A stretch of 64,000 bases of DNA from Dyadobacter jejuensis. Lineage in GTDB: Bacteria; Bacteroidota; Bacteroidia; Cytophagales; Spirosomataceae. A program made the translations under genes and the position numbers. Below are positions 1 through 64,000 of this stretch, one piece after another (within the stretch, counting starts at the first letter, position 1; each line of letters opens with the position of its first letter). The notes below the pieces were generated by a model. The model was not told the DNA's origin, made no database searches, and was given only the letters and a program-made list of their open reading frames with translations. The stretch spans positions 124,001 through 188,000 of the forward strand of contig NZ_QGDT01000006.1 in the NCBI RefSeq assembly GCF_003149085.1, in the 5' to 3' direction.

Positions 1-1341
1 TAGAAAATCTTTCCATTGGGTAGAGCCTGTGGCTCCTAAGCCAAAGTTATTCTGATCCCAGGCCGTACCTGCCGAGTTGGCTACCAAGGTAGGTGCACTA
101 CCCGGATTCAACATATTTTGCTGGATGTACTCCAGTTGCTGATCGGAGTAATAAGGAACGGTGGAACCGGAGTTCTTCGTGGCATCATTCATGACATAGG
201 CAAAGGTGAGGGCATCCACCTGTTCGGGCCACAGGGTAGGTTGGGATATCGCAAAGTTATTGGAATAGGAAATTTTCATCCCTCCATTCATGCTCTTCCC
301 GTTCTTGGTGGTTACCAATAAGGCCCCCCCAGCGGCCCTTGCGCCATAAACGGCAGCAGCGGCAGCATCCTTCAATACCGAAACGGAAGCGATATCGTCG
401 GGATCGATATCGGCCAGGCTCATCTCTACACCGTCTATCAGCACCAGTGGACTTGCCTCACCGATGCTCCCACCCGAGCTGGTGATAAAGCCCCTAACAT
501 TGATGCTGGGAGAGGCTCCTGGCTCTCCACCAAAGCTCGAATTGGAGATCTGCAAGTTGGGCACAGCCCCCTGCAAGGCCTGTACGGCGTTAGAAACCGG
601 CCTATTCTCAAAAACCTCTTCTCCCACTTGGGATACGGAAGCCGTTACATGTGCTTTTTTCTGAACTCCATATCCTACCACGACCACCTCGCCAAGGCCT
701 TGGGTATCTTCTTCTAACTTGATATTAAATACCACATTTCTTCCGATGGTTACTTCCTGGGTTTTCATACCCACAAAACTGAAAGCCAACTTGGTGACCG
801 TCTCCGGCACACTCAACTTGAACTTACCATTCACGTCGGTTATCGTGGCTCGGGTAGAACCAACGGCCGTTACGCCCACCCCAGGTAGGGTAACCCCATC
901 CTTATCGGTTACCGTACCCGACAGTTCTATGTCCGCATTCACCTCAATGGTTTGAGGAATCTTAATGGGCGCCGACAGCGAGGCTTTCTTAGGACTTAGT
1001 ATAATTTGCTTGTCTTTCAGCTCGAACTCTACGTCCGTTTGCTTAGACACACTTTTTAATATGTTGCCAAGATCGGTATTATTAAAATTTCCATTTATTT
1101 TTTTCGGTCCTTTTAACAACTCATCTTGATACAAAAACATATACCCCGTTTTTGCCTCTATGGCATTCAAAACCTCCTTGAGACTTGCATTCTTAAATCG
1201 TACGGTCAGCTTGACTTGTGAGAAGCTATTCCCAAAGCTTATTATCGATATTAAAACGAAAACCATTACAAATTGAACCCTCTTGAATGGTATTCTTTTG
1301 CGATAACTGGGAGCCAGAAATTTGAGTAATCTTCTTAGCAT
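1..1341 (-). CDS. SusC/RagA-type TonB-linked outer membrane receptor with STN domain (N-terminal part only)
   Basis: This is the first 447 codons of a TonB-dependent receptor that runs off the left edge. From ATG at 1341 it reads a basic start and hydrophobic export segment (about residues 22-41, ending SFS-Q), an STN domain (about 43-118, with KNASLKEVLNAIEAKTGY), a carboxypeptidase-regulatory-like beta domain (about 128-205, with GTVTDKDGVTLPGVGVTAVG), the link VVVVGYG and the plug domain with VLIDGVEMSLADIDPDDIAS and the SusC signature DAAAAAVYGARAAGALLVTTK. Family knowledge: these receptors import polymers or glycans with a SusD partner, which should lie beyond the edge. An STN domain contacts a FecR-type anti-sigma factor, and one sits directly upstream, so this receptor should both import and signal. 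The gene is 67 bp downstream of fecR. Confidence 0.93.
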   Translation of the reverse strand, partial: MLRRLLKFLAPSYRKRIPFKRVQFVMVFVLISIISFGNSFSQVKLTVRFKNASLKEVLNAIEAKTGYMFLYQDELLKGPKKINGNFNNTDLGNILKSVSKQTDVEFELKDKQIILSPKKASLSAPIKIPQTIEVNADIELSGTVTDKDGVTLPGVGVTAVGSTRATITDVNGKFKLSVPETVTKLAFSFVGMKTQEVTIGRNVVFNIKLEEDTQGLGEVVVVGYGVQKKAHVTASVSQVGEEVFENRPVSNAVQALQGAVPNLQISNSSFGGEPGASPSINVRGFITSSGGSIGEASPLVLIDGVEMSLADIDPDDIASVSVLKDAAAAAVYGARAAGGALLVTTKNGKSMNGGMKISYSNNFAISQPTLWPEQVDALTFAYVMNDATKNSGSTVPYYSDQQLEYIQQNMLNPGSAPTLVANSAGTAWDQNNFGLGATGSTQWKDFL

Positions 1342-1408
1342 AATTCTAGACAATTAGGATGAACATTCATGTTTTTGCTGTTTTAATGATTATAGGTACG
1401 CTTATTGA

Positions 1409-2593
1409 TTATTTATAAATAGTATATCGATTACCTCCCGTATGCTCCACCCGCATGGCGGCCGTCCTGGCTACCAGCTCTACCACCTCATTCACATCCT
1501 CCTTCAATTGTAGCTTTCCCGATATGCGTATGCCCCTATACTGCTGCTCACCTAATCGGAACTTGATATTATAATACCTTTCTAGCTTATTAAGCACGGT
1601 CCCCAGCGCTTCCGACTCAAATTTCATCACCCCCTTAACCCATAGAATATAGTCTAACGCTGCCACCTCCGACAGCTCGGCTTCTTGCGTGTCCTTCCGA
1701 TAGGCATACATCTGCCCGGGTCTCAGCTCGGTATCCTTCGTAAATACGGTAGATTTCGTCTTCTGGACAGCCACCTTACCCTCTATGAGCGTGGTTTCTA
1801 TCCTTAGGTCGTGATCATATGCACTCACATTGAATTTCGTACCTAAGTCCTTTACCAACAAATCCTTAATCCGTACCGTGAATGGCTGGCTTTCATCATG
1901 AGTTACTTCAAAATAGGCTTCTCCAGTTAGAAAAACCTCCCTGGAATCACCCGTAAAAACCGATGGATAGGCCAAACGACTACCCGCATTGAGGTATACT
2001 TTGGTACCGTCGGCAAGCAAAACCTCGGCCGTCTTACCATAAGGTACGAGCAATTGATTCAAGGTCCTTTGATGAGGAGCCACCGAAACATTCCCTTCTT
2101 GATCCTTATCGATACGGAGTTGGCCCTTGTCGGAGTATTCCAGTCGGGAGTGGTCCTCTTTTAAAATAATGGTTTCCCCGTCCATTCTTACCAGTTTCGA
2201 TTCCTTGCCAAAGTCGACTTGTTGGGCGACGAAAACATCAAAATCACTATCATTTTGGTTATATCTGGATGTTACATATAGCCCTATCGAAATGAAACCC
2301 AATAGGATAGCAGCGTATTTTAAGCCTATCAGATAAAAGCTCCTATGGCTAGTACCTTGGTGACTATCTATTTCGGAAATAATCCCTGCCAATAGCTCCT
2401 GCTTTTCCTCTCGGTGGAGCAAATGAGCCTCCGTGCTAAACTTGGAGGCTATTTTCCGGGCCTGATCGATATTGGCCATCTCATCGGGGTTCTCGACCAT
2501 ATAATCCTCCCAATAGGCGTTGAGGTCCGGATTAGGATTTAAAACCCAGGTAATAAAATCGCTGTCGTTGAGATATTGATCGATGCCTTTCAT
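1409..2593 (-). CDS. FecR-family anti-sigma factor
   Basis: This 394-residue inner-membrane regulator matches the Bacteroidota FecR layout. A cytoplasmic N-terminal part of about 85 residues (MKGIDQYLNDSDFITWVL) would hold the sigma factor. One membrane helix follows near 87-107 (YAAILLGFISIGLYV). Then comes the periplasmic FecR domain (about 175-275, with LLADGTKVYLNAGSRLAYP and GEAYFEVTHDESQPFTV), and a C-terminal DUF4974 domain (about 320-390, KFESEALGTVLNKLERYYNI). Family knowledge: the periplasmic half reads the state of the STN-carrying receptor and releases the ECF sigma factor. Gene order sigma, fecR, receptor on one strand is the classical arrangement. The ATG at 2593 gives the full domain set. 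Confidence 0.93.
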   Translation of the reverse strand: MKGIDQYLNDSDFITWVLNPNPDLNAYWEDYMVENPDEMANIDQARKIASKFSTEAHLLHREEKQELLAGIISEIDSHQGTSHRSFYLIGLKYAAILLGFISIGLYVTSRYNQNDSDFDVFVAQQVDFGKESKLVRMDGETIILKEDHSRLEYSDKGQLRIDKDQEGNVSVAPHQRTLNQLLVPYGKTAEVLLADGTKVYLNAGSRLAYPSVFTGDSREVFLTGEAYFEVTHDESQPFTVRIKDLLVKDLGTKFNVSAYDHDLRIETTLIEGKVAVQKTKSTVFTKDTELRPGQMYAYRKDTQEAELSEVAALDYILWVKGVMKFESEALGTVLNKLERYYNIKFRLGEQQYRGIRISGKLQLKEDVNEVVELVARTAAMRVEHTGGNRYTIYK

Positions 2594-2889
2594 ATTAGTT
2601 TCGTTGTACGCCCTTAAAGGCTCGAAACTTTATAAACATGGACAGTATTTTTAATATTTTTTACAAAAAATTAATATTTACGAAATTTTCTATTCAAATA
2701 GACTCGGATAAAGATCCTTCCGATTTAACCCCAAAGCCCCGAAGAAACTTCTGCCAACCGGAGGCATGGCATCCGCTGCGCCCTATGCCCGCTCCCCCTG
2801 CCTAGCACCGGATCGGGTAGGCTAAATTGAAAGAAATGTGCCTAGCTGTCACATGCGAACGTACCACTATAAACGCATCCTATTTCATC

Positions 2890-3456
2890 CTAAACGCCCA
2901 AACTTTCTCTGATTGTTTTGATCCCCCGGTAAAATTGCTTTCGCACCGATTCAATACTGATCCCCATGATCGTGGCTATCTCGGGATACTCTAACGATTC
3001 ATTAAATCTCAGATAAATCGACTCTTTCTGTTTGGGAGGTAAGTTGTCCAACACCGCCTGTACCCTTCTTGTCACTTCTTCGTTGGTCTCATACTCAATA
3101 AACTTATACTCAATGCTAAACTCCATACCCAATTCGATCTCACTATAATCGTTCCAAGGATCAAAACGTCGACGTTGTTTGAGTTTTTTGATCAAATTCC
3201 TTTTCAGACCTAAAAAAAGGTAAAACTTAAGGTTTTCGAAGCAGCTATTATTATGCTCTCTTTTGAGATACAAGTCCACAAAGACTTCTTGAATGGCCTC
3301 TTTTACGGTATCGCTGTCCGTGCATATTTTTATGCCATAGTTGAATAGGCTATCCACATGTAGGTTATAGAGCATAGTAAAGGCTTCCTGATCGCCGTTT
3401 TTGAACCGCAACCAGGTATCTTCATGTTTTGCAGGTATTTTCACAACCTTTTCCAC
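2890..3456 (-). CDS. ECF-type RNA polymerase sigma factor
   Basis: A 188-residue sigma-70 family protein of the extracytoplasmic-function group. Region 2 lies at about 20-95 (FKNGDQEAFTMLYNLHVDSL, then DTVKEAIQEVFVDLYLKRE) and region 4 at about 125-185, with the helix-turn-helix recognition part LPPKQKESIYLRFNESLEY and IATIMGISIESVRKQFYRGI. Regions 1 and 3 are absent, as is normal for the group. It should direct transcription of the receptor locus when freed by the FecR protein encoded 296 bp downstream. That intergenic gap is long enough for a separate promoter in front of fecR, but I could not pick out a clear box. Confidence 0.93.
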   Translation of the reverse strand: MEKVVKIPAKHEDTWLRFKNGDQEAFTMLYNLHVDSLFNYGIKICTDSDTVKEAIQEVFVDLYLKREHNNSCFENLKFYLFLGLKRNLIKKLKQRRRFDPWNDYSEIELGMEFSIEYKFIEYETNEEVTRRVQAVLDNLPPKQKESIYLRFNESLEYPEIATIMGISIESVRKQFYRGIKTIRESLGV

Positions 3457-4025
3457 TATTCAACACTGATAAAATTATAATTTGGCCTATTATGAAATCA
3501 ATCTCTAAAAATGTGTTGGGTCATCAGGAGTAAGATGGGAACCCTTCTAATGGTCGATGGGAGTATCTTGAATATATCCAACTTACTATTGTCATAAACC
3601 ATGACCTCCCTATCTGCCAATTGTCTTAAAGGAATTAAAAAGCAATGAACAATATTATTAAAATTTTTAAATACTTTAAAAAAAATTTCGTCAAATGGCT
3701 TAAAATATATAAAATATTTCCCCGTTGGTGTTTTTTTGAGTCCAAATATCATGGGGTATTTTTTGGTGTAACGATACAATAACAACCAAAGTGATCTCGA
3801 TAGCTTTCAGGTCCCATGCCCGCTCTGACCCAGGCTTCCCTAGCCAGTGGACACGTTCTACCCTTATTGCCCTCCCTGTTTGAAGTTAATTACCGAATAA
3901 AACGTTGTTCCAGGAGTACCAAACCATCCCCCCCCTTTCCCCTTCTTAAGTTTCAGCCTGATTTACGAAAATGGCCCTTGAGATCGGTTCTCAAGGGCCA
4001 TTTTATGGGTTGGGTAAGCGAAGCC
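3457..4025. other. Intergenic region, no supported gene
   Basis: This 569-bp stretch separates the sigma factor from the type IX cargo gene. The part at 3600-3780 is rich in A and T, as expected of a promoter region for the sigma factor. A 95-codon open frame on the minus strand (3498-3785) has no recognisable domain and an odd composition, so I did not call it. The right end contains the strong hairpin annotated at 3968-4004. Confidence 0.5.
3968..4004 (-). terminator. Intrinsic terminator (bidirectional form)
   Basis: A perfect 15-bp stem (3968-3982 with 3990-4004) with a 7-base loop; the outer four pairs are A/T, giving a T-run on either strand. It begins 22 bp beyond the stop of the cargo gene at 4026. 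Confidence 0.8.
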
Positions 4026-5528
4026 TTAGTTAATCAACAAGCGGGAAGATAATACTTGTCCGTTTTGAAGAACGGCGTTAACGATATAAAATCCTTTAGA
4101 GATTCCATCCATGCTGATTCCCTCCGCACTCGGTTTTTCGATGCTATAGGCTACCATTCCGGTAATAGAAACAAGCTCTATTTTTTGGAGTTCAGAAGGT
4201 AGATTGTCGAACTGAAGTTTTTGTTGAGACGAGGAAATAGGATTTGGGAAAAGCGTCAGCTTATTAACAGACGGGCCATCTGTAACACTACGGATTCGGC
4301 TGTATGCATAGCTACCATCTATATCCAGTATTTTAAGTCGGTAATACGTAGTTCCTCCCACATTTTCATAGTCGTAGTACTGATATTCTGCCAACGATAC
4401 GCCTTGATTGGTGGTAGGGACCACTCCGATGGTCGACCAGTCGGTAGCATTACTACTTCTTTCTATCTGAAACTCTTTGCTAAGCTCTTCTTCTGCCGTT
4501 GTCCATTCTAAGAAGGTTGGCTCGTTTTTTTGTTTGGTAGCCTCAAACGATACCAGACGTACCGGAAGTGGGTCTGATGAATAGGTGTATACCAAACAAG
4601 CTCCGGCATTGGAATTACTCGCTACACTGAATGCAACATTCCCCCCATTGATGGTTGAGGTGATCGTAGCTTCGGCTGCGATTTGTAATTGAACATTATT
4701 TCCATTTGTAGCATAATTGGCATCCGACAGGTTGCCGCTTGTCCAGGTATTGCCCGATGAAATATCGTAATAGGTGTAGGTAGTAGAGGCGGGAACTACA
4801 AGGTTTTGACTCCCCCCAATATTACTCTTTGCAAACTCCATATAGGAGTTAATACTACTCGATGAACCAGGAGCCTCATGGTAGACGGTGGCACCAACTT
4901 CCAAACGGGGCACTCTGGCATCTTCGCCGCCATTGGAGTTGATAACCTGTAGTTCTTCTTCACGGGTCGTTGCCGATGTAAATAACTTCACAGAATTATA
5001 GGCCGTAGAGATCTCTGGCTTTTTTAGGTTCAAGTATACTGCCGAACTTAAGCCCCATGGCGCCAAGGTTGGCTCATATACGTCACAAACGGTTAAGGTG
5101 TTTGGATTTCTAACAAGCGTAAAGTCCTTGCCGTTTACCATCTGGCTACCCGACAATGCGAAAGCCGCTGGTGCGGTCAATATCGAGAATCCATCTACGG
5201 GATATTCTATTTCTAAGCTGTAATTATCGGCCTCCGCCTTGGCTGTCAGCTCATACTGGCCTAGGTCGTCCGTTAATGTATTGCTAATCACCCGGCCACT
5301 GGAGTTCTTTAATTTGACGAGGATTCCAGCAATTCCGCTACCTCCATCCTGGCTTACCGTTCCTTTGACCAACGCTGCATGGTTTACATCATAGTTTGGA
5401 CTCGGCAATACCGGGAATGTTTGTGCGTATCCCGAAGGGGTGAAACCGATCGAGGCCAATACCACTAAAACTACACAACTATACTTTACTTTTTTCAAGA
5501 ATGTGTTTTTTTGTAGATAAAATAGCAT
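4026..5528 (-). CDS. Secreted protein with carboxypeptidase-regulatory-like domain and type IX secretion C-terminal signal
   Basis: This 500-residue exported protein has a signal peptide (about 1-35, hydrophobic YSCVVLVVLASIGFTPSGYA then QTF). An SdrD-B/CarboxypepD_reg-like beta domain follows at about 50-135 (KGTVSQDGGSGIAGILVKLK). The middle (about 140-320) is a beta-rich region of a kind seen in anchored surface proteins. A fibronectin-like module typical of T9SS cargo follows at about 330-420 (PVRLVSFEATKQKNEPTFLE, LEWTTAEEELSKEFQIERSS). The C-terminal type A sorting domain is at 430-500 (LTLFPNPISSSQQKLQFDN, ending GFYIVNAVLQNGQVLSSRLL). Family knowledge: such tails send proteins through the Bacteroidota type IX system to the surface or medium. 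The binding partner or substrate is unknown. Confidence 0.85.
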   Translation of the reverse strand: MLFYLQKNTFLKKVKYSCVVLVVLASIGFTPSGYAQTFPVLPSPNYDVNHAALVKGTVSQDGGSGIAGILVKLKNSSGRVISNTLTDDLGQYELTAKAEADNYSLEIEYPVDGFSILTAPAAFALSGSQMVNGKDFTLVRNPNTLTVCDVYEPTLAPWGLSSAVYLNLKKPEISTAYNSVKLFTSATTREEELQVINSNGGEDARVPRLEVGATVYHEAPGSSSSINSYMEFAKSNIGGSQNLVVPASTTYTYYDISSGNTWTSGNLSDANYATNGNNVQLQIAAEATITSTINGGNVAFSVASNSNAGACLVYTYSSDPLPVRLVSFEATKQKNEPTFLEWTTAEEELSKEFQIERSSNATDWSTIGVVPTTNQGVSLAEYQYYDYENVGGTTYYRLKILDIDGSYAYSRIRSVTDGPSVNKLTLFPNPISSSQQKLQFDNLPSELQKIELVSITGMVAYSIEKPSAEGISMDGISKGFYIVNAVLQNGQVLSSRLLIN

Positions 5529-6268
5529 GATTATTATAGATTAAAATTAATAACAAGAAATATACTTCTATTTGGGACAAAATTAAATGTAAACATATAG
5601 AAAATATACGAAGAACCTATTCTAGAAATTATAAATTTTAATCAAATATATTGATCTATAAACTAATTTAATCAGTATAAAATTAATTAATAATAATAAT
5701 CTAAAAGTAATTAGTTTGTGAAATTTAGAAGTACTTTACAAGAGGACTATTTATAGTGTAGTAAGTAGCCATTTTTTTAATAAATAAAAATGATGTACAT
5801 TAGTAAAATAGTTGAAATTACGATGAATTTTGTTAGTTTTGTAGTATCTATTCTAGATATACTTCTTAACACTAAGGCAAATTAGGGTAGGCTCCAAATA
5901 CATAGAGCAGAGCATGCATACCCCAAAACAAAGAATAAGAGCGGAGGCATCCTCTAGGACCCCGGGAGTTAACCACTCATTAACTGCATGTTAGCCAAAC
6001 ATTCCAAGACCAACAGAACGAAGCAAGGAACGACTCCCCCACCGAAATGGCGCTTAAACACCTCAAAAGTTCATCGTTCTACTACAATTCCCGTTATTCC
6101 GTCCCAAGAACATCTCCCTACGTACCACCGTTATTTTTTGAATATATTTGTATAGTAATATAACTATAGACATTCGAGGCTCCTTAGGTAGGGCTCGATT
6201 GTACTTTGGTCGAAAATGGGATCGGACAAGACAGGAGTTAGACGCTCATCCCAGGCTTATACCAGCGT
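5529..6268. other. Long intergenic region, AT-rich then mixed
   Basis: This 740-bp divergent region lies between the cargo gene and the Crp/Fnr regulator. The first 300 bp are extremely AT-rich. A TAGTTTTG box (5834-5841) and a TATATTTG box (6143-6150), both on the plus strand, fit the Bacteroidota -7 form; the second lies 119 bp before the regulator start and is its likeliest promoter. From about 5880 to 6130 the composition is more balanced, but I find no convincing coding frame or RNA. Confidence 0.45.
5578..5585 (-). promoter_or_regulatory. Candidate -7 box of the cargo gene
   Basis: On the minus strand this reads TAATTTTG, matching the Bacteroidota form TAnnTTTG. It sits about 50 bp before the ATG at 5528 in very AT-rich DNA. 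I see no clear -33 partner, and chance matches are possible in such composition. Confidence 0.35.
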
Positions 6269-6835
6269 ATGAATCGAAATCAATCTTCAGTGAAAGAAAC
6301 AATGGAAATAGGGAAAATCGAGTGGCAAGAATTTCAGCATCTATTTAAGAAAGAGACCGTCCCTGCCAAGACCATCCTACTACATGAAGGCGAAATTTCT
6401 AAAAATGCATATTTTATTGAAAAGGGTTGTTTAAGGTCTTGGTTCAATCACCAGGGTACAGACATTACTTTTCAGTTCTTTATGGAAGGACAGTTCGTTT
6501 CATCGATAGAAAGCTTTAAAACAAGCCAACCGAGTCTGTTTAATATAGAAACCATAGAGCCTTCCGTCGTTCATTCTATTACCAAAAGCCATTTTCAATC
6601 CATATTGGACCAGTCGCCCGAAATAGAACAACAAGTGGAGAGACTAACCTTCGAACGATTGTACACGTACCAAAAACTCTTTCTTTCAAGAATCAAGGAC
6701 AAGCCAGAAAAAAGGTACCTCGACCTGATCGAATCCAACCCAGAAATAGTATTGCGCGTACCACAGCATTATATCGCTTCATTTTTAGGAATTACACCCG
6801 TGTCATTAAGTCGCATTAGAAATAGAAAGTTGTGA
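6269..6835 (+). CDS. Crp/Fnr-family transcriptional regulator
   Basis: A 188-residue protein with an N-terminal cyclic-nucleotide-binding-like beta roll (about 20-110: TVPAKTILLHEGEISKNAYF, IEKGCLRSWFNHQGTDITFQ, FFMEGQFVSSIESF) and a short C-terminal part with a winged-helix recognition segment (HYIASFLGITPVSLSRIRNR) that ends almost at once. This is the usual short Bacteroidota type, in which the effector is rarely known. The residues that bind cAMP in E. coli Crp are not evident, so the ligand may differ. The start is ambiguous: ATG 6269 or ATG 6302 (MEIGKIEWQEF). A flavodoxin-fold oxidoreductase follows 70 bp downstream behind its own palindrome, so the two may form a sensor and target pair. 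Confidence 0.85.
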   Translation: MNRNQSSVKETMEIGKIEWQEFQHLFKKETVPAKTILLHEGEISKNAYFIEKGCLRSWFNHQGTDITFQFFMEGQFVSSIESFKTSQPSLFNIETIEPSVVHSITKSHFQSILDQSPEIEQQVERLTFERLYTYQKLFLSRIKDKPEKRYLDLIESNPEIVLRVPQHYIASFLGITPVSLSRIRNRKL

Positions 6836-6883
6836 TTTCTTAACAATTGTTATCGTCTGACGAATACCCAAGCCTGACTTTTG

Positions 6884-6901
6884 TACTGTAAACAAACAGT
6901 A
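6884..6901. promoter_or_regulatory. Candidate operator, perfect inverted repeat before the oxidoreductase gene
   Basis: TACTGT and ACAGTA form a perfect 6-bp inverted repeat around a 6-base AT-rich spacer, ending 5 bp before the ATG at 6906. Spacing and symmetry fit a dimeric regulator. Position over the start suggests repression. The neighbouring Crp/Fnr-type protein is the obvious candidate binder, by inference only. Confidence 0.45.
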
Positions 6902-6905
6902 TAAA

Positions 6906-7502
6906 ATGAAAGTAGTCATCGTGTTTAATCACCCTTATGAGGGGAGTTTTTGTAATGCCATCTTACAGGCCGTAAGCAATGGACTTAAAAAAGGGAACCA
7001 CCAAATAGACTTAATCCATCTGGATCGGGACAACTTCAATCCCGTAATGACCGCCCATGACCTAAAAGCATTTAGAGACCAGAAACCCATTGACCCCCAA
7101 GTTATCAATTACCAAGCGAGAATAGAACGAGCCGATCACCTCGTTTTTATTTTCCCGATATGGTGGGAATTAATGCCTGCCATGACCAAGGGTTTTATTG
7201 ATAAGGTTATCTTTCCGGGCGTGGCTTATGGCTATACCAATCGGGCCAATACCCGAATGAAACCGCTTTGGACCCAAATAAAAGGCGTCACCATGCTAAC
7301 GACCATGAATACCCCTAAGGCATTGTACTGGGCCATATTTGGTAACGCCATCAAGAAAGCCGTGATACTGGGCACCTTATGGAAAACTGGTTATAGAAAC
7401 CTGAAATGGATGAGCTTGAATTCAGTAAAACAGGTGCCCCATCAGAAAAGAGCAAAATGGCTGAATGGGATTGAAGCAAAATTTGCTCAATTAAAAAACT
7501 AA
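6906..7502 (+). CDS. Flavodoxin-fold NAD(P)H-dependent oxidoreductase (quinone reductase type)
   Basis: A 198-residue member of the flavodoxin_2 / NAD(P)H dehydrogenase (quinone) family. The N-terminus MKVVIVFNHPYEGSFCNAIL is the FMN-phosphate loop region, and IERADHLVFIFPIWWELMPA with KGFIDKVIFPGVAYGY is the family core near residues 80-120. Such enzymes move two electrons from NAD(P)H to quinones or other electrophiles and are often induced by redox or electrophile stress. The length is normal for the family. It follows the Crp/Fnr regulator on the same strand, with a palindrome at 6884-6901 in front of its start. The physiological substrate cannot be told from sequence. Confidence 0.88.
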   Translation: MKVVIVFNHPYEGSFCNAILQAVSNGLKKGNHQIDLIHLDRDNFNPVMTAHDLKAFRDQKPIDPQVINYQARIERADHLVFIFPIWWELMPAMTKGFIDKVIFPGVAYGYTNRANTRMKPLWTQIKGVTMLTTMNTPKALYWAIFGNAIKKAVILGTLWKTGYRNLKWMSLNSVKQVPHQKRAKWLNGIEAKFAQLKN

Positions 7503-8305
7503 TATTTTACCGTTTTATTAGACTTGCCTTTAGTCAACGGCCCTAAACTTATGATGCCGCCCTGCTGGGGCTCTGTGCGCTTGAGGACTACCCCGAAGTT
7601 CATTTTCCTAAGAGAAGGGCTAAGGAGGGGGAGGGTCCAACCTGATCTTTCTGAAATCTGAGCATTGTTTTACGCCAACCTAAATTTAGAAAGTAGTTTA
7701 GTTTTTGACCAAATATTTAGACTAACGAAATATTTAGTTTTTAAGCGGAAAGAGCATATTTATCCGAGTATCCTTAGGGAGCAAGCCCCATCCAAATAGA
7801 ACAAGGTAAGTTAAACCTAAAAGTGGTGGATAGTCCTAATTACTCCTAACCATCGCCTTCGGTCGACCTCGCTCGCCCATGACATATCCAGTCGGGCTAT
7901 TTACGAAGCACTTGAAAAATGAATAATAAATTTGAATGGATATTTAACCCCAGACATAGTTTATTTTTTACACCCTTTCTTTGCGAATTGAGCCTGGGTT
8001 TACAGTGATTAGAGTATGGTTAGTGCTAAAAATATCTTCGCTAAAGTTCCATTACCATTTATAAACGACATCAAAAATCTTAAGAATCCCAATCCCAAAG
8101 GGGTCAACATGCTCCAGAATATCCACGCAAACAGCAAACTAGGCCGGCAAAGTTCATGGTATTATGTGGTGCCGCATACAGTGCAGGTTACCTCCATTTT
8201 TCTCCGTACTCTCCCCCCCATTTGCACATTCAATCTTAAATCTATTTGCAGAATGATCCCAATAAGGTGAAATGTGGTACGCAACTAGTTAGCTTCTTAA
8301 TCTGT
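7503..8305. other. Gene-poor region, probably decayed accessory DNA
   Basis: I see no supported gene in these 803 bp. Two copies of AAATATTTAG occur 17 bp apart (7711-7720 and 7728-7737). The segment 7647-7662 (CTTTCTGAAATCTGAG) nearly recurs at 22969-22985 in the other gene-poor gap of the window. An 84-codon frame at 8016-8270 has no recognisable family. The stretch borders a broken gene and a tRNA, so it may be what remains of an insertion. Confidence 0.4.
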
Positions 8306-8781
8306 CTAATCAATCACAAAATACCCTCCTATTTTCCTACTCCCTTTTCTCTCAATTAATTGATATTCAATTAATTTTCTAATTTGTTTCTCAATCGTAC
8401 TGATGGATCTGTTGTTCAGTTTGATAGCAATTTCTTTTGTCTGAATCCCCGGAAATTGATCGATTATATCCAAAACTGAGTTTAATCCGCCATCCACAGT
8501 TACCGGCACCGGAATTATCATCTTGAAAACACTACCTTCCACAAACTCTGATTTCCGTTTCCCCGAATACTGTGTAGTTAGGCGTGTTACGTTCAAGACG
8601 CCGGAGCCTAGCTCGTCTACACGACCAAGTTGTATGAAAAATTTGGCAATGGCCGGATTTTTGGGAAACGGCGTGAAATGGTCTCAAACAGATTGCCGGG
8701 CAAAGCAAATCTAGCCTCTTTGAATTCAAGATGGATGCTCTCTTGTTCGGTAAGCAATCTTTTTAACCTCAGGATGCTCAT
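8306..8781 (-). pseudogene. Remnant of an AlbA_2 (Schlafen AAA_4)-type ATP-binding protein, internally deleted
   Basis: From ATG at 8781 the minus strand reads MSILRLKRLLTEQ, ESIHLEFKEARFALPGNLFE, the N-terminal AlbA_2 motif (E-S-x3-E-F-K). After about 36 residues the reading passes, in another frame, straight to DHFTPFPKNPAIAKFF, RVDELGSGVLNVTR and FVEGSVFKMIIP, which is the C-terminal part of the same family, followed by a winged-helix end (FPGIQTKEIAIKLNNRSIST). Some 300 residues that normally join these parts are missing and the frames do not match (476 bp in total). At the joint a TGA stands just before DHF. The sequence GAGACCATT suits both parts, so a deletion at a short repeat is plausible. 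Intact relatives are DNA-associated regulators or helicase-like proteins. The C-terminal 96 codons remain open from a TTG at 8596. Confidence 0.75.
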
Positions 8782-9036
8782 AAGTTTTAAAATGTAATTT
8801 CTGTTTGTCGGATTTCCTTACTTTGGGAGCCACTACGTCCTTCTCCCCCTCCAGCGGGTCGTTTTTTTTAAACGCTGTTTTCAAGCGTTGATTATCCTAG
8901 CGCTTTGTTTTAGATTGTAACCATCCGCCATTGGAGCTCTCTCGTATATTCTTGATCCATACATTTGTCCTTGTTTAGGCTATAAACTGGTAGAAGGATT
9001 TTAGGAGTAAAGAACACAATTTTATATGCAACCAAC
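8782..9036. other. Intergenic region with a possible second gene remnant
   Basis: On the minus strand a frame of about 45 codons that overlaps the start of the broken AlbA_2 gene reads KKNDPLEGEKDVVAPKVRK and KLHFKTYEHPEVKK before a stop. It looks protein-like but I do not recognise it, and its upstream part contains stops. It could be the tail of another lost gene. Confidence 0.25.
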
Positions 9037-9070
9037 AAAAAAAGCACCTACCAAATAAATGATAAGTGCT
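9037..9070 (-). terminator. Terminator of the tRNA-Asn gene
   Basis: On the minus strand a stem of about 10 pairs (AGCACTTATC with GGTAGGTGCT, some G-T pairs) with a 9-base loop is followed by seven T. It starts 13 bp after the 3' end of the tRNA. Confidence 0.75.
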
Positions 9071-9082
9071 TAAGTATTAGGG

Positions 9083-9156
9083 CTCCCGAAGCTGGGCTCG
9101 AACCAGCGACCCTCTGATTAACAGTCAGATGCTCTAACCGACTGAGCTATTCGGGA
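9083..9156 (-). tRNA. tRNA-Asn (anticodon GTT)
   Basis: A 74-base cloverleaf. The acceptor stem TCCCGAA pairs with TTCGGGA, followed by discriminator G; the D-arm is AGCTCAGTCGGTTAGAGC; the anticodon loop CTGTTAA has anticodon GTT; the T-arm contains GGTTCGAGCCC. CCA is not encoded. The 3' end points towards the decayed region at 7503-8781, which is the side on which tRNA-targeting elements normally insert. I did not find a second copy of the tRNA 3' end that would mark an attachment site. Confidence 0.97.
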
Positions 9157-9243
9157 ATTCATATTTTCAGACCGTTCATCTGAATTGTGGTGCAAATGTA
9201 TACCAATCTTAAATACGACGCAAGCAATCAAACAAAAAAAATT

Positions 9244-9525
9244 TTAGGCTTGAACCTTGTCGAGGATTAACTGCTTGACTTTCTTAGCATCTCCCTTCGT
9301 AAAATTATTAATAATAATTTCGGGACGCATCCGTGGAATGATCCGGATGGTCGAAAAAAAGATCCCACTCTCGATTTCTACCCCAGAGATATCGGTGTAA
9401 AAAACAAAATTATCGTTGCTCTTAAAGAGCTTGCGTACTTTAAAGGTCACTCCCTTATCTCCAAAGGATACCTCGTCAGGAAAAAATGGATTCATTAATC
9501 CGCTGGCACTGAAACGTTCGTTCAT
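9244..9525 (-). CDS. Small conserved-looking protein, possibly PH-like fold
   Basis: A 93-residue soluble protein without signal peptide or membrane segment. It alternates short beta strands (GVTFKVRKLFKSNDNFVFYT, GIFFSTIRIIPRMRPEIIIN) and ends in a helix (GDAKKVKQLILDKV), a pattern seen in bacterial PH-like domains. I cannot name a function. It lies between tRNA-Asn and rsmG on the same strand, 35 bp after rsmG, so it is probably the last gene of the glycosyltransferase-rsmG operon. Confidence 0.7.
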   Translation of the reverse strand: MNERFSASGLMNPFFPDEVSFGDKGVTFKVRKLFKSNDNFVFYTDISGVEIESGIFFSTIRIIPRMRPEIIINNFTKGDAKKVKQLILDKVQA

Positions 9526-9560
9526 CGTATTTTAGGTTATGCTGGCTGCTGTAAATTTTA

Positions 9561-10181
9561 CTATAAAGGTACGTATACTACCTTCTTTGTTTCAAAAAAA
9601 TCTTCCTCAAAATAATTGGATAATTCGAATATTTTCGATTTCACCCCCGCTTCCGCAATTTCTTCGGTCAAATCCCCCCCTTTGAGGTACAAAATACCGT
9701 TCCTAAGTTCATGAAAAGAGTTACGGCTGATTTTGTTACGCACCCAGCCCACAAACGGCCCCATGCGGGTCACGGCCCGGCTCACCACGAATTCGTAGGT
9801 GTCTGTAAGTTTCTCGGCGCGTATCTGCTCGGCATGCACATTGGTAAGGCCCAGCTCCTCGGCTATGGCCTGCACCACCCTGATTTTCTTCCCGATGCTG
9901 TCGACGAGGTGAAACTGGCTGTCGGGGTTCATCACCGCCAGGGGGATTCCAGGAAAGCCTCCTCCCGTGCCCACGTCGAGCACGGCAGTGCCCGGCTTAA
10001 AGGCCATCACCTTGGCAATCCCCAGCGAATGCAACACATGCCGCTCGTAGAGGGTGTCGATGTCCTGACGGGATATCACGTTCACCTTGGCATTCCAGTC
10101 TTGATATAAGGCTCCCATACGCTCAAACTGATCTTTTTGCTGGTCAGTAAGGTCAGGAAAGTATTTTTGTATTAATTCCAT
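9561..10181 (-). CDS. rsmG: 16S rRNA (guanine527-N7)-methyltransferase
   Basis: A 206-residue class I SAM-dependent methyltransferase of the RsmG (GidB) family, which makes m7G527 in the 530 loop of 16S rRNA. The N-terminus (MELIQKYFPDLTDQQKDQFE, then LYQDWNAKVNVISR) is the usual helical cap. The SAM loop VLDVGTGGGFPGIPLA lies at about 65-80, and the acidic ribose-binding strand FHLVDSIGKKIRVVQ follows. SRAVTRM is the conserved substrate segment. Length is typical. The ATG overlaps the end of the upstream glycosyltransferase gene by 10 bp, so the two are translated from one mRNA. Loss of this enzyme gives low-level streptomycin resistance in other bacteria. Confidence 0.96.
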   Translation of the reverse strand: MELIQKYFPDLTDQQKDQFERMGALYQDWNAKVNVISRQDIDTLYERHVLHSLGIAKVMAFKPGTAVLDVGTGGGFPGIPLAVMNPDSQFHLVDSIGKKIRVVQAIAEELGLTNVHAEQIRAEKLTDTYEFVVSRAVTRMGPFVGWVRNKISRNSFHELRNGILYLKGGDLTEEIAEAGVKSKIFELSNYFEEDFFETKKVVYVPL

Positions 10182-11302
10182 GAGGTTCTTGGTTTCTTAC
10201 GGGTGAAGCTGATCCACCCAAACACGATATAATAAAGATATAAGGCAAAATCCATGGGCAGGAAGCTATACCATTCCAGGGTTCTGTCCAGTTTGTTGTT
10301 GATAGGCACCAATAAGATCAGTTGCATCAGCCACCGTATCCCCCACACGATCCCGAGGGTCTCCAGCAGGGCTCTGTCGTGCTGCCAGCAGCCATAGGCC
10401 AACAGCCCCAGCGCCAGGGTCCATACGGCTACATGCGCCCCCGACAGCAGGGCCAACAATATTTTGTTGCGGGTGCGGTAATAATGACTGACCGACAGAT
10501 GGCGGGTCTTTTGGCGGTACCAGTCCCGCCAGCTCATCTTAGGATAGGAATAGGCGAACGCATCGGAATCCAGGCATATGCCCGTATTATCGCTGGTGGC
10601 TACCTCATTGAGGAAAATATCGTCGTCGCCTCCATAGATCTTGCTATGCCTATAAAACCCCTTATTGGCGAAAAATAGCGAACGCTTGTACATGATATTC
10701 CGCCCTACCCCCATATAGGTAAAGCCTCCTAGGGCAAACGACAGGTATTGAACGGCAGTATAGAAGGTTTCGCAACGGATAAACCAGTTGAGCACCCCTG
10801 GGAAACGGTAGTAAGGAGAAAAGCCGAGTACAATTTCCTGGCTGCCGCCTAGGGACGACACCATGGCGGTGATCCAGTCGGTAGACTGTGGGCGACAGTC
10901 GGCGTCGGTCATAAGCGCCAGGGGGTATTGGGCCTGTTTCATCCCTACGGTCAGGGCGTATTTCTTGGGCGTTATATGTTCAAAACTCTCGTTGATCCTA
11001 ATGTATTTGACATGCTTCCAGCTACCTATTTGGCTTCTGATATACTCCTCGCTGCCGTCGTCGGAACGGTCGTCGAGTAAAATTACCTCAAACTGTGGAT
11101 ATTCCTGAGCGTCGAGCAGGGGCAGTAGTTCCTCTAAATTTTCGAGTTCGTTCCAGGCACAGACCAACACGGACACCCCAGGCCTATCGGCCTCCTCCCG
11201 AGAGGGTGGGGAATAAAAGGCCAGTCTGGCAAAAAAAAGCAAATAGTAAACCAACTGAATGGCCACGAAAGCCATCAGTAAGTAAAGAATGAATGCAGTC
11301 AC
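10172..11302 (-). CDS. Membrane-bound family 2 glycosyltransferase
   Basis: A 376-residue GT-A fold transferase. The first helix (about 3-25) anchors it in the membrane. The catalytic domain (about 40-270) shows VSVLVCAWNELENLEELLPL, the nucleotide-binding LLDDRSDDGS, the metal-binding LMTDADCRP and, late in the domain, YRQKTRHLSVSHYY, similar to the acceptor-side Q/R-x-x-R-W motif. Two or three helices close the protein (about 285-365). Members move sugars to lipid or polymer acceptors at the inner membrane. The donor and product cannot be told. It is the first gene of an operon with rsmG, and its -7 box at 11337-11344 lies back to back with the tgt promoter. Confidence 0.9.
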   Translation of the reverse strand: MTAFILYLLMAFVAIQLVYYLLFFARLAFYSPPSREEADRPGVSVLVCAWNELENLEELLPLLDAQEYPQFEVILLDDRSDDGSEEYIRSQIGSWKHVKYIRINESFEHITPKKYALTVGMKQAQYPLALMTDADCRPQSTDWITAMVSSLGGSQEIVLGFSPYYRFPGVLNWFIRCETFYTAVQYLSFALGGFTYMGVGRNIMYKRSLFFANKGFYRHSKIYGGDDDIFLNEVATSDNTGICLDSDAFAYSYPKMSWRDWYRQKTRHLSVSHYYRTRNKILLALLSGAHVAVWTLALGLLAYGCWQHDRALLETLGIVWGIRWLMQLILLVPINNKLDRTLEWYSFLPMDFALYLYYIVFGWISFTRKKPRTSWN

Positions 11303-11336
11303 TATAGAAGAGTTGTATTATTTAGCTATTTCAATA

Positions 11337-11344
11337 CAAATATA
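11337..11344 (-). promoter_or_regulatory. -7 box of the glycosyltransferase-rsmG operon
   Basis: On the minus strand TATATTTG, a full match to TAnnTTTG, 35 bp before the ATG at 11302. Its upstream element would fall in the same DNA as the -33 region of tgt. Confidence 0.55.
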
Positions 11345-11378
11345 CGGGCATTGTCAGCATTCTTCGAAGGGGAGTGCC

Positions 11379-11386
11379 TATTTTTG
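11379..11386 (+). promoter_or_regulatory. -7 box of tgt
   Basis: TATTTTTG matches TAnnTTTG; a TTG at 11351-11353 stands 25 bp upstream as a possible -33 element. The box lies 25 bp before ATG 11411, which shows that the upstream in-frame TTG at 11351 is a promoter base rather than the start codon. Confidence 0.6.
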
Positions 11387-11410
11387 CGGAAACAACCTGA
11401 TAAAGCATAC

Positions 11411-12544
11411 ATGAAGTTTACCTTAGAGGCCCAGGATAAGGCATCGAAAGCGAGGGCTGGAAGCGTAGAAACCGATCATGGGACCATAGAAACGCCCATT
11501 TTTATGCCGGTAGGCACGGCCGGCACGGTAAAAGCCGTTCATCAACGCGAACTTAAAGAAGACATAAAAGCCCAAATTATTTTGGGCAACACCTACCATT
11601 TGTACCTGCGGCCCGAGCTGCCCGTCATTCAAAAGGCAGGCGGATTGCACCGTTTCAATGGCTGGGACAAGCCCATATTGACCGACAGCGGGGGCTATCA
11701 GGTATACTCCCTAGCAGGAACAGGCCGTAAGATCAATGAGGAAGGTGTAGTATTTAAGTCCCATATTGACGGCAGTATCCACACTTTTACGCCCGAGGGC
11801 GTCATGGACATACAGCGGAGCATCGGGGCCGACATCATCATGGCTTTCGACGAATGTACCCCCTACCCCTGCGAGTTCACCTATGCGCGGAAGTCTATGG
11901 AGATGACCCACCGCTGGCTGAAGCGCTGCTGCCAGCGCTTCGACAGCACCAGTCCCCATTACGATTATCAGCAAACCCTCTTCCCCATTGTTCAAGGGAG
12001 TGTGTACAAGGATCTTAGGGTACAGTCGGCCGAGTTTATTGCCGCTCAAGACCGGGAAGGAAACGCCATAGGCGGCCTTTCGGTAGGCGAACCCGCCGAG
12101 ATCATGTACGAACTCACTGAGGTAGTCTGCGACATTCTGCCCAGCGACAAGCCCCGCTACCTGATGGGTGTGGGCACTCCAGCCAACATTTTAGAATGTA
12201 TTGCCTTGGGGGTAGACATGTTCGACTGTGTGATGCCGACACGTAATGCAAGAAATGGCATGATTTTTACAACGGAAGGTATCATTAATATTAAGAACGA
12301 AAAATGGAAAGACGATCTCTCCCCTCTCGATCCCTCCTTGGGTGGGTATGTGAGTGGGAATTATAGCAAGGCCTATTTGCGCCATTTGATTAAATCGGGC
12401 GAGATGTTGGGCGCACAAATTGCCAGCATTCAAAACCTGACTTTTTACCTATGGCTAGTGAATACGGCTCGAGAAAAAATAAAATCTGGGGAGTTCCTGC
12501 CTTGGAAAAATCAAATGACCAATAAGTTAATGCAACGCTTGTAG
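11411..12544 (+). CDS. tgt: tRNA-guanine transglycosylase, lacking the usual zinc ligands
   Basis: This 377-residue TIM-barrel enzyme exchanges G34 of GUN-anticodon tRNAs for a queuosine precursor. Active-site parts are present: TDSGGYQVYSL (general base Asp), FDECTPYPC (substrate Asp), GGLSVGEP, and FDCVMPTRNARNG with the nucleophile Asp. The C-terminal zinc site is not. Where E. coli has Cys-x-Cys-x2-Cys after LDP, this protein reads LDPSLGGYVSGNYSKAYL, and the later zinc His (IHNL) is Gln in IASIQNLTFYL. All four ligands are thus replaced while the fold around them is conserved. I chose ATG 11411 because it gives the standard N-terminus (MKFTLEAQDKASKARAGSVE) and follows the -7 box. Confidence 0.95.
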   Translation: MKFTLEAQDKASKARAGSVETDHGTIETPIFMPVGTAGTVKAVHQRELKEDIKAQIILGNTYHLYLRPELPVIQKAGGLHRFNGWDKPILTDSGGYQVYSLAGTGRKINEEGVVFKSHIDGSIHTFTPEGVMDIQRSIGADIIMAFDECTPYPCEFTYARKSMEMTHRWLKRCCQRFDSTSPHYDYQQTLFPIVQGSVYKDLRVQSAEFIAAQDREGNAIGGLSVGEPAEIMYELTEVVCDILPSDKPRYLMGVGTPANILECIALGVDMFDCVMPTRNARNGMIFTTEGIINIKNEKWKDDLSPLDPSLGGYVSGNYSKAYLRHLIKSGEMLGAQIASIQNLTFYLWLVNTAREKIKSGEFLPWKNQMTNKLMQRL

Positions 12545-12644
12545 AATTTTCGCCTCGCGCATTACCAGCCAGTGTGTTTACATTAATTCAATTAAAAAAA
12601 TAGACAATTGTAAAATCTTGGTTGATTTAATGATTTTGTTAGTC

Positions 12645-12652
12645 TATTTTTG
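12645..12652 (+). promoter_or_regulatory. -7 box of the OmpA-family gene
   Basis: TATTTTTG matches TAnnTTTG. TTGGTTG at 12618-12624 is a plausible -33 element at 20 bp. The leader to ATG 12762 would be about 100 bases. Confidence 0.55.
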
Positions 12653-12761
12653 TGCCCACTAGGAGTAAGGTAAATTGCCCTTTGGCCATGAATGTTAATT
12701 TATCAATTTGGTTGATAACAATCAAAACCTAGTTAAACTAAAAAACGATAATTTGATTAGT

Positions 12762-14216
12762 ATGAAAAAAGTATCCCAGTTAATCAGTTCACTTGCTTTG
12801 GGAACCTTGTTGGCTATACCCACTCTAGCACAGCCTCTTGTGCAGCCAAATGCTCCTGACTACAACCCAAAGGCATCTTATGACGGCCCATACAAGCTAA
12901 ACACATGGTCTATTTCCGCACACTTCGGACCTTCTATGTTTTTTGGGGATTTGAGGGAATACGACTTTTGGCCTGTTACTAAGACAACCTCCGATAGCCA
13001 TAAAGAATCGGGAACTATTCAGGGTGGTATCACCATCAACAAGCAACTTTCTTATTTTTTTGGAGCCCGTCTGGACGGTTCTATCGGAAATCTAAGAGGG
13101 ATGAAACGCCGTAACTACAACCGTTATTTCGAAGGAAATTATGGAGATGTGAGTCTTTCGGGAACGGTAAATTTGAAAGGCCTTTTGATGGGACCTAACA
13201 AAATGAAGCGTTGGAAAGTAGATCTATATGCTGGTTTCGGACAGATTTTCTACGACGCTACAGCCTATGACCTTACAGGTGGCATCGACCTTCGTACCAC
13301 TGGAAAGAAAAATGACTGGATCGTACCAACTGGATTGAACGTGTCCTATGAGCTTACCAAGCGCCTGGACCTTGGCTTAGACTTCCGTCTTACACACACC
13401 AATTCGGACTATTTGGACGCTACCTATGGTGGTGACTATGACAGAACGAAAAACAGCTTTATCATTGCCGATCAAAAAACTTCCCATAAAGGAAATTCGG
13501 AATTGGATAAGTATGGTTTCGGTGCCATCCAATTGACCTTCAAACTAGGTAAAAACCCACTTAAAGTTCAGAAAGTAGATGGCAAGTGGGATTACAAACC
13601 AGAAGATGGTGGATTCTACAACCTTCGTTACACCGACCCACGGGTATTGGTGAAGGCACCAAAAATCCTTACACTGGAAGAAATGGACTCTGTGGCTAAG
13701 GCCAACCGTCCTGAGGATATCGACCCACGCTTGTTGCTAGATACCGACGGTGATGGTGTTTCCGACTTCTTCGATAAAGAGCCTAACTCTCCTGCAGGAA
13801 GCATCGTAGATGGAGCTGGTCGCGTGTTGGATTTCGACTCTTATGTTAAAAATGCCTTGGCAACTGGTGCTGCATGTAGCGAGATCTTCGCCAACGTACA
13901 GTTTGATACCGACAAAAACGTGATCCAACCTGAGTTCCAAGAAATGTTGAAAAACGTAGCTGCATTGATGAACAAAAACGGATGTCGCCTGCAACTGGCT
14001 GGCCATGCCGACCGTCGTGCAACCGATCGTTATAATATGGCCCTTTCACGTCGCCGTGTAGAAGCCGTTAAAAACTTCTTGATCAACGAAGGTGGATTGA
14101 AAGACCCAAGCAAAGTAATCGTTGACTACTTCGGTTCTTTCAAACCAATAGCGGATAGCTCGACACGCCAAGGATTGGTTAAAAACCGTCGCGTAGAATT
14201 GAAGCTTCTTCCCTAA
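12762..14216 (+). CDS. OmpA-family outer membrane protein with beta-barrel and peptidoglycan-binding domain
   Basis: From ATG 12762 the 484-residue product starts with a signal peptide (MKKVSQLISSLALGTLLAIP, cleaved after LAQ). An N-terminal beta-barrel of about 260 residues follows (WSISAHFGPSMFFGDLREYD, LSYFFGARLDGSIGNLRG), then a calcium-binding thrombospondin-3-like linker (DTDGDGVSDFFDKEPNSPAG). A C-terminal OmpA domain (about 375-484) has ANVQFDTDKNVIQPEFQEML, LAGHADRRATDRYNMALSRR and VKNRRVELKLLP. The Asp and Arg that hold diaminopimelate are within these motifs. It should tie the outer membrane to the wall. A longer frame from TTG 12708 exists but would bury the signal peptide. It is probably a single-gene unit with its own promoter and a strong hairpin behind it. 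Confidence 0.92.
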   Translation: MKKVSQLISSLALGTLLAIPTLAQPLVQPNAPDYNPKASYDGPYKLNTWSISAHFGPSMFFGDLREYDFWPVTKTTSDSHKESGTIQGGITINKQLSYFFGARLDGSIGNLRGMKRRNYNRYFEGNYGDVSLSGTVNLKGLLMGPNKMKRWKVDLYAGFGQIFYDATAYDLTGGIDLRTTGKKNDWIVPTGLNVSYELTKRLDLGLDFRLTHTNSDYLDATYGGDYDRTKNSFIIADQKTSHKGNSELDKYGFGAIQLTFKLGKNPLKVQKVDGKWDYKPEDGGFYNLRYTDPRVLVKAPKILTLEEMDSVAKANRPEDIDPRLLLDTDGDGVSDFFDKEPNSPAGSIVDGAGRVLDFDSYVKNALATGAACSEIFANVQFDTDKNVIQPEFQEMLKNVAALMNKNGCRLQLAGHADRRATDRYNMALSRRRVEAVKNFLINEGGLKDPSKVIVDYFGSFKPIADSSTRQGLVKNRRVELKLLP

Positions 14217-14240
14217 TTAATAATCAGGAAAAGCGAATTA

Positions 14241-14283
14241 TAGATATGAGAAAGGCTCCCCATGGGAGCCTTTCTCATATCTA
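14241..14283 (+). terminator. Hairpin after the OmpA-family gene
   Basis: A perfect 20-bp stem (14241-14260 with 14264-14283) around a 3-base loop (CAT), 25 bp after the stop codon. No T-run follows. Its great length may make it an RNase barrier protecting an abundant porin mRNA as well as a terminator. Confidence 0.7.
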
Positions 14284-14288
14284 TTCTC

Positions 14289-14296
14289 TAAATTTG
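14289..14296 (+). promoter_or_regulatory. -7 box of glf
   Basis: TAAATTTG matches TAnnTTTG, 34 bp before the ATG at 14330 and directly after the hairpin of the preceding gene. Confidence 0.55.
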
Positions 14297-14329
14297 TCTG
14301 TCTAAGCACATTACTACTAACCTTATCTC

Positions 14330-15448
14330 ATGAAAAATTACGATTATCTTATTGTTGGTGCGGGCCTTTGGGGTTCTGTTTTCGCACACGAGGCCACCAA
14401 AAGGGGAAAAAAATGCCTGGTCATCGACCGCCGTACGCATACAGGAGGAAATATCTATTGTGAGGATGTGGAGGGCATCAACGTCCATAAATATGGGGCT
14501 CATATCTTCCATACCAACGATAAAGAGATCTGGGATTATGTTAACTCCTTCGTGGAGTTCAACAGGTATACCAACTCTCCAGTAGCCAATTATTATGGAG
14601 AGCTCTATAATCTTCCGTTCAATATGAACACGTTCTACCAGCTATGGAAGGTAAAGACGCCTGAAGAGGCAAAAGCGAAAATCGCCGAGCAGGTGAAGGA
14701 AGCCGGAATCACCAATCCTAAGAATCTGGAGGAGCAGGCGATCTCGCTCGTAGGGACGGACATCTACGAAAAGCTGATAAAATCCTATACCGAAAAGCAA
14801 TGGGGACGCCCGGCAACCGAGCTGCCCGCCTTTATCATCAAGCGGCTCCCCGTAAGGTTTACCTTCGACAATAATTATTTCAACGACCGCTACCAGGGAA
14901 TCCCTAACGGGGGCTATAACAAGCTTACCGAAGGACTCCTGCAAGGCGTAGAGACGCGCCTCGGGGTCGACTTTTTTAAAGACCGGGAGGCGCTTAGCGC
15001 TCTAGCCGATACCATCGTGTACACTGGGCCCATCGACGAGTATTTTGGATATGCCCATGGCCAGCTAGAATACCGAAGCCTCCGTTTCGAAAATCAGCTG
15101 CTCGACCAAGAGAATTATCAAGGCAATGCGGTAGTTAACTATACCGATTCCGAAACTAAGTTTACCCGCATTATCGAGCACAAGCACTTCGAATTTGGCA
15201 CGCAACCCAAAACCGTCGTAACCCACGAATACCCCCAGGAATGGGTGAAAGGTGCGGAGCCTTATTACCCGGTCAATAACGATAAGAATACCGCTATTTT
15301 CAATCAATATAAGGCCCTGGCCCAACAGGAGTCTCAGGTTATATTTGGTGGCCGATTGGCCGAATACCGCTATTATGACATGCACCAGGTGATCGGCTCG
15401 GCGCTCAAAAAAGTGAAGGTACATTTTGAAGGAGTGCTTCAAGACTAA
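14330..15448 (+). CDS. glf: UDP-galactopyranose mutase
   Basis: A 372-residue flavoenzyme that converts UDP-galactopyranose into UDP-galactofuranose, the donor for Galf in surface polysaccharides. The FAD dinucleotide fold is at the start (YDYLIVGAGLWGSVFAHEAT, KRGKKCLVIDRRTHTGGNIY). The signature HKYGAHIFHTNDKEIWDYVN and the substrate-site segments (YTEKQWGRPATELPAFIIKR, NPYF-like DNNYFNDRYQGIPNGGY) are all present, as is the closing FAD segment GGRLAEYRYYDMHQVI. Length is normal for bacterial Glf. It stands alone between a promoter and a strong terminator, just upstream of the exopolysaccharide operon that could use its product. Confidence 0.96.
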   Translation: MKNYDYLIVGAGLWGSVFAHEATKRGKKCLVIDRRTHTGGNIYCEDVEGINVHKYGAHIFHTNDKEIWDYVNSFVEFNRYTNSPVANYYGELYNLPFNMNTFYQLWKVKTPEEAKAKIAEQVKEAGITNPKNLEEQAISLVGTDIYEKLIKSYTEKQWGRPATELPAFIIKRLPVRFTFDNNYFNDRYQGIPNGGYNKLTEGLLQGVETRLGVDFFKDREALSALADTIVYTGPIDEYFGYAHGQLEYRSLRFENQLLDQENYQGNAVVNYTDSETKFTRIIEHKHFEFGTQPKTVVTHEYPQEWVKGAEPYYPVNNDKNTAIFNQYKALAQQESQVIFGGRLAEYRYYDMHQVIGSALKKVKVHFEGVLQD

Positions 15449-15468
15449 GCCCTAGCCAATAGGCTTCC

Positions 15469-15510
15469 ACCCGGCTTCCCAGCGTAGACTGGGGAGCCGG
15501 GTATTTTTTT
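15469..15510 (+). terminator. Intrinsic terminator of glf
   Basis: A 14-bp stem with one G-T pair (15469-15482 with 15489-15502), 6-base loop, then ATTTTTTT. It separates glf from the exopolysaccharide operon. Confidence 0.88.
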
Positions 15511-15614
15511 ATAGTCTCCACCTCCCCGCCGAGGTCGGTTCCAAAGAAAAATGGATGATTTTTGAATTTTATTCGTTAAATTAACATAAGCAGTATCCTA
15601 TTTTCATCCTTAAT

Positions 15615-16313
15615 ATGCTAGAAACCATTGGAACCGATCTGCACATCCACGCCTTGCCGGGTATAGACGACGGTTCAAGAAACATAGAAGAGAGCAAGGC
15701 CATTATTACAAAACATTACCAGTCAGGTATGCGGCGCATCATTACCACGCCTCATATCCGTTCCGATTTATTTTTGAATAACAAAGCCAGCATCCAGGCT
15801 GCCTTCGACACCCTCGCCAAAGATAGCGCCATAGAATGGCCAGAACTGGAACTCTCGTTTGCGGCAGAATACTATGCCGACGACCATTTTGTAGAACTCC
15901 TCGACCGAGACGAAATCCTCCCGTTATTTGGTCCTTATGTACTCGTAGAGACCTCCATGCGCCTGGAACAGCCGCTTTTTACCAGCATACTCCGGCGCAT
16001 GATCGACAAACGCTGGAAGCCCGTGTTGGCACATCCAGAAAGGTACCGTCCCTGGTGGGACCATAAAACCATCTACGACGAGGTGTATGAGATGGAAGTG
16101 ATATTCCAGGTCAACCTGCTCTCCTTAGCCGGAAAGTATGGGCCCAAGCAGCAAGAAGTAGCTGAAACATTGATAGAAAAGCAAAAGATAAAGGCCATCG
16201 GCAGCGACCTGCACCGCATTAGCCAGTATGACGATCTGCACCGGGCCACGCAGAATCCCTATTATGACCAGTTAATAGAATTGCCACTTTTAAATAGAAA
16301 CGAGCTTGGATAG
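15615..16313 (+). CDS. PHP-type protein-tyrosine phosphatase of exopolysaccharide synthesis (CpsB/CapC/YwqE family)
   Basis: A 232-residue metal-dependent phosphatase of the PHP family. The metal-binding motif DLHIHALPGIDDGSRNIEES is at residues 8-27, with later ligands in IITTPHIRSD, FAAEYYADDHF, VLAHPERY and the closing IGSDLHR. Family members remove phosphate from the C-terminal tyrosine cluster of BY-kinases and so set chain length and output of capsule or EPS. The kinase gene follows after 5 bp, which makes the pairing almost certain. It is the first gene of a run of five transcribed the same way. Confidence 0.92.
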   Translation: MLETIGTDLHIHALPGIDDGSRNIEESKAIITKHYQSGMRRIITTPHIRSDLFLNNKASIQAAFDTLAKDSAIEWPELELSFAAEYYADDHFVELLDRDEILPLFGPYVLVETSMRLEQPLFTSILRRMIDKRWKPVLAHPERYRPWWDHKTIYDEVYEMEVIFQVNLLSLAGKYGPKQQEVAETLIEKQKIKAIGSDLHRISQYDDLHRATQNPYYDQLIELPLLNRNELG

Positions 16314-16318
16314 AAATC

Positions 16319-18751
16319 ATGACCGACAACGGGCGAGATCAGGACTTTTTCGAGCGGCTCACGAGCCCTAACGACCGAGTCGATACGATGGCATTACTGC
16401 GGGTGATCCTGAGTCGATGGCACTGGATGCTGTCCGCTCTCGCCTTGGCTGCCCTACTTGGCCTGTTCTATTATAAATGGGCTACCCCACGATACGCTTC
16501 TAAAGTTACTTTTAAGTACCACCAAAAGGCTTCCCAACTGGATGAGCTCACCAACACCTACTCGGGGTACTTTTTTGACAATAGCCCGGCCGACTACTTA
16601 ACCGAAGCGTTTATCATCCGATCGCAGGGGGTTGTGGAGGAAGCCTTGGCAGTGTTGAACAGTCCTTTTACTTTTTATCGGACCAAGGCCTTACGCCAGG
16701 TGGATGTGTATCCTTACCGACCGCTGCGAATTAGCATCCTCGACTACCGTCCTGAGGAATTTGAAAATGGTACTTTTATACTAGACGAGCGGCTCGGGCT
16801 CACCTATACTTCCCCTGGTAGTACCCTCCACTGGGCCGACCCGCTTCTGCAGCCCATCCACCTCCCTGGCCTCACGCTCCGAGTCGACAGCCTGCTCACC
16901 CAACCGGGCTATCGGTACCGCTTCCATTATAATGACCCTACCAAGCTGGCCAAGCGCCTTGCCGAACAGATAGAGATGAAAGAGGTAGAGGAGGCGATGC
17001 CCATCATGCACCTGAGCTTTGAGCACCAAAGCGAAGCCTATACCCACGACTTCACCAAGAGCCTGATTCAATCCTATGGCGCTTTCGATTTATTGAAAAA
17101 ACGCAAGTCCTCCGATCTTACCATCGCCTTTATTCGTCAACAGCTCCAGATTTTTTCTGACTCCTTGAAACAGGCTGCTCAGCAACTTGAAGATTTCAAA
17201 CAGAATAATAAGACCCTCGATCTTCGGCAAGCCGCAGAAGTTACGGCCTCTCGGCTCGAAGCAATTGACGCTGAGAAGCAAAAACTACTCGTCCAAAATT
17301 CTTATTTAAAACTACTCGAACAGAACCTTACCCTAGGGCTCGAACCAACTCCATGGCTATCTATGGGCCTAGATGCCCCCTCCGAGGCACTGTTTACGAA
17401 CCTGCTCAGCCAATACCACCAAGCCCTTTACAAGCGAAAAGAAATGCTCTTGCAGTTCTCCCTCAATGCCCCACCCCTGGTGCTAGCAACCCAGCGAGTG
17501 GAGTCCCTGCAACAACAGATCATCAATCAGATGGCGCTCCTAGAGAAAAAAAACCAGGTCACCGCCAACCTGCTAACGAGCCAGAGAATAAAGCTTCAAA
17601 GCCAACTGCTCACGTGGCCAGTCCTAGAAAGAACTCAGCTATACCTTCAAAGTAATTACGACGTCAATCAAAGAATATACGCCATGCTGAGAGATAAGGA
17701 CCTAGAAGCATCCATCCTTAGGGCTGGCATACTCCCTACCTTTACGGTGATATCGGGCCTAGACGTAGAGCAAGTGGCCCCGCGTCCCTGGGCTATCGGT
17801 GCCCTGGCTGTGGTGCTGGGCCTCCTGCTAGGCATAGGCAGTATCGCCGGGGCGCGTATCAGCAACTCGAAATTACACGCGCTTCACCACCTCAGAGACG
17901 CCCCCAAGCTTGCTTTTTGGGGCATCATATACCACCATCAGGGCATGCGCTACCCCATAGACTGGGCCCATATACTTTCTGATAGGTCGCTGTTTACCGA
18001 ATCGGTCAACCTCGTACGAAGCCGACTAACACTAGGAAACCATAAGGAGTCAGCGGAGGGCACTCAAATCCTGATCACCTCCCAAACTGCCGGAGAAGGC
18101 AAGAGTTTTTTTACCATCCATTTGGCCCTATCCTTGTCCAAACTCGGCAAACGGGTCCTGATCATCGATGCCGACCTTCGGAAGCCACAGCTATCGTACT
18201 ACTTATCCGAAACGAATCTGGTGGGACTGGGGTCGTTTTTAGAGGCTCAACGCAGCGACTTCCCCGCGCTTATACGGGCAACGGAGGCCCCAAACCTTCA
18301 TTTTATCGGCACGCAGTTGGGTCCAGAGCGCCCTGCCGAACTGCTACAAGCCGAGACCTTCCGCCGCTTGCTCGCCTATTGTAAGTCGCAATATCAATAT
18401 ATCCTCCTCGACTCCGCCCCCCTGGCCCTGGTTTCCGACAGCCTACCCTTGCTTCAAAGCAGCGATTACACCTTATTTATGGCTCGTTGGCTACGATCGG
18501 ACCGGGACGTGCTCCGCTTTGCCCGGCAGGCAGCCCTCCAATACCCAGGCTCTAATATGAAATTGGTGCTTACCGATTTTTACCAAGATGGCCTGTTTGA
18601 ACCGATTACCGGTCATCGTGAAATAGAGCAAAGGATGGCCACCTACGTCATGAGCCAATCCGACAACAGCGGCTATTATGCAGCCACTACCCCTCCGCCT
18701 TGGTACATACGCTGGCTTAGCCGGCGGTCCCCGCATAAAAGACAACATTAG
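16319..18751 (+). CDS. Exopolysaccharide co-polymerase / tyrosine autokinase (Wzc-like BY-kinase)
   Basis: An 810-residue fused chain-length regulator and kinase. The N-terminal Wzz part has membrane helix 1 at about 40-55 (MLSALALAALLGLFYY), a periplasmic region with coiled-coil stretches (about 260-460), and helix 2 at about 490-510 (AIGALAVVLGLLLGIGSIAG). The cytoplasmic kinase (about 575-780) has Walker A SQTAGEGKSFFTIHLALSL, Walker A' RVLIIDADLRKPQLSYY and Walker B YILLDSAPLALVSD. The tail carries scattered Tyr (ATYVMSQSDNSGYYAATTPP), the expected autophosphorylation cluster but short. It should control polymer length with the phosphatase encoded just upstream. Start ATG 16319. Confidence 0.94.
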   Translation: MTDNGRDQDFFERLTSPNDRVDTMALLRVILSRWHWMLSALALAALLGLFYYKWATPRYASKVTFKYHQKASQLDELTNTYSGYFFDNSPADYLTEAFIIRSQGVVEEALAVLNSPFTFYRTKALRQVDVYPYRPLRISILDYRPEEFENGTFILDERLGLTYTSPGSTLHWADPLLQPIHLPGLTLRVDSLLTQPGYRYRFHYNDPTKLAKRLAEQIEMKEVEEAMPIMHLSFEHQSEAYTHDFTKSLIQSYGAFDLLKKRKSSDLTIAFIRQQLQIFSDSLKQAAQQLEDFKQNNKTLDLRQAAEVTASRLEAIDAEKQKLLVQNSYLKLLEQNLTLGLEPTPWLSMGLDAPSEALFTNLLSQYHQALYKRKEMLLQFSLNAPPLVLATQRVESLQQQIINQMALLEKKNQVTANLLTSQRIKLQSQLLTWPVLERTQLYLQSNYDVNQRIYAMLRDKDLEASILRAGILPTFTVISGLDVEQVAPRPWAIGALAVVLGLLLGIGSIAGARISNSKLHALHHLRDAPKLAFWGIIYHHQGMRYPIDWAHILSDRSLFTESVNLVRSRLTLGNHKESAEGTQILITSQTAGEGKSFFTIHLALSLSKLGKRVLIIDADLRKPQLSYYLSETNLVGLGSFLEAQRSDFPALIRATEAPNLHFIGTQLGPERPAELLQAETFRRLLAYCKSQYQYILLDSAPLALVSDSLPLLQSSDYTLFMARWLRSDRDVLRFARQAALQYPGSNMKLVLTDFYQDGLFEPITGHREIEQRMATYVMSQSDNSGYYAATTPPPWYIRWLSRRSPHKRQH

Positions 18752-18801
18752 CACAGACCCTCCCGATAAGTAACTAGATAAGCGCACCAACCCGCCAGAT
18801 C

Positions 18802-19878
18802 ATGAACCACCGCCACACCGGTATACGTTTACTGATTCTCCAGAAACGCCTACCTACTTTTCGGATTCCCCTCTTTGAAGCCTTGTCGGCCCGCTACACC
18901 CTAACGGTGGCCTATACCGATGGAGCGGCTCTGGACAGGGTTTCTTTCCAACAAACCCGGCTAACCCCTACCCGACTAGGAAGCCTAGTGATACTGAAAG
19001 GTCTAGCCACTTACTGTCAGAATTTTCAGATCGTCATTTGCATGTTCGACCTCCATTGGTTGTCCTGCATCGCGCTGGCCTTCCATCCCAGACCATTCCG
19101 GCTGATCCTCTGGGGCGCAGGGCTGTCTACCTCAGCAGGGTTTCAACGATACAAGCATTTCGACTGGCTACGTAGCCTGATAGCCCGGAAAGCAGATGCC
19201 GTTTTACTCTATTCCGAAGTGGCTCAAAAACAGTATCTAAACTGGGGCCTCCCTCCCACTCAGGTGACGGTAGCCCCAAATACCATTGCCACCAAGCTAC
19301 CTTCTCATTATTGGCAAAGGAGGAGAGAAGGTGTAAAAAATAAGCTCGTCTTTATTGGCACCATGGCTCCACGCAAAGGCATAGATACCCTGATCAAGAG
19401 CTTTGAGCTATTGGCCACAGAGTTCCCAAAACTAGAGCTCCACTTCATAGGAGATGGGCCATGGAAAACCCAGTTAACATCACTTATTGAAGAATCGGAG
19501 TTTAGCAGTCGTATGTATTGCCATGGCCAGCTGGAGGACGACCATTCGTTGAGCTCCATTTTTATGGAGGCCAGTGCTTGTATCTCCCCCGGCCAGGCAG
19601 GATTAGCCGTCCTAAAGAGTTTTTCTTTTGGGGTGCCTTTCATCACCAGCAGGGGGGCCATTACCGGAGGCGAGCGCTTCAATATCATCGACGGAGCCAC
19701 TGGCCACTTCTATGACCAAGACCTGACCCACTGTCTGAGGCAATGCCTCATTAACCCTCAGGACATGGAACGAATGTCGACCATCGCCTTTCATTATTAT
19801 TGGGCCCACCGCACCCAGCTACAAATGGTAGCGGAATTCGAAGCGGCCATACAGCGGACCCTTAACCGTTCATCATGA
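18802..19878 (+). CDS. Family 4 glycosyltransferase
   Basis: A 358-residue GT-B fold transferase. The N-terminal acceptor half (about 1-165) includes LLILQKRLPTFRIPLFEALS and an internal hydrophobic stretch. The C-terminal donor half (about 180-335) has KNKLVFIGTMAPRKGIDTLI, LELHFIGDGPWKTQLTSLIE and the nucleotide-sugar region SPGQAGLAVLKSFSFGVPFI. In the E-x7-E position the first residue seems to be Gln or Gly rather than Glu, so catalysis may depend on a variant pattern. It adds a sugar to the lipid-linked EPS unit by inference. The next gene overlaps by 4 bp (ATGA). Confidence 0.88.
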   Translation: MNHRHTGIRLLILQKRLPTFRIPLFEALSARYTLTVAYTDGAALDRVSFQQTRLTPTRLGSLVILKGLATYCQNFQIVICMFDLHWLSCIALAFHPRPFRLILWGAGLSTSAGFQRYKHFDWLRSLIARKADAVLLYSEVAQKQYLNWGLPPTQVTVAPNTIATKLPSHYWQRRREGVKNKLVFIGTMAPRKGIDTLIKSFELLATEFPKLELHFIGDGPWKTQLTSLIEESEFSSRMYCHGQLEDDHSLSSIFMEASACISPGQAGLAVLKSFSFGVPFITSRGAITGGERFNIIDGATGHFYDQDLTHCLRQCLINPQDMERMSTIAFHYYWAHRTQLQMVAEFEAAIQRTLNRSS

Positions 19879-21026
19879 TGCATATACTTCATATCGTCTA
19901 TAGCCTCGTTCCGGGGCAATACTTCGGAGGTGTCCCCAAAATGGCCTTTGAGCTGGCATGTGCCCAAGCCCGGCTCGGGCATCGGGTATCCATCTATACA
20001 ACCAATATCAACGGCCCCCACCACTTCCCCCTACCCAGCACACCCCTCCGTGTTCATTTTGGTCCCATCGAAGTATATTATTTTCCTGCCCAAAAATACG
20101 GGGTGTTTTTTTCGAATTCTCTCCGTCATTACCTCCATCAATATGGAGCCACCTTCGACGCCATCCATACCCATAATACCTACCACCCACTCAATCAATA
20201 TGCCCGACAAACGGCAGCGCGGCAAGCTATACCCCTTTTTTATCATACCCATGGCTGTTTTAACCCCATCTCCCTCCATCAGGGCTTTTGGAAGGCTATC
20301 AAAAAACGGCTTTATCTTCAGCTATGGGAATACCCCGGACTGCGACGTGCCACCGGGATATTTGTAAACACCGAAGCGGAGCAGCAAGAAATAAAAAAAA
20401 GGATTCCTCAGGCCACGGTCTATGAACTAGCCAATGGCGTGGCTCCCCCTCCACGACAGTGCTCGAAAACCAGCGGCCCCATCGTACTGGTTACTCTGAG
20501 CCGTATCCATCCCTGTAAGGGGCTCCATTATCTCATAGAGGCACTCCATAAGCTCCCACAAGACCACCTTTGCTTGAAAATTATAGGCGACTTCCAACAA
20601 GACAGGGCCTATACCCATCGCCTCCAGGAGCGCATACGAGCCTGGGGACTAACCGATAAAATTAAGTTTTTAGGGCATCTAAACGAGCCTCAAAAATATG
20701 AGCAATTATGCAATGCGGATATCTACTGCCAGTTTTCTGAGAGCGAGGGTACGTCCTTATCGATCCTGGAGGCGATGAGCGTCGGACTGTGCTGTGTGGT
20801 AAGTGAAGGCTGTTCCATGCACCAAGCCGCCACTCACCATGCCTTGCTGGCCTGTAAAAATGGGGATATTCAAGATATCGTTGAGCGACTACTTTTAGTC
20901 GTTCAGAACTCGGAGTACCGCCGAAGTATGGGCATAAAGGCGCAACAATATATACTTCAGCATCATGGATGGGATCGACTAGCCGCCAAGGTAATGGCTC
21001 ATTATCCGCACAACTCAAACCACTAG
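19875..21026 (+). CDS. Family 4 glycosyltransferase
   Basis: A 383-residue GT-B transferase with both Rossmann halves. The N-terminal half has MHILHIVYSLVPGQYFGGVP, FELACAQARLGHRVSIYTTN and FYHTHGCFNPISLHQG. The donor half has IVLVTLSRIHPCKGLHYLIE, KIKFLGHLNEPQKYEQLC, and SESEGTSLSILEAMSVGLCC, which contains the classic E-x7-E. Its ATG lies within the stop of the preceding transferase, so the two are translationally coupled. A role in building the same repeat unit is inferred. The donor sugar is unknown. Confidence 0.92.
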   Translation: MMHILHIVYSLVPGQYFGGVPKMAFELACAQARLGHRVSIYTTNINGPHHFPLPSTPLRVHFGPIEVYYFPAQKYGVFFSNSLRHYLHQYGATFDAIHTHNTYHPLNQYARQTAARQAIPLFYHTHGCFNPISLHQGFWKAIKKRLYLQLWEYPGLRRATGIFVNTEAEQQEIKKRIPQATVYELANGVAPPPRQCSKTSGPIVLVTLSRIHPCKGLHYLIEALHKLPQDHLCLKIIGDFQQDRAYTHRLQERIRAWGLTDKIKFLGHLNEPQKYEQLCNADIYCQFSESEGTSLSILEAMSVGLCCVVSEGCSMHQAATHHALLACKNGDIQDIVERLLLVVQNSEYRRSMGIKAQQYILQHHGWDRLAAKVMAHYPHNSNH

Positions 21027-21032
21027 TAAGGG

Positions 21033-22256
21033 ATGTATTATAGACCCATATTTTTCTGGAAATTTTTACTAAAATTCGACCTCGATTGGGCGCTATTTCT
21101 GGTTAATACCCTTTTGGTAGTAATAGGTTATTGGATGGCACATCTGGATCCGTCATTTTTTGTATTTCTAAAATGGAGTCGCATCGTTCTTTTAACCCTG
21201 TCGATCGTCCGGTTAAGGCTCATCGGCCTTCCGGGGTCCTCGCCGTCCTACCTACTCCCACTTATTGTTTGGCTTCTTTTATACGTCCCCTCCACCCTAC
21301 TGAGTCAGGACCCCACACAGGGGTTCACAGGGTTGGTGAGCCTTGCCTATTTTTTATACTATCTTCATTTGTTTTTTAGGCACATGGCCAGCCGGCATAC
21401 CGATCGACAAAATTGCTATATCCTTCTAGAAATTTTTAGATTTTGCTATTTCCTACCGGTGGCCCTATACTTTTTCCAGCGCCCCGGCCTGCTCAACCAT
21501 AACATTTACGGCCAAACCGACTTAGGGCTAGCTTCCAATAATTTTGGCTGGGCGGCTTCCTTTTATTTTTTACTAACCATAGACAGGCTCCAAAACTTCC
21601 CATACAACCGCTTGTATTCCTTCTTGGATATATTGTCCCTACCATTGGCCGCCTATTTGGTCCTCATCAGTGGTAGCCGAAGTGCAGTGCTCGCGGTGAC
21701 GGTCTGCCTCACGGTTTGGCTAATTAACAGCCGCAGCCGTTCCATCCCGATGCACCTGCTGCTGCTAACGGGGGGCCTACTAGTCTACTTACTGCTGGCC
21801 AATGGTCAGGAGCTGGCTTTAAACCGGAAAGGGGGCGTTGGGATGATGGATCGAGCGTCGAAAGAAGCCCGTTTTCCATTATGGACGAGCCTTACAAAAA
21901 AAATGGTAAACAAGCCTCAAATGTTGCTTTTTGGTGTAGGCTACGGCCATATTCACGCTTGGATGCCTCGCCCCGCCAAAGGGATCCGTCCTGAGCCACT
22001 GGCCCATCCGCACAATACTTTTCTGATGGTTTTATGGGAAGGAGGTGCCTTATGTTTCCTATGGTTTATATCCCTATTCGTGATCCTTCCCTTATGGAAC
22101 TACCTAAGGATCGATGCAAAATGCCTTTGCTTTCCCCTACACCCTTTCATTATCTCCTGTTTCGATCACCAAATGGGCGCTGGTCAATTTCTCGCCTTCC
22201 CGCTCTTTGGTACCATATTCTATTATCTCTATCTTACAAAACGCAAAAAAATATAG
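21033..22256 (+). CDS. O-antigen ligase / Wzy-type polymerase membrane protein
   Basis: A 407-residue integral membrane protein with about ten predicted helices (for example WALFLVNTLLVVIGYWMAHL, YLLPLIVWLLLYVPSTLLS, MHLLLLTGGLLVYLLLANG). The region GSRSAVLAVTVCLTVWLI and the late loop HAWMPRPAKGIRPEPLAHPH followed by NTFLMVLWEGGALCFLWFIS match the O-antigen ligase/polymerase pattern, in which a periplasmic loop with His and Arg is catalytic. The gene is 6 bp after the second GT4 gene and ends the operon. Neither a Wzx flippase nor an initiating phosphoglycosyltransferase is present in this window, so those steps must be encoded elsewhere. Confidence 0.85.
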   Translation: MYYRPIFFWKFLLKFDLDWALFLVNTLLVVIGYWMAHLDPSFFVFLKWSRIVLLTLSIVRLRLIGLPGSSPSYLLPLIVWLLLYVPSTLLSQDPTQGFTGLVSLAYFLYYLHLFFRHMASRHTDRQNCYILLEIFRFCYFLPVALYFFQRPGLLNHNIYGQTDLGLASNNFGWAASFYFLLTIDRLQNFPYNRLYSFLDILSLPLAAYLVLISGSRSAVLAVTVCLTVWLINSRSRSIPMHLLLLTGGLLVYLLLANGQELALNRKGGVGMMDRASKEARFPLWTSLTKKMVNKPQMLLFGVGYGHIHAWMPRPAKGIRPEPLAHPHNTFLMVLWEGGALCFLWFISLFVILPLWNYLRIDAKCLCFPLHPFIISCFDHQMGAGQFLAFPLFGTIFYYLYLTKRKKI

Positions 22257-23189
22257 CCTGTATATAAAAAACGAAGGCATAGAAAATTTTCCATGCCCTG
22301 TTTCACACTATACACACACTATATTTTTAATATTTTTCTATATTTTTCGTAGATTCTTCAGTATTCCTTTACAAAATAAATGAATTCTGGCGTCAAAAAA
22401 AACTTTTTAATTTTAAAAATTAAATTTTTGTTTCCCAAGGATTCAATTCCAGCTAGAATACTATTTTACAAATCAACGAAATACTAGACAGAAAATCAAA
22501 CCTTTTTTAACAATTATTTATTAACTCCATTAGCCTAAATTGGAATCATTACTAATTATATACATCCTAGTAAGTTTACTAACGCTTACACTAAGGGAAA
22601 TCGTATTTGGAATCTATAACATTAATTTTATTCTAATAGTTGCAGGTATGCTATTAATTTGACAAAGTAAATGTCCCACATGTGCGTAACCTCAGCGAAT
22701 TTGAAATAAAAACCCTTCTAAATCGGGCCAAAAATGGGTTTGACTGACTACCCGATTGGACGACGGAGTTAATGTTAAAGAAGGAGAATTATGCCAACAA
22801 CTCTCCAGCAGGGATAAGGGAAGCCTTTGGAACCCATCCTGATCTAACATACACCACCCTTTCCGGTACGTGGAGTCGCTTGGGCCTATACCCCTGAGAC
22901 TAAATAGAGATAGGCTCGTAATAAAAAATAGCCTACACTAGCAAAAGTTCTATTCCCTATGGTACCCACTTTCTTGAAATCTGAGAGCACTTAATTTTTA
23001 GGTAAGATTGGCACTTTGTTGCCGAGCGAATCGTTGCATTATGAAATTCCATCAGGATACGCCTAATTTGTAGGGGCTAACCTAGGTGGCCCTACCGATA
23101 GAGGACAGGCCCGACAAACATACATAGGATCCTGAAAAACCAAGGAGAAGTATCGACAGGGTCGATTTACCAATCAGAAAAACTAAAAC
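22257..23189. other. Long gap after the exopolysaccharide operon, with a possible gene remnant
   Basis: The first 420 bp are very AT-rich and include a near-palindrome GGCATaGAAAATTTTCcATGCC (22276-22297) just after the last EPS gene, a possible weak terminator. From 22682 to 22897 one plus-strand frame reads as a protein interrupted by one TGA (22745-22747): NLSEFEIKTLLNRAKNGFD, stop, LPDWTTELMLKKENYANN, REAFGTHPDLTYTTLSG. I do not recognise the family, so this is a tentative pseudogene. A 17-base segment at 22969-22985 is nearly shared with 7647-7662. No dnaG promoter is obvious. Confidence 0.35.
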
Positions 23190-25166
23190 ATGCGCATCAA
23201 TCCGGAAACGGTCGACAGAATAAAGCAGTCTGCGGACATCGTGGAAGTAGTGGGAGACTTTGTTTCTTTGAAAAAAAAGGGCGCCAACTATTCGGCTTGT
23301 TGTCCTTTTCATAATGAAAAAACCCCATCGTTCAACGTAAACCCGGTTCGGCAGATCTATAAATGCTTCGGTTGCGGTGCCGCAGGCGACTCTATCAAGT
23401 TCATTATGGATATCGATGGAGTGGGCTATGGGGAAGCCCTACGTTACCTAGCCGACAAGTACCAGATCGAGATAGAGGAGGAGGAACTTACTGATGAAGA
23501 GACTGCCAGGCAAAATGCCCGCGATAGCCTGTATATCATCCTCAACTACGCCAAAAATTATTTTCAACAACAACTACAGCAACACGAGGAAGGGCAAGCC
23601 ATTGGGCTTAGCTATTTTAAAGAGAGAGGTTTTTCTAAAAATATTCTCGACAAATTCGAGCTTGGATATAGCCTTGAACAATGGGATGGCTTCACCAAAT
23701 CGGCCCTAGCGAAAGGCTATTCGGCCGATATCATCGAAAAAGCTGGACTTCTCATTCACAAGGAAGGAAGCCGAACAGCCGGGTATGACCGGTTCCGAGG
23801 TAGGGTCATATTCCCGATTCACTCGGTAGCAGGCAAGGTCATCGCCTTTGGGGCGCGGATTTTAAAGGCCGACAAGTCCCAACCCAAATACCTTAACTCA
23901 CCAGAAACGGAGGTATACCATAAAGGGGACGTACTCTACGGTGTTTTTCAGGCCAAAAATACCATTCGTCAACAGGACGCCTGTTATCTGGTAGAAGGCT
24001 ATACCGATGTACTTTCGCTACATCAAGCGGGCATCGAAAACGTAGTCGCTTCGTCGGGCACCGCCCTTACGGTGGAGCAAATCAAGCTAATTGCCCGTTT
24101 TACTTCCAATATTACCATCCTTTACGATGGAGATATTGCGGGGGTTAAGGCCGCTTTACGAGGCCTCGACCTGGTACTGGAAGAGGGACTTAACGTAAAT
24201 GTAGTCCTATTCCCCGACGGTGACGACCCCGATAGCTATGTTCGTAAAGTGGGGGCAGAGGCATTCAAGACCTATATACAGAATGCTTCCCAAGATTTTA
24301 TCGCTTTCAAAACCAAGACCCTCCTGCAGGAAGCCGGTACCGACCCCTTCAAAAGGGCTGAGGTAATCAGCGAGATGGTACAAAGCATCGTCAAAATACC
24401 AGACGCCATTAAGCGGCAGGTGTTCTTCCAGAGAACCGCCGAGATGATGCAAGTGGACGAACAGATGCTGATATCGGAAGGTAACAAGGTTATCCGAAAA
24501 CAACAGAAAGCCCCCGATCGGACCAATTTCCGCGATAGAGGCTTTCAGCAGGACCTGCGCGACGCTGGAGCGGGCAGTGGCCCTTTCGACCAGGCACCCC
24601 CACCAGACCTTTTTGAACCCCAAGAACCCGAGCAGCCCACCAAGCAGCGTACCCAGTTATATTATCAGGAAGAGGCTTTTATAAGGTTGCTCGTGCTTCA
24701 CGGTGCCCGAGAGCTCGAGCCCGACATTACGGTGTGCAGCTATGTACTGGGCGAAATAGATGGCATAGAGTTCGAAGAGCCTATCTTTGCACAGTTACTT
24801 TTACTTTTTCGAGAGAATCACAGCCGTCAACTCGTCCTTGACACCGATTATTTCGTTCACCACCGCGATACCGATATTCGTCATTTGGCCATGGAGTGGG
24901 TGACGGAGAAATATGAACTGAGTAATTTATGGAAAGACAAGTTCGAAATCTTCGTTCCCTTCGAAACGGATGTCCTCGACAAAACGGCCTTTATAAATAT
25001 TTTAAGACTAAAAAAGGCCTTCGTAGAAGGTAAAATGAAGTCCTGTATGCAGCGACTACTTCAAAAACCCGATCAAGAGGAGGAAATCGCTTTGATGAAC
25101 GAATTTATGTTTTATAAAGGCATCAGTATGGCTGCCGCCAAAGAACTTGGCCGGGTAATCGGCTGA
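23190..25166 (+). CDS. dnaG: DNA primase
   Basis: A 658-residue DnaG that makes RNA primers at the replication fork. The N-terminal zinc-ribbon domain has ligands Cys38, His41, Cys59 and Cys62 (CCPFHNEKTPSF, KCFGCG). The RNA-polymerase core follows, with EFELGY-like FELGYSLEQWDGF and the conserved FRGRVIFPIHSVAGKVIAFG. The TOPRIM domain carries Glu269 in YLVEGYTDVLSLHQAG and the acidic ILYDGDIAGVKAALRGLDL, with LFPDGDDPDSYVRK closing it. The last 200 residues are the helicase-binding domain after a proline- and glutamine-rich linker (about 445-490). It is monocistronic here, not part of an rpsU-dnaG-rpoD operon. Confidence 0.97.
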   Translation: MRINPETVDRIKQSADIVEVVGDFVSLKKKGANYSACCPFHNEKTPSFNVNPVRQIYKCFGCGAAGDSIKFIMDIDGVGYGEALRYLADKYQIEIEEEELTDEETARQNARDSLYIILNYAKNYFQQQLQQHEEGQAIGLSYFKERGFSKNILDKFELGYSLEQWDGFTKSALAKGYSADIIEKAGLLIHKEGSRTAGYDRFRGRVIFPIHSVAGKVIAFGARILKADKSQPKYLNSPETEVYHKGDVLYGVFQAKNTIRQQDACYLVEGYTDVLSLHQAGIENVVASSGTALTVEQIKLIARFTSNITILYDGDIAGVKAALRGLDLVLEEGLNVNVVLFPDGDDPDSYVRKVGAEAFKTYIQNASQDFIAFKTKTLLQEAGTDPFKRAEVISEMVQSIVKIPDAIKRQVFFQRTAEMMQVDEQMLISEGNKVIRKQQKAPDRTNFRDRGFQQDLRDAGAGSGPFDQAPPPDLFEPQEPEQPTKQRTQLYYQEEAFIRLLVLHGARELEPDITVCSYVLGEIDGIEFEEPIFAQLLLLFRENHSRQLVLDTDYFVHHRDTDIRHLAMEWVTEKYELSNLWKDKFEIFVPFETDVLDKTAFINILRLKKAFVEGKMKSCMQRLLQKPDQEEEIALMNEFMFYKGISMAAAKELGRVIG

Positions 25167-25207
25167 TCATACGCTTTAATTATGTTTTATTATATATCTA
25201 GTTATCC

Positions 25208-26056
25208 ATGAAAGTTCAAGTATCTACCCTATTACTCGCACTGACACTAGGCTTTGGTACGGCCAATGCCCAGATTCGCACCCCTGAGCCTAGCCCTTCG
25301 GCTACCGTTTCCCAGGCTATTGGCCTCGGCACTGCTACCATCTCCTACTCCAGGCCCAGCTTGAAAGGTCGTAAAATGTTCAACCATCAAGTCCCCTATG
25401 GCAGCGTATGGAGAACCGGCGCCAATAAGATCACCAACCTCACGCTTTCAGAAGATATGGAAGTGGCCGGCCATAAACTGGCCGCAGGTACTTATGCCCT
25501 ATTTACGATTCCTACGGCTACCGAATGGACCATTATCCTCAATAACGGGGCCAATCAGTGGGGTTCTTACACCTACGACCAGAAAGATGATGTGTTGCGT
25601 TTCAAGGTTAAACCGGAAAAGCTAGCGAAAAAAGAAGAGCATTTCACCATAGATTTTACGGACTTCAGCCCTACCAAGGCTCACCTGAGTATACGTTGGG
25701 AAAATACAGCGGTCAAATTTGCCATTAGTCAAGATCCTCATGCCCGAATTATGGCGCAGATAAAGGATGAACTGGCCAAAGCTGATGTAAAAGCGAGCAC
25801 TTACCTTGCAGCCTCCAACTACTACTTCGATACCAAATCGGACCAACAAGCGGTATATGATTGGGCAAAAAAAGCGGTAGACCTAGACCCAAAATTCTGG
25901 ACGCATTATTACTTCGCCAGAGCGGCAGCATTGAATGGCAAATGTGAAGAAGCCATTGTGCATGCTAAGGCCGGCCTGGCCATGGCCAAAGAAGCCGGAG
26001 ACCAAGCCTATGTAATCAACAACCAGTCGATTATCGACCAGTGTAGCAAGAAATAA
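25208..26056 (+). CDS. DUF2911 secreted protein with helical C-terminal part
   Basis: A 282-residue exported protein with signal peptide MKVQVSTLLLALTLGFGTA and cleavage after ANA. The DUF2911 domain (about 25-165) has TATISYSRPSLKGRKMF, VPYGSVWRTGANKITNLTLS, AGTYALFTIPTATEWTIILN and WENTAVKFAI. The C-terminal 100 residues form paired helices like TPR units (WAKKAVDLDPKFWTHYYFAR, AIVHAKAGLAMAKEAGD). DUF2911 proteins are common in Bacteroidota, with no known activity. It is followed by a strong hairpin shared with the convergent YtxH gene. Confidence 0.88.
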   Translation: MKVQVSTLLLALTLGFGTANAQIRTPEPSPSATVSQAIGLGTATISYSRPSLKGRKMFNHQVPYGSVWRTGANKITNLTLSEDMEVAGHKLAAGTYALFTIPTATEWTIILNNGANQWGSYTYDQKDDVLRFKVKPEKLAKKEEHFTIDFTDFSPTKAHLSIRWENTAVKFAISQDPHARIMAQIKDELAKADVKASTYLAASNYYFDTKSDQQAVYDWAKKAVDLDPKFWTHYYFARAAALNGKCEEAIVHAKAGLAMAKEAGDQAYVINNQSIIDQCSKK

Positions 26057-26078
26057 GCCCCTTATTTATTACCATTAA

Positions 26079-26119
26079 AAACGGCGCCAAAATGGATAAA
26101 ACCATGATTGGCGCCGTTT
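26079..26119 (+). terminator. Hairpin between convergent genes
   Basis: AAACGGCGCCAA (26079-26090) pairs perfectly with TTGGCGCCGTTT (26108-26119) around a 17-base loop. A/T ends on both sides let it serve the DUF2911 gene and the convergent YtxH gene. Confidence 0.7.
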
Positions 26120-26195
26120 CTCGTGAGGGGCTAGGCCCAAAAAAAATGGCTGACACAAGGGCCAACCATCTACTGAGCTATTTCTGAGTAGCTTA

Positions 26196-26492
26196 TTAGC
26201 TATTCACAGTACCTTTTACTTTTTCACTCACAGTCCCAGCCATGTCGGTAGCCTTATGTTTTACATTCTCATACTTTTCTGAGATTCCCGCTTTCAATTT
26301 TTCAGACAGTTGTGCCAATTCGTCAACACTCTTCTCGAACTTGTCTTTGGTTTTCCCACCAAAGTCATTGGCTTTGTTTTTGATAAGCTTACGAGTTTGC
26401 TTGCCATCTTTAGGTGCTACCAATAGGCCTATAGCGATTCCAGTCAATAACGCACCAACGGCTCCAATCAAAAATTTCTCGTTCTTATTCAT
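26196..26492 (-). CDS. YtxH-domain protein
   Basis: A 98-residue membrane protein with one N-terminal helix of the YtxH type (FLIGAVGALLTGIAIGLLVA, then the hallmark PKDGKQTRKLIKNKA). An amphipathic lysine-rich helical tail follows, with heptad-like repeats (KFEKSVDELAQLSEKLKAGI, ending VSEKVKGTVNS). Proteins of this type are general-stress or envelope-associated in many bacteria, and their mechanism is unknown. It is a single-gene unit. Its ATG at 26492 lies 60 bp from the start of the next, divergent gene, so the two share a promoter region. Confidence 0.88.
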   Translation of the reverse strand: MNKNEKFLIGAVGALLTGIAIGLLVAPKDGKQTRKLIKNKANDFGGKTKDKFEKSVDELAQLSEKLKAGISEKYENVKHKATDMAGTVSEKVKGTVNS

Positions 26493-26551
26493 GTGAATTT
26501 CTTATTTTGTGTGATGATTTACTTGTAATACCTAAAATTAAACAAAATATC

Positions 26552-27700
26552 GTGCCAAGTCAACTAATAAGGTCTCAATTTAATAATAAATACACCGTAC
26601 TCCTTTTGAGCATAGCATTTGTACTCTCTGGAGTAAGTAGCGTTCGGGCCCAGTGGGAAATGATCGATATACAGTCCAAGGCTCCTATGCGCGCGGTTCA
26701 TACCCTAACGCCCACCCTTTGCTGGATTGGCAGCTCTGGGGGCAATATACTCAAGACAAAGGATGGGGGAAAAACCTGGACCACCTACCATTTGCCGGAC
26801 AGCGACTCCCTGGACTTCCGCGACATCCATGCCTTTAGCAGTGAGGTGGCCCTGGCCATGAGTGCAGGACTATCCCAAGACGGGAAGGCGCGAATCTACA
26901 GAACCGAAGACGGCGGCCAGCATTGGGAGCTTGTTTATAGCACCACCCAACCCGACGTGTTTTTGGATGGCCTCTCCTTTTGGAATAAAAAGAGGGGAAT
27001 ATGCCAAGGCGATCCAGTAAATGGCCGGTTCTTTATACTGCTTACTCAGGACGGTGGCAAGACCTGGACCGAACTACCCGAGGCAAGCCGCCCTGTGGCT
27101 CAGGACCACGAAGCCTGCTTTGCTGCCAGCGGCACTTCCCTAATCACCTACGGAAAGGGAATGGCCTTCTTTGGGACCGGTGGCGCCAAGCAAGCACGCA
27201 TCATGCGGTCGTTGGATTATGGTACTAGCTGGGAGGCCATCACCACGGCCCTACCGGCAGGGCCTTCGAGTGGGGTGTTCGGCCTACATTTCAGTAGTGC
27301 CAAACAGGGCATCGCCGTGGGGGGCGATTACAAGCAAACGGACGAAGAGGCCCCAAATGTACTTACCACCAGCGATGGAGGCGCCACTTGGAGCCTACAA
27401 AAGGCTACCGTTCCCGCTGGACTAAAAGAGTGTGTAGCCCAATACAAAATGACCAATAAGACCTGGAATGGCCAGACTCAAATCCGTAAGGATAATAAAA
27501 TTTTGGTTGCCGTAGGCCCCTCGGGCACCAGCCTCTCTTTCGACAAAGGCTATAGCTGGAAAGAACTGGACCAACAACCCTTTCACTCGGCTAGTTTTGC
27601 CGGTTCTATAGGGTTCGCCGTAGGGGCCGCGGGCCGCGTAGGGAAGATCACACGCTTGTCGCCCGTCAAAAAAACTAGACGTCGCCTAAGGTTGGATTAG
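26552..27700 (+). CDS. Exported BNR/YCF48-like beta-propeller protein
   Basis: A secreted or periplasmic protein of about 382 residues built from repeated propeller blades. Repeats of the BNR/sortilin form are seen at NILKTKDGGKTWTTYHLP, RIYRTEDGGQHWELVYSTT, FILLTQDGGKTWTELPEA, RIMRSLDYGTSWEAITTA, NVLTTSDGGATWSLQKAT and LSFDKGYSWKELDQQP. The relatives include the photosystem II assembly factor YCF48 and proteins loosely annotated as oxidoreductases, but no catalytic site is visible. The signal peptide is YTVLLLSIAFVLSGVSS-VRA. There is no ATG: GTG 26552 gives a normal signal peptide, TTG 26507 is an alternative. Confidence 0.82.
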   Translation: MPSQLIRSQFNNKYTVLLLSIAFVLSGVSSVRAQWEMIDIQSKAPMRAVHTLTPTLCWIGSSGGNILKTKDGGKTWTTYHLPDSDSLDFRDIHAFSSEVALAMSAGLSQDGKARIYRTEDGGQHWELVYSTTQPDVFLDGLSFWNKKRGICQGDPVNGRFFILLTQDGGKTWTELPEASRPVAQDHEACFAASGTSLITYGKGMAFFGTGGAKQARIMRSLDYGTSWEAITTALPAGPSSGVFGLHFSSAKQGIAVGGDYKQTDEEAPNVLTTSDGGATWSLQKATVPAGLKECVAQYKMTNKTWNGQTQIRKDNKILVAVGPSGTSLSFDKGYSWKELDQQPFHSASFAGSIGFAVGAAGRVGKITRLSPVKKTRRRLRLD

Positions 27701-27812
27701 CAGCAATACGATACTAATATTATGTCAACTGGGCGATACTTAATATAATCATATTGTATTTTAGTTGTATTTGTTGATTTTTCTTCTGCGTTTTTTTCGT
27801 TTTTTTTAAAAT

Positions 27813-27838
27813 TAATTTTGATTTTTTTCTACCTTTAG
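27813..27838 (+). promoter_or_regulatory. Candidate promoter of the first SusC/SusD pair
   Basis: TAATTTTG (27813-27820) fits TAnnTTTG, and TACCTTTA (27830-27837) fits with one mismatch. Both follow long T-tracts, in a 187-bp AT-rich leader region before ATG 27888. I cannot decide between them. Confidence 0.35.
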
Positions 27839-27887
27839 GCTGCTAATCGTTAGCATTGCAACAATTAACAAAACTAGCTAATTTAAC

Positions 27888-30800
27888 ATGCAAAAAATTC
27901 TATTCATTTTTTTATCGCTTTTTTTGAGCGGAGGGGCCCTCTATGCGCAAAAAAACGTAGAAGGTGTAATCACCTCTAGTGAAGACGGATCCCCACTGCC
28001 CGGGGTAAGTATCCTTGAAAAAGGTACTGGTAACGGAACAACCTCCGACATGAACGGCAAATACACCATTAAGGTGACCGACAACAATAACAGCCTCGTA
28101 ATTAGCTTCGTAGGTTTTGTTAGTAAAGAGGTTCAAATCGACAAACGCAGCATTATTAATGTAGGTCTCGAACAGGACATCAAGATGATGAATGAGGTCC
28201 TCGTAGTGGGCTACGGATCAGTAAACAAGACGACACACGTGGGCTCGTCTAGTCAGATAGGTTCGCTGGATATCGAGAAACGTCCTACCTCCAATGCCTT
28301 CAACAGCTTAATAGGTGCGGCCCCTGGTATTCAGACTACCCTACCCGACGGAGCCCCTGGATCCACCCCTTCTATCCGGATTAGAGGATATGGCTCTATC
28401 TCCAACTCCAACACCGCACTTTACGTGGTAGATGGGGTTCCTTACAGTGGCGACATTTCTAACTTAAATCCAAGTGATATCGAATCGATTTCGGTATTAA
28501 AAGACGCTTCTACAACGGCTATTTATGGCTCTAGGGGGGCTAATGGGGTGATAATGGTCACTACCAAATCAGGTAAAGCAGGAAAGGGAAGCTTTTCTTT
28601 CAACGCTTCGGGCGGTGTAATTTCTCGCGGATTGCCCGAATACGAAAGGGTAGATGCCCAACAGTACTATCCACTCATGTGGGAAGCCTATCGCAACAAC
28701 CTCGTATATGGCTCATCGAAACTTCCTCGCGAAGTTGCCAACAGTGTTGCTTCTGGCCTTACAACCTCTTATGGTGGTAAAAACTACACCGGTATCGCCG
28801 ACCTACTCGTATACAACCCTTTCAACGTAGCCAACAACCAAGTAGTGGGCGTAGACGGAACGCTTAACCCCAATGCCCAATTGCTTTATCCAGACGACCT
28901 AGACTGGGCTAGTGCCCTTCAAAAAGGTGGTAAAAGCCGCCAAAACTACCTGATGTCTTTCGACGGTGGGACCAACAAATCCAATTTCTTCGCCTCTTTG
29001 GGGTATACCAACGAAAAGGGATATCTATTAAAATCGGATTTCCGTCGCTTTACTGGCCGTGTTAACGTAAGCACCCAAGCTACAAAATGGCTAAAAACGG
29101 GCCTTAACATCAATGGATCCTATAGCCTAAGCAACCAAGATAATGCTGGCGGAAGTAGCTCTATCGTCAACCCATTCCTCGTGTCACGTTATATGGGTCC
29201 AATCTATCCTGTATATGCACATGAGGCCGATGGCGCCTATACACTCGACGAGAATGGCAACCGTATCTACGACATGGGTGATAAGCGCCCTTCTTATGGT
29301 GGTCGCCATACCATCTGGGAGAATGAGCTCAATACACGCTATCAGGTGCGTACTACCTTGGGAGCCAGAACCTTCGCAACAGTAAATATCCTTCCTTCTT
29401 TGAAGGCCACTACCAACCTAAGCTTTGATATTCAGGATACCCACTTGCGTCGCTATGACAACCCGATCATTGGAGATGGATCGCCCGCCGGTAGAGCGTA
29501 CCATTACCTTTACCGTACTACCAGCTATACCTGGAACCAGCTCCTAGAATACGACAAATCCTTCGGAAAGCACCATGTCAATGTATTGGGAGGTCACGAA
29601 AATTATTCTTACAAATACAACACCCTATCGGGTGGTCGCTCGGGCTTTATCGTGGACGGTATCACGGAACTCCCCAACTTCGCCACGGTACTTACCCTTA
29701 CTTCGGGAGAAGACAACCATACCATCGAAAGTTATTTCAGCAGGGCTAGCTACGATTTCGATAAGAAATACATCATTAGCGCTTCCTTACGTAAAGATGG
29801 TAACTCCCGCTTCTACAAGGACGTGAGATGGGCTAATTTCTGGTCGGTCGGTGGTGCTTATAACATCGAGCGCGAAGATTTCTTCAATGTTCGCTGGGTA
29901 GACCTACTTAAGCTTCGGGCCTCATATGGGGTAGTTGGTAGCGATGGTATCCTCGACCCCGATGGTTATAGCTTGTATTATCCTTACCAAGCCCTATACA
30001 ATTTGGGACGTAATAACGACGCTGAGCCCGGTTTTACTCAATATTCGATTGCCAATAATGAGTTGACTTGGGAAACGGCCAAGAATTTCGACATTGGCGT
30101 TGATTTCAGCGCTTTCAAAGGCAGATTGTCCGGTTCGGTAGAATACTACCACCGCAAAACCGATGGTCTGATCTTCAGCGTGCCTTTGGCCTTGAACAAC
30201 GGAGGTACCTTGAGTGGAGGGTTTGAAGTAAACAGAAACATCGGTAACCTTTATAACAAAGGACTGGAGTTCCAAATTACGGGCGATATCGTTCGGTCTG
30301 GCGACTTTACCTATAGCACCACCTTGAACCTATCGACCATCAAGAACAGGATCACCAAAATGCCCGACAATCAGGAATTGATCGTTAACGGAACCAAGGC
30401 CTATAGTGTAGGACATTCGATTTATGACTTTTACATGCGCGATTTTTACGGAGTAAATAGCGAAACGGGTAAAGCACTTTACCGGACCAATATTATTACA
30501 GATAGCACCACCATTATGGGATCGGATACACTGACTCCGTTGATCTCAGAGGCCAACTATCGGTATATCGGCAAGTCGGCTATTCCTAAAATTTACGGGT
30601 CTATGCTCCACAACTTTAGCTACCGCAACTTCTCGCTATCCTTCTTGTTGACCTACCGTGTAGGAGGCCAGATATACGATGGTGGCTATGCAGGATTGAT
30701 GCACGGAGGAAGCTACGGAACGGCCTTGCATGTGGATGCCCTTAACAGATGGCAGCAACCTGGGGACATTTCCGATGTACCTCGCCTCGACGCCGGTGAT

Positions 30801-31067
30801 GTGACCAACCAAGCCGGAACCAGCGACCGCTTCCTTACCGATGCTTCTTACCTTCAACTCAATAATATAAGTCTAAATTACCGGGTACCCGTGGACCTTG
30901 CAGCCAAAATTGGTGCCAGCGAAGCCAGTATCTATGTAACAGGAGAGAATTTAGGATTACTTTCTGCTCGCAAGGGTATGAACGTGGTGGGAACCTTTAA
31001 CGGTACCGTTTCTAACACCTATACCTTCAACAAGGTATTTTCTATAGGAGCCAAATTGAAATTCTAA
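27888..31067 (+). CDS. SusC/RagA-type TonB-linked outer membrane receptor
   Basis: A complete 1059-residue receptor. The signal peptide is MQKILFIFLSLFLSGGALYA. The carboxypeptidase-regulatory-like domain (about 22-95) has GVITSSEDGSPLPGVSILEK. The TonB-contact segment is EVLVVGYGSVNKTTHVGSSS. The plug (about 110-230) shows PSIRIRGYGSISNSNTALYV, VDGVPYSGDISNLNPSDIES and the SusC signature KDASTTAIYGSRGANGVIMV. The 22-strand barrel ends with FSIGAKLKF, a C-terminal aromatic as needed for outer-membrane insertion. There is no STN domain, so control is not by FecR/sigma. SusD follows 28 bp downstream. No glycoside hydrolase or other degradative enzyme is next to the pair, so the ligand cannot be predicted. 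Confidence 0.96.
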   Translation: MQKILFIFLSLFLSGGALYAQKNVEGVITSSEDGSPLPGVSILEKGTGNGTTSDMNGKYTIKVTDNNNSLVISFVGFVSKEVQIDKRSIINVGLEQDIKMMNEVLVVGYGSVNKTTHVGSSSQIGSLDIEKRPTSNAFNSLIGAAPGIQTTLPDGAPGSTPSIRIRGYGSISNSNTALYVVDGVPYSGDISNLNPSDIESISVLKDASTTAIYGSRGANGVIMVTTKSGKAGKGSFSFNASGGVISRGLPEYERVDAQQYYPLMWEAYRNNLVYGSSKLPREVANSVASGLTTSYGGKNYTGIADLLVYNPFNVANNQVVGVDGTLNPNAQLLYPDDLDWASALQKGGKSRQNYLMSFDGGTNKSNFFASLGYTNEKGYLLKSDFRRFTGRVNVSTQATKWLKTGLNINGSYSLSNQDNAGGSSSIVNPFLVSRYMGPIYPVYAHEADGAYTLDENGNRIYDMGDKRPSYGGRHTIWENELNTRYQVRTTLGARTFATVNILPSLKATTNLSFDIQDTHLRRYDNPIIGDGSPAGRAYHYLYRTTSYTWNQLLEYDKSFGKHHVNVLGGHENYSYKYNTLSGGRSGFIVDGITELPNFATVLTLTSGEDNHTIESYFSRASYDFDKKYIISASLRKDGNSRFYKDVRWANFWSVGGAYNIEREDFFNVRWVDLLKLRASYGVVGSDGILDPDGYSLYYPYQALYNLGRNNDAEPGFTQYSIANNELTWETAKNFDIGVDFSAFKGRLSGSVEYYHRKTDGLIFSVPLALNNGGTLSGGFEVNRNIGNLYNKGLEFQITGDIVRSGDFTYSTTLNLSTIKNRITKMPDNQELIVNGTKAYSVGHSIYDFYMRDFYGVNSETGKALYRTNIITDSTTIMGSDTLTPLISEANYRYIGKSAIPKIYGSMLHNFSYRNFSLSFLLTYRVGGQIYDGGYAGLMHGGSYGTALHVDALNRWQQPGDISDVPRLDAGDVTNQAGTSDRFLTDASYLQLNNISLNYRVPVDLAAKIGASEASIYVTGENLGLLSARKGMNVVGTFNGTVSNTYTFNKVFSIGAKLKF

Positions 31068-31095
31068 TTCATCAGACTTTATCTAGTATAACCAT

Positions 31096-32583
31096 ATGAA
31101 AAAGTTATTAACAATACTTCTTGCCTCTTCCCTGCTCGTGGTAAACACAGCCTGTGAGGAGGACTATTTGGAGACCGTACCCACCGACCAAGTATCGGCA
31201 GCCGACGCCTTCAAAACTACCACCAACGCCTGGGCGGCCTTAAATGGTATCCACAGGATTATGTATTCCCAAATCTATTCGGTACAGGCCCAAGGAGGCC
31301 AGTCGGGGAATATGCTCTATATGGACATCATGGGTGAAGATTTGGTTTTCCCCACTTCTTCCAGCAGCTGGCTACGAAATGAGTACCAGTGGATCTCGCA
31401 TAGAAGCACCTCCGCTAGTTCCGTTTATTACAATTACGCCTTTTACTATATGATCATTGCTAATGCCAATATGGTCATTAGTAATATCGACCAGGCCGAG
31501 GGCCCACAGTCCGACATTAAGGCCATCAAAGCGGAAGCGTTGACTTACCGGGCTTGGGCACATTTTAACTTGGTGCAGATGTTTGGAGAGCGTTTCGATG
31601 CTAGCTCGGCCAATAACGGCTTGGGAGTTCCTTTGGTATTGGAACCTACCATTACCCCGAGTCCTAGAAATACAGTTGCCGAAGTATATGCTCAGATCAA
31701 CACCGACCTTGACGATGCCATTGGCCTTTTTGCTGGATATACTAGAAACAACAAGTCGCACTTCGACCTAACCGTAGCTAAAGGTATAAAAGCAAGGGTG
31801 GCTCTTACTCAGCAAGATTATGCCACGGCGGTTACCATGGCCAAAGAGGCACGCACGGGTTACACCCTAATGAGCAACGAAGACTACCTAGGTGGTTTCA
31901 ACAACTACGATAATAAAGAATGGATGTGGTCATCACGGATCGTTTCGGACCAAACTAACTATTTCTATTCTTTCTTCGCCTATATGTCTAACAACTTTAG
32001 CGCATCGGTTATTCGTACCACCCCTAAGGTGATATTCTCCGTCCTTTATGACAAAATAGCAGAAGGTGATATTCGTAAAAAGCTTTGGGACCCTACCGGT
32101 ACGAACACGGTCGATTTCCCCCTTCCTGCTTCTACCTTCCAGCGGTTTAAGTATCATTCTAGGAAGTTTAGAGTGGCCGACCAGTCTTTGAGCATCGGAG
32201 ATGTTCCCTATATGCGTGCAGCAGAAATGTACCTGATCGAAGCAGAAGCCCTGGCCCGTCAGGGTAAGGATGCCGATGCCGCTACCGCCTTGTATCCTTT
32301 GGCAGTGAACAGGAACCCTAGCTACGTGAAGTCGACCAATACGGGTGCGGCTTTGATCGAAGAGATCATGATTCAACGTCGTGTTGAACTATGGGGAGAA
32401 GGCTTCCGTTTTTATGACCTAAAACGTACCAACAGTGCCCTGAATAGGAATGGTGGCAACCACAGTGCCACTTATACCAATGGTGTACTGGATGTGCCTG
32501 CTGGCGATAAAAGATGGCAGTTCTTAATCCATCAGGACGAAATCAATAACTCGAACGGCCTGATCGAACAAAATCCTCAATAA
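31096..32583 (+). CDS. SusD/RagB-type nutrient-binding lipoprotein
   Basis: A 495-residue surface lipoprotein that forms the lid of the preceding SusC barrel. Lipobox VVNTAC places the lipidated Cys near residue 20 (MKKLLTILLASSLL). The N-terminal SusD-like half has DYLETVPTDQVSAADAFKTT and EALTYRAWAHFNLVQMFGER. The RagB half has PYMRAAEMYLIEAEALARQG and the end motif IMIQRRVELWGEGFRFYDLK. The helical TPR-like frame and length match the family. It is followed by a textbook terminator, so the operon is just the two genes. Confidence 0.96.
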   Translation: MKKLLTILLASSLLVVNTACEEDYLETVPTDQVSAADAFKTTTNAWAALNGIHRIMYSQIYSVQAQGGQSGNMLYMDIMGEDLVFPTSSSSWLRNEYQWISHRSTSASSVYYNYAFYYMIIANANMVISNIDQAEGPQSDIKAIKAEALTYRAWAHFNLVQMFGERFDASSANNGLGVPLVLEPTITPSPRNTVAEVYAQINTDLDDAIGLFAGYTRNNKSHFDLTVAKGIKARVALTQQDYATAVTMAKEARTGYTLMSNEDYLGGFNNYDNKEWMWSSRIVSDQTNYFYSFFAYMSNNFSASVIRTTPKVIFSVLYDKIAEGDIRKKLWDPTGTNTVDFPLPASTFQRFKYHSRKFRVADQSLSIGDVPYMRAAEMYLIEAEALARQGKDADAATALYPLAVNRNPSYVKSTNTGAALIEEIMIQRRVELWGEGFRFYDLKRTNSALNRNGGNHSATYTNGVLDVPAGDKRWQFLIHQDEINNSNGLIEQNPQ

Positions 32584-32596
32584 GGATAGAAACAAC

Positions 32597-32637
32597 AAAA
32601 AAAAGCCTGGACCGCATGTCGGTCCAGGCTTTTTTTT
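32597..32637 (+). terminator. Intrinsic terminator of the SusC/SusD operon (bidirectional)
   Basis: A 17-bp perfect stem (32597-32613 with 32621-32637), 7-base loop, with eight A before and eight T after. It works equally for the convergent GNAT-nitrilase gene ending at 32649. Confidence 0.92.
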
Positions 32638-32648
32638 GTTAGCCCCTT

Positions 32649-34196
32649 TTAGTCGATTAGCTCGGTTTTTACGCTCACCTTCGTTTTCCTTTTACGGGTA
32701 ACATCATATAGATCGGTGCGTCGGTCCTTCAACACCTGCACAGAACCATGCTCGTGAAGCTCTTTAAGCTGAAGCAGGTCTACATCGGCGATCAGCATCA
32801 TCTCGGTGTTGGGGGTCGTTTCGGCCTTCACCCCATTGGTAGGAAACTGGAAGTCGGCAGGGGTAAATACCGCCGACTGGGCATAATGTATGTCCATGTT
32901 TTCAACCCCTGGCAGGTTACCCACACAGCCTGAAATAGCCACATAACATTCGTTTTCTATAGCCCGAGCCATAGAACAGTTCCGAACCCGCATATAGGCG
33001 TTTTGAGTATCGGTGAGGAAGGGAACAAATAGTATATCCATCCCTTGACTCCCCAGCAAGCGGCTTAGTTCTGGAAACTCCACATCATAGCAAATGTTGA
33101 TCCCGATTCTACCACAGTCGGTGTCAAAAACCGCTACTTCATTCCCCCCTACCATTCCATAATGGCGCACTTCGTTGGGAGTAATATGGATTTTCCGATA
33201 CTCCTCACTGGTACCATCGCGGCGATATAGATAAGCGGCATTATACAAGAGTTCATCTTCTACCAAGGGCATACTCCCCCCTACAATATTGACATTATAG
33301 GAAATAGCAAACTCCTCCATTTTCTTACGTACCTGAGCCGTAAAATCGGCTAACTTCCGTACCGCCTGTGGCTCTGGCATCTCGTTAAACTGAGCCAATA
33401 AGGGCATATTGAAGAACTCTGGGAAGAGAATAAAGTCCGATTTATACGAACTTACCGTATCTACAAAGAACTCAACCTGGTCGAAAAAGGCGTCCACATC
33501 TTTGAACAACCGCATCTGCCATTGTACCACCCCAATCCTGATGATGGAGTCGGAGGGATTGGTGCGTTTTTTGCCAGGCTGGAAATATATATTATTCCAT
33601 TCGAGCAAGGTGGCGTAATCCTTCGACTGGGTATCTCCGGGCAAATAATTATTGAGCACCTTCCTTACGTGAAAGTCGTTGGCCAACTGAAAGGTGAGGG
33701 TAGGATCGAACAACTCCCGGCTCTTCACCTTCTCGATGTACTCCTTCGGTGTAAATTCCTTGGCATAGGTGTTATAATTGGGGATACGCCCCCCAGCCAC
33801 GATACTGCGTAGATTAAGTCGCTCACACAATTCCTTGCGAGCGTCGTACAACCGTCGCCCCAGCCGTAAGTTGCGGTATTCGGGATGCACAAACACCTCG
33901 ATGCCGTACAGCACATCCCCTTTGGGGTCGTGGGTGCTAAAGGTATAGTCGCCAGTAACTTCCGCATAGGTATGCTCGTCACCATATTTGTCGTACTTAA
34001 TGATAATAGACAAGGCTACGGCTACCACCTTTTCGTCGACCTCCACACATAGCTGGCCTTCCGGAAATTTCTTCAATAGCATATCGATCTTTTCCCGTCG
34101 CCAATATTCCCCTCCTATTCCTTCATAGGCCTCTATCATGGCCGCCTTCAAATCGGCATAATCGGCCTCCGTTAACTCCCTGTTAATAATTTTCAT
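32649..34196 (-). CDS. Fused GNAT acetyltransferase and carbon-nitrogen hydrolase
   Basis: A 515-residue two-domain enzyme. The N-terminal GNAT domain (about 1-190) has the acetyl-CoA loop segment EVFVHPEYRNLRLGRRLYDA. The C-terminal nitrilase-superfamily domain (about 220-510) keeps the catalytic triad: Glu in DFILFPEFFNMPLL, Lys in YRKIHITPNEVRHYG and Cys in IGINICYDVEFPEL. Length and domain order match a known bifunctional bacterial family whose substrate is not settled. Nitrilase domains usually cleave an amide, so the pair may deacylate and acetylate an amine metabolite. Start ATG 34196 opens the GNAT domain directly (MKIINRELTEADYADLKAAM). Confidence 0.92.
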   Translation of the reverse strand: MKIINRELTEADYADLKAAMIEAYEGIGGEYWRREKIDMLLKKFPEGQLCVEVDEKVVAVALSIIIKYDKYGDEHTYAEVTGDYTFSTHDPKGDVLYGIEVFVHPEYRNLRLGRRLYDARKELCERLNLRSIVAGGRIPNYNTYAKEFTPKEYIEKVKSRELFDPTLTFQLANDFHVRKVLNNYLPGDTQSKDYATLLEWNNIYFQPGKKRTNPSDSIIRIGVVQWQMRLFKDVDAFFDQVEFFVDTVSSYKSDFILFPEFFNMPLLAQFNEMPEPQAVRKLADFTAQVRKKMEEFAISYNVNIVGGSMPLVEDELLYNAAYLYRRDGTSEEYRKIHITPNEVRHYGMVGGNEVAVFDTDCGRIGINICYDVEFPELSRLLGSQGMDILFVPFLTDTQNAYMRVRNCSMARAIENECYVAISGCVGNLPGVENMDIHYAQSAVFTPADFQFPTNGVKAETTPNTEMMLIADVDLLQLKELHEHGSVQVLKDRRTDLYDVTRKRKTKVSVKTELID

Positions 34197-34237
34197 AAAA
34201 TAATTTGTTGGCGCTTGAATAGGTCTTTAATTGATAT

Positions 34238-34245
34238 CAAAATTA
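34238..34245 (-). promoter_or_regulatory. Candidate -7 box of the GNAT-nitrilase gene
   Basis: On the minus strand TAATTTTG, 42 bp before the ATG at 34196, with a TTG about 26 bp further upstream. Confidence 0.4.
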
Positions 34246-34484
34246 ATGCATTTGCTATCTTCAGCCACTATCCAAGTCAGCAATATTTGAATTCTATCCC
34301 TAAACTACCCCTCTTTTCCCCCCAGCTCTTTAAAGAAACAACCTGACGATGAAACTACACCTCAGCCTTCTTCGGACTTACAGCCATTAAACCCATTCTC
34401 CAATCGGATATAGGGGCTCATGGAGACGGCGAAGTCAGGCTGCCAAACCAATATAATTAGCGATTCCGTATACAGCCCCTAATG

Positions 34485-35492
34485 CTAAATCCGGTCGATC
34501 AATTCCTTGACCTTTCTCACTTTTTTACCAGCCAAATGATCCGCAATAGCGGCGGCGTGGTCGCGTCCATTCTCAATAAACACCTTTTCGGTATGCACGC
34601 CAGCGAGCACGGTACCACAGAGGTACAGTCCTGGCACATTGGTCTCGAAGGTATCGGTATCGTAGGTCGGCACTTTAGAGACCGGGTCGAGCTCAACCCC
34701 ACAGCGAGCCAACAGGTGCTCGTCGGGCAGATACCCCACCAGTAAGAATACAAAATCGGCCTTTATCCACTCCATCTCACCCGAGTGCGTGTTGGCGATC
34801 TGCATGCGGCCTGGCTCTATGGCCTGCACCACCGAGTCGAATCGGGTATTGATTTTACCCTCTTTTACCCTATTTTTTATATCTGGTACCAGCCAATACT
34901 TGACTTTCGTACGAAAATCGGCCCCTTTATGAACGATCGTTACGCGGGCGTCGTGACGGTACAGCTCCAAGGCAGCTTCCACCGCCGAGTTGGACCCACC
35001 TACCAACACTACGTCGGTAAAGGAATACTTGAAAGGTTCGTCATAATAATGAGATACATGGGGCAGACGCTCCCCTGGAATGTCCAATTTACGAGGTACA
35101 TCGAAATAGCCCGTAGCCAATACTACCTTAGAAGAGCGAAAGGTAGTCCCATCGGCCGCATAAGTAATAAACCCTCCATCCGGCTGCTTTTCCACCTTGT
35201 CTACCGTTACAAAGAGCTTAAACTGGAGATCATAATACCCCGCCACCTTCCTGTAATATTGCAAAGCCTCGTTACGATTGGCCTTCACTTCGGAAATTGC
35301 GAAAGGGATTCCGCCTATTTCAATATTTTCGGCAGTCGAAAAAAAGCGCATTCTCCTGGGATATTTCCGAATCGATTCGGTCAAATTCCCTTTTTCGAGG
35401 ATTAAATAATCCAGCCCATTGCGGGAGGCCTCTATGGCCATAGCCAACCCACAAGGGCCACCACCTATAATAATCAAATCGTACTGATGCAT
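34485..35492 (-). CDS. YpdA-family FAD-dependent reductase (putative bacillithiol disulfide reductase)
   Basis: A 335-residue flavoprotein with thioredoxin-reductase-like layout but no redox Cys pair. The FAD fold is YDLIIIGGGPCGLAMAIEAS at the start; the NADPH fold is VVLVGGSNSAVEAALELYRH near 165-185; and a closing FAD segment is PGLYLCGTVLAGVHTEKVFI. The Cys in GGGPCGL at position 14 is the residue considered important in YpdA proteins. Family knowledge: YpdA reduces bacillithiol disulfide with NADPH. Bacillithiol genes were not seen in this window, so their presence is an inference. It is monocistronic, with a 288-bp gap to the convergent-side neighbour that shows nothing notable. Confidence 0.88.
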   Translation of the reverse strand: MHQYDLIIIGGGPCGLAMAIEASRNGLDYLILEKGNLTESIRKYPRRMRFFSTAENIEIGGIPFAISEVKANRNEALQYYRKVAGYYDLQFKLFVTVDKVEKQPDGGFITYAADGTTFRSSKVVLATGYFDVPRKLDIPGERLPHVSHYYDEPFKYSFTDVVLVGGSNSAVEAALELYRHDARVTIVHKGADFRTKVKYWLVPDIKNRVKEGKINTRFDSVVQAIEPGRMQIANTHSGEMEWIKADFVFLLVGYLPDEHLLARCGVELDPVSKVPTYDTDTFETNVPGLYLCGTVLAGVHTEKVFIENGRDHAAAIADHLAGKKVRKVKELIDRI

Positions 35493-35650
35493 ATGCTGTT
35501 TTTAAAGGGCACTTAGACGTGCGCGTTTTGATTTACTTAAAATAGAGTCATTGGACTGCTATATGTTGTTTTTCAATATTTTTACTGAACTTTGCCTCCC
35601 CTTTTAGTGGTTTACCGGGCAAGTATCAATTCATAATCGTTTACAAATCA

Positions 35651-36655
35651 TTGTTCACTTCGGCTCAAGAATTCAGAAATCGACTCAACGAGTGGGGAGA
35701 CGCGGGCATTCCATTCGTCTTTATGATCGACTATGCCAAGTCTCAACCCATGGCCTGGACGACCGAAGCCTTGGATGCACCCACCATAGCATTCGATTTC
35801 AATGGCTATAGCAATGGATCTATACTCCCAAAAAGACATATATTCGAAAAGTTTAGTTTCCATAAGGCGCCAATTTCCTTTGAGCAATATAAGCAGAAAT
35901 TCGACCTGGTGATGCGCCACCTCAATGCCGGCAACTCCTTTCTGGTCAATCTGTCGGTCCCTACTCCTATCGACACCAATCTTACTTTACACGATATCTT
36001 CGAAAGGGCTCATGCCCCCTATCGGCTTCGCTACAAAGACGAATGGGTATGCTTCTCTCCAGAGATTTTCGTTCGAATAAAGGACCATGAAATAGGGTCC
36101 TACCCGATGAAAGGGACTATCGATGCCGCCATTCCAAATGCGGCAGAAAAGATCCTGAACGACCCAAAGGAGTCTGCCGAGCATGCTACGATCGTCGATC
36201 TGATCCGCAACGACCTGAGTATGGTCTGCAATAAGGTGTGGGTGGAAAGATACCGCTATTTGGAGCCCGTACAGACCCACCAGAAAACCTTGTTACAGGT
36301 AAGTTCCGAAGTCAGAGGGACGCTAGCTCCCACTTTCCAAAACAGATTCGGAGACTTGCTCTGGGAACTCCTGCCTGCTGGCTCCATTACTGGCGCCCCT
36401 AAGCCAAGTACCATGGCCATCATCGAAGAGGCAGAAGGGTACCAAAGGGGGTATTATACCGGGGTGATGGGCTATTATGATGGGGTGCAGTTCGAAAGTG
36501 CCGTCATGATCCGCTTCATCGAGAAAGGGCCCGACGGCCTGCTCTTTAAAAGCGGTGGCGGGATAACGGCCCAAAGTGTTGCCGAAAGTGAATACCAAGA
36601 AATGATCGACAAAGTATATTTCCCCTTCGAAAATGTCCAACCCAGCATTGTATAA
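35651..36655 (+). CDS. pabB: Chorismate-binding enzyme, PabB-like (aminodeoxychorismate synthase component I)
   Basis: A 334-residue chorismate-utilising protein lacking the N-terminal glutamine amidotransferase part. The chorismate fold carries KGTIDAAIPN, the signature LLPAGSITGAPKPSTMAIIE, RGYYTGVMGYYDGVQFESAV and the metal end GGGITAQSVAESEYQEMIDK. It makes 4-amino-4-deoxychorismate for folate. The pabC-like gene downstream overlaps by 23 bp, which supports this assignment over anthranilate or isochorismate synthase. There is no ATG near the start: TTG 35651 gives FTSAQEFRNRLNEWGDAG, matching the usual short N-terminus, and no ATG lies upstream in frame for 50 bp. Confidence 0.88.
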   Translation: MFTSAQEFRNRLNEWGDAGIPFVFMIDYAKSQPMAWTTEALDAPTIAFDFNGYSNGSILPKRHIFEKFSFHKAPISFEQYKQKFDLVMRHLNAGNSFLVNLSVPTPIDTNLTLHDIFERAHAPYRLRYKDEWVCFSPEIFVRIKDHEIGSYPMKGTIDAAIPNAAEKILNDPKESAEHATIVDLIRNDLSMVCNKVWVERYRYLEPVQTHQKTLLQVSSEVRGTLAPTFQNRFGDLLWELLPAGSITGAPKPSTMAIIEEAEGYQRGYYTGVMGYYDGVQFESAVMIRFIEKGPDGLLFKSGGGITAQSVAESEYQEMIDKVYFPFENVQPSIV

Positions 36656-37244
36656 TTTTTGCTTTGAAACCATCTGTGTGGAAAACCGGCAGATTCGCAA
36701 TCAATCCTATCACCAGGCGAGGATAAACCGCACCCAGCAGGCCCTATGGGGAGGCATTAAAACCATAGACTTGGGCCAAATAACCATCCCCGACCATATC
36801 ACCAAAGAGCGTCACAAATTAAGGATCAGTTATGACCAGCATATACAACAGATCACCTGGCAGCTACATCACCCCCGGCCGATCGGCCAGGTAAAAAAGG
36901 TGTACGCTCAGGGAATCGACTACCGCTACAAATATGAGGATCGCCGCGGCTTGGAGGCCCTATTTGCCCTGCGCGAACAGGCCGACGAAATCATTATCGT
37001 ACAGGATGGCTTGCTTACCGACAGCTTTTATGGCAACCTGGTACTGGGCGATGGTACCACCTGGCATACCCCCGCCAATTGCCTTTTACCAGGGACACAA
37101 AGGGCTTATTTGATAGATCAGGGCGTCATAACCCCGCAAATCATCCGAGAGGAACAGATCCAATCCTATCCTCTGTTGAGGATCATCAATGCGCTCAATG
37201 ATTGGGAACATGCGCCTACGATACCCTTGCAATCCGTTGTATAA
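36633..37244 (+). CDS. Aminotransferase class IV protein, PabC-like (aminodeoxychorismate lyase)
   Basis: A 203-residue PLP-fold class IV protein, shorter than standard PabC (about 270 residues) because the N-terminal small domain is reduced. The likely PLP-binding Lys is in GIDYRYKYEDRRGLEALFAL. The phosphate-cup segments are DGLLTDSFYGNLVLGDGTTW and TPANCLLPGTQRAYLIDQGV. Family knowledge: PabC turns aminodeoxychorismate into p-aminobenzoate and pyruvate. The 23-bp overlap with pabB shows translational coupling. The short form is common with stand-alone PabB in Bacteroidota to my knowledge. Confidence 0.82.
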   Translation: MSNPALYNFCFETICVENRQIRNQSYHQARINRTQQALWGGIKTIDLGQITIPDHITKERHKLRISYDQHIQQITWQLHHPRPIGQVKKVYAQGIDYRYKYEDRRGLEALFALREQADEIIIVQDGLLTDSFYGNLVLGDGTTWHTPANCLLPGTQRAYLIDQGVITPQIIREEQIQSYPLLRIINALNDWEHAPTIPLQSVV

Positions 37245-37385
37245 TCCACACCGAAATATGATTATCGGCAGAAGTAATACAATATTGGACGAATCTAATA
37301 CGATCTCCTTCCATTTTTGAGCAATAAGACATCAAAAAAGAGAACAATACTGTAAATTGCACCTCCATTAAAGAGAATATTAGAC

Positions 37386-39896
37386 TTGCACCCAGCATCG
37401 CAACCCAACTTATTCGAAGACGAGACTACCTACTTTGCCGACTTGATTCTGCCGGTGCCTATCCCCTCGCTGTTTACCTACCGGGTGCCCAGGGATATGG
37501 CCTCCATGATTCAGGTAGGGGCGCGGGTGATCGTACAGTTTGGGTCCAAAAGGGTGATAACCGGTGTGGTGGCTCAATTGCACACCACGCCACCCGTTAA
37601 GTACCAAGCCAAGTATATTCTGGAATTGCTCGACGACCAGCCTATCGTCACGGCACAGCAGCTTGGACTATTTAAATGGGTGGCCGAATACTACCTCTGT
37701 AATATTGGCGAGGTCATGAATGTAGCACTTCCAGCAGGGCTCAAAATCACCAGCCAAAGCAAAATCCAATTCAATCCGGAGTTCGAAGACGACCACCTAC
37801 TCACCGACCTGGAGACTATCATCGTAGAGGCGATCAAAAAGCAGGACGCCTTGACCTACGAAGAAGTGGAAAGATTGGTACAAAAAACCAAGATTACCAC
37901 CATCATCAAGTCGTTGGTGGGAAAAAGGGCGGTGATACTATTTGAAGAAGTCAAGGAAAAATACAAGCCTAAGGTTCTACGTAAAATACGACTGACCGCG
38001 GCCTACCTGACCGACGACGCCTTGGTAGCGCTGACCAATTCCCTGGAAAAGTCGGCCAAGCAACAAGAAATCCTATTACGCTACCTAAGCCATGTACCCG
38101 TATACAACCATGCCGAGCTCAACCAGAAGGGCTTAGACAAGTCTGTTTTCAGCCAGGACGACAGCCTTTCCGACTCCGCCTTACAAACCCTGATCAAAAA
38201 GGGTATCTTCGAGTCCTTTGAAGTTTTTATTTCCCGATTCGACGATATCCCGATGGGTAAGCCCGTAGAGATCCACCTTAGTGAGCCTCAGCGCATCGCT
38301 TTTACTGACATTCAAAGGCAGTTTCAGGAAAAAGAGGTAGTGCTCCTTCATGGTATCACGGGCAGTGGGAAGACGGAAGTATATATCGAACTCATTAAGG
38401 CGGCCTTATCGGGAGGCACACAAGTCCTATTCTTGCTGCCCGAAATAGCCCTTACCACGCAAATCGTGGTACGCTTGCGCAAGGTCTTCGGGGATAAAAT
38501 GGGGATTTACCATTCCAAGTTCTCCGATAATGAACGGGTAGAAGTTTGGAAAGGAATCCTGGACGGAAAATTTCAGTTCGTCGTGGGGGTACGTTCCGCC
38601 ATATTTCTTCCCTTCGACAACCTTGGCCTTATCATCGTAGACGAGGAGCATGAGACCTCCTATAAGCAGTTCGACCCGGCTCCACGCTACCATGCCAGGG
38701 ATGTGGCCGTTATGATGGCCTACCTCCATAAGGGCAAAACCCTCTTGGGATCGGCCACTCCCTCTTTGGAGAGCTACTACCATGCCCAAAATGGCCGGTA
38801 TGGCCATGTAGAAATGAATATACGCTATGGCAATGCCTCCTTGCCTCAATTTGAGCTGATTAATACCAAGCTTGAAAAGCGACAGAAGAAAATGAAAAAT
38901 GAGTTTTCTTCCGTTTTACTAGCCCATATCGAGAAAAATTTGGTACAAAATCACCAGACCATTCTCTTTCAAAATCGACGGGGGTACTCCCCCTATCTAC
39001 AATGTGAAGAATGTAGCTGGATAGCCGAATGTAATAACTGCGACGTAAGCCTAACCTACCATATGAAAGTGGGTGAACTACGCTGCCATTACTGTGGCCA
39101 TAAGGAACAGGTACCGCGCACCTGTCCCACTTGTGGCTCTCCGAAGGTAAAAACCATGGGGTATGGAACTGAAAAAATCGAAGATGAGTTATCCATACTT
39201 TTCCCCCAAGCCAGGGTTCAAAGGATGGATTTGGATACTACGAGGGCCAAAAACGCTTATCAACAAATTATCCAGGAGTTCGAACAGGGACAGATCGACA
39301 TTCTGGTCGGCACCCAAATGGTGAGCAAAGGCCTAGATTTTGACAATGTCAGTATGGTCGGTATCTTTGACGTCGATAGAATGATCCATTTCCCCGAGTT
39401 TAGAGCATCGGAAAGGGCCTTTCAGATGGTCACTCAGGTGAGTGGCCGCGCAGGACGCCGGGCCGACAAGCCAGGGTCCGTTCTGATCCAAACTGCCAAC
39501 CCGGCACAGCCGCTGTTGGAAAAAATAATACAGCACGATTATAAGGGCATGTATGCTGCTGAAATAGAGGAAAGAAACAAATTCCAATACCCTCCATTCA
39601 CGCGCCTTATCAAGCTGACTGTAAAGCATATAGACGCTAACACGAGCCGGAGAGCCGCCACCATTCTGGCCGAGAAACTTCATGTGGAATTAGGTAAAAG
39701 CAGAGTACTGGGCCCAGAGCCACCCTTGGTCGACCGGGTAAGAAATCAGTATTTGTTTGATATTCTAATAAAACTTGAAAGAGAAAAGATTAATTTTAAG
39801 GCGGCAAAAACCTTTATACAAGAAAAAGTACTCGATGTCTTGACAGACAAGACCTTAAAAAGCATCCACATTGTAATCGATGTAGATTCCATATAA
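37386..39896 (+). CDS. priA: Primosomal replication-restart helicase
   Basis: An 836-residue 3'-5' helicase that reloads the replisome at stalled forks. The N-terminal DNA-binding domain (about 10-110) starts YFADLILPVPIPSLFTYRVP. The helicase has Walker A LLHGITGSGKTEVYIELIK, the DEEH box LIIVDEEHETSYKQFDPAPR, LGSATPSLESYYHAQ, QMVSKGLDFDNVSMVGI and QVSGRAGR. The zinc-binding insertion has eight Cys (CEECSWIAECNNCDVSLTYH, then CHYC and CPTCGSPK). Start is TTG 37386 (HPASQPNLFEDETTYFADLI), since the frame closes shortly upstream and no ATG precedes the domain. Confidence 0.97.
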   Translation: MHPASQPNLFEDETTYFADLILPVPIPSLFTYRVPRDMASMIQVGARVIVQFGSKRVITGVVAQLHTTPPVKYQAKYILELLDDQPIVTAQQLGLFKWVAEYYLCNIGEVMNVALPAGLKITSQSKIQFNPEFEDDHLLTDLETIIVEAIKKQDALTYEEVERLVQKTKITTIIKSLVGKRAVILFEEVKEKYKPKVLRKIRLTAAYLTDDALVALTNSLEKSAKQQEILLRYLSHVPVYNHAELNQKGLDKSVFSQDDSLSDSALQTLIKKGIFESFEVFISRFDDIPMGKPVEIHLSEPQRIAFTDIQRQFQEKEVVLLHGITGSGKTEVYIELIKAALSGGTQVLFLLPEIALTTQIVVRLRKVFGDKMGIYHSKFSDNERVEVWKGILDGKFQFVVGVRSAIFLPFDNLGLIIVDEEHETSYKQFDPAPRYHARDVAVMMAYLHKGKTLLGSATPSLESYYHAQNGRYGHVEMNIRYGNASLPQFELINTKLEKRQKKMKNEFSSVLLAHIEKNLVQNHQTILFQNRRGYSPYLQCEECSWIAECNNCDVSLTYHMKVGELRCHYCGHKEQVPRTCPTCGSPKVKTMGYGTEKIEDELSILFPQARVQRMDLDTTRAKNAYQQIIQEFEQGQIDILVGTQMVSKGLDFDNVSMVGIFDVDRMIHFPEFRASERAFQMVTQVSGRAGRRADKPGSVLIQTANPAQPLLEKIIQHDYKGMYAAEIEERNKFQYPPFTRLIKLTVKHIDANTSRRAATILAEKLHVELGKSRVLGPEPPLVDRVRNQYLFDILIKLEREKINFKAAKTFIQEKVLDVLTDKTLKSIHIVIDVDSI

Positions 39897-39922
39897 AACA
39901 ATAATTTACTGCACAGTAACCT

Positions 39923-41362
39923 ATGTCATCCAAAAAAACCAGAATTGTAGCCACCGTAGGCCCCACTTCAGAAACCAAGGAAATGCTACTTTCCTTAGCC
40001 CAAGCAGGAGTCAACGTATTCAGACTAAACTTTTCGCACGGTACCCATGCCGATCACCTGGCCCGACTTACCACCATCCGCCAAATCAACGAGGAGCATG
40101 GAATGAACCTCGCCATCTTACAGGATCTTCAAGGCCCAAAAATTAGAATTGGATTGGTAGAGGATAAGGATGGTGTTCTGATTGAAGCTGGTAATAAATT
40201 GATTCTTTCCAATACCGAAGTACTGGGCACCGCCCAAAAAGTGAGCACTCCTTACGATGGAATGTATAACGACGTAAAAATTGGCGACCGTATCCTGATG
40301 GACGACGGCAAGCTAGAGGTACTCGTTACAGGTATTGAAGGCACCGATGTAGTGACTGAGGTCGTCTACGGCGGGCTGCTCAAATCCAAAAAAGGAGTGA
40401 ACCTACCCAACACCAGGGTATCTATGCCTTCGGTAACCGCCAAAGATTACGAAGATCTAGAGTTCGGCTTGGAACATAACGCCGAATGGATCGCCTTGTC
40501 TTTCGTAAGAACGGCCGCTGAGATCATTAAAGTGAAGGAATATATCCAAAGCAAAGGCAAGCTCTCGAAGGTAGTAGCCAAAATAGAAAAACCCGAAGCC
40601 ATCGAGAATATCGACGAGATTATCGCCGCTACCGATGCTATAATGGTTGCCAGAGGAGACTTGGGCGTGGAACTTCCTGCTGAAGAAGTACCTATGATCC
40701 AAAAAATGATCGTGGAGAAATGTAACAAGGCGGGCAAGCCCGTTATTGTGGCTACTCAGATGCTCGAAAGTATGATCGACAGCCCCCGCGCTACCCGTGC
40801 CGAGCTTAACGACGTGGCCAACTCCGTACTCGACGGCGCCGATGCCGTCATGCTAAGTGCCGAAACGGCTTCGGGTAAATACCCCTTGCTAGCCGTTGAA
40901 AGCATGACCCGCACCATAGAAAGGGTTGAAAGCAACACCAACGCCGTGTACTTCAAATACCACGCATACGTCAACGAGCATGAAGGCGTCAACAAACTAA
41001 ACGATAACGTGGTGATGAGTGCCTGCCGCTTGGCTAGGGATACCCAAGCCGCCGCTATTATCGGGATCACTAGCTCGGGATATACCTCGTTCCGCCTGTC
41101 GCACCACCGTCCTAAAGCCAAGTTGATCCTCTTCACTTCTAATAAGATGCTGATGAACCAACTGGCCCTTTACTGGGGTACTAAGGTGTTCTATTACGAT
41201 AAAGAAGAACAAATATCTACCGACAAACTAGTAGAAGATATCAAAAGCTTTTTGATCGAAAAAAAGGAACTTGAAAAAGGAGATGTGTTTATCAATTGCT
41301 TAAGCATGCCACTTTCTAAAAAACGCAAAACCAATACCGTTAAAATTAGCGTGGTAGAATAA
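39923..41362 (+). CDS. pyk: Pyruvate kinase
   Basis: A 479-residue glycolytic enzyme that makes ATP and pyruvate from phosphoenolpyruvate. The N-terminal barrel begins KKTRIVATVGPTSETKEMLL with FRLNFSHGTHADHLARLTTI. The phosphate and cation sites are LQDLQGPKIRIGLVEDK, and the active-site segment is VVAKIEKPEAIENIDEIIAA with DAIMVARGDLGVELPAEEVP. The B domain lies near 70-165. The C-terminal regulatory domain follows. Length matches bacterial enzymes without the extra PEP-synthase-like C-terminal domain. A strong terminator lies 24 bp after the stop. Confidence 0.97.
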   Translation: MSSKKTRIVATVGPTSETKEMLLSLAQAGVNVFRLNFSHGTHADHLARLTTIRQINEEHGMNLAILQDLQGPKIRIGLVEDKDGVLIEAGNKLILSNTEVLGTAQKVSTPYDGMYNDVKIGDRILMDDGKLEVLVTGIEGTDVVTEVVYGGLLKSKKGVNLPNTRVSMPSVTAKDYEDLEFGLEHNAEWIALSFVRTAAEIIKVKEYIQSKGKLSKVVAKIEKPEAIENIDEIIAATDAIMVARGDLGVELPAEEVPMIQKMIVEKCNKAGKPVIVATQMLESMIDSPRATRAELNDVANSVLDGADAVMLSAETASGKYPLLAVESMTRTIERVESNTNAVYFKYHAYVNEHEGVNKLNDNVVMSACRLARDTQAAAIIGITSSGYTSFRLSHHRPKAKLILFTSNKMLMNQLALYWGTKVFYYDKEEQISTDKLVEDIKSFLIEKKELEKGDVFINCLSMPLSKKRKTNTVKISVVE

Positions 41363-41385
41363 CCTCCGTTTTATAAAAAAACACC

Positions 41386-41417
41386 AGGTACCCGGCATCT
41401 TCCGGGTACCTTTTTTT
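41386..41417 (+). terminator. Intrinsic terminator of pyk
   Basis: AGGTACCCGG (41386-41395) pairs with CCGGGTACCT (41402-41411) around a 6-base loop, followed by seven T (41411-41417). Confidence 0.93.
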
Positions 41418-41453
41418 GTGCCATTTTAAATAAAACTAAAATTATAGTTTCAC

Positions 41454-41469
41454 AACTAAATGTTTAGTT
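41454..41469. promoter_or_regulatory. Candidate BlaI-type operator
   Basis: AACTAAA and TTTAGTT form a perfect 7-bp inverted repeat with a 2-base centre, directly upstream of the -7 box at 41471. A second, looser repeat (AAACTA and TAGTTT) lies just before it at about 41434-41450. BlaI/MecI repressors bind such short symmetric sites between the promoter elements. Autorepression of the blaI-blaR1-like pair is the likely meaning. Confidence 0.6.
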
Positions 41470-41470
41470 C

Positions 41471-41478
41471 TATATTTG
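41471..41478 (+). promoter_or_regulatory. -7 box of the blaI-blaR1-like operon
   Basis: TATATTTG, full match to TAnnTTTG, 24 bp before the ATG at 41502 and 1 bp after the candidate operator. Confidence 0.65.
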
Positions 41479-41501
41479 TCCATACCTAAAAGCAATAGAC
41501 T

Positions 41502-41876
41502 ATGGAAATAAAAACCCTTACCCGAGCCGAAGAAGAGGTGATGCGCATCTTGTGGCGCCTAAAGAAAGCCTTTGTAAAGGATATATTGGCCGAAATGCCC
41601 GAACCCAAGCCGGCCTATAACACGGTATCGACCATTATCAGAATCCTAGAGAAAAAAGAAGTGGTGGGCTACCAGGCTTATGGAAAGACCCATGAGTACT
41701 ACCCCCTGATCGATGAAGATACCTACAAGCGCCACGAAGTGCAGAATTTGATGCAAAACTATTTTGGCAATTCACTCCCCAACCTACTTTCGTACTTCGC
41801 CAACGAGAAGGTGATTAAGGAAGAAGAGCTTAAATACATCCTAAAGATCATAGACAGCCCTGAATCCAACTCCTAA
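41502..41876 (+). CDS. BlaI/MecI-family transcriptional repressor
   Basis: A 124-residue winged-helix repressor. The DNA-binding domain (about 1-75) has LTRAEEEVMRILWRLKKAFV and YNTVSTIIRILEKKEVVGYQ, and the C-terminal helical part serves for dimer formation. Family knowledge: cleavage of the repressor, set off by a BlaR1-type sensor protease, relieves repression. The partner protease gene starts at the stop codon here (TAATG, 1-bp overlap). Family cleavage sites lie between the DNA-binding and dimer domains, here near residues 95-105, but I cannot point to the bond. The palindrome at 41454-41469 is its likely target. Confidence 0.92.
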   Translation: MEIKTLTRAEEEVMRILWRLKKAFVKDILAEMPEPKPAYNTVSTIIRILEKKEVVGYQAYGKTHEYYPLIDEDTYKRHEVQNLMQNYFGNSLPNLLSYFANEKVIKEEELKYILKIIDSPESNS

Positions 41877-43354
41877 TGGAACTACTACTCTATCTTGGAA
41901 AAGTGAGTCTCTACTGGATCGTATCCTGGGGGCTCTATAGGCTACTCCTTAGTCGACATACATTTTTTGTCTGGAACAGGGCCTACCTACTCCTATCCCT
42001 GCTAGGAGCCTTACTCTTACCCTTTATCCAATATCCCCAGCAGGTGCCAGGGCTCCCGGAAGTATATCTGAGCACCCTGCCCACCTTCGAAGTCACCCAG
42101 CTTCCCCCCAGCCCTCCAGGAATATCACCTTGGACGCTACTTATATGGACGCTTTATGCATGTGGGGCCGCACGGGCGGCCATCCGCTTGGGACGACAAT
42201 GGCAAAAAATTGGCCAAATCATGGGACAAGGGGAGAAAATAGAACTGGACCAAGGAAATCTCATCCTACTCAATCACTCTCATATCGGTTCCTTTTCATT
42301 TTTGAACAGCATCGTTATCAACCAGAACGACTACGTCCATCATTTCGAGCCCATACTTCGCCATGAAACGGTACACCTCCAGCAAAGGCATAGCCTGGAC
42401 ATACTATTGGTAGAGGCCCTGCGCATCGTTTTTTGGTTCAACCCTATCTTACTCCTCTACAAGCGGGAACTACAGATCGTACATGAGTTCCTGGCCGATA
42501 AAGATGCCCAAAACCGTCAGCATTATGCCCATTTCCTGCTGTCGTATGTTGCAGGACAGAGAGTTACCGGACTGACGAATACCTTTTTTCAATCATCTCA
42601 AATCAAAACAAGAATCACCATGCTTTACAAAAAACCAACTTCTGCCTGGATGTTGAGTAGCTACGTCGTAGTCATGCTCGGCCTAGGCTCCGTGGCCCTT
42701 ACGGTGGCCGGTTGCCAGCAAACCAGCGATCAAAAGGAGGCTACCCTACCGGAATCGATAAAAGTGGAGGGCGACCAGGAGCGCATCGATGCAAGCCTGG
42801 AAGGAAAAAAGATATTCGCAGTAGTGGAACAACAACCGGAATTCCCAGGAGGACAGGAAAAACTATTCCAATTCTTAGGCGACAACCTAAAATATCCAGA
42901 AGAAGCCACCAGGGCCAATATAGAGGGAAAGGTAGTCGTATCATTCGTAGTCACCGAAACGGGAGAAATTGGCCAGGCTAAGGTCCAGAAAGGAATCGGT
43001 CATGGCTGCGATGAGGAGGCCTTGAGAGTTGTAAAGGCATTTCCAAAATGGACCCCAGGAGCTCAAGATGGACAAGCGATCAACGTACGATATGTATTAC
43101 CCATCAACTTCCAACTCAATACTTCCCATAAAACCACCACACAGCCTCAGGCGATTGAAAACCTGCCCGCCGACAAGCGTCCTATGGTCGTCATTGATGG
43201 CCAAAAGCAAGACCCAACGGGTCCTGACCCCATTAAAACCCTTCCTCCATCCCGCATTGCCAGCATCAATGTACTAAAAGGCCCCAAGGCACAGGAGGCA
43301 TATGGAGCCGAAGGGGCCAACGGAGTCATAGAGATTAAGACGAAGGCGGAATAA
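41876..43354 (+). CDS. BlaR1-like M56 membrane metalloprotease with TonB C-terminal and plug-like segments
   Basis: A 492-residue composite protein. Three N-terminal membrane helices (about 1-20, 30-50, 85-105) lead to the zinc-protease region with HETVH at residues 163-167 (RHETVHLQQRHSLDILLVEA) and the third ligand in VHEFLADKDAQNRQ. A fourth helix lies near 255-278 (LSSYVVVMLGLGSVALTVAG). Next is a TonB C-terminal domain (about 323-415: FPGGQEKLFQFLGDNLKYPE, GKVVVSFVVTETGEI, HGCDEEALRVVKAFPKWTPG). The last 60 residues mimic the receptor plug end (RIASINVLKGPKAQEAYGAE, GANGVIEIKTK). No penicillin-binding sensor domain is present. It should sense an envelope state linked to TonB-dependent transport and inactivate the BlaI partner. 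That ligand role is inference. Confidence 0.88.
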   Translation: MELLLYLGKVSLYWIVSWGLYRLLLSRHTFFVWNRAYLLLSLLGALLLPFIQYPQQVPGLPEVYLSTLPTFEVTQLPPSPPGISPWTLLIWTLYACGAARAAIRLGRQWQKIGQIMGQGEKIELDQGNLILLNHSHIGSFSFLNSIVINQNDYVHHFEPILRHETVHLQQRHSLDILLVEALRIVFWFNPILLLYKRELQIVHEFLADKDAQNRQHYAHFLLSYVAGQRVTGLTNTFFQSSQIKTRITMLYKKPTSAWMLSSYVVVMLGLGSVALTVAGCQQTSDQKEATLPESIKVEGDQERIDASLEGKKIFAVVEQQPEFPGGQEKLFQFLGDNLKYPEEATRANIEGKVVVSFVVTETGEIGQAKVQKGIGHGCDEEALRVVKAFPKWTPGAQDGQAINVRYVLPINFQLNTSHKTTTQPQAIENLPADKRPMVVIDGQKQDPTGPDPIKTLPPSRIASINVLKGPKAQEAYGAEGANGVIEIKTKAE

Positions 43355-43376
43355 GACAACCCCCATCCCCCCCACC

Positions 43377-43405
43377 ACCGGCTTGTAACACAAGTCGGTT
43401 TTTTT
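43377..43405 (+). terminator. Intrinsic terminator of the blaI-blaR1-like operon
   Basis: ACCGGCTTGT (43377-43386) pairs with ACAAGTCGGT (43390-43399, one G-T pair) around a 3-base loop, followed by a run of T. Confidence 0.88.
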
Positions 43406-43553
43406 GTAGGCATTCCCAAAATTGATGTCACTTAATTGGCTATATTTTTAACTTATTTCGTATCTTTAACCATAACATCAATCCATTCAGTCCATTACAT
43501 CCGGCTATCATTGCATCCTGCTTCATTCTATTCACCACTAACGCCAAGGAATT

Positions 43554-43952
43554 ATGGAAAAAATGAGTCCCAACACCAACAGCCTTAATTGGTTCGAAAT
43601 CCCCGTTACCGATACGGCACGGGCCAAAGCCTTTTATGAGGCGGTCTTCGATGTGCAGATGAGCACCCAAGATATGCTCAATATGGAAATGACCTTTTTC
43701 CCATCGGACATGGAGGTTCAAAATGGCCGGGTCTCGGGAGCACTCGTAAAAAGTGACTTCCATAAACCCAGCGCCGATGGTTCCATTATCTACCTCAATG
43801 CCAACCCAACGATTCAGACGGTAATCGACCGAATAGAACCCGCCGGGGGAAGCATCATCATGCCCAAAACCAAAATCAGCGACGATATCGGCTATATGGC
43901 CTTCTTCGCCGATACGGAAGGCAATCGGGTAGCGATACATGCAGGGGCCTAA
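43554..43952 (+). CDS. VOC-family protein (glyoxalase/bleomycin-resistance fold)
   Basis: A 132-residue two-module beta-alpha-beta-beta-beta protein. The first half begins NSLNWFEIPVTDTARAKAFY and the second has GSIIYLNANPTIQTVIDRIE, with the closing GYMAFFADTEGNRVAIHAGA. The metal ligands of glyoxalase I (His and Glu) are not fully evident: no His in the first strand, a Glu near the end. It belongs to the PhnB-like/'glyoxalase' group common in this phylum, with no known substrate. It is probably monocistronic. Confidence 0.85.
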   Translation: MEKMSPNTNSLNWFEIPVTDTARAKAFYEAVFDVQMSTQDMLNMEMTFFPSDMEVQNGRVSGALVKSDFHKPSADGSIIYLNANPTIQTVIDRIEPAGGSIIMPKTKISDDIGYMAFFADTEGNRVAIHAGA

Positions 43953-43999
43953 GCTCAGTACCTGAGTGGTATTGGCAGAAATTCGCCGACTTGCACATG

Positions 44000-44029
44000 G
44001 CCTACAAATATTTTAGATAACTTGTAGGC
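44000..44029 (+). terminator. Possible weak terminator after the VOC gene
   Basis: GCCTACAA (44000-44007) pairs perfectly with TTGTAGGC (44022-44029) around a 14-base AT-rich loop. No T-run follows, so function is uncertain. Confidence 0.3.
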
Positions 44030-44059
44030 TATTGCTTACCCATCTAAAATACCAACGTT

Positions 44060-45094
44060 TTGACTACCAAAAAGCATTTCCGTGTGGCCCTGATTGGGGC
44101 TGGCCATATAGCAAAACAAAACCATCTTCCCGCCCTCAGGGCCCTCGCAGACCGAGCCGAGGTAGTGGCCATTTGCGGCCGAGAGGCCACCCGCACCCAC
44201 CACTTCGCCCAGGAACAAAATATTCCGGCTGCTTTCACTTCCTTAGAATCGATGTTGGCAGATGCCCAGCCCGACATTCTCGTCAACTGCACGGCCAATA
44301 ACTTACACTACCCCTTTACAATGGAAGCTTTGAAAAAGGGATGCCATGTATTTTGTGAAAAACCACCCGCTATATGGGCCAAAGAAGCCCAGGAAATGGC
44401 AGATTTGGCCACTCATCAAGGGGTTTTCTTAGGATATAACTTTCAACGGCGTCAGTCGGCCGCCTATAGGCTGCTCCAAAAACAAATAGTCGAGGGCACC
44501 TTCGGGGAGATCTACCATATCAAGGCCGACTACCTCCGCCGGAGCGGGATACCAGGCTGGGGGAACTTCACCAACAAGACCATCCAAGGAGGAGGGGCCC
44601 TCATCGATTTGGGCGTTCACCTGCTCGACCTGGCCCTGGGCCTCATAGGTTACGAGCCTCCTAAGGCGGTACTCGCCAATACCTATGACCATATTGGCAA
44701 GCGGGGCGGAAAGGGGTTAAGAGGCAGCTGGGATGGGTCCCACTTCGAGGTGGAGGATGCTTGCTTTGCCCATATCAACTTCCCCAGCCGTGCGAGCGTG
44801 ACCTTATCGAGCTCTTTTGCCCTCCACCGCAAAGAAGCCGAGACGGTACAGCTCCAGATATTCGGGACTAAAGCGGGGGCAACCCTCTACCCATTGGAAA
44901 TATTTACCGAGTCGGCAGGTGAGCATATGAATCTTCAGTTCCCCCACCTGACCGAACCCGACCATCAACTAGAAAATACCCGAGCCTTCCTGGATGCTTG
45001 TGAGGGTCTTCCCAGCAATATCTGTAATGGACAGCAAGGGGCGCTGCTACAGTCCATCTTAGAGAAAATCTATGCCAGTGCTCAGGAAAACTAG
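44060..45094 (+). CDS. Gfo/Idh/MocA-family NAD(P)-dependent oxidoreductase
   Basis: A 344-residue sugar- or inositol-type dehydrogenase. The N-terminal Rossmann fold has FRVALIGAGHIAKQNHLPAL and the conserved HVFCEKPPAIWAKEAQEMAD with the catalytic Lys of the EKP motif. The C-terminal alpha/beta domain includes GNFTNKTIQGGGALIDLGVH and HLLDLALGLIGYEPPKAVLA, where the conserved Asp-x3-His is the proton-transfer pair. Members oxidise or reduce polyols, amino sugars or sugar acids. The substrate is unknown. The start is TTG 44060; no ATG lies upstream in frame. It ends 11 bp before a terminator. Confidence 0.9.
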   Translation: MTTKKHFRVALIGAGHIAKQNHLPALRALADRAEVVAICGREATRTHHFAQEQNIPAAFTSLESMLADAQPDILVNCTANNLHYPFTMEALKKGCHVFCEKPPAIWAKEAQEMADLATHQGVFLGYNFQRRQSAAYRLLQKQIVEGTFGEIYHIKADYLRRSGIPGWGNFTNKTIQGGGALIDLGVHLLDLALGLIGYEPPKAVLANTYDHIGKRGGKGLRGSWDGSHFEVEDACFAHINFPSRASVTLSSSFALHRKEAETVQLQIFGTKAGATLYPLEIFTESAGEHMNLQFPHLTEPDHQLENTRAFLDACEGLPSNICNGQQGALLQSILEKIYASAQEN

Positions 45095-45105
45095 TCCCAC
45101 AAAAA

Positions 45106-45137
45106 AGGGTCCTGAACAAATGAATGCTCAGGACCCT
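45106..45137 (+). terminator. Hairpin between convergent genes
   Basis: AGGGTCCTGA (45106-45115) pairs with TCAGGACCCT (45128-45137) around a 12-base loop, with A5 before it. On the minus strand that becomes a T-run after the stem, so it is best suited to the exbD side, which ends at 45163. Confidence 0.7.
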
Positions 45138-45162
45138 CGATTTCTTAACTTATATTGACGGA

Positions 45163-45555
45163 CTATTTGGCCGTGGCCATCACCATTTTTATATCATTCT
45201 TGGCTCCCAACTCCAGCACATCTACCAGGTCCTGAACGGCCAAATTCTTGTCGACCCGTAGCACGATAGTCCTCTCCTCTACCCCTTCGAAAATGCTCAC
45301 CAAGGTAGCCTCCAGCATATCGGCCGGGATTGCCTCTTTATCGATATAGTATACCTTGTTTTCATCGATAGAAAGGGTGATCTGCTTCTTGTACATTTGT
45401 TGCGAAGCTGAAGCCTTAGGCAGCATCAGTTTGATCACGTTCGGATTGGACATCGTAGAGATGATCAAAAAGAACAGGAGCAAGAAGAACATAATATCGT
45501 TGAGCGAATGCGTAAACACCTCCGGTGCAAACCTGGCCTTTCGACGTATTTTCAT
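45163..45555 (-). CDS. exbD: ExbD/TolR-family biopolymer transport protein
   Basis: A 130-residue inner-membrane protein that couples the proton gradient to TonB. A short cytoplasmic start (MKIRRKARFAPEVFTHSLND) leads to one helix (about 20-40, IMFFLLLFFLIISTM) containing the region with the essential Asp. In this sequence the Asp just before the helix (LNDIMFFLL) is the best candidate. The periplasmic domain (about 50-130) has KQITLSIDENKVYYIDKEAI and the usual end QDLVDVLELGAKNDIKMVMA. It lies 107 bp downstream of exbB on the same strand, without a visible terminator between them. Only one ExbD is encoded here. Confidence 0.9.
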   Translation of the reverse strand: MKIRRKARFAPEVFTHSLNDIMFFLLLFFLIISTMSNPNVIKLMLPKASASQQMYKKQITLSIDENKVYYIDKEAIPADMLEATLVSIFEGVEERTIVLRVDKNLAVQDLVDVLELGAKNDIKMVMATAK

Positions 45556-45662
45556 AGTATTTTATAATAAGCTAAATCCCGTCGGAAATATCCCTCAGGG
45601 CCTGTGAACGGACTTAAACCCGCAAGTGAGGACCTAAGTCATATGTAATAATAGGGTGATAA

Positions 45663-46343
45663 CTACTTAGAAGCGACCGGCTTTTGCAGGACATCCAAAA
45701 AGTCGGATGCGGCCATTTGCAACCTAAGGGCAAATCGGTCGATCTTCATATTTAACATATGGTAGCCTGCATAGGCGATCAACCCAATGATCAGACCCGA
45801 ACCCGACGTAATCATTTTTTCGTACATCCCCCCAGCAATGGTACTGATGTTAAAATCGTTGGAAATAGAGATATCGTAGAAAATACGGATAATACCCGAA
45901 ATGGTACCCACAAACCCAAGCATGGGCGCAATACCGGCGATTACCCCTAGATAAGGCAAGTTCCCTTCCATACGCTGAATTTCGATTTGGCTGGCATTCT
46001 CTATCGTCGTTTCAATGTCTTTGATCGGATAACCGATGCGGCCAATGGCACGTTCCAGGATCCGACCAGCGGCATTTCTTTGGTTGCGACAGGTCGATTC
46101 AGCAGATTTTAGATTTCCTTGTTGGATAAAATCCTTGACATTATCGACAAACTGCGGTTCTATAGCCGCATTCGCCTTAATCCCGAGAAATCGTTCAAAA
46201 ATCAAGAAGAGAGTCGTTAGGAACAATAGGCCAAGTGGTAACATTACCCAGCCTCCTTTGGCCAACAGATCGAAAATAGACAGTCCTTGGTCGGCCATCG
46301 GAGCCGCCATAGTTGAATCAGAAAGTGCTTGCAGCAGCATCAT
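45663..46343 (-). CDS. exbB: MotA/TolQ/ExbB-family proton channel protein
   Basis: A 226-residue inner-membrane channel subunit with three helices: about 30-50 (GGWVMLPLGLLFLTTLFLIF), 130-155 (NLPYLGVIAGIAPMLGFVGT) and 178-200 (MITSGSGLIIGLIAYAGYHM). The conserved proline-glycine-rich stretch in helix 2 (APMLGFVGTISGIIRIF) and ERFLGIK just after helix 1 are family markers. With ExbD it forms the motor for TonB. The neighbouring TonB receptor operon (46624-50547) and the TonB-domain protease (41876) make a dedicated role possible, though the pair may serve all receptors. Confidence 0.92.
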   Translation of the reverse strand: MMLLQALSDSTMAAPMADQGLSIFDLLAKGGWVMLPLGLLFLTTLFLIFERFLGIKANAAIEPQFVDNVKDFIQQGNLKSAESTCRNQRNAAGRILERAIGRIGYPIKDIETTIENASQIEIQRMEGNLPYLGVIAGIAPMLGFVGTISGIIRIFYDISISNDFNISTIAGGMYEKMITSGSGLIIGLIAYAGYHMLNMKIDRFALRLQMAASDFLDVLQKPVASK

Positions 46344-46446
46344 ATGTAATGATAAAATGATTGATTATGCGTTAAAATTGAGGCCAGTAGCCCTCAGAAT
46401 GACTTTGAACTTAAACGGTTGAAAAGACACCATATTGTTTAAAGGG

Positions 46447-46454
46447 CAAATATA
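46447..46454 (-). promoter_or_regulatory. -7 box of exbB-exbD
   Basis: On the minus strand TATATTTG, full match to TAnnTTTG, 104 bp before the ATG at 46343. The gap up to 46623 contains nothing else that I recognise. Confidence 0.45.
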
Positions 46455-46623
46455 GAAAAATTACTCTATGTAGGTACTGCTCTTTGTGCGCATGAATGTT
46501 ATTTAATGTGGGCTTGATGAAGTTTCCACGCCAAGCAATGGAAATTGACTAACGCAGATAACCATTACGTTGCAATACTTTTTTTTAATTAATACCGAAG
46601 TATTCACCGCTCTATACTAGACT

Positions 46624-47286
46624 TTAGCCATGGAGCCCAGTAGTAATGGAAAGCATGGGATAAACTCTATTACATAACCCCAGCCGAATACGGTTCCCTC
46701 TGATCATATCATTCGTATTCGAGTCTACAACTAAAGGCAAATTATACTGAGTCTGCAATCCCATATTCTTACCGATCCGCAAACTCAAGCCAACGGCCCC
46801 AAACATGACGTAATGATTGGTATTCATCGTGATTTCTTCTCCTGCAATCGTCGAGGCTCCTGTCAATTTCCCAAAATTATAACCTGATGATAACTGTACA
46901 AAGGGCGTTAGCCGGAAGGGTAGGACATAATAACGGGTGTATACTTCAGGTGTAAAGGCATATTCCTTTAGCCCACCCCGTTTCAGACTTGCCCAGCCGT
47001 TTCCCTGCTTCGAAAAACGGTTTGCCATAGACAACTGAAGCCCAACCACCCATCGATCCGCCACCAGATAACCGGCCTGGGGCGTCAATGACCAACCTGC
47101 TTTTTGTTCACTATTATTCGCTGAGCCATTCAATGTAATAGTAAGGGCTCTTTTTTGTAAGTCCTGATAGGTGGGACGCTCTATTGACCTATCTGCATGA
47201 TTAGAATCAACACCCTGTTGTGCAAATGAATACCCCGCAATGAGGAGACAGGCCAGAAAGAAAATGGATGCTTTTGTCATGGTCAA
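46624..47286 (-). CDS. Outer-membrane beta-barrel protein, unknown function
   Basis: A 220-residue exported protein with signal peptide (MTKASIFFLACLLIAGYSFA, cleaved after AQQ). Alternating aromatic and polar strands run to the end: GWSLTPQAGYLVADRWVVGL, AFTPEVYTRYYVLPFRLTPF, HYVMFGAVGLSLRIGKNMGL. This fits an 8-strand porin-like barrel (PF13568-like 'outer membrane beta-barrel'). It is the third and last gene of the DUF4249/receptor operon, 16 bp after the receptor. No ligand can be named. The usual closing aromatic is absent: it ends ITTGLHG. Confidence 0.75.
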   Translation of the reverse strand: MTMTKASIFFLACLLIAGYSFAQQGVDSNHADRSIERPTYQDLQKRALTITLNGSANNSEQKAGWSLTPQAGYLVADRWVVGLQLSMANRFSKQGNGWASLKRGGLKEYAFTPEVYTRYYVLPFRLTPFVQLSSGYNFGKLTGASTIAGEEITMNTNHYVMFGAVGLSLRIGKNMGLQTQYNLPLVVDSNTNDMIRGNRIRLGLCNRVYPMLSITTGLHG

Positions 47287-47302
47287 TTTTGAATATTTTT
47301 GT

Positions 47303-49621
47303 TTAAAATTTCAATGTATAGCCTATATAAGGCAAGATGGGTAGGAAGGAAACTTGCTTGATAACAATCCGGGTGGGGGCATTAAGGTTTTGCTCTGTCT
47401 TCAGATCCAGATATAGCGGATTGCTCCTATTATAAGCATTATAGAGGCCGAGTCGCAACTCAGCTTTTCGCTTGTGAGGCGTTACCAACGATTTGCTAGC
47501 ACCTAAGTCTAGCCGGTGAAACGCAGGCATTCTTCCGTTGTTTCTTTTATCGAATATAAATCGGGGACCGCCACTGTCGTCAGTAACAAAAGCACTCTCG
47601 GGCAATGTAACGGCATGCCCGGTCTGATAAATAAAATTGGTATTTAATTTCCATTTTTTACCTAGGACATAGCTTGCTGTGATGGATAGATTATGGCGTC
47701 GGTCATATTTCATCGGGAACCAGGCAGCGTCATTTATTTCCGAAAATCTCCTTTCCGATTTTGACCAGGTATAGGAAAACCAGCCATTGAATTTGCCCGT
47801 CTTTTTACTCAGCATAAACTCAATTCCTTTTACACGCCCCTTTCCGTTTTTTATAACAATATCATCCCAGGACTCGGCCAGTAGTCCGGTAAAATTGGTA
47901 CCATCCGGATAGTCTATCAGATTTTTCATCTGCGTTGTATAAACTTCAACAGACAGATCCAGACCAGGGCGATGAAAAGTTTTGTACACCCCAACTGAGA
48001 TTTGATTGCTTCTGGATGGCACAACCTTGGCGGTAGACGGAAGCCAGGCATCATAGCCAAATCCAAAGCCATTATTGGTGAGCAGATGAACATATTGATT
48101 CATCATCGTGTACCCACCTTTGAGAGTCCAGTTGGCTGGAAGCGACCAGCTCAACCCCAAGCGGGGCTCTGGATTCAAAAACGTACGATTTTCAACCTGA
48201 TAGGTACTATAGCGTAGACCTGGATCAAAGCGTAATGTCGGCGTGATGGCGATAGCAGCATCAACGTAGAGGTCTAGCTGCGTTCCCGGAAGCTTGTCTT
48301 TTTTTGTATCGTTGGGTGCGTCATTATAATTGCTTTCGGTAACAAATGGGCTAAAGGAGTGTCTGGTGACGTCCAATCCAAACTTCAGAGTTGCACGGTT
48401 GTTCAGGAAATAATCGAACTGGGCCTTACCGCCTAAGTCCACTACGCCGGCATTTGTGTTTCGAAACAATTTTACGGGATCAACATTCCACTTTATATCG
48501 TCAAAACGATTGGTCATCTCACTGGTATACTTCGAATAGAGTAGAGCGAATCGGGCAAAGAGTTTTTGAGAAAAAACCTTACTATACCGGATCGTTGCCG
48601 TGGTGTTACCCCAGTTGTTCCCTAGGGCCGCTTCCGTTTCCCTCCCGCCGTTAGCACTCCATTCACTGTAGGTAAAGTGGTCAAAACCATTGTACACACT
48701 GAGGTAGATCTGGTCTGTTTTATTGATCTGGTAGTTGAATTTTGCATTGAGATCGTAGAAGCGATACTCCCGTGTTTCACCATATCCGCTCGACTTCTTC
48801 GGCTGCAACAAGGGAGATAGGCCTAAGGTAGAGATCCGACCCGACACAATAAATGAAGCTTTATTACCAATGATGGGCCCTTCCAATGTCAGATTTTGAT
48901 TGAGAATACCGATGCCCACTTCTCCGCCGAATTTCTGATTGTTCCCGTCTTTCATGGTGAGGTCTATCACCGAGGCCAGCCTGCCGCCATAGCGGGCAGG
49001 GAACGCTCCTTTGAATAATTCAACCGATTTTAAAGAACTAGGATTGAAAACCGAAAAGAATCCACCCAGATGGGTTACGTTATAAACAGGGACTTCGTCC
49101 AGTAATATTAAATTTTGATCGGGTGTTCCTCCACGGATATACAAGCCAGCACTGCCCTCCGTACCAGTCGAAACGCCTGGTGTAAAGCTTAAGGCCTTCA
49201 GCACATCCACTTCACCCAGCAACGCAGGCATCGATTTTATTTTATCCATCGATATCGATAACCCTCCAATGGGCATAGTCTTCATCTTATCTTCCTTCAC
49301 CGTAACCTCCTGTAGCAGATTAGCTTGTTTAAGTCTGACCTCTAAGGGGTATTTGAGTGAGGTAAAATCTGCGATGTAACAGGGCGAATAGCCAACAAAG
49401 CTCACTGTAAGTGGGTGGTCACCCGAAGGAATTTCCAGACTAAAAAAGCCATAAGCGTTGGTCTGCACGCCCGTTTGTGACAGACTATCTTTTACGGTGG
49501 CGCCTACCAGAAGTTCCCCGGTGGCCTCATCACGCACCGTTCCACTTATAATCAACTTCTGAGAAAAGGTGACCTCCATACCAGCGAGGAAAAGAAAAGC
49601 CATTAAAAAATATTTTGTCAT
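47303..49621 (-). CDS. TonB-dependent receptor (non-SusC type)
   Basis: A 772-residue outer-membrane receptor. It has signal peptide MTKYFLMAFLFLAGMEVTFS, a carboxypeptidase-regulatory-like domain (about 25-100, GTVRDEATGELLVGATVKDS), a TonB-contact stretch (LLQEVTVKEDKMKTMPIGGL) and a plug (about 115-225: SAGLYIRGGTPDQNLILLDE, VELFKGAFPARYGGRLASVI). A 22-strand barrel closes with LPYIGYTLKF. It is shorter than SusC proteins and lacks their signature, so it should import a small ligand such as a metal chelate. The 4-bp overlap with the upstream DUF4249 gene (ATGA) couples their translation, and the barrel-protein gene follows at 16 bp. Confidence 0.93.
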   Translation of the reverse strand: MTKYFLMAFLFLAGMEVTFSQKLIISGTVRDEATGELLVGATVKDSLSQTGVQTNAYGFFSLEIPSGDHPLTVSFVGYSPCYIADFTSLKYPLEVRLKQANLLQEVTVKEDKMKTMPIGGLSISMDKIKSMPALLGEVDVLKALSFTPGVSTGTEGSAGLYIRGGTPDQNLILLDEVPVYNVTHLGGFFSVFNPSSLKSVELFKGAFPARYGGRLASVIDLTMKDGNNQKFGGEVGIGILNQNLTLEGPIIGNKASFIVSGRISTLGLSPLLQPKKSSGYGETREYRFYDLNAKFNYQINKTDQIYLSVYNGFDHFTYSEWSANGGRETEAALGNNWGNTTATIRYSKVFSQKLFARFALLYSKYTSEMTNRFDDIKWNVDPVKLFRNTNAGVVDLGGKAQFDYFLNNRATLKFGLDVTRHSFSPFVTESNYNDAPNDTKKDKLPGTQLDLYVDAAIAITPTLRFDPGLRYSTYQVENRTFLNPEPRLGLSWSLPANWTLKGGYTMMNQYVHLLTNNGFGFGYDAWLPSTAKVVPSRSNQISVGVYKTFHRPGLDLSVEVYTTQMKNLIDYPDGTNFTGLLAESWDDIVIKNGKGRVKGIEFMLSKKTGKFNGWFSYTWSKSERRFSEINDAAWFPMKYDRRHNLSITASYVLGKKWKLNTNFIYQTGHAVTLPESAFVTDDSGGPRFIFDKRNNGRMPAFHRLDLGASKSLVTPHKRKAELRLGLYNAYNRSNPLYLDLKTEQNLNAPTRIVIKQVSFLPILPYIGYTLKF

Positions 49622-50547
49622 GGTATTTCTATTGTCTTTTCGTTGGAAGCAGAAATGAGCCCATAGCCATTCTTAATATTGGTCAATGCTCTTTGTGGGG
49701 GAAGCACCAGAAGGTCCACGCCCTCGGGTTGGTCATACTCAATTTTGGCATATTCAAAAGCCTCTTTTGTAACGCTCCCAATGCGCATGGTAACCTGATA
49801 TGCCGACTCTCTATCATTACCCGCTATGATATAAAATTTTATGGGGTCTCGTGGATCTGGCAGGCACTTACTCTTCATTAAAAATACGGTAACGAGACGA
49901 TCATAGGTAATTCCTGCCGTTTCACTATAATAGGTCCCTATTTTTTCCTTTGCCCAAGTATGACAATCTTCTTCCTGGGCTGGTATATTGTCGGTGGCAC
50001 CATACGGAGCAGATGAAACCGTATCTTTCTTGTAGTAAGATAAAAATGTAAGGGTATAATATTTCTCGACCTCCGAACGCTTTTCTGGGAAGTATAGGCT
50101 TACCAGGTCCTGAGGTGTCTGATGGTTGATTTCACCAGGAACATTTCGGTCCCTTTCAACGGTTACATCCGGCAGATCCAACGGCACCAATACCGGCTCC
50201 GATTCGGCAGTGGGCAGCATGGGAGCAGAAGCTATTACAATATAAGTCGCCCCTGTCTGTATCTGGCGATCGGATACGTAAACACCCTTTTCACTAGCAT
50301 GTGGAGTTAGTTCAATAGATTCTTTACCATCCCGTATTATTTTTACCTTTGCATCTGAAACGGTTACATCTTCCGGAATATAGCCAACGGGATTGAAGGT
50401 TCTGGTAACCTGTATTCTTATGGGAGCTCCCGCTTTAAGTTTCCCCCATAAAACCAGCTTGTCGCCTGCATAAGGAATATCCAGATCTAGGCTGGACTCC
50501 TTGCACCCCGACACCATCAGCAGTAGTAAAATACATATATATTTCAT
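49618..50547 (-). CDS. DUF4249 surface lipoprotein
   Basis: From ATG 50547 this is a 309-residue lipoprotein. Lipobox LLLMVSGC puts the lipidated Cys near residue 15 (MKYICILLLLMVSGCKESSL). The DUF4249 body has DKLVLWGKLKAGAPIRIQVT, VSDAKVKIIRDGKESIELTP and GVYVSDRQIQTGATYIVIAS. DUF4249 proteins are almost always encoded next to a TonB receptor in Bacteroidota and are thought to be its surface partner. An in-frame ATG at 50607 would add 20 residues, but it lies within the -7 box and precedes the signal peptide, so I reject it. It is the first gene of a three-gene operon. Confidence 0.88.
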   Translation of the reverse strand: MKYICILLLLMVSGCKESSLDLDIPYAGDKLVLWGKLKAGAPIRIQVTRTFNPVGYIPEDVTVSDAKVKIIRDGKESIELTPHASEKGVYVSDRQIQTGATYIVIASAPMLPTAESEPVLVPLDLPDVTVERDRNVPGEINHQTPQDLVSLYFPEKRSEVEKYYTLTFLSYYKKDTVSSAPYGATDNIPAQEEDCHTWAKEKIGTYYSETAGITYDRLVTVFLMKSKCLPDPRDPIKFYIIAGNDRESAYQVTMRIGSVTKEAFEYAKIEYDQPEGVDLLVLPPQRALTNIKNGYGLISASNEKTIEIP

Positions 50548-50604
50548 GAAGGCATTAAATCGCCCCGCCCTCGGTCTCGTAAACTTTGGCGGGGTGTTGT
50601 TTTG

Positions 50605-50612
50605 CAAAGGTA
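50605..50612 (-). promoter_or_regulatory. -7 box of the DUF4249/receptor operon
   Basis: On the minus strand TACCTTTG, full match to TAnnTTTG, placing the transcript start near 50598 and giving a leader of about 50 bases to ATG 50547. The palindrome at 50633-50652 covers the -33 region. Confidence 0.65.
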
Positions 50613-50632
50613 AGAAACAGCCCAGCCATTAC

Positions 50633-50652
50633 TTTCTGACATATGTCAGAAA
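50633..50652. promoter_or_regulatory. Perfect 20-bp palindrome, candidate operator of the receptor operon
   Basis: TTTCTGACAT is followed immediately by its exact reverse complement. The centre lies 30 bp upstream of the -7 box at 50605-50612, over the -33 region. A dimeric regulator bound there could activate or repress. No regulator gene is adjacent, so the binder is unknown. Confidence 0.65.
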
Positions 50653-50834
50653 ATTACGATCGATCAAAAAAAATGCTACTCAAAGGACTTGGTTTTAAAT
50701 TGAAGCAACAAGTTTGGTGAAACGCTTACCAGCTTGTGGCACTGTCCCAGTTTGTAGCCTAGTTTGGGACAAAAAAATTGTAGATGATGCTTCAAAATTC
50801 CAGACTGTTATCGGTCAGTTTGCATTTTAGCTTG

Positions 50835-50953
50835 TAACTTTGCAAACCTTTAATGTATTCTGGGGTAAATTCGTCATCGATTTTACCCCAGAATACATGG
50901 GACTGGTTAGGTTCTATTAATATGGCACCCCTTCGGGGTTTTTGGCGGTGCCA
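50835..50953 (+). ncRNA. Candidate small structured RNA or structured leader
   Basis: A -7 box TAACTTTG (50835-50842) is followed by a perfect 17-bp hairpin (50853-50869 with 50882-50898, 12-base loop). About 25 bp later a nested hairpin has an outer stem TGGCACC/GGTGCCA (50923-50929, 50947-50953) and an inner stem ACCCC-TTC-GGGGT followed by TTTT (50927-50943). Promoter, strong stem, then a terminator-like end suggest a transcript of about 100 bases. If the end is leaky, it would instead be the 5' leader of the gene at 51080. A weaker inverted repeat TGTCCCA/TGGGACA lies upstream at 50743-50771. I recognise no known riboswitch or RNA family. Confidence 0.35.
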
Positions 50954-51079
50954 ATCGGAGGTTGGCAGTAGGAAATCGGCTTGCGCTACCTATAACATTT
51001 AACCGCGCGATGGACCGCTTTTAACCCCTCGCTTACCCCTATCCCCAACTACTAATATCTAAAAGCTAAATCCTAAAAT

Positions 51080-51427
51080 ATGAATAATACCAGATCTTCC
51101 ACGCTCATTCGTCACCTCCCCATAGCCATCCTATTTGGCGCCGTCAATACGCTGATCAGCTTTTACAGCGAAGGCATCCATTTGCCCTTTATGATTAACC
51201 TTGTCCTGAGCATAAGCCTGGGGTGGCTGGAGCCTCGCAAGGGCTGGATACTGGCGCTAGCCATGGGAGCTAGCACTTTAATTAGCTTTTTTATACTTAC
51301 CAGTACGGAGATTCTCCTTCCTCAGCGAGGAGATATAGCACGCTTTGCGGTCTATTTGGGCTGCTCATTGCCCTTAGTGGGTAGCTACATGGGTGGGTTC
51401 TTTAACCGAGCCATCAAAAATGGATAA
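51080..51427 (+). CDS. Small three- or four-helix membrane protein, unknown
   Basis: A 115-residue hydrophobic protein with helices at about 12-30 (LPIAILFGAVNTLISFY), 35-50 (FMINLVLSISLGWL), 56-75 (WILALAMGASTLISFFILT) and 88-107 (RFAVYLGCSLPLVGSYMGGF). No cofactor or metal motif is visible and I do not recognise the family. It leads the cluster that contains the MbnP/MbnH-like genes, although a separate promoter (51464-51471) stands before the next gene, so common function is only suggested. Confidence 0.6.
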   Translation: MNNTRSSTLIRHLPIAILFGAVNTLISFYSEGIHLPFMINLVLSISLGWLEPRKGWILALAMGASTLISFFILTSTEILLPQRGDIARFAVYLGCSLPLVGSYMGGFFNRAIKNG

Positions 51428-51463
51428 AATACTAATTTTAATGTATCTTAAATCATCCTTGCT

Positions 51464-51471
51464 TATATTTG
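51464..51471 (+). promoter_or_regulatory. -7 box before the three-cysteine membrane protein gene
   Basis: TATATTTG, full match to TAnnTTTG, 37 bp before the GTG at 51508. It probably drives the downstream MbnP/MbnH-like genes too. Confidence 0.55.
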
Positions 51472-51507
51472 CAGAAATAGCCTATCCATACTACGGATAT
51501 CATCAAA

Positions 51508-51906
51508 GTGAAAAGAAAGTCTAACCAAATTATCTCCCTAAGCCTTCTCGGCCTGATGCTTCTTAAAGCATGGGTGATACCTTTGTTGTATCTAGACTAT
51601 GAGATTCGCCGCGACTATATCGTCGCCAATCTATGTGAGAATCGGAATCGCCCCGAACTCAATTGCAACGGAAAGTGCTACTTAGCCAAAAAAATCAAAA
51701 GCATTCGTGAGCAGGAAAGAAAGGAAGCGGAGCATTCCTACGTCGTCAAATTGATCGATGTGGTAGCCCGTATTTCCGAACCTTTCCAATTTAAGTCTTT
51801 CACATCTAGGAACCTTAGGTCGAAGGCACAGCTTTATGAGTACCGCTCCCCCTTTAAAGCCAGGGAGACCTATGCCACTATCTTTCATCCCCCCATTGCC
51901 GCCTAA
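51508..51906 (+). CDS. Small membrane-anchored protein with Cys-x-x-x-Cys motif (CNGKC)
   Basis: A 132-residue protein with one N-terminal helix (about 8-29, IISLSLLGLMLLKAWVIPLL). A short segment with three Cys follows: Cys43 in NLCENRNRPELN, and Cys53 and Cys57 in CNGKCYLAKKIK. A charged helix (KSIREQERKEAEHSYV) and a polar tail complete it. The combination of a membrane anchor and clustered Cys next to MbnP/MbnH-like genes suggests metal or thiol chemistry, but I cannot name the family and no function is claimed. Start is GTG 51508; no ATG gives the helix. Confidence 0.7.
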   Translation: MKRKSNQIISLSLLGLMLLKAWVIPLLYLDYEIRRDYIVANLCENRNRPELNCNGKCYLAKKIKSIREQERKEAEHSYVVKLIDVVARISEPFQFKSFTSRNLRSKAQLYEYRSPFKARETYATIFHPPIAA

Positions 51907-52093
51907 TTTTCTTTTAGGAGTGTAACTGGTAGGCCCCCCTTCCCGAAGCCATGTCGCATGAGCTACGGTTAGGCAGTTTATACCCATTAGGCTAATCATA
52001 CACTCCATGATGCAGCGGCTAGCGGCATAAGCATCTCCTTCTGTGGCCAATCCACAGATCTCATCAAGTTCATATCATTATTTATACCCAAGA

Positions 52094-52906
52094 ATGAAGC
52101 ATTCAATTCGTATATATCTTGCCTCTTTAATGGCCGTTATGGCTATTTCCCTCGTGTCTTGTAACGACGACGACAACACCATGGAGCCTGTAGGGGCTAC
52201 TCATGGAGAACTAACCCTGGAATACGACAATGTAGTGGGCAACAGAGACCTCGCTCTCGACACGGATACGTATACCAATGCTGCCAACGAGCCTTTTACC
52301 GTTTCCACCTTCAACTATTACGTATCGAATATCAAATTTTATAAGGCCGATGGTAGCAGCTATGTAGTGCCTCAAGATTCCAGCTACTTTCTTATTCGTG
52401 AGTCTGACCCAAGTTCTCAGGAAATCACCTTCAAAAATGTTCCTGTAGGCGACTATACAGCCGTCGAGTTTATGGTAGGAGTAGACAGCCTGCGTAGCGT
52501 TTCCGATGTTTCTAAGCGTATTGGCGTTTTGGACCCGGCCTATAGCGAGGTGATGTATTGGGCCTGGAACTCCGGTTACATTTTTATGAAGCTAGAGGGA
52601 GAGTCTGATGTAATCGACACGCCCAATGGCAAATACAATTTCCATATCGGACTATTTGGAGGTTACGAAACCAAGACCCTTAATAACCTAAAAACGGTAA
52701 AGGTCGATTTTGGAGAACACAAAGCCTCTGTTACAGGGGAGCTGAGCCCACAAATTCATTTGCTAACCGATGTAGAAAAGATATTTAGTGGAAGCACTAC
52801 CGTAAGTCTTGCCGCAACGCCCGTGGTAATGACCTCGGACTACAGCAAAAATATTGCGGCCAATTATACCAGCATGTTCAGCCTGGACCATATCCATGCG
52901 GACTAA
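52094..52906 (+). CDS. MbnP-like lipoprotein
   Basis: From ATG 52094 this is a 270-residue lipoprotein, with lipobox LVSC and lipidated Cys23 (MKHSIRIYLASLMAVMAISL). The body matches the MbnP family: HGELTLEYDNVVGNRDLALD, FTVSTFNYYVSNIKFYKADG, EITFKNVPVGDYTAVEFMVG, GVDSLRSVSDVSKRIGVLDP and the Trp-rich MYWAWNSGYIFMKLEG, then DHIHAD at the end. Family knowledge: in methanotrophs MbnP binds copper after the di-heme partner MbnH turns a Trp into kynurenine. Here the di-heme gene follows at 12 bp. Which Trp would be modified cannot be told from one sequence. GTG 52043 gives a longer frame that would bury the signal peptide. Confidence 0.87.
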   Translation: MKHSIRIYLASLMAVMAISLVSCNDDDNTMEPVGATHGELTLEYDNVVGNRDLALDTDTYTNAANEPFTVSTFNYYVSNIKFYKADGSSYVVPQDSSYFLIRESDPSSQEITFKNVPVGDYTAVEFMVGVDSLRSVSDVSKRIGVLDPAYSEVMYWAWNSGYIFMKLEGESDVIDTPNGKYNFHIGLFGGYETKTLNNLKTVKVDFGEHKASVTGELSPQIHLLTDVEKIFSGSTTVSLAATPVVMTSDYSKNIAANYTSMFSLDHIHAD

Positions 52907-52918
52907 AAGCGAGGACGA

Positions 52919-54049
52919 ATGAAGTTATTGAACCATACGATCCTATGGGGTTTCGCCCTTTCGAGCCTGTTGTTTTCCTGTAAATCGGGGAGCACTGACA
53001 CCCCTGAGCCCATCGCTTCGGGACCAACGCCCATAGATTGGACCAAGCCAGCACATTTTCCCGATCCGGTATACGATATTTCCAAAAATCCGCTTACCGA
53101 GGAAGGTGTAGAGCTAGGCCGATTCCTATTTTATGATGGCATTTTGTCCAGAAATGGCCTTATTGGATGTGGCACTTGCCACCAGCAGGCGGCGGCATTC
53201 ACCCATCACGGGCATGAGTTAAGCCATGGTATCGATGATCGTATCGGGGTTCGCAATGCACTTCCCATTCAAAATATGGCCTGGAACACCTCCTTCTTTT
53301 GGGATGGAGGTGTTCACAACCTCGATCTGTTTCCACCGGCCCCCATTCAGAACCCGGTAGAAATGGACGAGACCTTCGATAATGTACTGCAGAAACTCCG
53401 GGATACGGACAAAGCAGGTACCACCAGCCGGGTCAATTACCCCCAGATGTTCGAAAAGGCCTTTGGTACGAAGGAGATAACCTCTGAACGAATGCTGAAG
53501 GCCATGTCTCAGTTTATGGTCTCGATGGTGTCGGCCACATCCCCCTACGACTATTATTTGCAAGGGGATCAAGCGGCTTTAAACAGCCTACAAAAGGAAG
53601 GGTTGAGTATTTTCAAACAAAAATGTGCTGGCTGCCATAGTGGCACCTTGCTTACCGACTATAGCTTTCGAAATAACGGGCTGCCACCCAATAAGATTAA
53701 CGATATCGGCCGGGCAGACATTACCCTGCTCGACGAGGATAAGTACAAATTTAAGGTACCCAGTTTACGCAACGTAGCCCTTACCGGACCCTATATGCAC
53801 GACGGCCGGTTTTCCACCCTCGAAGAGGTGCTGGATTATTACGATAACAACCAGAAAAGTAGCAAATTGGCGGTGGTAGAGCTATCTCCTACCTTAGATT
53901 CACTATTAAAACTCGACCCGGCAAGAGCGGGAATCCGAATCTCCAGTACGGAAAAGGCTGCATTGCTAGCCTTTTTAACTTCGCTAACCGACGAGCAGTT
54001 CACCAAAGATATTCGCTTCGCAGATCCTGGTATAGGAAATGCGTTTTAA
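52919..54049 (+). CDS. Di-heme cytochrome c peroxidase-family lipoprotein (MbnH/MauG-like)
   Basis: A 376-residue lipoprotein with lipobox LLFSC at Cys21. Two c-type haem sites are complete: Cys84-x2-Cys87-His88 (CGTCH) and Cys236-x2-Cys239-His240 (CAGCH), about 150 residues apart as in the bacterial CcpA/MauG family. Conserved parts are FWDGGVHNLDLFPPAPIQNP, VPSLRNVALTGPYMHDGRFS and LEEVLDYYDNN. Family knowledge: members either reduce H2O2 or, as MauG and MbnH, oxidise a partner protein's Trp through a bis-Fe(IV) state. Position directly after an MbnP-like gene favours the second role. The distal axial ligand that would decide between them needs alignment. Confidence 0.93.
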   Translation: MKLLNHTILWGFALSSLLFSCKSGSTDTPEPIASGPTPIDWTKPAHFPDPVYDISKNPLTEEGVELGRFLFYDGILSRNGLIGCGTCHQQAAAFTHHGHELSHGIDDRIGVRNALPIQNMAWNTSFFWDGGVHNLDLFPPAPIQNPVEMDETFDNVLQKLRDTDKAGTTSRVNYPQMFEKAFGTKEITSERMLKAMSQFMVSMVSATSPYDYYLQGDQAALNSLQKEGLSIFKQKCAGCHSGTLLTDYSFRNNGLPPNKINDIGRADITLLDEDKYKFKVPSLRNVALTGPYMHDGRFSTLEEVLDYYDNNQKSSKLAVVELSPTLDSLLKLDPARAGIRISSTEKAALLAFLTSLTDEQFTKDIRFADPGIGNAF

Positions 54050-54050
54050 T

Positions 54051-54971
54051 ATGAAAAATAATATGAGAGTAATTCTTTTTATAGGCAGCCTACTCGTGCT
54101 GCTCAGCCCGGCCGCTCATGCCTGCGATGCCTGCGGCTGTGCCAACAGCGGCTCTTACTTTGGACTCATGCCGCAGTCCAACAAAACGCTCGTTGGTGTA
54201 CGCTACCAGCAATTGCATTTTAAATCGCACCCCGACAGTCGCGTATTGGTTACCGACGAGGCCTTCCATGTAGGGGAGCTTTATACCCGATTCTCGCCCA
54301 TCAACAGGGTTCAGGTAATGGCCTTCCTACCCTATCGATTTTCTAGCCAAACGACGACCTCCGAAACTAAAACGCAAAACGGATTGGGTGATGCCAGCGT
54401 TCTGATCAATTATAACCTACTAAAGCCTACCATGGACCCCGAAAGGATGTCCGCATTTACACACACGCTACTGGTTGGTGGGGGGCTTAAGCTCCCTACC
54501 GGCCGTTTTAAGTATGAGGAAGGCAATACCGCCGATGTCGCCAACCCAAACTTCCAGTTGGGAACGGGGAGCACCGATTTTATGATCAACGCCTTCTATA
54601 CCCTCAACTATAAGTCTTGGGGGCTGGCGGCCAATCTTACTAGGAAGTTCAACACGACCAACAAGGATCATTATCGGTTTGGCAACCAGCTTTACGGGAC
54701 CATCGACCTGTTCAAATCCTTTGACCTCAGCACGATCAAAATAACGCCAAGTGTTGGGGTGTATGCCGAAAAATCGGCCTTGGGCAAGCGGGATGGCATA
54801 GCCATCAACGAAACGGGCGGGACGCTGGTGAACGGTACCATGGGCATAACCCTGTTTGCCAACCGATGGACGCTGGGGGTTACTGCCCAAAAGCCCCTCG
54901 CTCAAAATCTTTCCGATGGTTTTGTTTTGGCCAAACCCCGGGGAATGATTCAGCTAGGCTGGATGTTCTAA
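54051..54971 (+). CDS. Outer-membrane channel-like protein with N-terminal CDACGC motif
   Basis: A protein of about 306 residues with signal peptide (about 1-24, MRVILFIGSLLVLLSPAAHA). The mature chain would begin with Cys25 in CDACGCANSGSYFGLMPQSN, so the metal-like motif C-x2-C-x-C sits at the very N-terminus. The rest is a barrel in the style of 'transporter' proteins of the phenol-channel type (YQQLHFKSHPDSRVLVTDEA, RVQVMAFLPYRFSSQTTTSE, LLVGGGLKLPTGRFKYEEGN, closing IQLGWMF). Three in-frame ATGs (54039, 54051, 54063) are possible; 54051 lies just after the previous stop. Together with the MbnP/MbnH-like genes it suggests periplasm-to-outside metal traffic, by inference. Confidence 0.82.
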   Translation: MKNNMRVILFIGSLLVLLSPAAHACDACGCANSGSYFGLMPQSNKTLVGVRYQQLHFKSHPDSRVLVTDEAFHVGELYTRFSPINRVQVMAFLPYRFSSQTTTSETKTQNGLGDASVLINYNLLKPTMDPERMSAFTHTLLVGGGLKLPTGRFKYEEGNTADVANPNFQLGTGSTDFMINAFYTLNYKSWGLAANLTRKFNTTNKDHYRFGNQLYGTIDLFKSFDLSTIKITPSVGVYAEKSALGKRDGIAINETGGTLVNGTMGITLFANRWTLGVTAQKPLAQNLSDGFVLAKPRGMIQLGWMF

Positions 54972-55038
54972 GATCTTCCAAATTTTCGATTCAAAAATAT
55001 ACATGAAGGCGCAGGAGCCTTCTCAATACTATTATCTG

Positions 55039-55524
55039 ATGAAACATACCCTATTGATATTGCTAATGATTGGTGGAATTTTCGCTTGCCAGCCCAAAAC
55101 CTCACAAACCGACCAAATAGACGTTGAAGGTCACCATGCGCATTCGAGCGAACACGTAGAGGGCGACCCTCGCGCCGCCGAAGTGATGGCCATTCACGAC
55201 AGTATCATGCCCCGCATGGAGGACATCATGACCCTGAAGGCACGGGTTCAACGGGTGTCCAACGAATTGGATAGCCTATCCGCCCCCAGCCCAGCATTAA
55301 AGAAGAAAAAATCGACCTCCGACGACCTCGTTAAAAAACTAGAAGAAGCCGACCAGAAAATGATGGGCTGGATGCACCAGTACAATGCTGACACCCTGAA
55401 CCAGCTCGACGAAAAGGCCGCAGCCGACTATATTGACCAACAGAAGGTAAAAATCGTCGATGTAAAACGGGTCATGGAGCAAGCCATTCTGGAAGCTCAA
55501 GATTTTCTGGGAGAAAGGAAATAG
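55039..55524 (+). CDS. His-cluster lipoprotein, coiled-coil, unknown function
   Basis: From ATG 55039 this is a 161-residue lipoprotein with lipobox IFAC and lipidated Cys17 (MKHTLLILLMIGGIFACQPK). Near the N-terminus of the mature chain lies a His cluster, His32, 33, 35 and 39 (GHHAHSSEHVEGD). The remainder is helical with heptads (VMAIHDSIMPRMEDIMTLKA, SDDLVKKLEEADQKMMGWMH). Similar Bacteroidota proteins are often named 'viral A-type inclusion protein', a label that tells nothing. It lies 67 bp after the CDACGC channel gene. A metal-holding role for the His cluster is conjecture. ATG 55003 would place 12 residues before the signal peptide. Confidence 0.75.
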   Translation: MKHTLLILLMIGGIFACQPKTSQTDQIDVEGHHAHSSEHVEGDPRAAEVMAIHDSIMPRMEDIMTLKARVQRVSNELDSLSAPSPALKKKKSTSDDLVKKLEEADQKMMGWMHQYNADTLNQLDEKAAADYIDQQKVKIVDVKRVMEQAILEAQDFLGERK

Positions 55525-55685
55525 TCCAGTCATCCAGAAATTAATAGCGCATTAAAATTTCGCTCTCCCGGAGTTTTGGATTATGACCCCGACAGATTAT
55601 CCGTTAACTTTGCGGTCGATGATGGCTATTCCTTAAATAAGAATGGCTTACTTGTGCGATTATTAATTAAGAAACGAAGGCGGAA

Positions 55686-56003
55686 ATGGAGAAAAATGCG
55701 CAACCCTGGTTGGGTAAAATGCAGGAAAAATGGGGTTTGGAAACGACCCGTCAAGTATTGGTAATCTTAGCCGTTTTTAGTCTTTCGGGTTCCTCAGTAG
55801 TTTGGTTACGGAAAGGTCTATTTCATTTGCTTGGCTACGACGATGCTACCCCCCTTTGGCTAAAGACCATTACATATATCCTCTTTATATTCCCCACCTA
55901 CCAATCCTTATTGTTGATCTACGGATTTCTTTTAGGCCAGTTTTCCTTCTTTTGGGAAAAAGAAAAGAAAATGTTCCGATGGATTGCCGCCAAGTTTAAG
56001 TAG
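55686..56003 (+). CDS. DUF6787-type small membrane protein
   Basis: A 105-residue protein with a soluble N-terminus (WLGKMQEKWGLETTRQVLVI) and two helices: about 22-46 (VLVILAVFSLSGSSVVWLRK, then GLFHLLGYDDATPLWLKT) and 62-85 (ITYILFIFPTYQSLLLIYGF). A basic amphipathic end follows (FWEKEKKMFRWIAAKFK). The pattern matches the DUF6787 family found widely in Bacteroidota without known function. A strong hairpin follows the gene. It is 161 bp after the lipoprotein gene and probably separate from the metal cluster. Confidence 0.8.
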   Translation: MEKNAQPWLGKMQEKWGLETTRQVLVILAVFSLSGSSVVWLRKGLFHLLGYDDATPLWLKTITYILFIFPTYQSLLLIYGFLLGQFSFFWEKEKKMFRWIAAKFK

Positions 56004-56072
56004 GGCGTCAGCGGGCAGTACCATGCTCCCATCCAATAAAATAGGACTAGTCATGTCCAAAATACCTAATCA

Positions 56073-56110
56073 CCTATAAAAGCCATACCTTTCCGTGTGG
56101 CTTTTATAGG
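56073..56110 (+). terminator. Terminator of the DUF6787 gene
   Basis: A 16-base stem with one G-T pair (56073-56088 with 56095-56110) and a 6-base loop, containing the sequence GGCTTTTA after the loop. Confidence 0.75.
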
Positions 56111-56174
56111 TTATTAGCACCAATTTATATAGGCACAGTGCGATAGGGGGTTCCACTACTCCCTATTTTATTCG

Positions 56175-56182
56175 TACATTTG
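56175..56182 (+). promoter_or_regulatory. -7 box of ffh
   Basis: TACATTTG, full match to TAnnTTTG, 42 bp before ATG 56224. Confidence 0.55.
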
Positions 56183-56223
56183 CGAATATTTTAATTCAGG
56201 AATAGAATCATTCATATAGTTCC

Positions 56224-57546
56224 ATGTTTGAAAACTTACAAGATAAGCTAAATACCGCCTTTAGGACCCTTAAAGGGAAGGATCGGATTTCAGATATAAA
56301 TGTGGCGGCCACCACCAAAGAGGTAAGAAAAGCGTTGGTCGATGCCGATGTTAACTTCAAGATCGCCAAAGAAATCACCGACCGGATCAAAGAAACGGCT
56401 CTGGATCGTAAAATTTTAATTTCGGTAGAGCCTGGTCAGATGTTCGTTAAGATCGTCCAGGAGGAGCTTACCGAGTTGATGGGTGGAAAGGCGGAAGGCA
56501 TCAATATAAAAGGGGATCCCGCAGTGATCCTGATAGCCGGTTTGCAAGGGTCGGGTAAGACCACCTTTTCGGGTAAGCTGGCGCAGCATCTCAAGAAGCA
56601 GGGACGCCAGGTGCTCCTGACGGCCTGTGATGTGTACCGTCCTGCGGCCATAGACCAGCTGAAGGTACTTGGCGAGCAGATTGGTGTAGAAGTATATGCG
56701 GAACCCGAAAATAAAAATGCGGTCAGCATCGCTGAAAATGCCGTAGCCTACGCCCGTAAGTCGGGCAAAAAGATCGTCATCGTCGATACCGCGGGTCGCT
56801 TGGCGGTAGATGAAGTGATGATGAATGAAGTGGCCGACATCAAATCGACCATTCAACCTACCGAAATTCTTTTTGTGGTGGACTCCATGACGGGTCAAGA
56901 TGCCGTCAATACCGCCAAAACATTTAATGAGCGCCTCAATTTCGACGGCGTAGTCCTTACCAAGCTCGATGGCGACGCCCGCGGTGGAGCCGCCCTGTCG
57001 ATCAGGCAGGTGGTAGAGAAGCCCATTAAGTTTATCAGTACGGGCGAAAAGATGGAGGCCCTCGATGCCTTCTACCCCGATCGTATGGCCAGCCGGATTT
57101 TGGGCATGGGGGATGTTATATCCCTTGTTGAGCGTGCTCAACAAGCCTTTGATGAAGACGAAGCCAAGCGTATCAACGCAAAAATGCGTCAGAACAAATT
57201 CGATTTTGACGATTTCCTTGGTCAGCTGCAGCAGATTAAAAAGATGGGTAACGTCAAAGACCTCATCGGCATGATCCCCGGAATGGGCAATGCCATGAAG
57301 GACGTCGATGTAGACAACGACTCGTTCAAACCCATTGAGGCGATTATACAGTCGATGACCAAAAAGGAAAGGGCCAATCCGGATATTATCGATGGCAGTC
57401 GTAAAAAAAGAATTGCAAACGGAAGTGGTACCAGTATCTTGCAAGTCAATAACCTCATCAAGCAGTTTGAGGAGATGCGGAAGATGATGAAAAAAATGAA
57501 TACCATGCAGGCCGCGGGAAAACTCAGCAAGGCCTTGAAACGATAA
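56224..57546 (+). CDS. ffh: Signal recognition particle protein, SRP54/Ffh
   Basis: A 440-residue SRP GTPase that delivers ribosomes making membrane proteins. The N-terminal four-helix domain (MFENLQDKLNTAFRTLKGKD, ADVNFKIAKEITDRIKET) is followed by the G domain (about 98-295) with GLQGSGKTTFSGKLAQHL, TACDVYRPAAIDQLKVLG, IVDTAGRLAVDEVMM and LTKLDGDARGGAALSIRQV. The methionine-rich M domain (about 310-440) has the RNA-binding SRKKRIANGSGTSILQVNNL and ends KMNTMQAAGKLSKALKR. Length is normal. It is followed by a terminator. A long open frame on the opposite strand is only a shadow of its codon use. Confidence 0.97.
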   Translation: MFENLQDKLNTAFRTLKGKDRISDINVAATTKEVRKALVDADVNFKIAKEITDRIKETALDRKILISVEPGQMFVKIVQEELTELMGGKAEGINIKGDPAVILIAGLQGSGKTTFSGKLAQHLKKQGRQVLLTACDVYRPAAIDQLKVLGEQIGVEVYAEPENKNAVSIAENAVAYARKSGKKIVIVDTAGRLAVDEVMMNEVADIKSTIQPTEILFVVDSMTGQDAVNTAKTFNERLNFDGVVLTKLDGDARGGAALSIRQVVEKPIKFISTGEKMEALDAFYPDRMASRILGMGDVISLVERAQQAFDEDEAKRINAKMRQNKFDFDDFLGQLQQIKKMGNVKDLIGMIPGMGNAMKDVDVDNDSFKPIEAIIQSMTKKERANPDIIDGSRKKRIANGSGTSILQVNNLIKQFEEMRKMMKKMNTMQAAGKLSKALKR

Positions 57547-57557
57547 CTACCCCCTTC

Positions 57558-57581
57558 GCCCGATTCTTCTTTGAATCGGGC
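57558..57581 (+). terminator. Intrinsic terminator of ffh
   Basis: GCCCGATTC (57558-57566) pairs perfectly with GAATCGGGC (57573-57581), 6-base loop, then GATTCTTTT. Confidence 0.82.
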
Positions 57582-57649
57582 GATTCTTTTAAGAATAACG
57601 CTTCCAGAGTGCCTAGCCCTCACCATTCGAATTTTACTTCACAATAAAT

Positions 57650-57904
57650 ATGGACCCTATAATAGTAGCCTTAGCAGGTTGGGCTGGAGTAGGATTTTAT
57701 GTTTTGGCCTATTTTTTGTTATCGATAGGGAGGCTAGATGCCCGCCAATACAATTTTCATTTTTTGAATATCCTGGGCGCCATAGGCCTCATTATCGATG
57801 CCTCGGCACACCACGACCTCCCCAATCTGGTTGTTAATTGTATCTGGCTCCTGATAGGCAGCGCGGCCATTGCCTCCCGCTACCTGTCCGTACGTCGCCC
57901 TTAG
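57650..57904 (+). CDS. Small CBU_0592-like membrane protein
   Basis: An 84-residue protein with three helices (IIVALAGWAGVGFYVLAYFL, FLNILGAIGLIIDASAHHDL, VVNCIWLLIGSAAIASRYLS). The layout, with a short polar stretch NFHF between helices 1 and 2 and DLPNLVVN between 2 and 3, matches the CBU_0592 family, which has no assigned function. Its stop overlaps by 4 bp the end of the convergent TetR gene. No terminator is visible between them. Confidence 0.75.
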   Translation: MDPIIVALAGWAGVGFYVLAYFLLSIGRLDARQYNFHFLNILGAIGLIIDASAHHDLPNLVVNCIWLLIGSAAIASRYLSVRRP

Positions 57905-58509
57905 CCTTCTTCCATCCTAAAGCGTAACTTCGATAGGGCCTGGGATTTATAGCGTGCCGCCTTCCACTCATATTCTTCCTTATTATCGACCAGGCTCAGG
58001 TAATAATAGGCCCCGTCTACCAATACAAAAATGGCATCGGCCACCTCCTCGGGTTCTTCCACATCCAATACCCCATCTTCCTTACAAAGCGATATTTGCT
58101 GGCTTAACTCCGCCCGCAGCCGGTCGAGCATGTCCTTATACAAGCCCCGAATCCTTTTATTACGAAATGTCAGGGAATAGCAGCTATAGAATAGGCCATC
58201 GTCAATGAGGGTGTTCCATTTTTTTGAAAACAAATTGTCTATCATTTTTAGTAGAACCTCCGACGATGATTGAGACCTGCTCGGACTCACCTTGTAAATG
58301 AGTAAATACTTATCGAGTATATAGTCGATCAGGCCGTAAGTAAGATCTTCCCGAGTTCTAAAATAATGAATAATCAGGCTAGGGTTGATATCCATCGCCT
58401 TGGCGATCTTGGCGATAGAGGTATTATCGATCCCCTCCTTTTTGGCCAGTTTGTAATATACCTTGATAATTTCCCGCTGACGATCCTCTTTAAGACTTTT
58501 CCGTCCCAT
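57901..58509 (-). CDS. TetR/AcrR-family transcriptional regulator
   Basis: From ATG 58509 this is a 202-residue regulator. The N-terminal TetR helix-turn-helix (about 5-55) has EIIKVYYKLAKKEGIDNTSI and AKIAKAMDINPSLIIHYFRT. The C-terminal ligand and dimer domain (about 65-200) includes SQQISLCKEDGVLDVEEPEE and VADAIFVLVDGAYYYLSLVD, close to the BetI/AcrR type. The inducer is unknown. It is divergent from the SusC gene at 58709, and an inverted repeat stands between them (58585-58604), so it likely controls that operon and itself. A longer frame from ATG 58539 is possible but adds an unlikely leader (MAGLNNCTGK). Confidence 0.9.
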   Translation of the reverse strand: MGRKSLKEDRQREIIKVYYKLAKKEGIDNTSIAKIAKAMDINPSLIIHYFRTREDLTYGLIDYILDKYLLIYKVSPSRSQSSSEVLLKMIDNLFSKKWNTLIDDGLFYSCYSLTFRNKRIRGLYKDMLDRLRAELSQQISLCKEDGVLDVEEPEEVADAIFVLVDGAYYYLSLVDNKEEYEWKAARYKSQALSKLRFRMEEG

Positions 58510-58584
58510 TTTCCCTGTACAGTTATTTAGACCAGCCAATTTAGCACTTTATTTTTTAATCGATAGTGCCCTATTGGCTATTTA

Positions 58585-58604
58585 AATTGAATGAATGTTC
58601 AATT
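58585..58604. promoter_or_regulatory. Candidate TetR operator
   Basis: AATTGAA (58585-58591) and TTCAATT (58598-58604) form a perfect 7-bp inverted repeat with a 6-base spacer in the 199-bp region between the TetR gene and the divergent SusC gene. Spacing fits a TetR dimer. A CACTTTTG near 58659-58666 could be a -7-like element for SusC but deviates from consensus. Confidence 0.5.
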
Positions 58605-58708
58605 AATTTAAATTCACAATTCAGTAACAATGGCTTAACCTACAGCCGCTTAAATATTCACACTTTTGCCTTTATAACAGATTCCAATCATGATTAACCC
58701 AACTTGTA

Positions 58709-61700
58709 ATGAATAAAAAACTTTTACCAGCATTAAGGCAAAGATGTCTATTTCTAACCGGGTTGTTCATCGGCCTGGTGCTGATGGCCTGCCCTACGAT
58801 GTCTTATGGACAAGGGATTACCGTTGAGGGTACAGTCCTAGACGCCCACCTGAAGGAGAGCATCCCTGGGGTGAGCATACGTATAGTAGGGAGTACGAAA
58901 GGAGTACTAACCGACGAAACGGGTAAATTTACGATCGCCGATCTGCCGGCTAACGCAACCCTGATATTCTCCTATATCGGATTTCAGAAGAAAGAAATAC
59001 AAATAAAGGATTCCAACCCGCTCACTATTTATTTGGAAGAGGATATTAACAATTTAGAAGAGACGGTGGTCATAGGCTTTGGTACTCAGAAGAAAATCAA
59101 CTTAGCCGGGGCCGTCGATCAGATTGCCGGCAAGCAGCTGGAGGCGCGGCCAGTGGCCAATGTGATGCAAGGGCTACAAGGTATAAGCCCGGGGCTGAAC
59201 ATTACCTATAGCGGGGGTAGCCCCGGCTCGGTTCCCAATTTCAATATTCGGGGTACCTCCTCTATCAATGGAGGCACGCCCTTGATCGTGATCGACGGGA
59301 TACCGGCCGCCGATGGCTACGACCTTTTGAGGCTTAACCCTTCCGACATCGCCTCTTTTACCGTACTGCGCGACGCAGCCTCTGCCGCTATCTACGGGGC
59401 ACGGGCCGCCTTTGGCGTTATACTGATCACCACCAAACAAGGAGGTGGACGCCAAACGATCAGCTATAACTCCTACTTTTCGTGGAGCAAGCCCAGCGTA
59501 TTGCCACGTCCCATTACCGACCCTTATATTTTCTCCAGGGTATTGGAGACTTCTACCGACAACACACCTTGGGACTACGTCAACTATTCGGACGAATATT
59601 ATGCCTGGGCCAAACAGCGCTCCGACGACCCATCTTTGCCCGACACCCGCCTCAACCCACAAGACCCTACCAAATGGGCCTATATGGGAAATAACGACTG
59701 GTACGACTATTTTTTCAACAACTCCTCTTTCTCGCACAAGCAGGGGTTATCTTTTAGCGGAGGCGCACAAATCAACCAAATGCCGATTGCCTACTATCTT
59801 TCGGCGGATTATACCAAGGAAAACGGTCTGAATAAACTGGCAGCCGACTACTGGGATCGTTACGGACTAAAAGCCCGCACCAACTTCTCGCCCCTAAAAT
59901 GGCTTAAGATCGACAACAACCTATCGATCTATCAGACCAAAAAAGAATTACCCCGAACGAGTATCACCGATTTGTACACCCTTCAACCTACCGATGTGGC
60001 ACAGAACCCCGATGGGACCTGGGCCAACACCACAGCCGGCCGCCTGGCAGCCCAGCTAATAGATGGTGGGCGAAACCAGGAAAACATGTTTGGTTTTCAG
60101 AATATCACCAGCGTCATAGGTACCTTTTTGAAGGGAGACTTACAAGTTAATGCCGATTTTAGCTTCAAAAAGGAAGACTGGAAGTATGACTTAGATGCCA
60201 AAAAATACAATATTGGGTTTGGCCCTGGCGACGTAAGGCAAGAAGGGGGCAACGGGTACGTTCAGGCCGCTAACGGCAACATCCAAAATAACGCCATCAA
60301 TATGTATGCCAATTACCGGAAAGACTTGGGTATTCATGGCCTCAATTTCCTTGTGGGCTACAATCAAGAAAGTTACGTGTATGACAAGCTCACCTCCCAA
60401 CGTGACCAGCTCATATCTTCGTCCCTTCCTTTTATAGGCCTTACCACGGGTGCAGCCATACTGACCAGCAGATATGAGGCCTACGCCACCCGCAGCTATT
60501 TTAGCCGGCTCAACTATACCCTCAACGACCGCTACATCCTAGAGTTTAATGGCCGTATGGATGGGTCGTCCCGCTTCCCTACCCAACGCCGTTGGGGCTT
60601 CTTTCCATCGGTATCCGGAGCCTGGATCGCCAGTTCCGAGTCCTTTATGCAATGGAGTAAGCCAGCGGTATCTACACTAAAACTGCGTACTTCTTATGGC
60701 GCCTTGGGCAACCAATCGGTAGGCTATTTTAGTTACTTGCAGACGCTTCCGGCCCAATTGTCAAGCTATTTGATCGATGGCGCCCAGCGTATGATCATCT
60801 CTAGTGCCCCGTCGCTTTACATCGACCCTACCAACTATACCTGGGAACGAGTGGCTACCCAAAATTTTGGTGGAGACTTAGGTCTGTGGAAAAACAAACT
60901 CCTTCTGAGTTACGATTATTTCATAAGAAACACCACTGGGATGCTTACGGCTGGCGAAGAACTTCCTGGGGTATTGGGCACCTCGGCACCTAGCCAGAAT
61001 GCCGCCGATATGCGCAACCAAGGTTGGGAACTATCCCTGGCCTACCAGGGCGACGTGAACTTGGCCTCCAAGCCCCTTTCTTACTCCGCCAAATTGGTAC
61101 TTTCTGATTCAAAATCCCAGATTACCAAATTCAAAAATGACCAACAGCTCTTTAGCAAGTATCGAGAAGGCCAAAGCCTGGGCGAAATTTGGGGACTAGA
61201 AAGCGATGGGTTCTTTAAAAACGAAACGGAAATAGATGCCCTCGACCAGTCGGCTATCGTACCCTGGGGAGCCTTAGAGGTGATACCGGGATGGCCCAAG
61301 TATAAGGACCTGAATGGAGACGGGAAAATTGAGACTGGCCTTACCGCCCAGGACCCTAAGGACCTCAAGATCATCGGGAACAGCACCCAGCGCTATAGAG
61401 TAGGGTTTAACTTAAGTGCGGACTGGAATGGTTTCGACGCCTCCCTATTTTTACAAGGCGTGTTAAAGGGCGATTTCTACCCGAGGCATTACCTTTTCTG
61501 GGGGCCCTACCAGCAGCCCTACGGGAACGTATATCCATGGCACCTGGACTACTACCGGGGAACGGCCGATTCGGATGCTCAGCGTGCTAAACACTCCGCT
61601 TCCTATATAGCCGCCGGCTTAGCCGACGCCAATACCAACCCTCAGTATCCGGTCATGCAGTCGTGGTTGGCCGACAATAATTACGGCAGTGGCCTCGATA

Positions 61701-61954
61701 TCCCACAGACCAAATACTTGTTGAGTGCCGCTTATCTCCGGGTAAAAAATGTAACCCTTGGATATTCCCTACCTCAGCCAATATTACGCAAAATCAGCCT
61801 GCAAAGGGTACGGCTTTTTGCCACGGCGGAAAATATATTTGAATTTTCTAAAATCAAAAAGTTCGTGGACCCCGAATCCATCAATCAAGGCCCCAGTGCT
61901 CGGGCTTATCCTTTCCAAAGAAAGCTAGCCTTCGGCCTGAATGTTGAATTTTAA
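58709..61954 (+). CDS. SusC/RagA-type TonB-linked outer membrane receptor
   Basis: A complete 1081-residue receptor. A long signal peptide (about 1-35, LFLTGLFIGLVLMACPTMSY) precedes the carboxypeptidase-regulatory-like domain (about 38-110, GTVLDAHLKESIPGVSIRIV). The TonB-contact segment EETVVIGFGTQKKINLAGAV leads to the plug (about 125-240) with PNFNIRGTSSINGGTPLIVI, DGIPAADGYDLLRLNPSDIA and LRDAASAAIYGARAAFGVIL. The barrel closes with RKLAFGLNVEF. No STN domain is present. It is the first gene of a run with SusD and a metallophosphoesterase, which hints at a phosphorylated substrate. The divergent TetR regulator probably controls it. Confidence 0.96.
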   Translation: MNKKLLPALRQRCLFLTGLFIGLVLMACPTMSYGQGITVEGTVLDAHLKESIPGVSIRIVGSTKGVLTDETGKFTIADLPANATLIFSYIGFQKKEIQIKDSNPLTIYLEEDINNLEETVVIGFGTQKKINLAGAVDQIAGKQLEARPVANVMQGLQGISPGLNITYSGGSPGSVPNFNIRGTSSINGGTPLIVIDGIPAADGYDLLRLNPSDIASFTVLRDAASAAIYGARAAFGVILITTKQGGGRQTISYNSYFSWSKPSVLPRPITDPYIFSRVLETSTDNTPWDYVNYSDEYYAWAKQRSDDPSLPDTRLNPQDPTKWAYMGNNDWYDYFFNNSSFSHKQGLSFSGGAQINQMPIAYYLSADYTKENGLNKLAADYWDRYGLKARTNFSPLKWLKIDNNLSIYQTKKELPRTSITDLYTLQPTDVAQNPDGTWANTTAGRLAAQLIDGGRNQENMFGFQNITSVIGTFLKGDLQVNADFSFKKEDWKYDLDAKKYNIGFGPGDVRQEGGNGYVQAANGNIQNNAINMYANYRKDLGIHGLNFLVGYNQESYVYDKLTSQRDQLISSSLPFIGLTTGAAILTSRYEAYATRSYFSRLNYTLNDRYILEFNGRMDGSSRFPTQRRWGFFPSVSGAWIASSESFMQWSKPAVSTLKLRTSYGALGNQSVGYFSYLQTLPAQLSSYLIDGAQRMIISSAPSLYIDPTNYTWERVATQNFGGDLGLWKNKLLLSYDYFIRNTTGMLTAGEELPGVLGTSAPSQNAADMRNQGWELSLAYQGDVNLASKPLSYSAKLVLSDSKSQITKFKNDQQLFSKYREGQSLGEIWGLESDGFFKNETEIDALDQSAIVPWGALEVIPGWPKYKDLNGDGKIETGLTAQDPKDLKIIGNSTQRYRVGFNLSADWNGFDASLFLQGVLKGDFYPRHYLFWGPYQQPYGNVYPWHLDYYRGTADSDAQRAKHSASYIAAGLADANTNPQYPVMQSWLADNNYGSGLDIPQTKYLLSAAYLRVKNVTLGYSLPQPILRKISLQRVRLFATAENIFEFSKIKKFVDPESINQGPSARAYPFQRKLAFGLNVEF

Positions 61955-61974
61955 ACTCCTTACTCGACTACCCA

Positions 61975-63768
61975 ATGAAAAAACATAGCTATATCGTCCT
62001 GATCGTCCTACTTACTGGCCTGATGGCCTGCGACGAGGACTTCCTGAACCGCTACCCACAAACAGAGATAGCCCCAGAGGCGTTTTTCAATAACGAAGAA
62101 GATCTGGCCCTATATATCAATGGGCTCCTGTCTATGCCCGACCGCTACACTTACCTGAGCGAGCAAAATACCGACAACGCCGCTACGACTGGGGCTGTAG
62201 AAATGAAAACCATCATGACAGCCAGCCCTACCGCCCAAAATATTACCTCGGGATGGAACTGGTCACGTCTGCGTAATATCAACTATTTCCTCGACAACTA
62301 CCAAAAGGCCAATAGTAGCCAGGAAGTGAAGGATCATTTTGCCGGACTAGCGCGCTATTATCGGGCTAGGTTCTATATGGACATGGTGAAACGCTATTCT
62401 GATGTACCCTGGTACAGCACCGCTATAAATCCGGACGACGAAACTTTGTACAAGACCCAAGACCCTCGTGCGGTAGTGATGGACAGCGTAATGGCCGATC
62501 TGGCTTTCGCTAGTGCCCACGTTCGGGAGGCGGTTCCCTCCGGAACACCTAATAAATGGGCCGTTAAAACGGAAGAAGCACGAATAGCACTTTATGAAGG
62601 CACTTACAGAAAATACCATGACGAATTGAACCTGCAAGGGACTGCACAAGCTTTCCTCGAAAGGGCTGCTAAAGTATCCCAGGAGATCATCACATCTGGA
62701 AAATTTGATATTTTTAGTTCCGGAAACCCCCATCAAGATTACGCCAGCCTATTCAATGCCCAAGATTTGCTCACTAACAAGGAAGTAATCCTTGCCAATG
62801 CCTTTGACCAAAACAAAAACAGATCACAAGATATCAACTCCGTGGTTTTTGGCGAATATGAACAGTCGCCGGCGAGGGATCTGGTACAGACCTACCTGAT
62901 GGCCGACGGGAGTAGATTTACCGATCAACCCGGCTACAAAACCTTTGGCTTTATTCAGGAGTTCGAAAAGCGCGACCCCCGGCTATCCCAAACCCTGGTG
63001 TACCCCGGCTGGATCCGCCAACCGAACACCAGCCCGTATATACTGAGGCTTAACAAGAATTTCACCGGCTATCATCAGTTAAAGGGCTATGCCAATACGA
63101 CAGAGGCGGCTATTAATAACGGTATCGACTTTCCCGTGTACCGCTATGCCGAAGTACTATTGATACTGGCTGAGGCAAAGGCCGAGCTGAATACCCTTAC
63201 TCAGACCGACTTAGATGGCACCGTTAACCTGCTGCGGAGCCGGGTGGGGCTTCCCCAGCTGTCCATGGCCACAGCCAACGCCCTGCCCGACCCTTTCCTC
63301 ACTAAGAAATACCCCAACGTAACGGGTGCCAACCTAGGGGTATTGCTAGAAATCAGGAGAGAAAGAAGGGTAGAATTTGCCTTTGAAGGAAAACGCTTCG
63401 ACGACCTGATGCGCTGGAAAGTAGGAACTCTGCTGACCAATATTCCCGAAGGACTTTACTTTCCTGGCCTAGGCAAGTACGACATGAGTGGCGATGGCAT
63501 ACCGGATATTATTCTGGTGGGCAAAGAGGTTACCATTCCAGAAGAAGCCGATAAAGAGAAAAACAGCTTGGGTCTCTCCCTAATCTATTACAAAACAGGT
63601 GTGATAGGCGAGGATGTTACGGTATATTTGAAAAATGGAGCACAAGGAGGTACGACGGTAACCGAAACCACCCCTCGTACCTTCCAGGAGCCAAAGTTTT
63701 ATTACCGTCCAGTGCCTCAGCAACAAGTGATCCTTAATCCTAACCTGAAACAAATATTCGGTTGGTAG
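61975..63768 (+). CDS. SusD/RagB-type nutrient-binding lipoprotein
   Basis: A 597-residue surface lipoprotein. Lipobox GLMAC gives the lipidated Cys19 (MKKHSYIVLIVLLTGLMACD). The N-terminal SusD half has FLNRYPQTEIAPEAFFNNEE and LARYYRARFYMDMVKRYSDV. The C-terminal RagB half has FPVYRYAEVLLILAEAKAEL and VLLEIRRERRVEFAFEGKRF with DDLMRWKVG. It is 100 residues longer than the partner at 31096, with an added end segment (GTTVTETTPRTFQEPKFYYR). It starts 20 bp after SusC, and the phosphoesterase gene follows at 20 bp, all one operon. Confidence 0.96.
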   Translation: MKKHSYIVLIVLLTGLMACDEDFLNRYPQTEIAPEAFFNNEEDLALYINGLLSMPDRYTYLSEQNTDNAATTGAVEMKTIMTASPTAQNITSGWNWSRLRNINYFLDNYQKANSSQEVKDHFAGLARYYRARFYMDMVKRYSDVPWYSTAINPDDETLYKTQDPRAVVMDSVMADLAFASAHVREAVPSGTPNKWAVKTEEARIALYEGTYRKYHDELNLQGTAQAFLERAAKVSQEIITSGKFDIFSSGNPHQDYASLFNAQDLLTNKEVILANAFDQNKNRSQDINSVVFGEYEQSPARDLVQTYLMADGSRFTDQPGYKTFGFIQEFEKRDPRLSQTLVYPGWIRQPNTSPYILRLNKNFTGYHQLKGYANTTEAAINNGIDFPVYRYAEVLLILAEAKAELNTLTQTDLDGTVNLLRSRVGLPQLSMATANALPDPFLTKKYPNVTGANLGVLLEIRRERRVEFAFEGKRFDDLMRWKVGTLLTNIPEGLYFPGLGKYDMSGDGIPDIILVGKEVTIPEEADKEKNSLGLSLIYYKTGVIGEDVTVYLKNGAQGGTTVTETTPRTFQEPKFYYRPVPQQQVILNPNLKQIFGW

Positions 63769-63788
63769 GTTCCAGCCATTAATTGAGC

Positions 63789-64000
63789 ATGATGAATAGA
63801 AGAAACTGGTTAAAAAAAACCAGCATAATGGGAGGAGCAACCGCGGTTGCTTCCCCCAATATGCTTTTAGAGAACATTTCCAACAGACCTGTACTCACCA
63901 TTGCGCACATCACCGACGTGCACATCCGGGCTGAAGAAGGAGCCCCTTCCCGATTCACGAATTGTCTGGAAGAAATAAAAAAACATAAGATCGACTTCTT
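63789..64000 (+). CDS. Metallophosphoesterase with twin-arginine signal (N-terminal part only)
   Basis: Only 70 codons are in the window. From ATG 63789 it reads MMNRRNWLKKTSIMGGATAV, a twin-arginine export signal with R-R-x-W-L-K-K, then LTIAHITDVHIR, the first metal motif (D-x-H) of calcineurin-like phosphoesterases. The family uses two metals to cleave phosphate mono- or diesters. Position directly behind SusC/SusD, with 20 bp spacing, suggests that it dephosphorylates the imported or surface-bound ligand. The rest lies beyond the right edge. Confidence 0.88.
   Translation, partial: MMNRRNWLKKTSIMGGATAVASPNMLLENISNRPVLTIAHITDVHIRAEEGAPSRFTNCLEEIKKHKIDF

Follow-up and report, generated by a model that had tools for sequence, protein, structure and literature searches.

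A probable copper-acquisition operon of Dyadobacter jejuensis with its own putative copper-sensing leader

In the MbnP/MbnH pair of Methylosinus trichosporium OB3b (structures 7l6g and 6e1c), MbnH turns the first tryptophan of a WxW motif in MbnP into kynurenine, a conversion needed for Cu(I) binding. In the CorA/CorB and MopE/SACCP systems of methanotrophs a copper-repressed kynurenine-copper protein is accompanied by a MauG-like protein (PMC3912023, in excerpt); MbnP is without marked sequence similarity to CorA or MopE (PMC3621798). OprC of Pseudomonas aeruginosa has a site composed of Cys143, Met147, His323 and Met325 (PMC8610252, in excerpt). Small leader proteins head several copper operons. 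CruR of Bordetella pertussis, a DUF2946 protein, heads cruR-crtA-bp2921, and its homologs precede genes for OprC-type TBDT, PepSY_TM, Sco and MbnPH-like proteins (excerpted text of PMC9426467). Arrest was demonstrated for the RAPP ending that CruR carries. CutF of Rhodobacter capsulatus heads cutFOG and raises copper oxidase at high copper; Bacteroidota CutF-like proteins were counted in bulk in the same work, with 29 similarity clusters published (PMC9973294, in excerpt). A 2025 survey of RAPP/RGPP leaders placed copper-related ones in various lineages and named Bacteroidota among the exceptions (PMC12992588, in excerpt). The excerpts of this literature on copper leaders contain no description of the family considered below, though the Bacteroidota CutF-like proteins counted in PMC9973294 may include it.

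We analysed a 64,000-nt stretch of the Dyadobacter jejuensis genome (the window), in which five genes on one strand form a cassette in the order CNGKC leader, MbnP, MbnH-like protein, channel and His/Met lipoprotein. All five lie where an earlier, sequence-only reading had placed them. The features are:

51080..51427: small membrane protein of 115 aa, upstream of the promoter element and outside the cassette
51464..51471, + strand: promoter element TATATTTG, matching TAnnTTTG, 36 nt before the CNGKC start
51508..51906, + strand: CNGKC small protein, proposed copper-sensing leader (132 aa, GTG start, Cys 43, 53 and 57)
51634..51678, + strand: codons of the Cys motif Cx9CxGxC, residues 43-57
51883..51894, + strand: codons for the FHPP near the C-terminus, which is proposed to cause arrest (P128/P129; PP kept in relatives)
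51907..52093, + strand: long gap of 187 nt between leader and MbnP, with a predicted outer 8-bp stem (51917-51924/51999-52006) and hairpin (52040-52058)
52094..52906, + strand: MbnP lipoprotein (Pfam MbnP PF20243, E 1.8e-53)
52559..52567, + strand: WxW motif of MbnP (W156-A-W158), aligned with WNW of 7l6g
52919..54049, + strand: MbnH-like di-heme lipoprotein, proposed MbnP maturase (CCP_MauG E 1.1e-48)
54051..54971, + strand: outer-membrane channel (barrel) with CDACGC near the mature N-terminus; translation might instead start at an ATG further upstream, at 54039
55039..55524, + strand: His/Met-rich lipoprotein with HHAHSSEH, in relatives often beside an SCO gene

The gaps, all described earlier as short, are so between MbnP and the di-heme gene (12 nt), the di-heme gene and the barrel (1 nt) and the barrel and the His lipoprotein (67 nt), but not between CNGKC and MbnP. 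The gene at 51080, included in the range given earlier, does not belong to the cassette: it sits upstream of the promoter element and its protein has no match at E 1e-3 in 40 loci (39 relatives and the genome's own second locus).

Linkage was assessed in 80 phylum loci (part of the listed places, the weakest excluded), 79 named loci (with MbnPs closely related to that of the window) and 40 loci around relatives, which share species with the named loci; annotation profiles were built from the 40 loci or from an alignment. These loci are interrelated, and the counts and statistics ignore ancestry. Gene set and order recur across the phylum, so the cassette is not a chance arrangement. The sequence-only reading, which saw here a metal cassette of Bacteroidota centred on MbnP and MbnH, is upheld in that the linkage it required is kept in both phylum and named loci. 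Among the 80 phylum stretches, some of which end early, no CNGKC was found in 38 and no barrel in 48; a single CNGKC in the named loci lies on the opposite strand. CNGKC matches occurred in 121 of 296 sampled genomes, 58 with MbnP and 63 without it, while 24 of the 82 MbnP genomes had no CNGKC match and 151 genomes had neither (ancestry again ignored). In contrast to the setting of the Methylosinus pair, and in agreement with the methanobactin genes not being seen earlier, the Dyadobacter genome gave 0 matches to MbnB (PF05114) in a search whose control run detected it in 2 of 14 genomes.

The main revision to the earlier picture, which we infer from sequence features, concerns the CNGKC protein. 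It consists of an N-terminal hydrophobic segment, the Cx9CxGxC motif and a C-terminal FHPP. C43, C53, G55 and C57, as well as P128 and P129, are invariant in 20 diverse rows; a Pro-Pro lies within 15 residues of the C-terminus in 174 of 176 relatives. The ending has the form [FL][HRQ]PP. The Cys motif and the Pro-Pro are separated by 61-72 residues, about 68, across a weakly kept linker, whose mean identity is 0.28 where that of the Cys region is 0.65. In 167 of 174 sequences a hydrophobic 17-mer stands ahead of the Cys motif, a hydropathy test on this 17-mer being the basis of the signal/anchor call. Several features used to define CutF-like proteins in the excerpted PMC9973294 are present: fewer than 150 aa (132 here), PP in the last 15 residues and, by hydropathy, an N-terminal signal or anchor.

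TAnnTTTG, the Bacteroidota promoter element, occurs upstream of CNGKC in 76 of 154 cases against 11.5 in shuffles, and also stood out in a word count of these upstream sequences; before MbnP (9/214), MbnH (11/216) and the barrel (2/80) it is at chance level. A longer word is shared upstream of CNGKC by about ten of 131 sequences. The gap after CNGKC is unusually long before MbnP (median 120.5, n=106); before the TBDR family it is shorter (median 55, n=22), a point against the leader reading. For this analysis gene starts were assigned by a simple criterion, and the comparison group excluded junctions that lead into CNGKC. In the window, predicted folding of 51880-52110 (z -2.22) is stronger than in two controls, and the outer stem pair was found once, by a search made after the stem had been noticed. 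The family also heads TonB-receptor operons without MbnP, as seen among 20 hand-picked CNGKC loci away from MbnP.

The CNGKC protein resembles CruR in being small, in heading operons, in having a Cys motif and a Pro-Pro near its C-terminus, and in preceding a long gap and the same kinds of gene, but it has CxGxC in place of CXXC, [FL][HRQ]PP in place of RAPP, the ending for which arrest is documented, and about 68 residues between the motifs in place of 45. CruR proper can be ruled out: when 20 diverse members were compared with Pfam at up to E 1, matches to 17 families were obtained, and DUF2946 was not one of them. Like CutF, the CNGKC protein has a CxxxC site, an export signal, a Pro-rich C-terminus and a structured region, here predicted, before the next gene; unlike CutF, the family heads apparent import operons, and therefore the logic should be reversed. 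Together these features are the hallmarks of a copper-sensing leader of the CutF/CruR kind, with an inferred regulatory role, and anatomy and position fit such a cis-acting leader better than the metal-handling partner originally proposed. A relative of that proposal, to which we give a minor chance, is that CNGKC works as a membrane-anchored copper chaperone or thiol reductant whose N-terminal anchor keeps a three-Cys site in the periplasm, from which Cu(I) passes to MbnP or a receptor, all else being as in the preferred reading. Such a protein would suit the three invariant cysteines, the hydrophobic segment and the constant copper-gene neighbourhood; it leaves unexplained the near-universal terminal Pro-Pro, the narrow spacing maintained over a poorly kept linker, and the promoter element before and long gap after the gene.

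Downstream of the leader, MbnP clears the Pfam PF20243 cut-off (181.7 bits vs 27) and falls below that of the NCBIfam equivalog TIGR04052 (48.4 vs 140); by these scores it belongs to the Pfam family, as a divergent protein, and is not the TIGR04052 equivalog. It shares the fold of MtMbnP (7l6g), a known copper protein, but has no Cys beyond the lipobox, whereas the 7l6g entry carries the name of a four-Cys motif protein. W156 is proposed as the candidate kynurenine site. Among 212 distinct MbnPs (rows under 215 aa excluded) the first Trp of WxW is retained in 205 and MbnH adjoins 201. Of those without adjacent MbnH, 10 of 11 keep both Trp where loss would be expected, and several (L187, L188, L214) belong to multi-MbnP operons with MbnH further off, so this comparison carries little weight. 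His184 is changed in 5 of 7 MbnPs with neither Trp against 15 of 205 with the first, a weak contrast in which three of the five are alike in sequence.

The di-heme protein has two haem sites, CGTCH and CAGCH (residues 84-88 and 236-240), and, after the first, a His patch that is missing in 6e1c. TIGR04039 is its best NCBIfam match, yet at 214.2 bits it stays below the cut-off of 362.85; like its MbnP partner it thus stands outside the equivalog family, and on this score it is MbnH-like only. The pairing of a kynurenine-copper-type protein with a MauG-like one is shared with CorA/CorB and MopE/SACCP. We regard it as distinctly unlikely that this protein is instead a periplasmic di-heme peroxidase removing H2O2, with MbnP binding copper unmodified and the linkage arising from shared copper and oxidative stress. 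Its near-equal scores with the classical peroxidase 1iqc (143 bits) and MbnH 6e1c (140.7 bits) would agree with that, as would the sub-threshold TIGR04039 match, but the alignment is longer with 6e1c (residues 34-370) than with 1iqc (57-313). A tree, quickly built from 113 rows with a midpoint root, a long 6e1c branch and one short row (L162), places 6e1c among the cassette proteins and away from 1iqc, 4aal and 3hq9 (support 98); clustering with true peroxidases, which would have told against the earlier reading, was thus not observed. Tyr and Met have distinct ligand roles at the distal position of di-heme proteins, and at the second haem this position is Y308 here, Y in 6e1c and M in 1iqc. 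The Tyr speaks against a Met-ligated peroxidase and occurs in 202 of 209 MbnH relatives (rows under 300 aa excluded), but it is not specific for MbnH, because the genome's four further di-heme paralogs that were found all have it, and Tyr308 was discarded as a marker. The frequency with which MbnH and the first Trp accompany MbnP speaks against the peroxidase reading.

The barrel was correctly recognised as channel-type. Its CDACGC follows directly on the hydrophobic leader, and CDxCGC is invariant in 40 close relatives. A structure model (pLDDT 83, about 12 strands) retrieved with Foldseek FapF (5o67, E 6.5e-11) and a COG4313 channel (4rl8, E 1.6e-8), pointing to a channel fold of this type; the window's barrel has no Pfam match, including to PF13557, which was found in one (P0332) of 120 listed relatives. 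The His lipoprotein is present in 17 of the 79 named loci, with SCO adjoining in 11 of the 79. SCO is not next to it in the window, and three SCO lie elsewhere in the genome; a single weak match (E 0.076) in 54901-57000 was not believed to be an SCO remnant.

The metal, previously left as copper or another, is very probably copper, as judged from OprC-type receptors in related loci. Fifteen receptors, 9 of them in MbnP loci, carry CxxxM followed 167-183 residues later by HxM, one spurious regex match (L229) having been removed, and the only PDB matches of receptors were to OprC (E 2.3e-11 and 2.7e-19). Receptors in loci with the CNGKC leader family thus carry the CxxxM-HxM site of OprC (6fok), although the window's own cassette has no such receptor, and SCO and PepSY genes neighbour the CNGKC/MbnP loci. 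A cassette for a different transition metal or for a metal chelate (zinc, nickel, iron) is very improbable: most receptors in the examined loci lack the OprC motif and the one that accompanies the genome's second MbnP locus exceeds a siderophore-receptor cut-off, but OprC-type receptors, SCO and PepSY stand beside the same leader and cassette and the MbnP fold is that of a known copper protein.

We hold it probable that the cassette is an operon for acquiring copper and has a copper-sensing leader of its own. At low copper the operon would be expressed and the leader exported during its synthesis, the ribosome pausing at the C-terminal [FL][HRQ]PP. The distance from the Cys motif to the Pro-Pro, about 68 residues, is roughly what ribosome tunnel and translocon together span, so the CxGxC site would at that moment just have reached the periplasm. 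Copper bound there may alter the pause and so turn down the downstream genes through the long gap, either by Rho-dependent termination, as for CruR, or by control of MbnP translation, as for CutF; this copper-off direction is argued from function only. MbnH would oxidise the first Trp of the WxW in MbnP to kynurenine for Cu(I) binding. Copper would be captured by MbnP, by the channel, with its CDxCGC end, and by the His/Met lipoprotein, and relayed, probably towards SCO and the heme-copper oxidases. For the family as a whole we lean towards a Bacteroidota copper-responsive arrest peptide, whose exported nascent chain would sense periplasmic copper at Cx9CxGxC as the ribosome meets a new stalling end, [FL][HRQK]PP with mostly 2-4 residues after it, and would set MbnP/MbnH cassettes and TonB copper-receptor operons alike.

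Copper uptake in Bacteroidota is, in our judgement, little studied, and two other conserved parts, the His patch of MbnH and the CDxCGC channel, have no known role. If the reading is true, a lineage that the RAPP/RGPP survey listed as an exception for copper-related leaders has a widespread one with an ending of its own, and that different ending would explain why the survey missed it. Sequence searches for the leader could then serve to locate copper-import operons, and kynurenine-copper proteins, OprC-type receptors and copper-sensing leaders would be united in one system.

The cassette of five plus-strand genes is real and conserved, as judged from the order CNGKC protein, MbnP, MbnH and barrel, which recurs in 40 stretches around MbnP (39 from relatives, plus the second locus of the same genome); in these stretches a SCO gene often follows the His lipoprotein. 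Pfam and NCBIfam provide names for MbnP and the di-heme protein only, and the closest named MbnP is that of Dyadobacter tibetensis (68%). The genes are as follows.

51508–51906, plus strand: CNGKC small protein, given no name by Pfam and NCBIfam
52094–52906, plus strand: MbnP lipoprotein, named by Pfam/NCBIfam
52919–54049, plus strand: MbnH-like di-heme lipoprotein, named by Pfam/NCBIfam
54051–54971, plus strand: barrel, given no name by Pfam and NCBIfam
55039–55524, plus strand: His/Met lipoprotein, given no name by Pfam and NCBIfam

DUF6787 and ffh come next, and many relatives have them as neighbours too, with or without the complete cassette. The 115-aa membrane protein encoded just upstream (51080–51427) has no match at the 40 loci, and its weak match to a fluoride-efflux model (NCBIfam, E 0.082) is probably due to chance. 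Beside the cassette on the minus strand (46624–50607) lie genes for an outer-membrane protein, a TonB receptor and a DUF4249 lipoprotein, the last likewise without a match at these loci.

Across the phylum, the MbnP profile matched in 82 of 296 sampled genomes, and 80 stretches were drawn from the places of these matches. MbnH lies within 3 kb downstream of MbnP on the same strand in 78 of the 80; the CNGKC gene shares the MbnP strand in 42 (at most 1.6 kb upstream in 38) and the barrel in 32, neither occurring on the opposite strand. All four are present in 29, SCO in 8 and the His lipoprotein in 3. Among 79 named loci, MbnH occurs in 78, the barrel in 35, the His lipoprotein in 17, SCO in 12 and PepSY in 10, with CNGKC on the MbnP strand in 57 and on the opposite strand in one. 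CNGKC and MbnP co-occur in 58 of the 296 genomes, MbnP is alone in 24, CNGKC is alone in 63 and 151 have neither. Operons at three loci (L187, L188 and L214) carry three MbnP genes with two, two and one MbnH genes respectively, and a single MbnH maturase may serve several MbnP substrates there.

Since pairs of MbnP and MbnH have been described away from methanobactin loci (PMC3621798), the one in the window is a divergent example of a type seen before. A classical peroxidase and MbnH match the MbnH-like protein with similar scores, so it was placed in a tree of 113 rows, built by a quick method with a midpoint root. There the MtMbnH chain 6e1c, on a long branch, lies among the cassette proteins; a split with support 98 sets them apart from the classical peroxidases 1iqc, 4aal and 3hq9, three other paralogs from the same genome and two further di-heme proteins from fetched loci. 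The Tyr308 place, Met in 1iqc and Tyr in 6e1c, is Tyr in 202 of 209 proteins and also in all four other di-heme paralogs of the genome. Downstream of the first CxxCH, the MbnHs of the cassette have additional histidines (H99 in 147/209, H103 in 146/209), not seen in 6e1c, in any of the three peroxidases or in the four paralogs; in the window protein a patch, HHxHxxxH, directly follows this motif and is possibly an extra metal site. Some MbnP paralogs adjoining MbnH (L051:6470–7381, L063:7597–8418 and L180:3858–4769) have both Trp of the WxW motif replaced and Gln for the conserved His, so that the proposed kynurenine site cannot form there. The second MbnP/MbnH locus of the genome (L071, contig C1 801400–821390) encodes two CNGKC proteins, a siderophore-type TonB receptor and an MbnP in which the conserved His is Glu.

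The barrel model (pLDDT 83, about 12 strands) matches FapF and the COG4313 channel in structure. Its CDxCGC motif, invariant in 40 close relatives and variable in more distant ones (CSICGC in L065), sits before the first strand in a poorly predicted stretch; this motif would face the periplasm and bind copper, and the His/Met lipoprotein may bind copper as well.

The metal handled by the cassette, which the sequence-only reading gave as copper or another metal, is very probably copper. Fifteen receptors in the fetched loci (nine at MbnP loci, six at CNGKC loci distant from MbnP) have an OprC-type CxxxM followed 167–183 residues on by HxM (180 by OprC numbering; PMC8610252), a motif that most other receptors of these loci lack. 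PDB searches with two of the 15 gave OprC as the sole match, up to E 0.01 and 0.001, and SCO and PepSY_TM are known to accompany a copper receptor (PMC12914433). Against copper counts the L071 receptor, which scores as a siderophore receptor. A CNGKC leader, a YtkA-like lipoprotein and an OprC-type receptor occur together at L134:4000–8000, L136:4000–8100, L244:5004–8449 and L246:8131–11477, and this is a second recurring copper module with the same kind of leader.

The CNGKC protein had been read as one more metal-handling partner, and its position, anatomy and following gap make it look like something else. Of 154 CNGKC cases, 76 have a TAnnTTTG promoter element in the 120 nt upstream, against 11.5 in shuffles; ahead of MbnP, MbnH and the barrel it is as frequent as expected by chance. 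Among 20 CNGKC loci distant from MbnP, chosen by hand, a receptor lies downstream in 17 (16 by profile, one by CxxxM-HxM); the remaining three have YHS and SCO, the barrel family, and the barrel family with SCO. CNGKC-type leaders also stand ahead of TonB receptors at L260, L261 and L262, in genomes of one distant family (f30) where the MbnP profile has no match.

In 20 diverse rows the only invariants are three Cys, one Gly and two C-terminal Pro. PP lies within 15 residues of the C-terminus in 173 of 175 proteins. The share is 174 of 176 when the search profile covers just the N-terminal part and so does not select for PP, and the two proteins without it seem to be truncated or frameshifted; among other ORFs, 119 of 3783 have such an ending. 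The last Cys precedes PP by 61–72 residues (median 68, 171 proteins), across a linker of identity 0.28 compared with 0.65 for the Cys region in proteins of equal spacing. The gap that follows has a median of 119 nt (n=147) versus 10 nt (n=376) for the remaining junctions of the cassette, being 120.5 nt before MbnP and 55 before the TBDR family. These gaps are more stably folded than shuffles (mean z −2.1), than the CNGKC coding sequence (−0.7, 71 pairs) and than the region upstream (−0.76, 59 pairs); in the window the gap to MbnP is 187 nt, and 51880–52110 folds with z −2.22.

CruR and CutF, two leader proteins of Proteobacteria that sense copper, bear these marks (PMC9426467, PMC9973294). CruR combines CXXC and RAPP with a gap of 162 bp, and its homologs stand first in operons that contain OprC-type receptors, PepSY_TM, Sco and MbnPH-like genes (PMC9426467); arrest by CruR was demonstrated in vitro (PMC12992588). 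In CutF the Cys site is CxxxC and the end is rich in Pro; it acts on the next gene by way of an RNA stem (PMC9973294). The CNGKC family shows no DUF2946 match, differs in this from CruR (DUF2946), and agrees with CutF-like proteins in those published features that were checked (PMC9973294). Many CutF-like proteins are counted in Bacteroidota, the CNGKC family not being described among them in the available text of that source (PMC9973294), and in a 2025 survey of RAPP/RGPP leaders Bacteroidota is listed as an exception as regards those related to copper (PMC12992588).

Cys and PP are about 45 residues apart in CruR and about 68 in the CNGKC family. Given the lengths of the ribosomal tunnel and translocon, the longer spacing would put the Cys site past the membrane when the ribosome reaches PP, and CNGKC would thus sense copper in the periplasm rather than the cytoplasm. 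The new point is that the first gene of the cassette most likely encodes a copper switch, rather than a partner in handling the metal.
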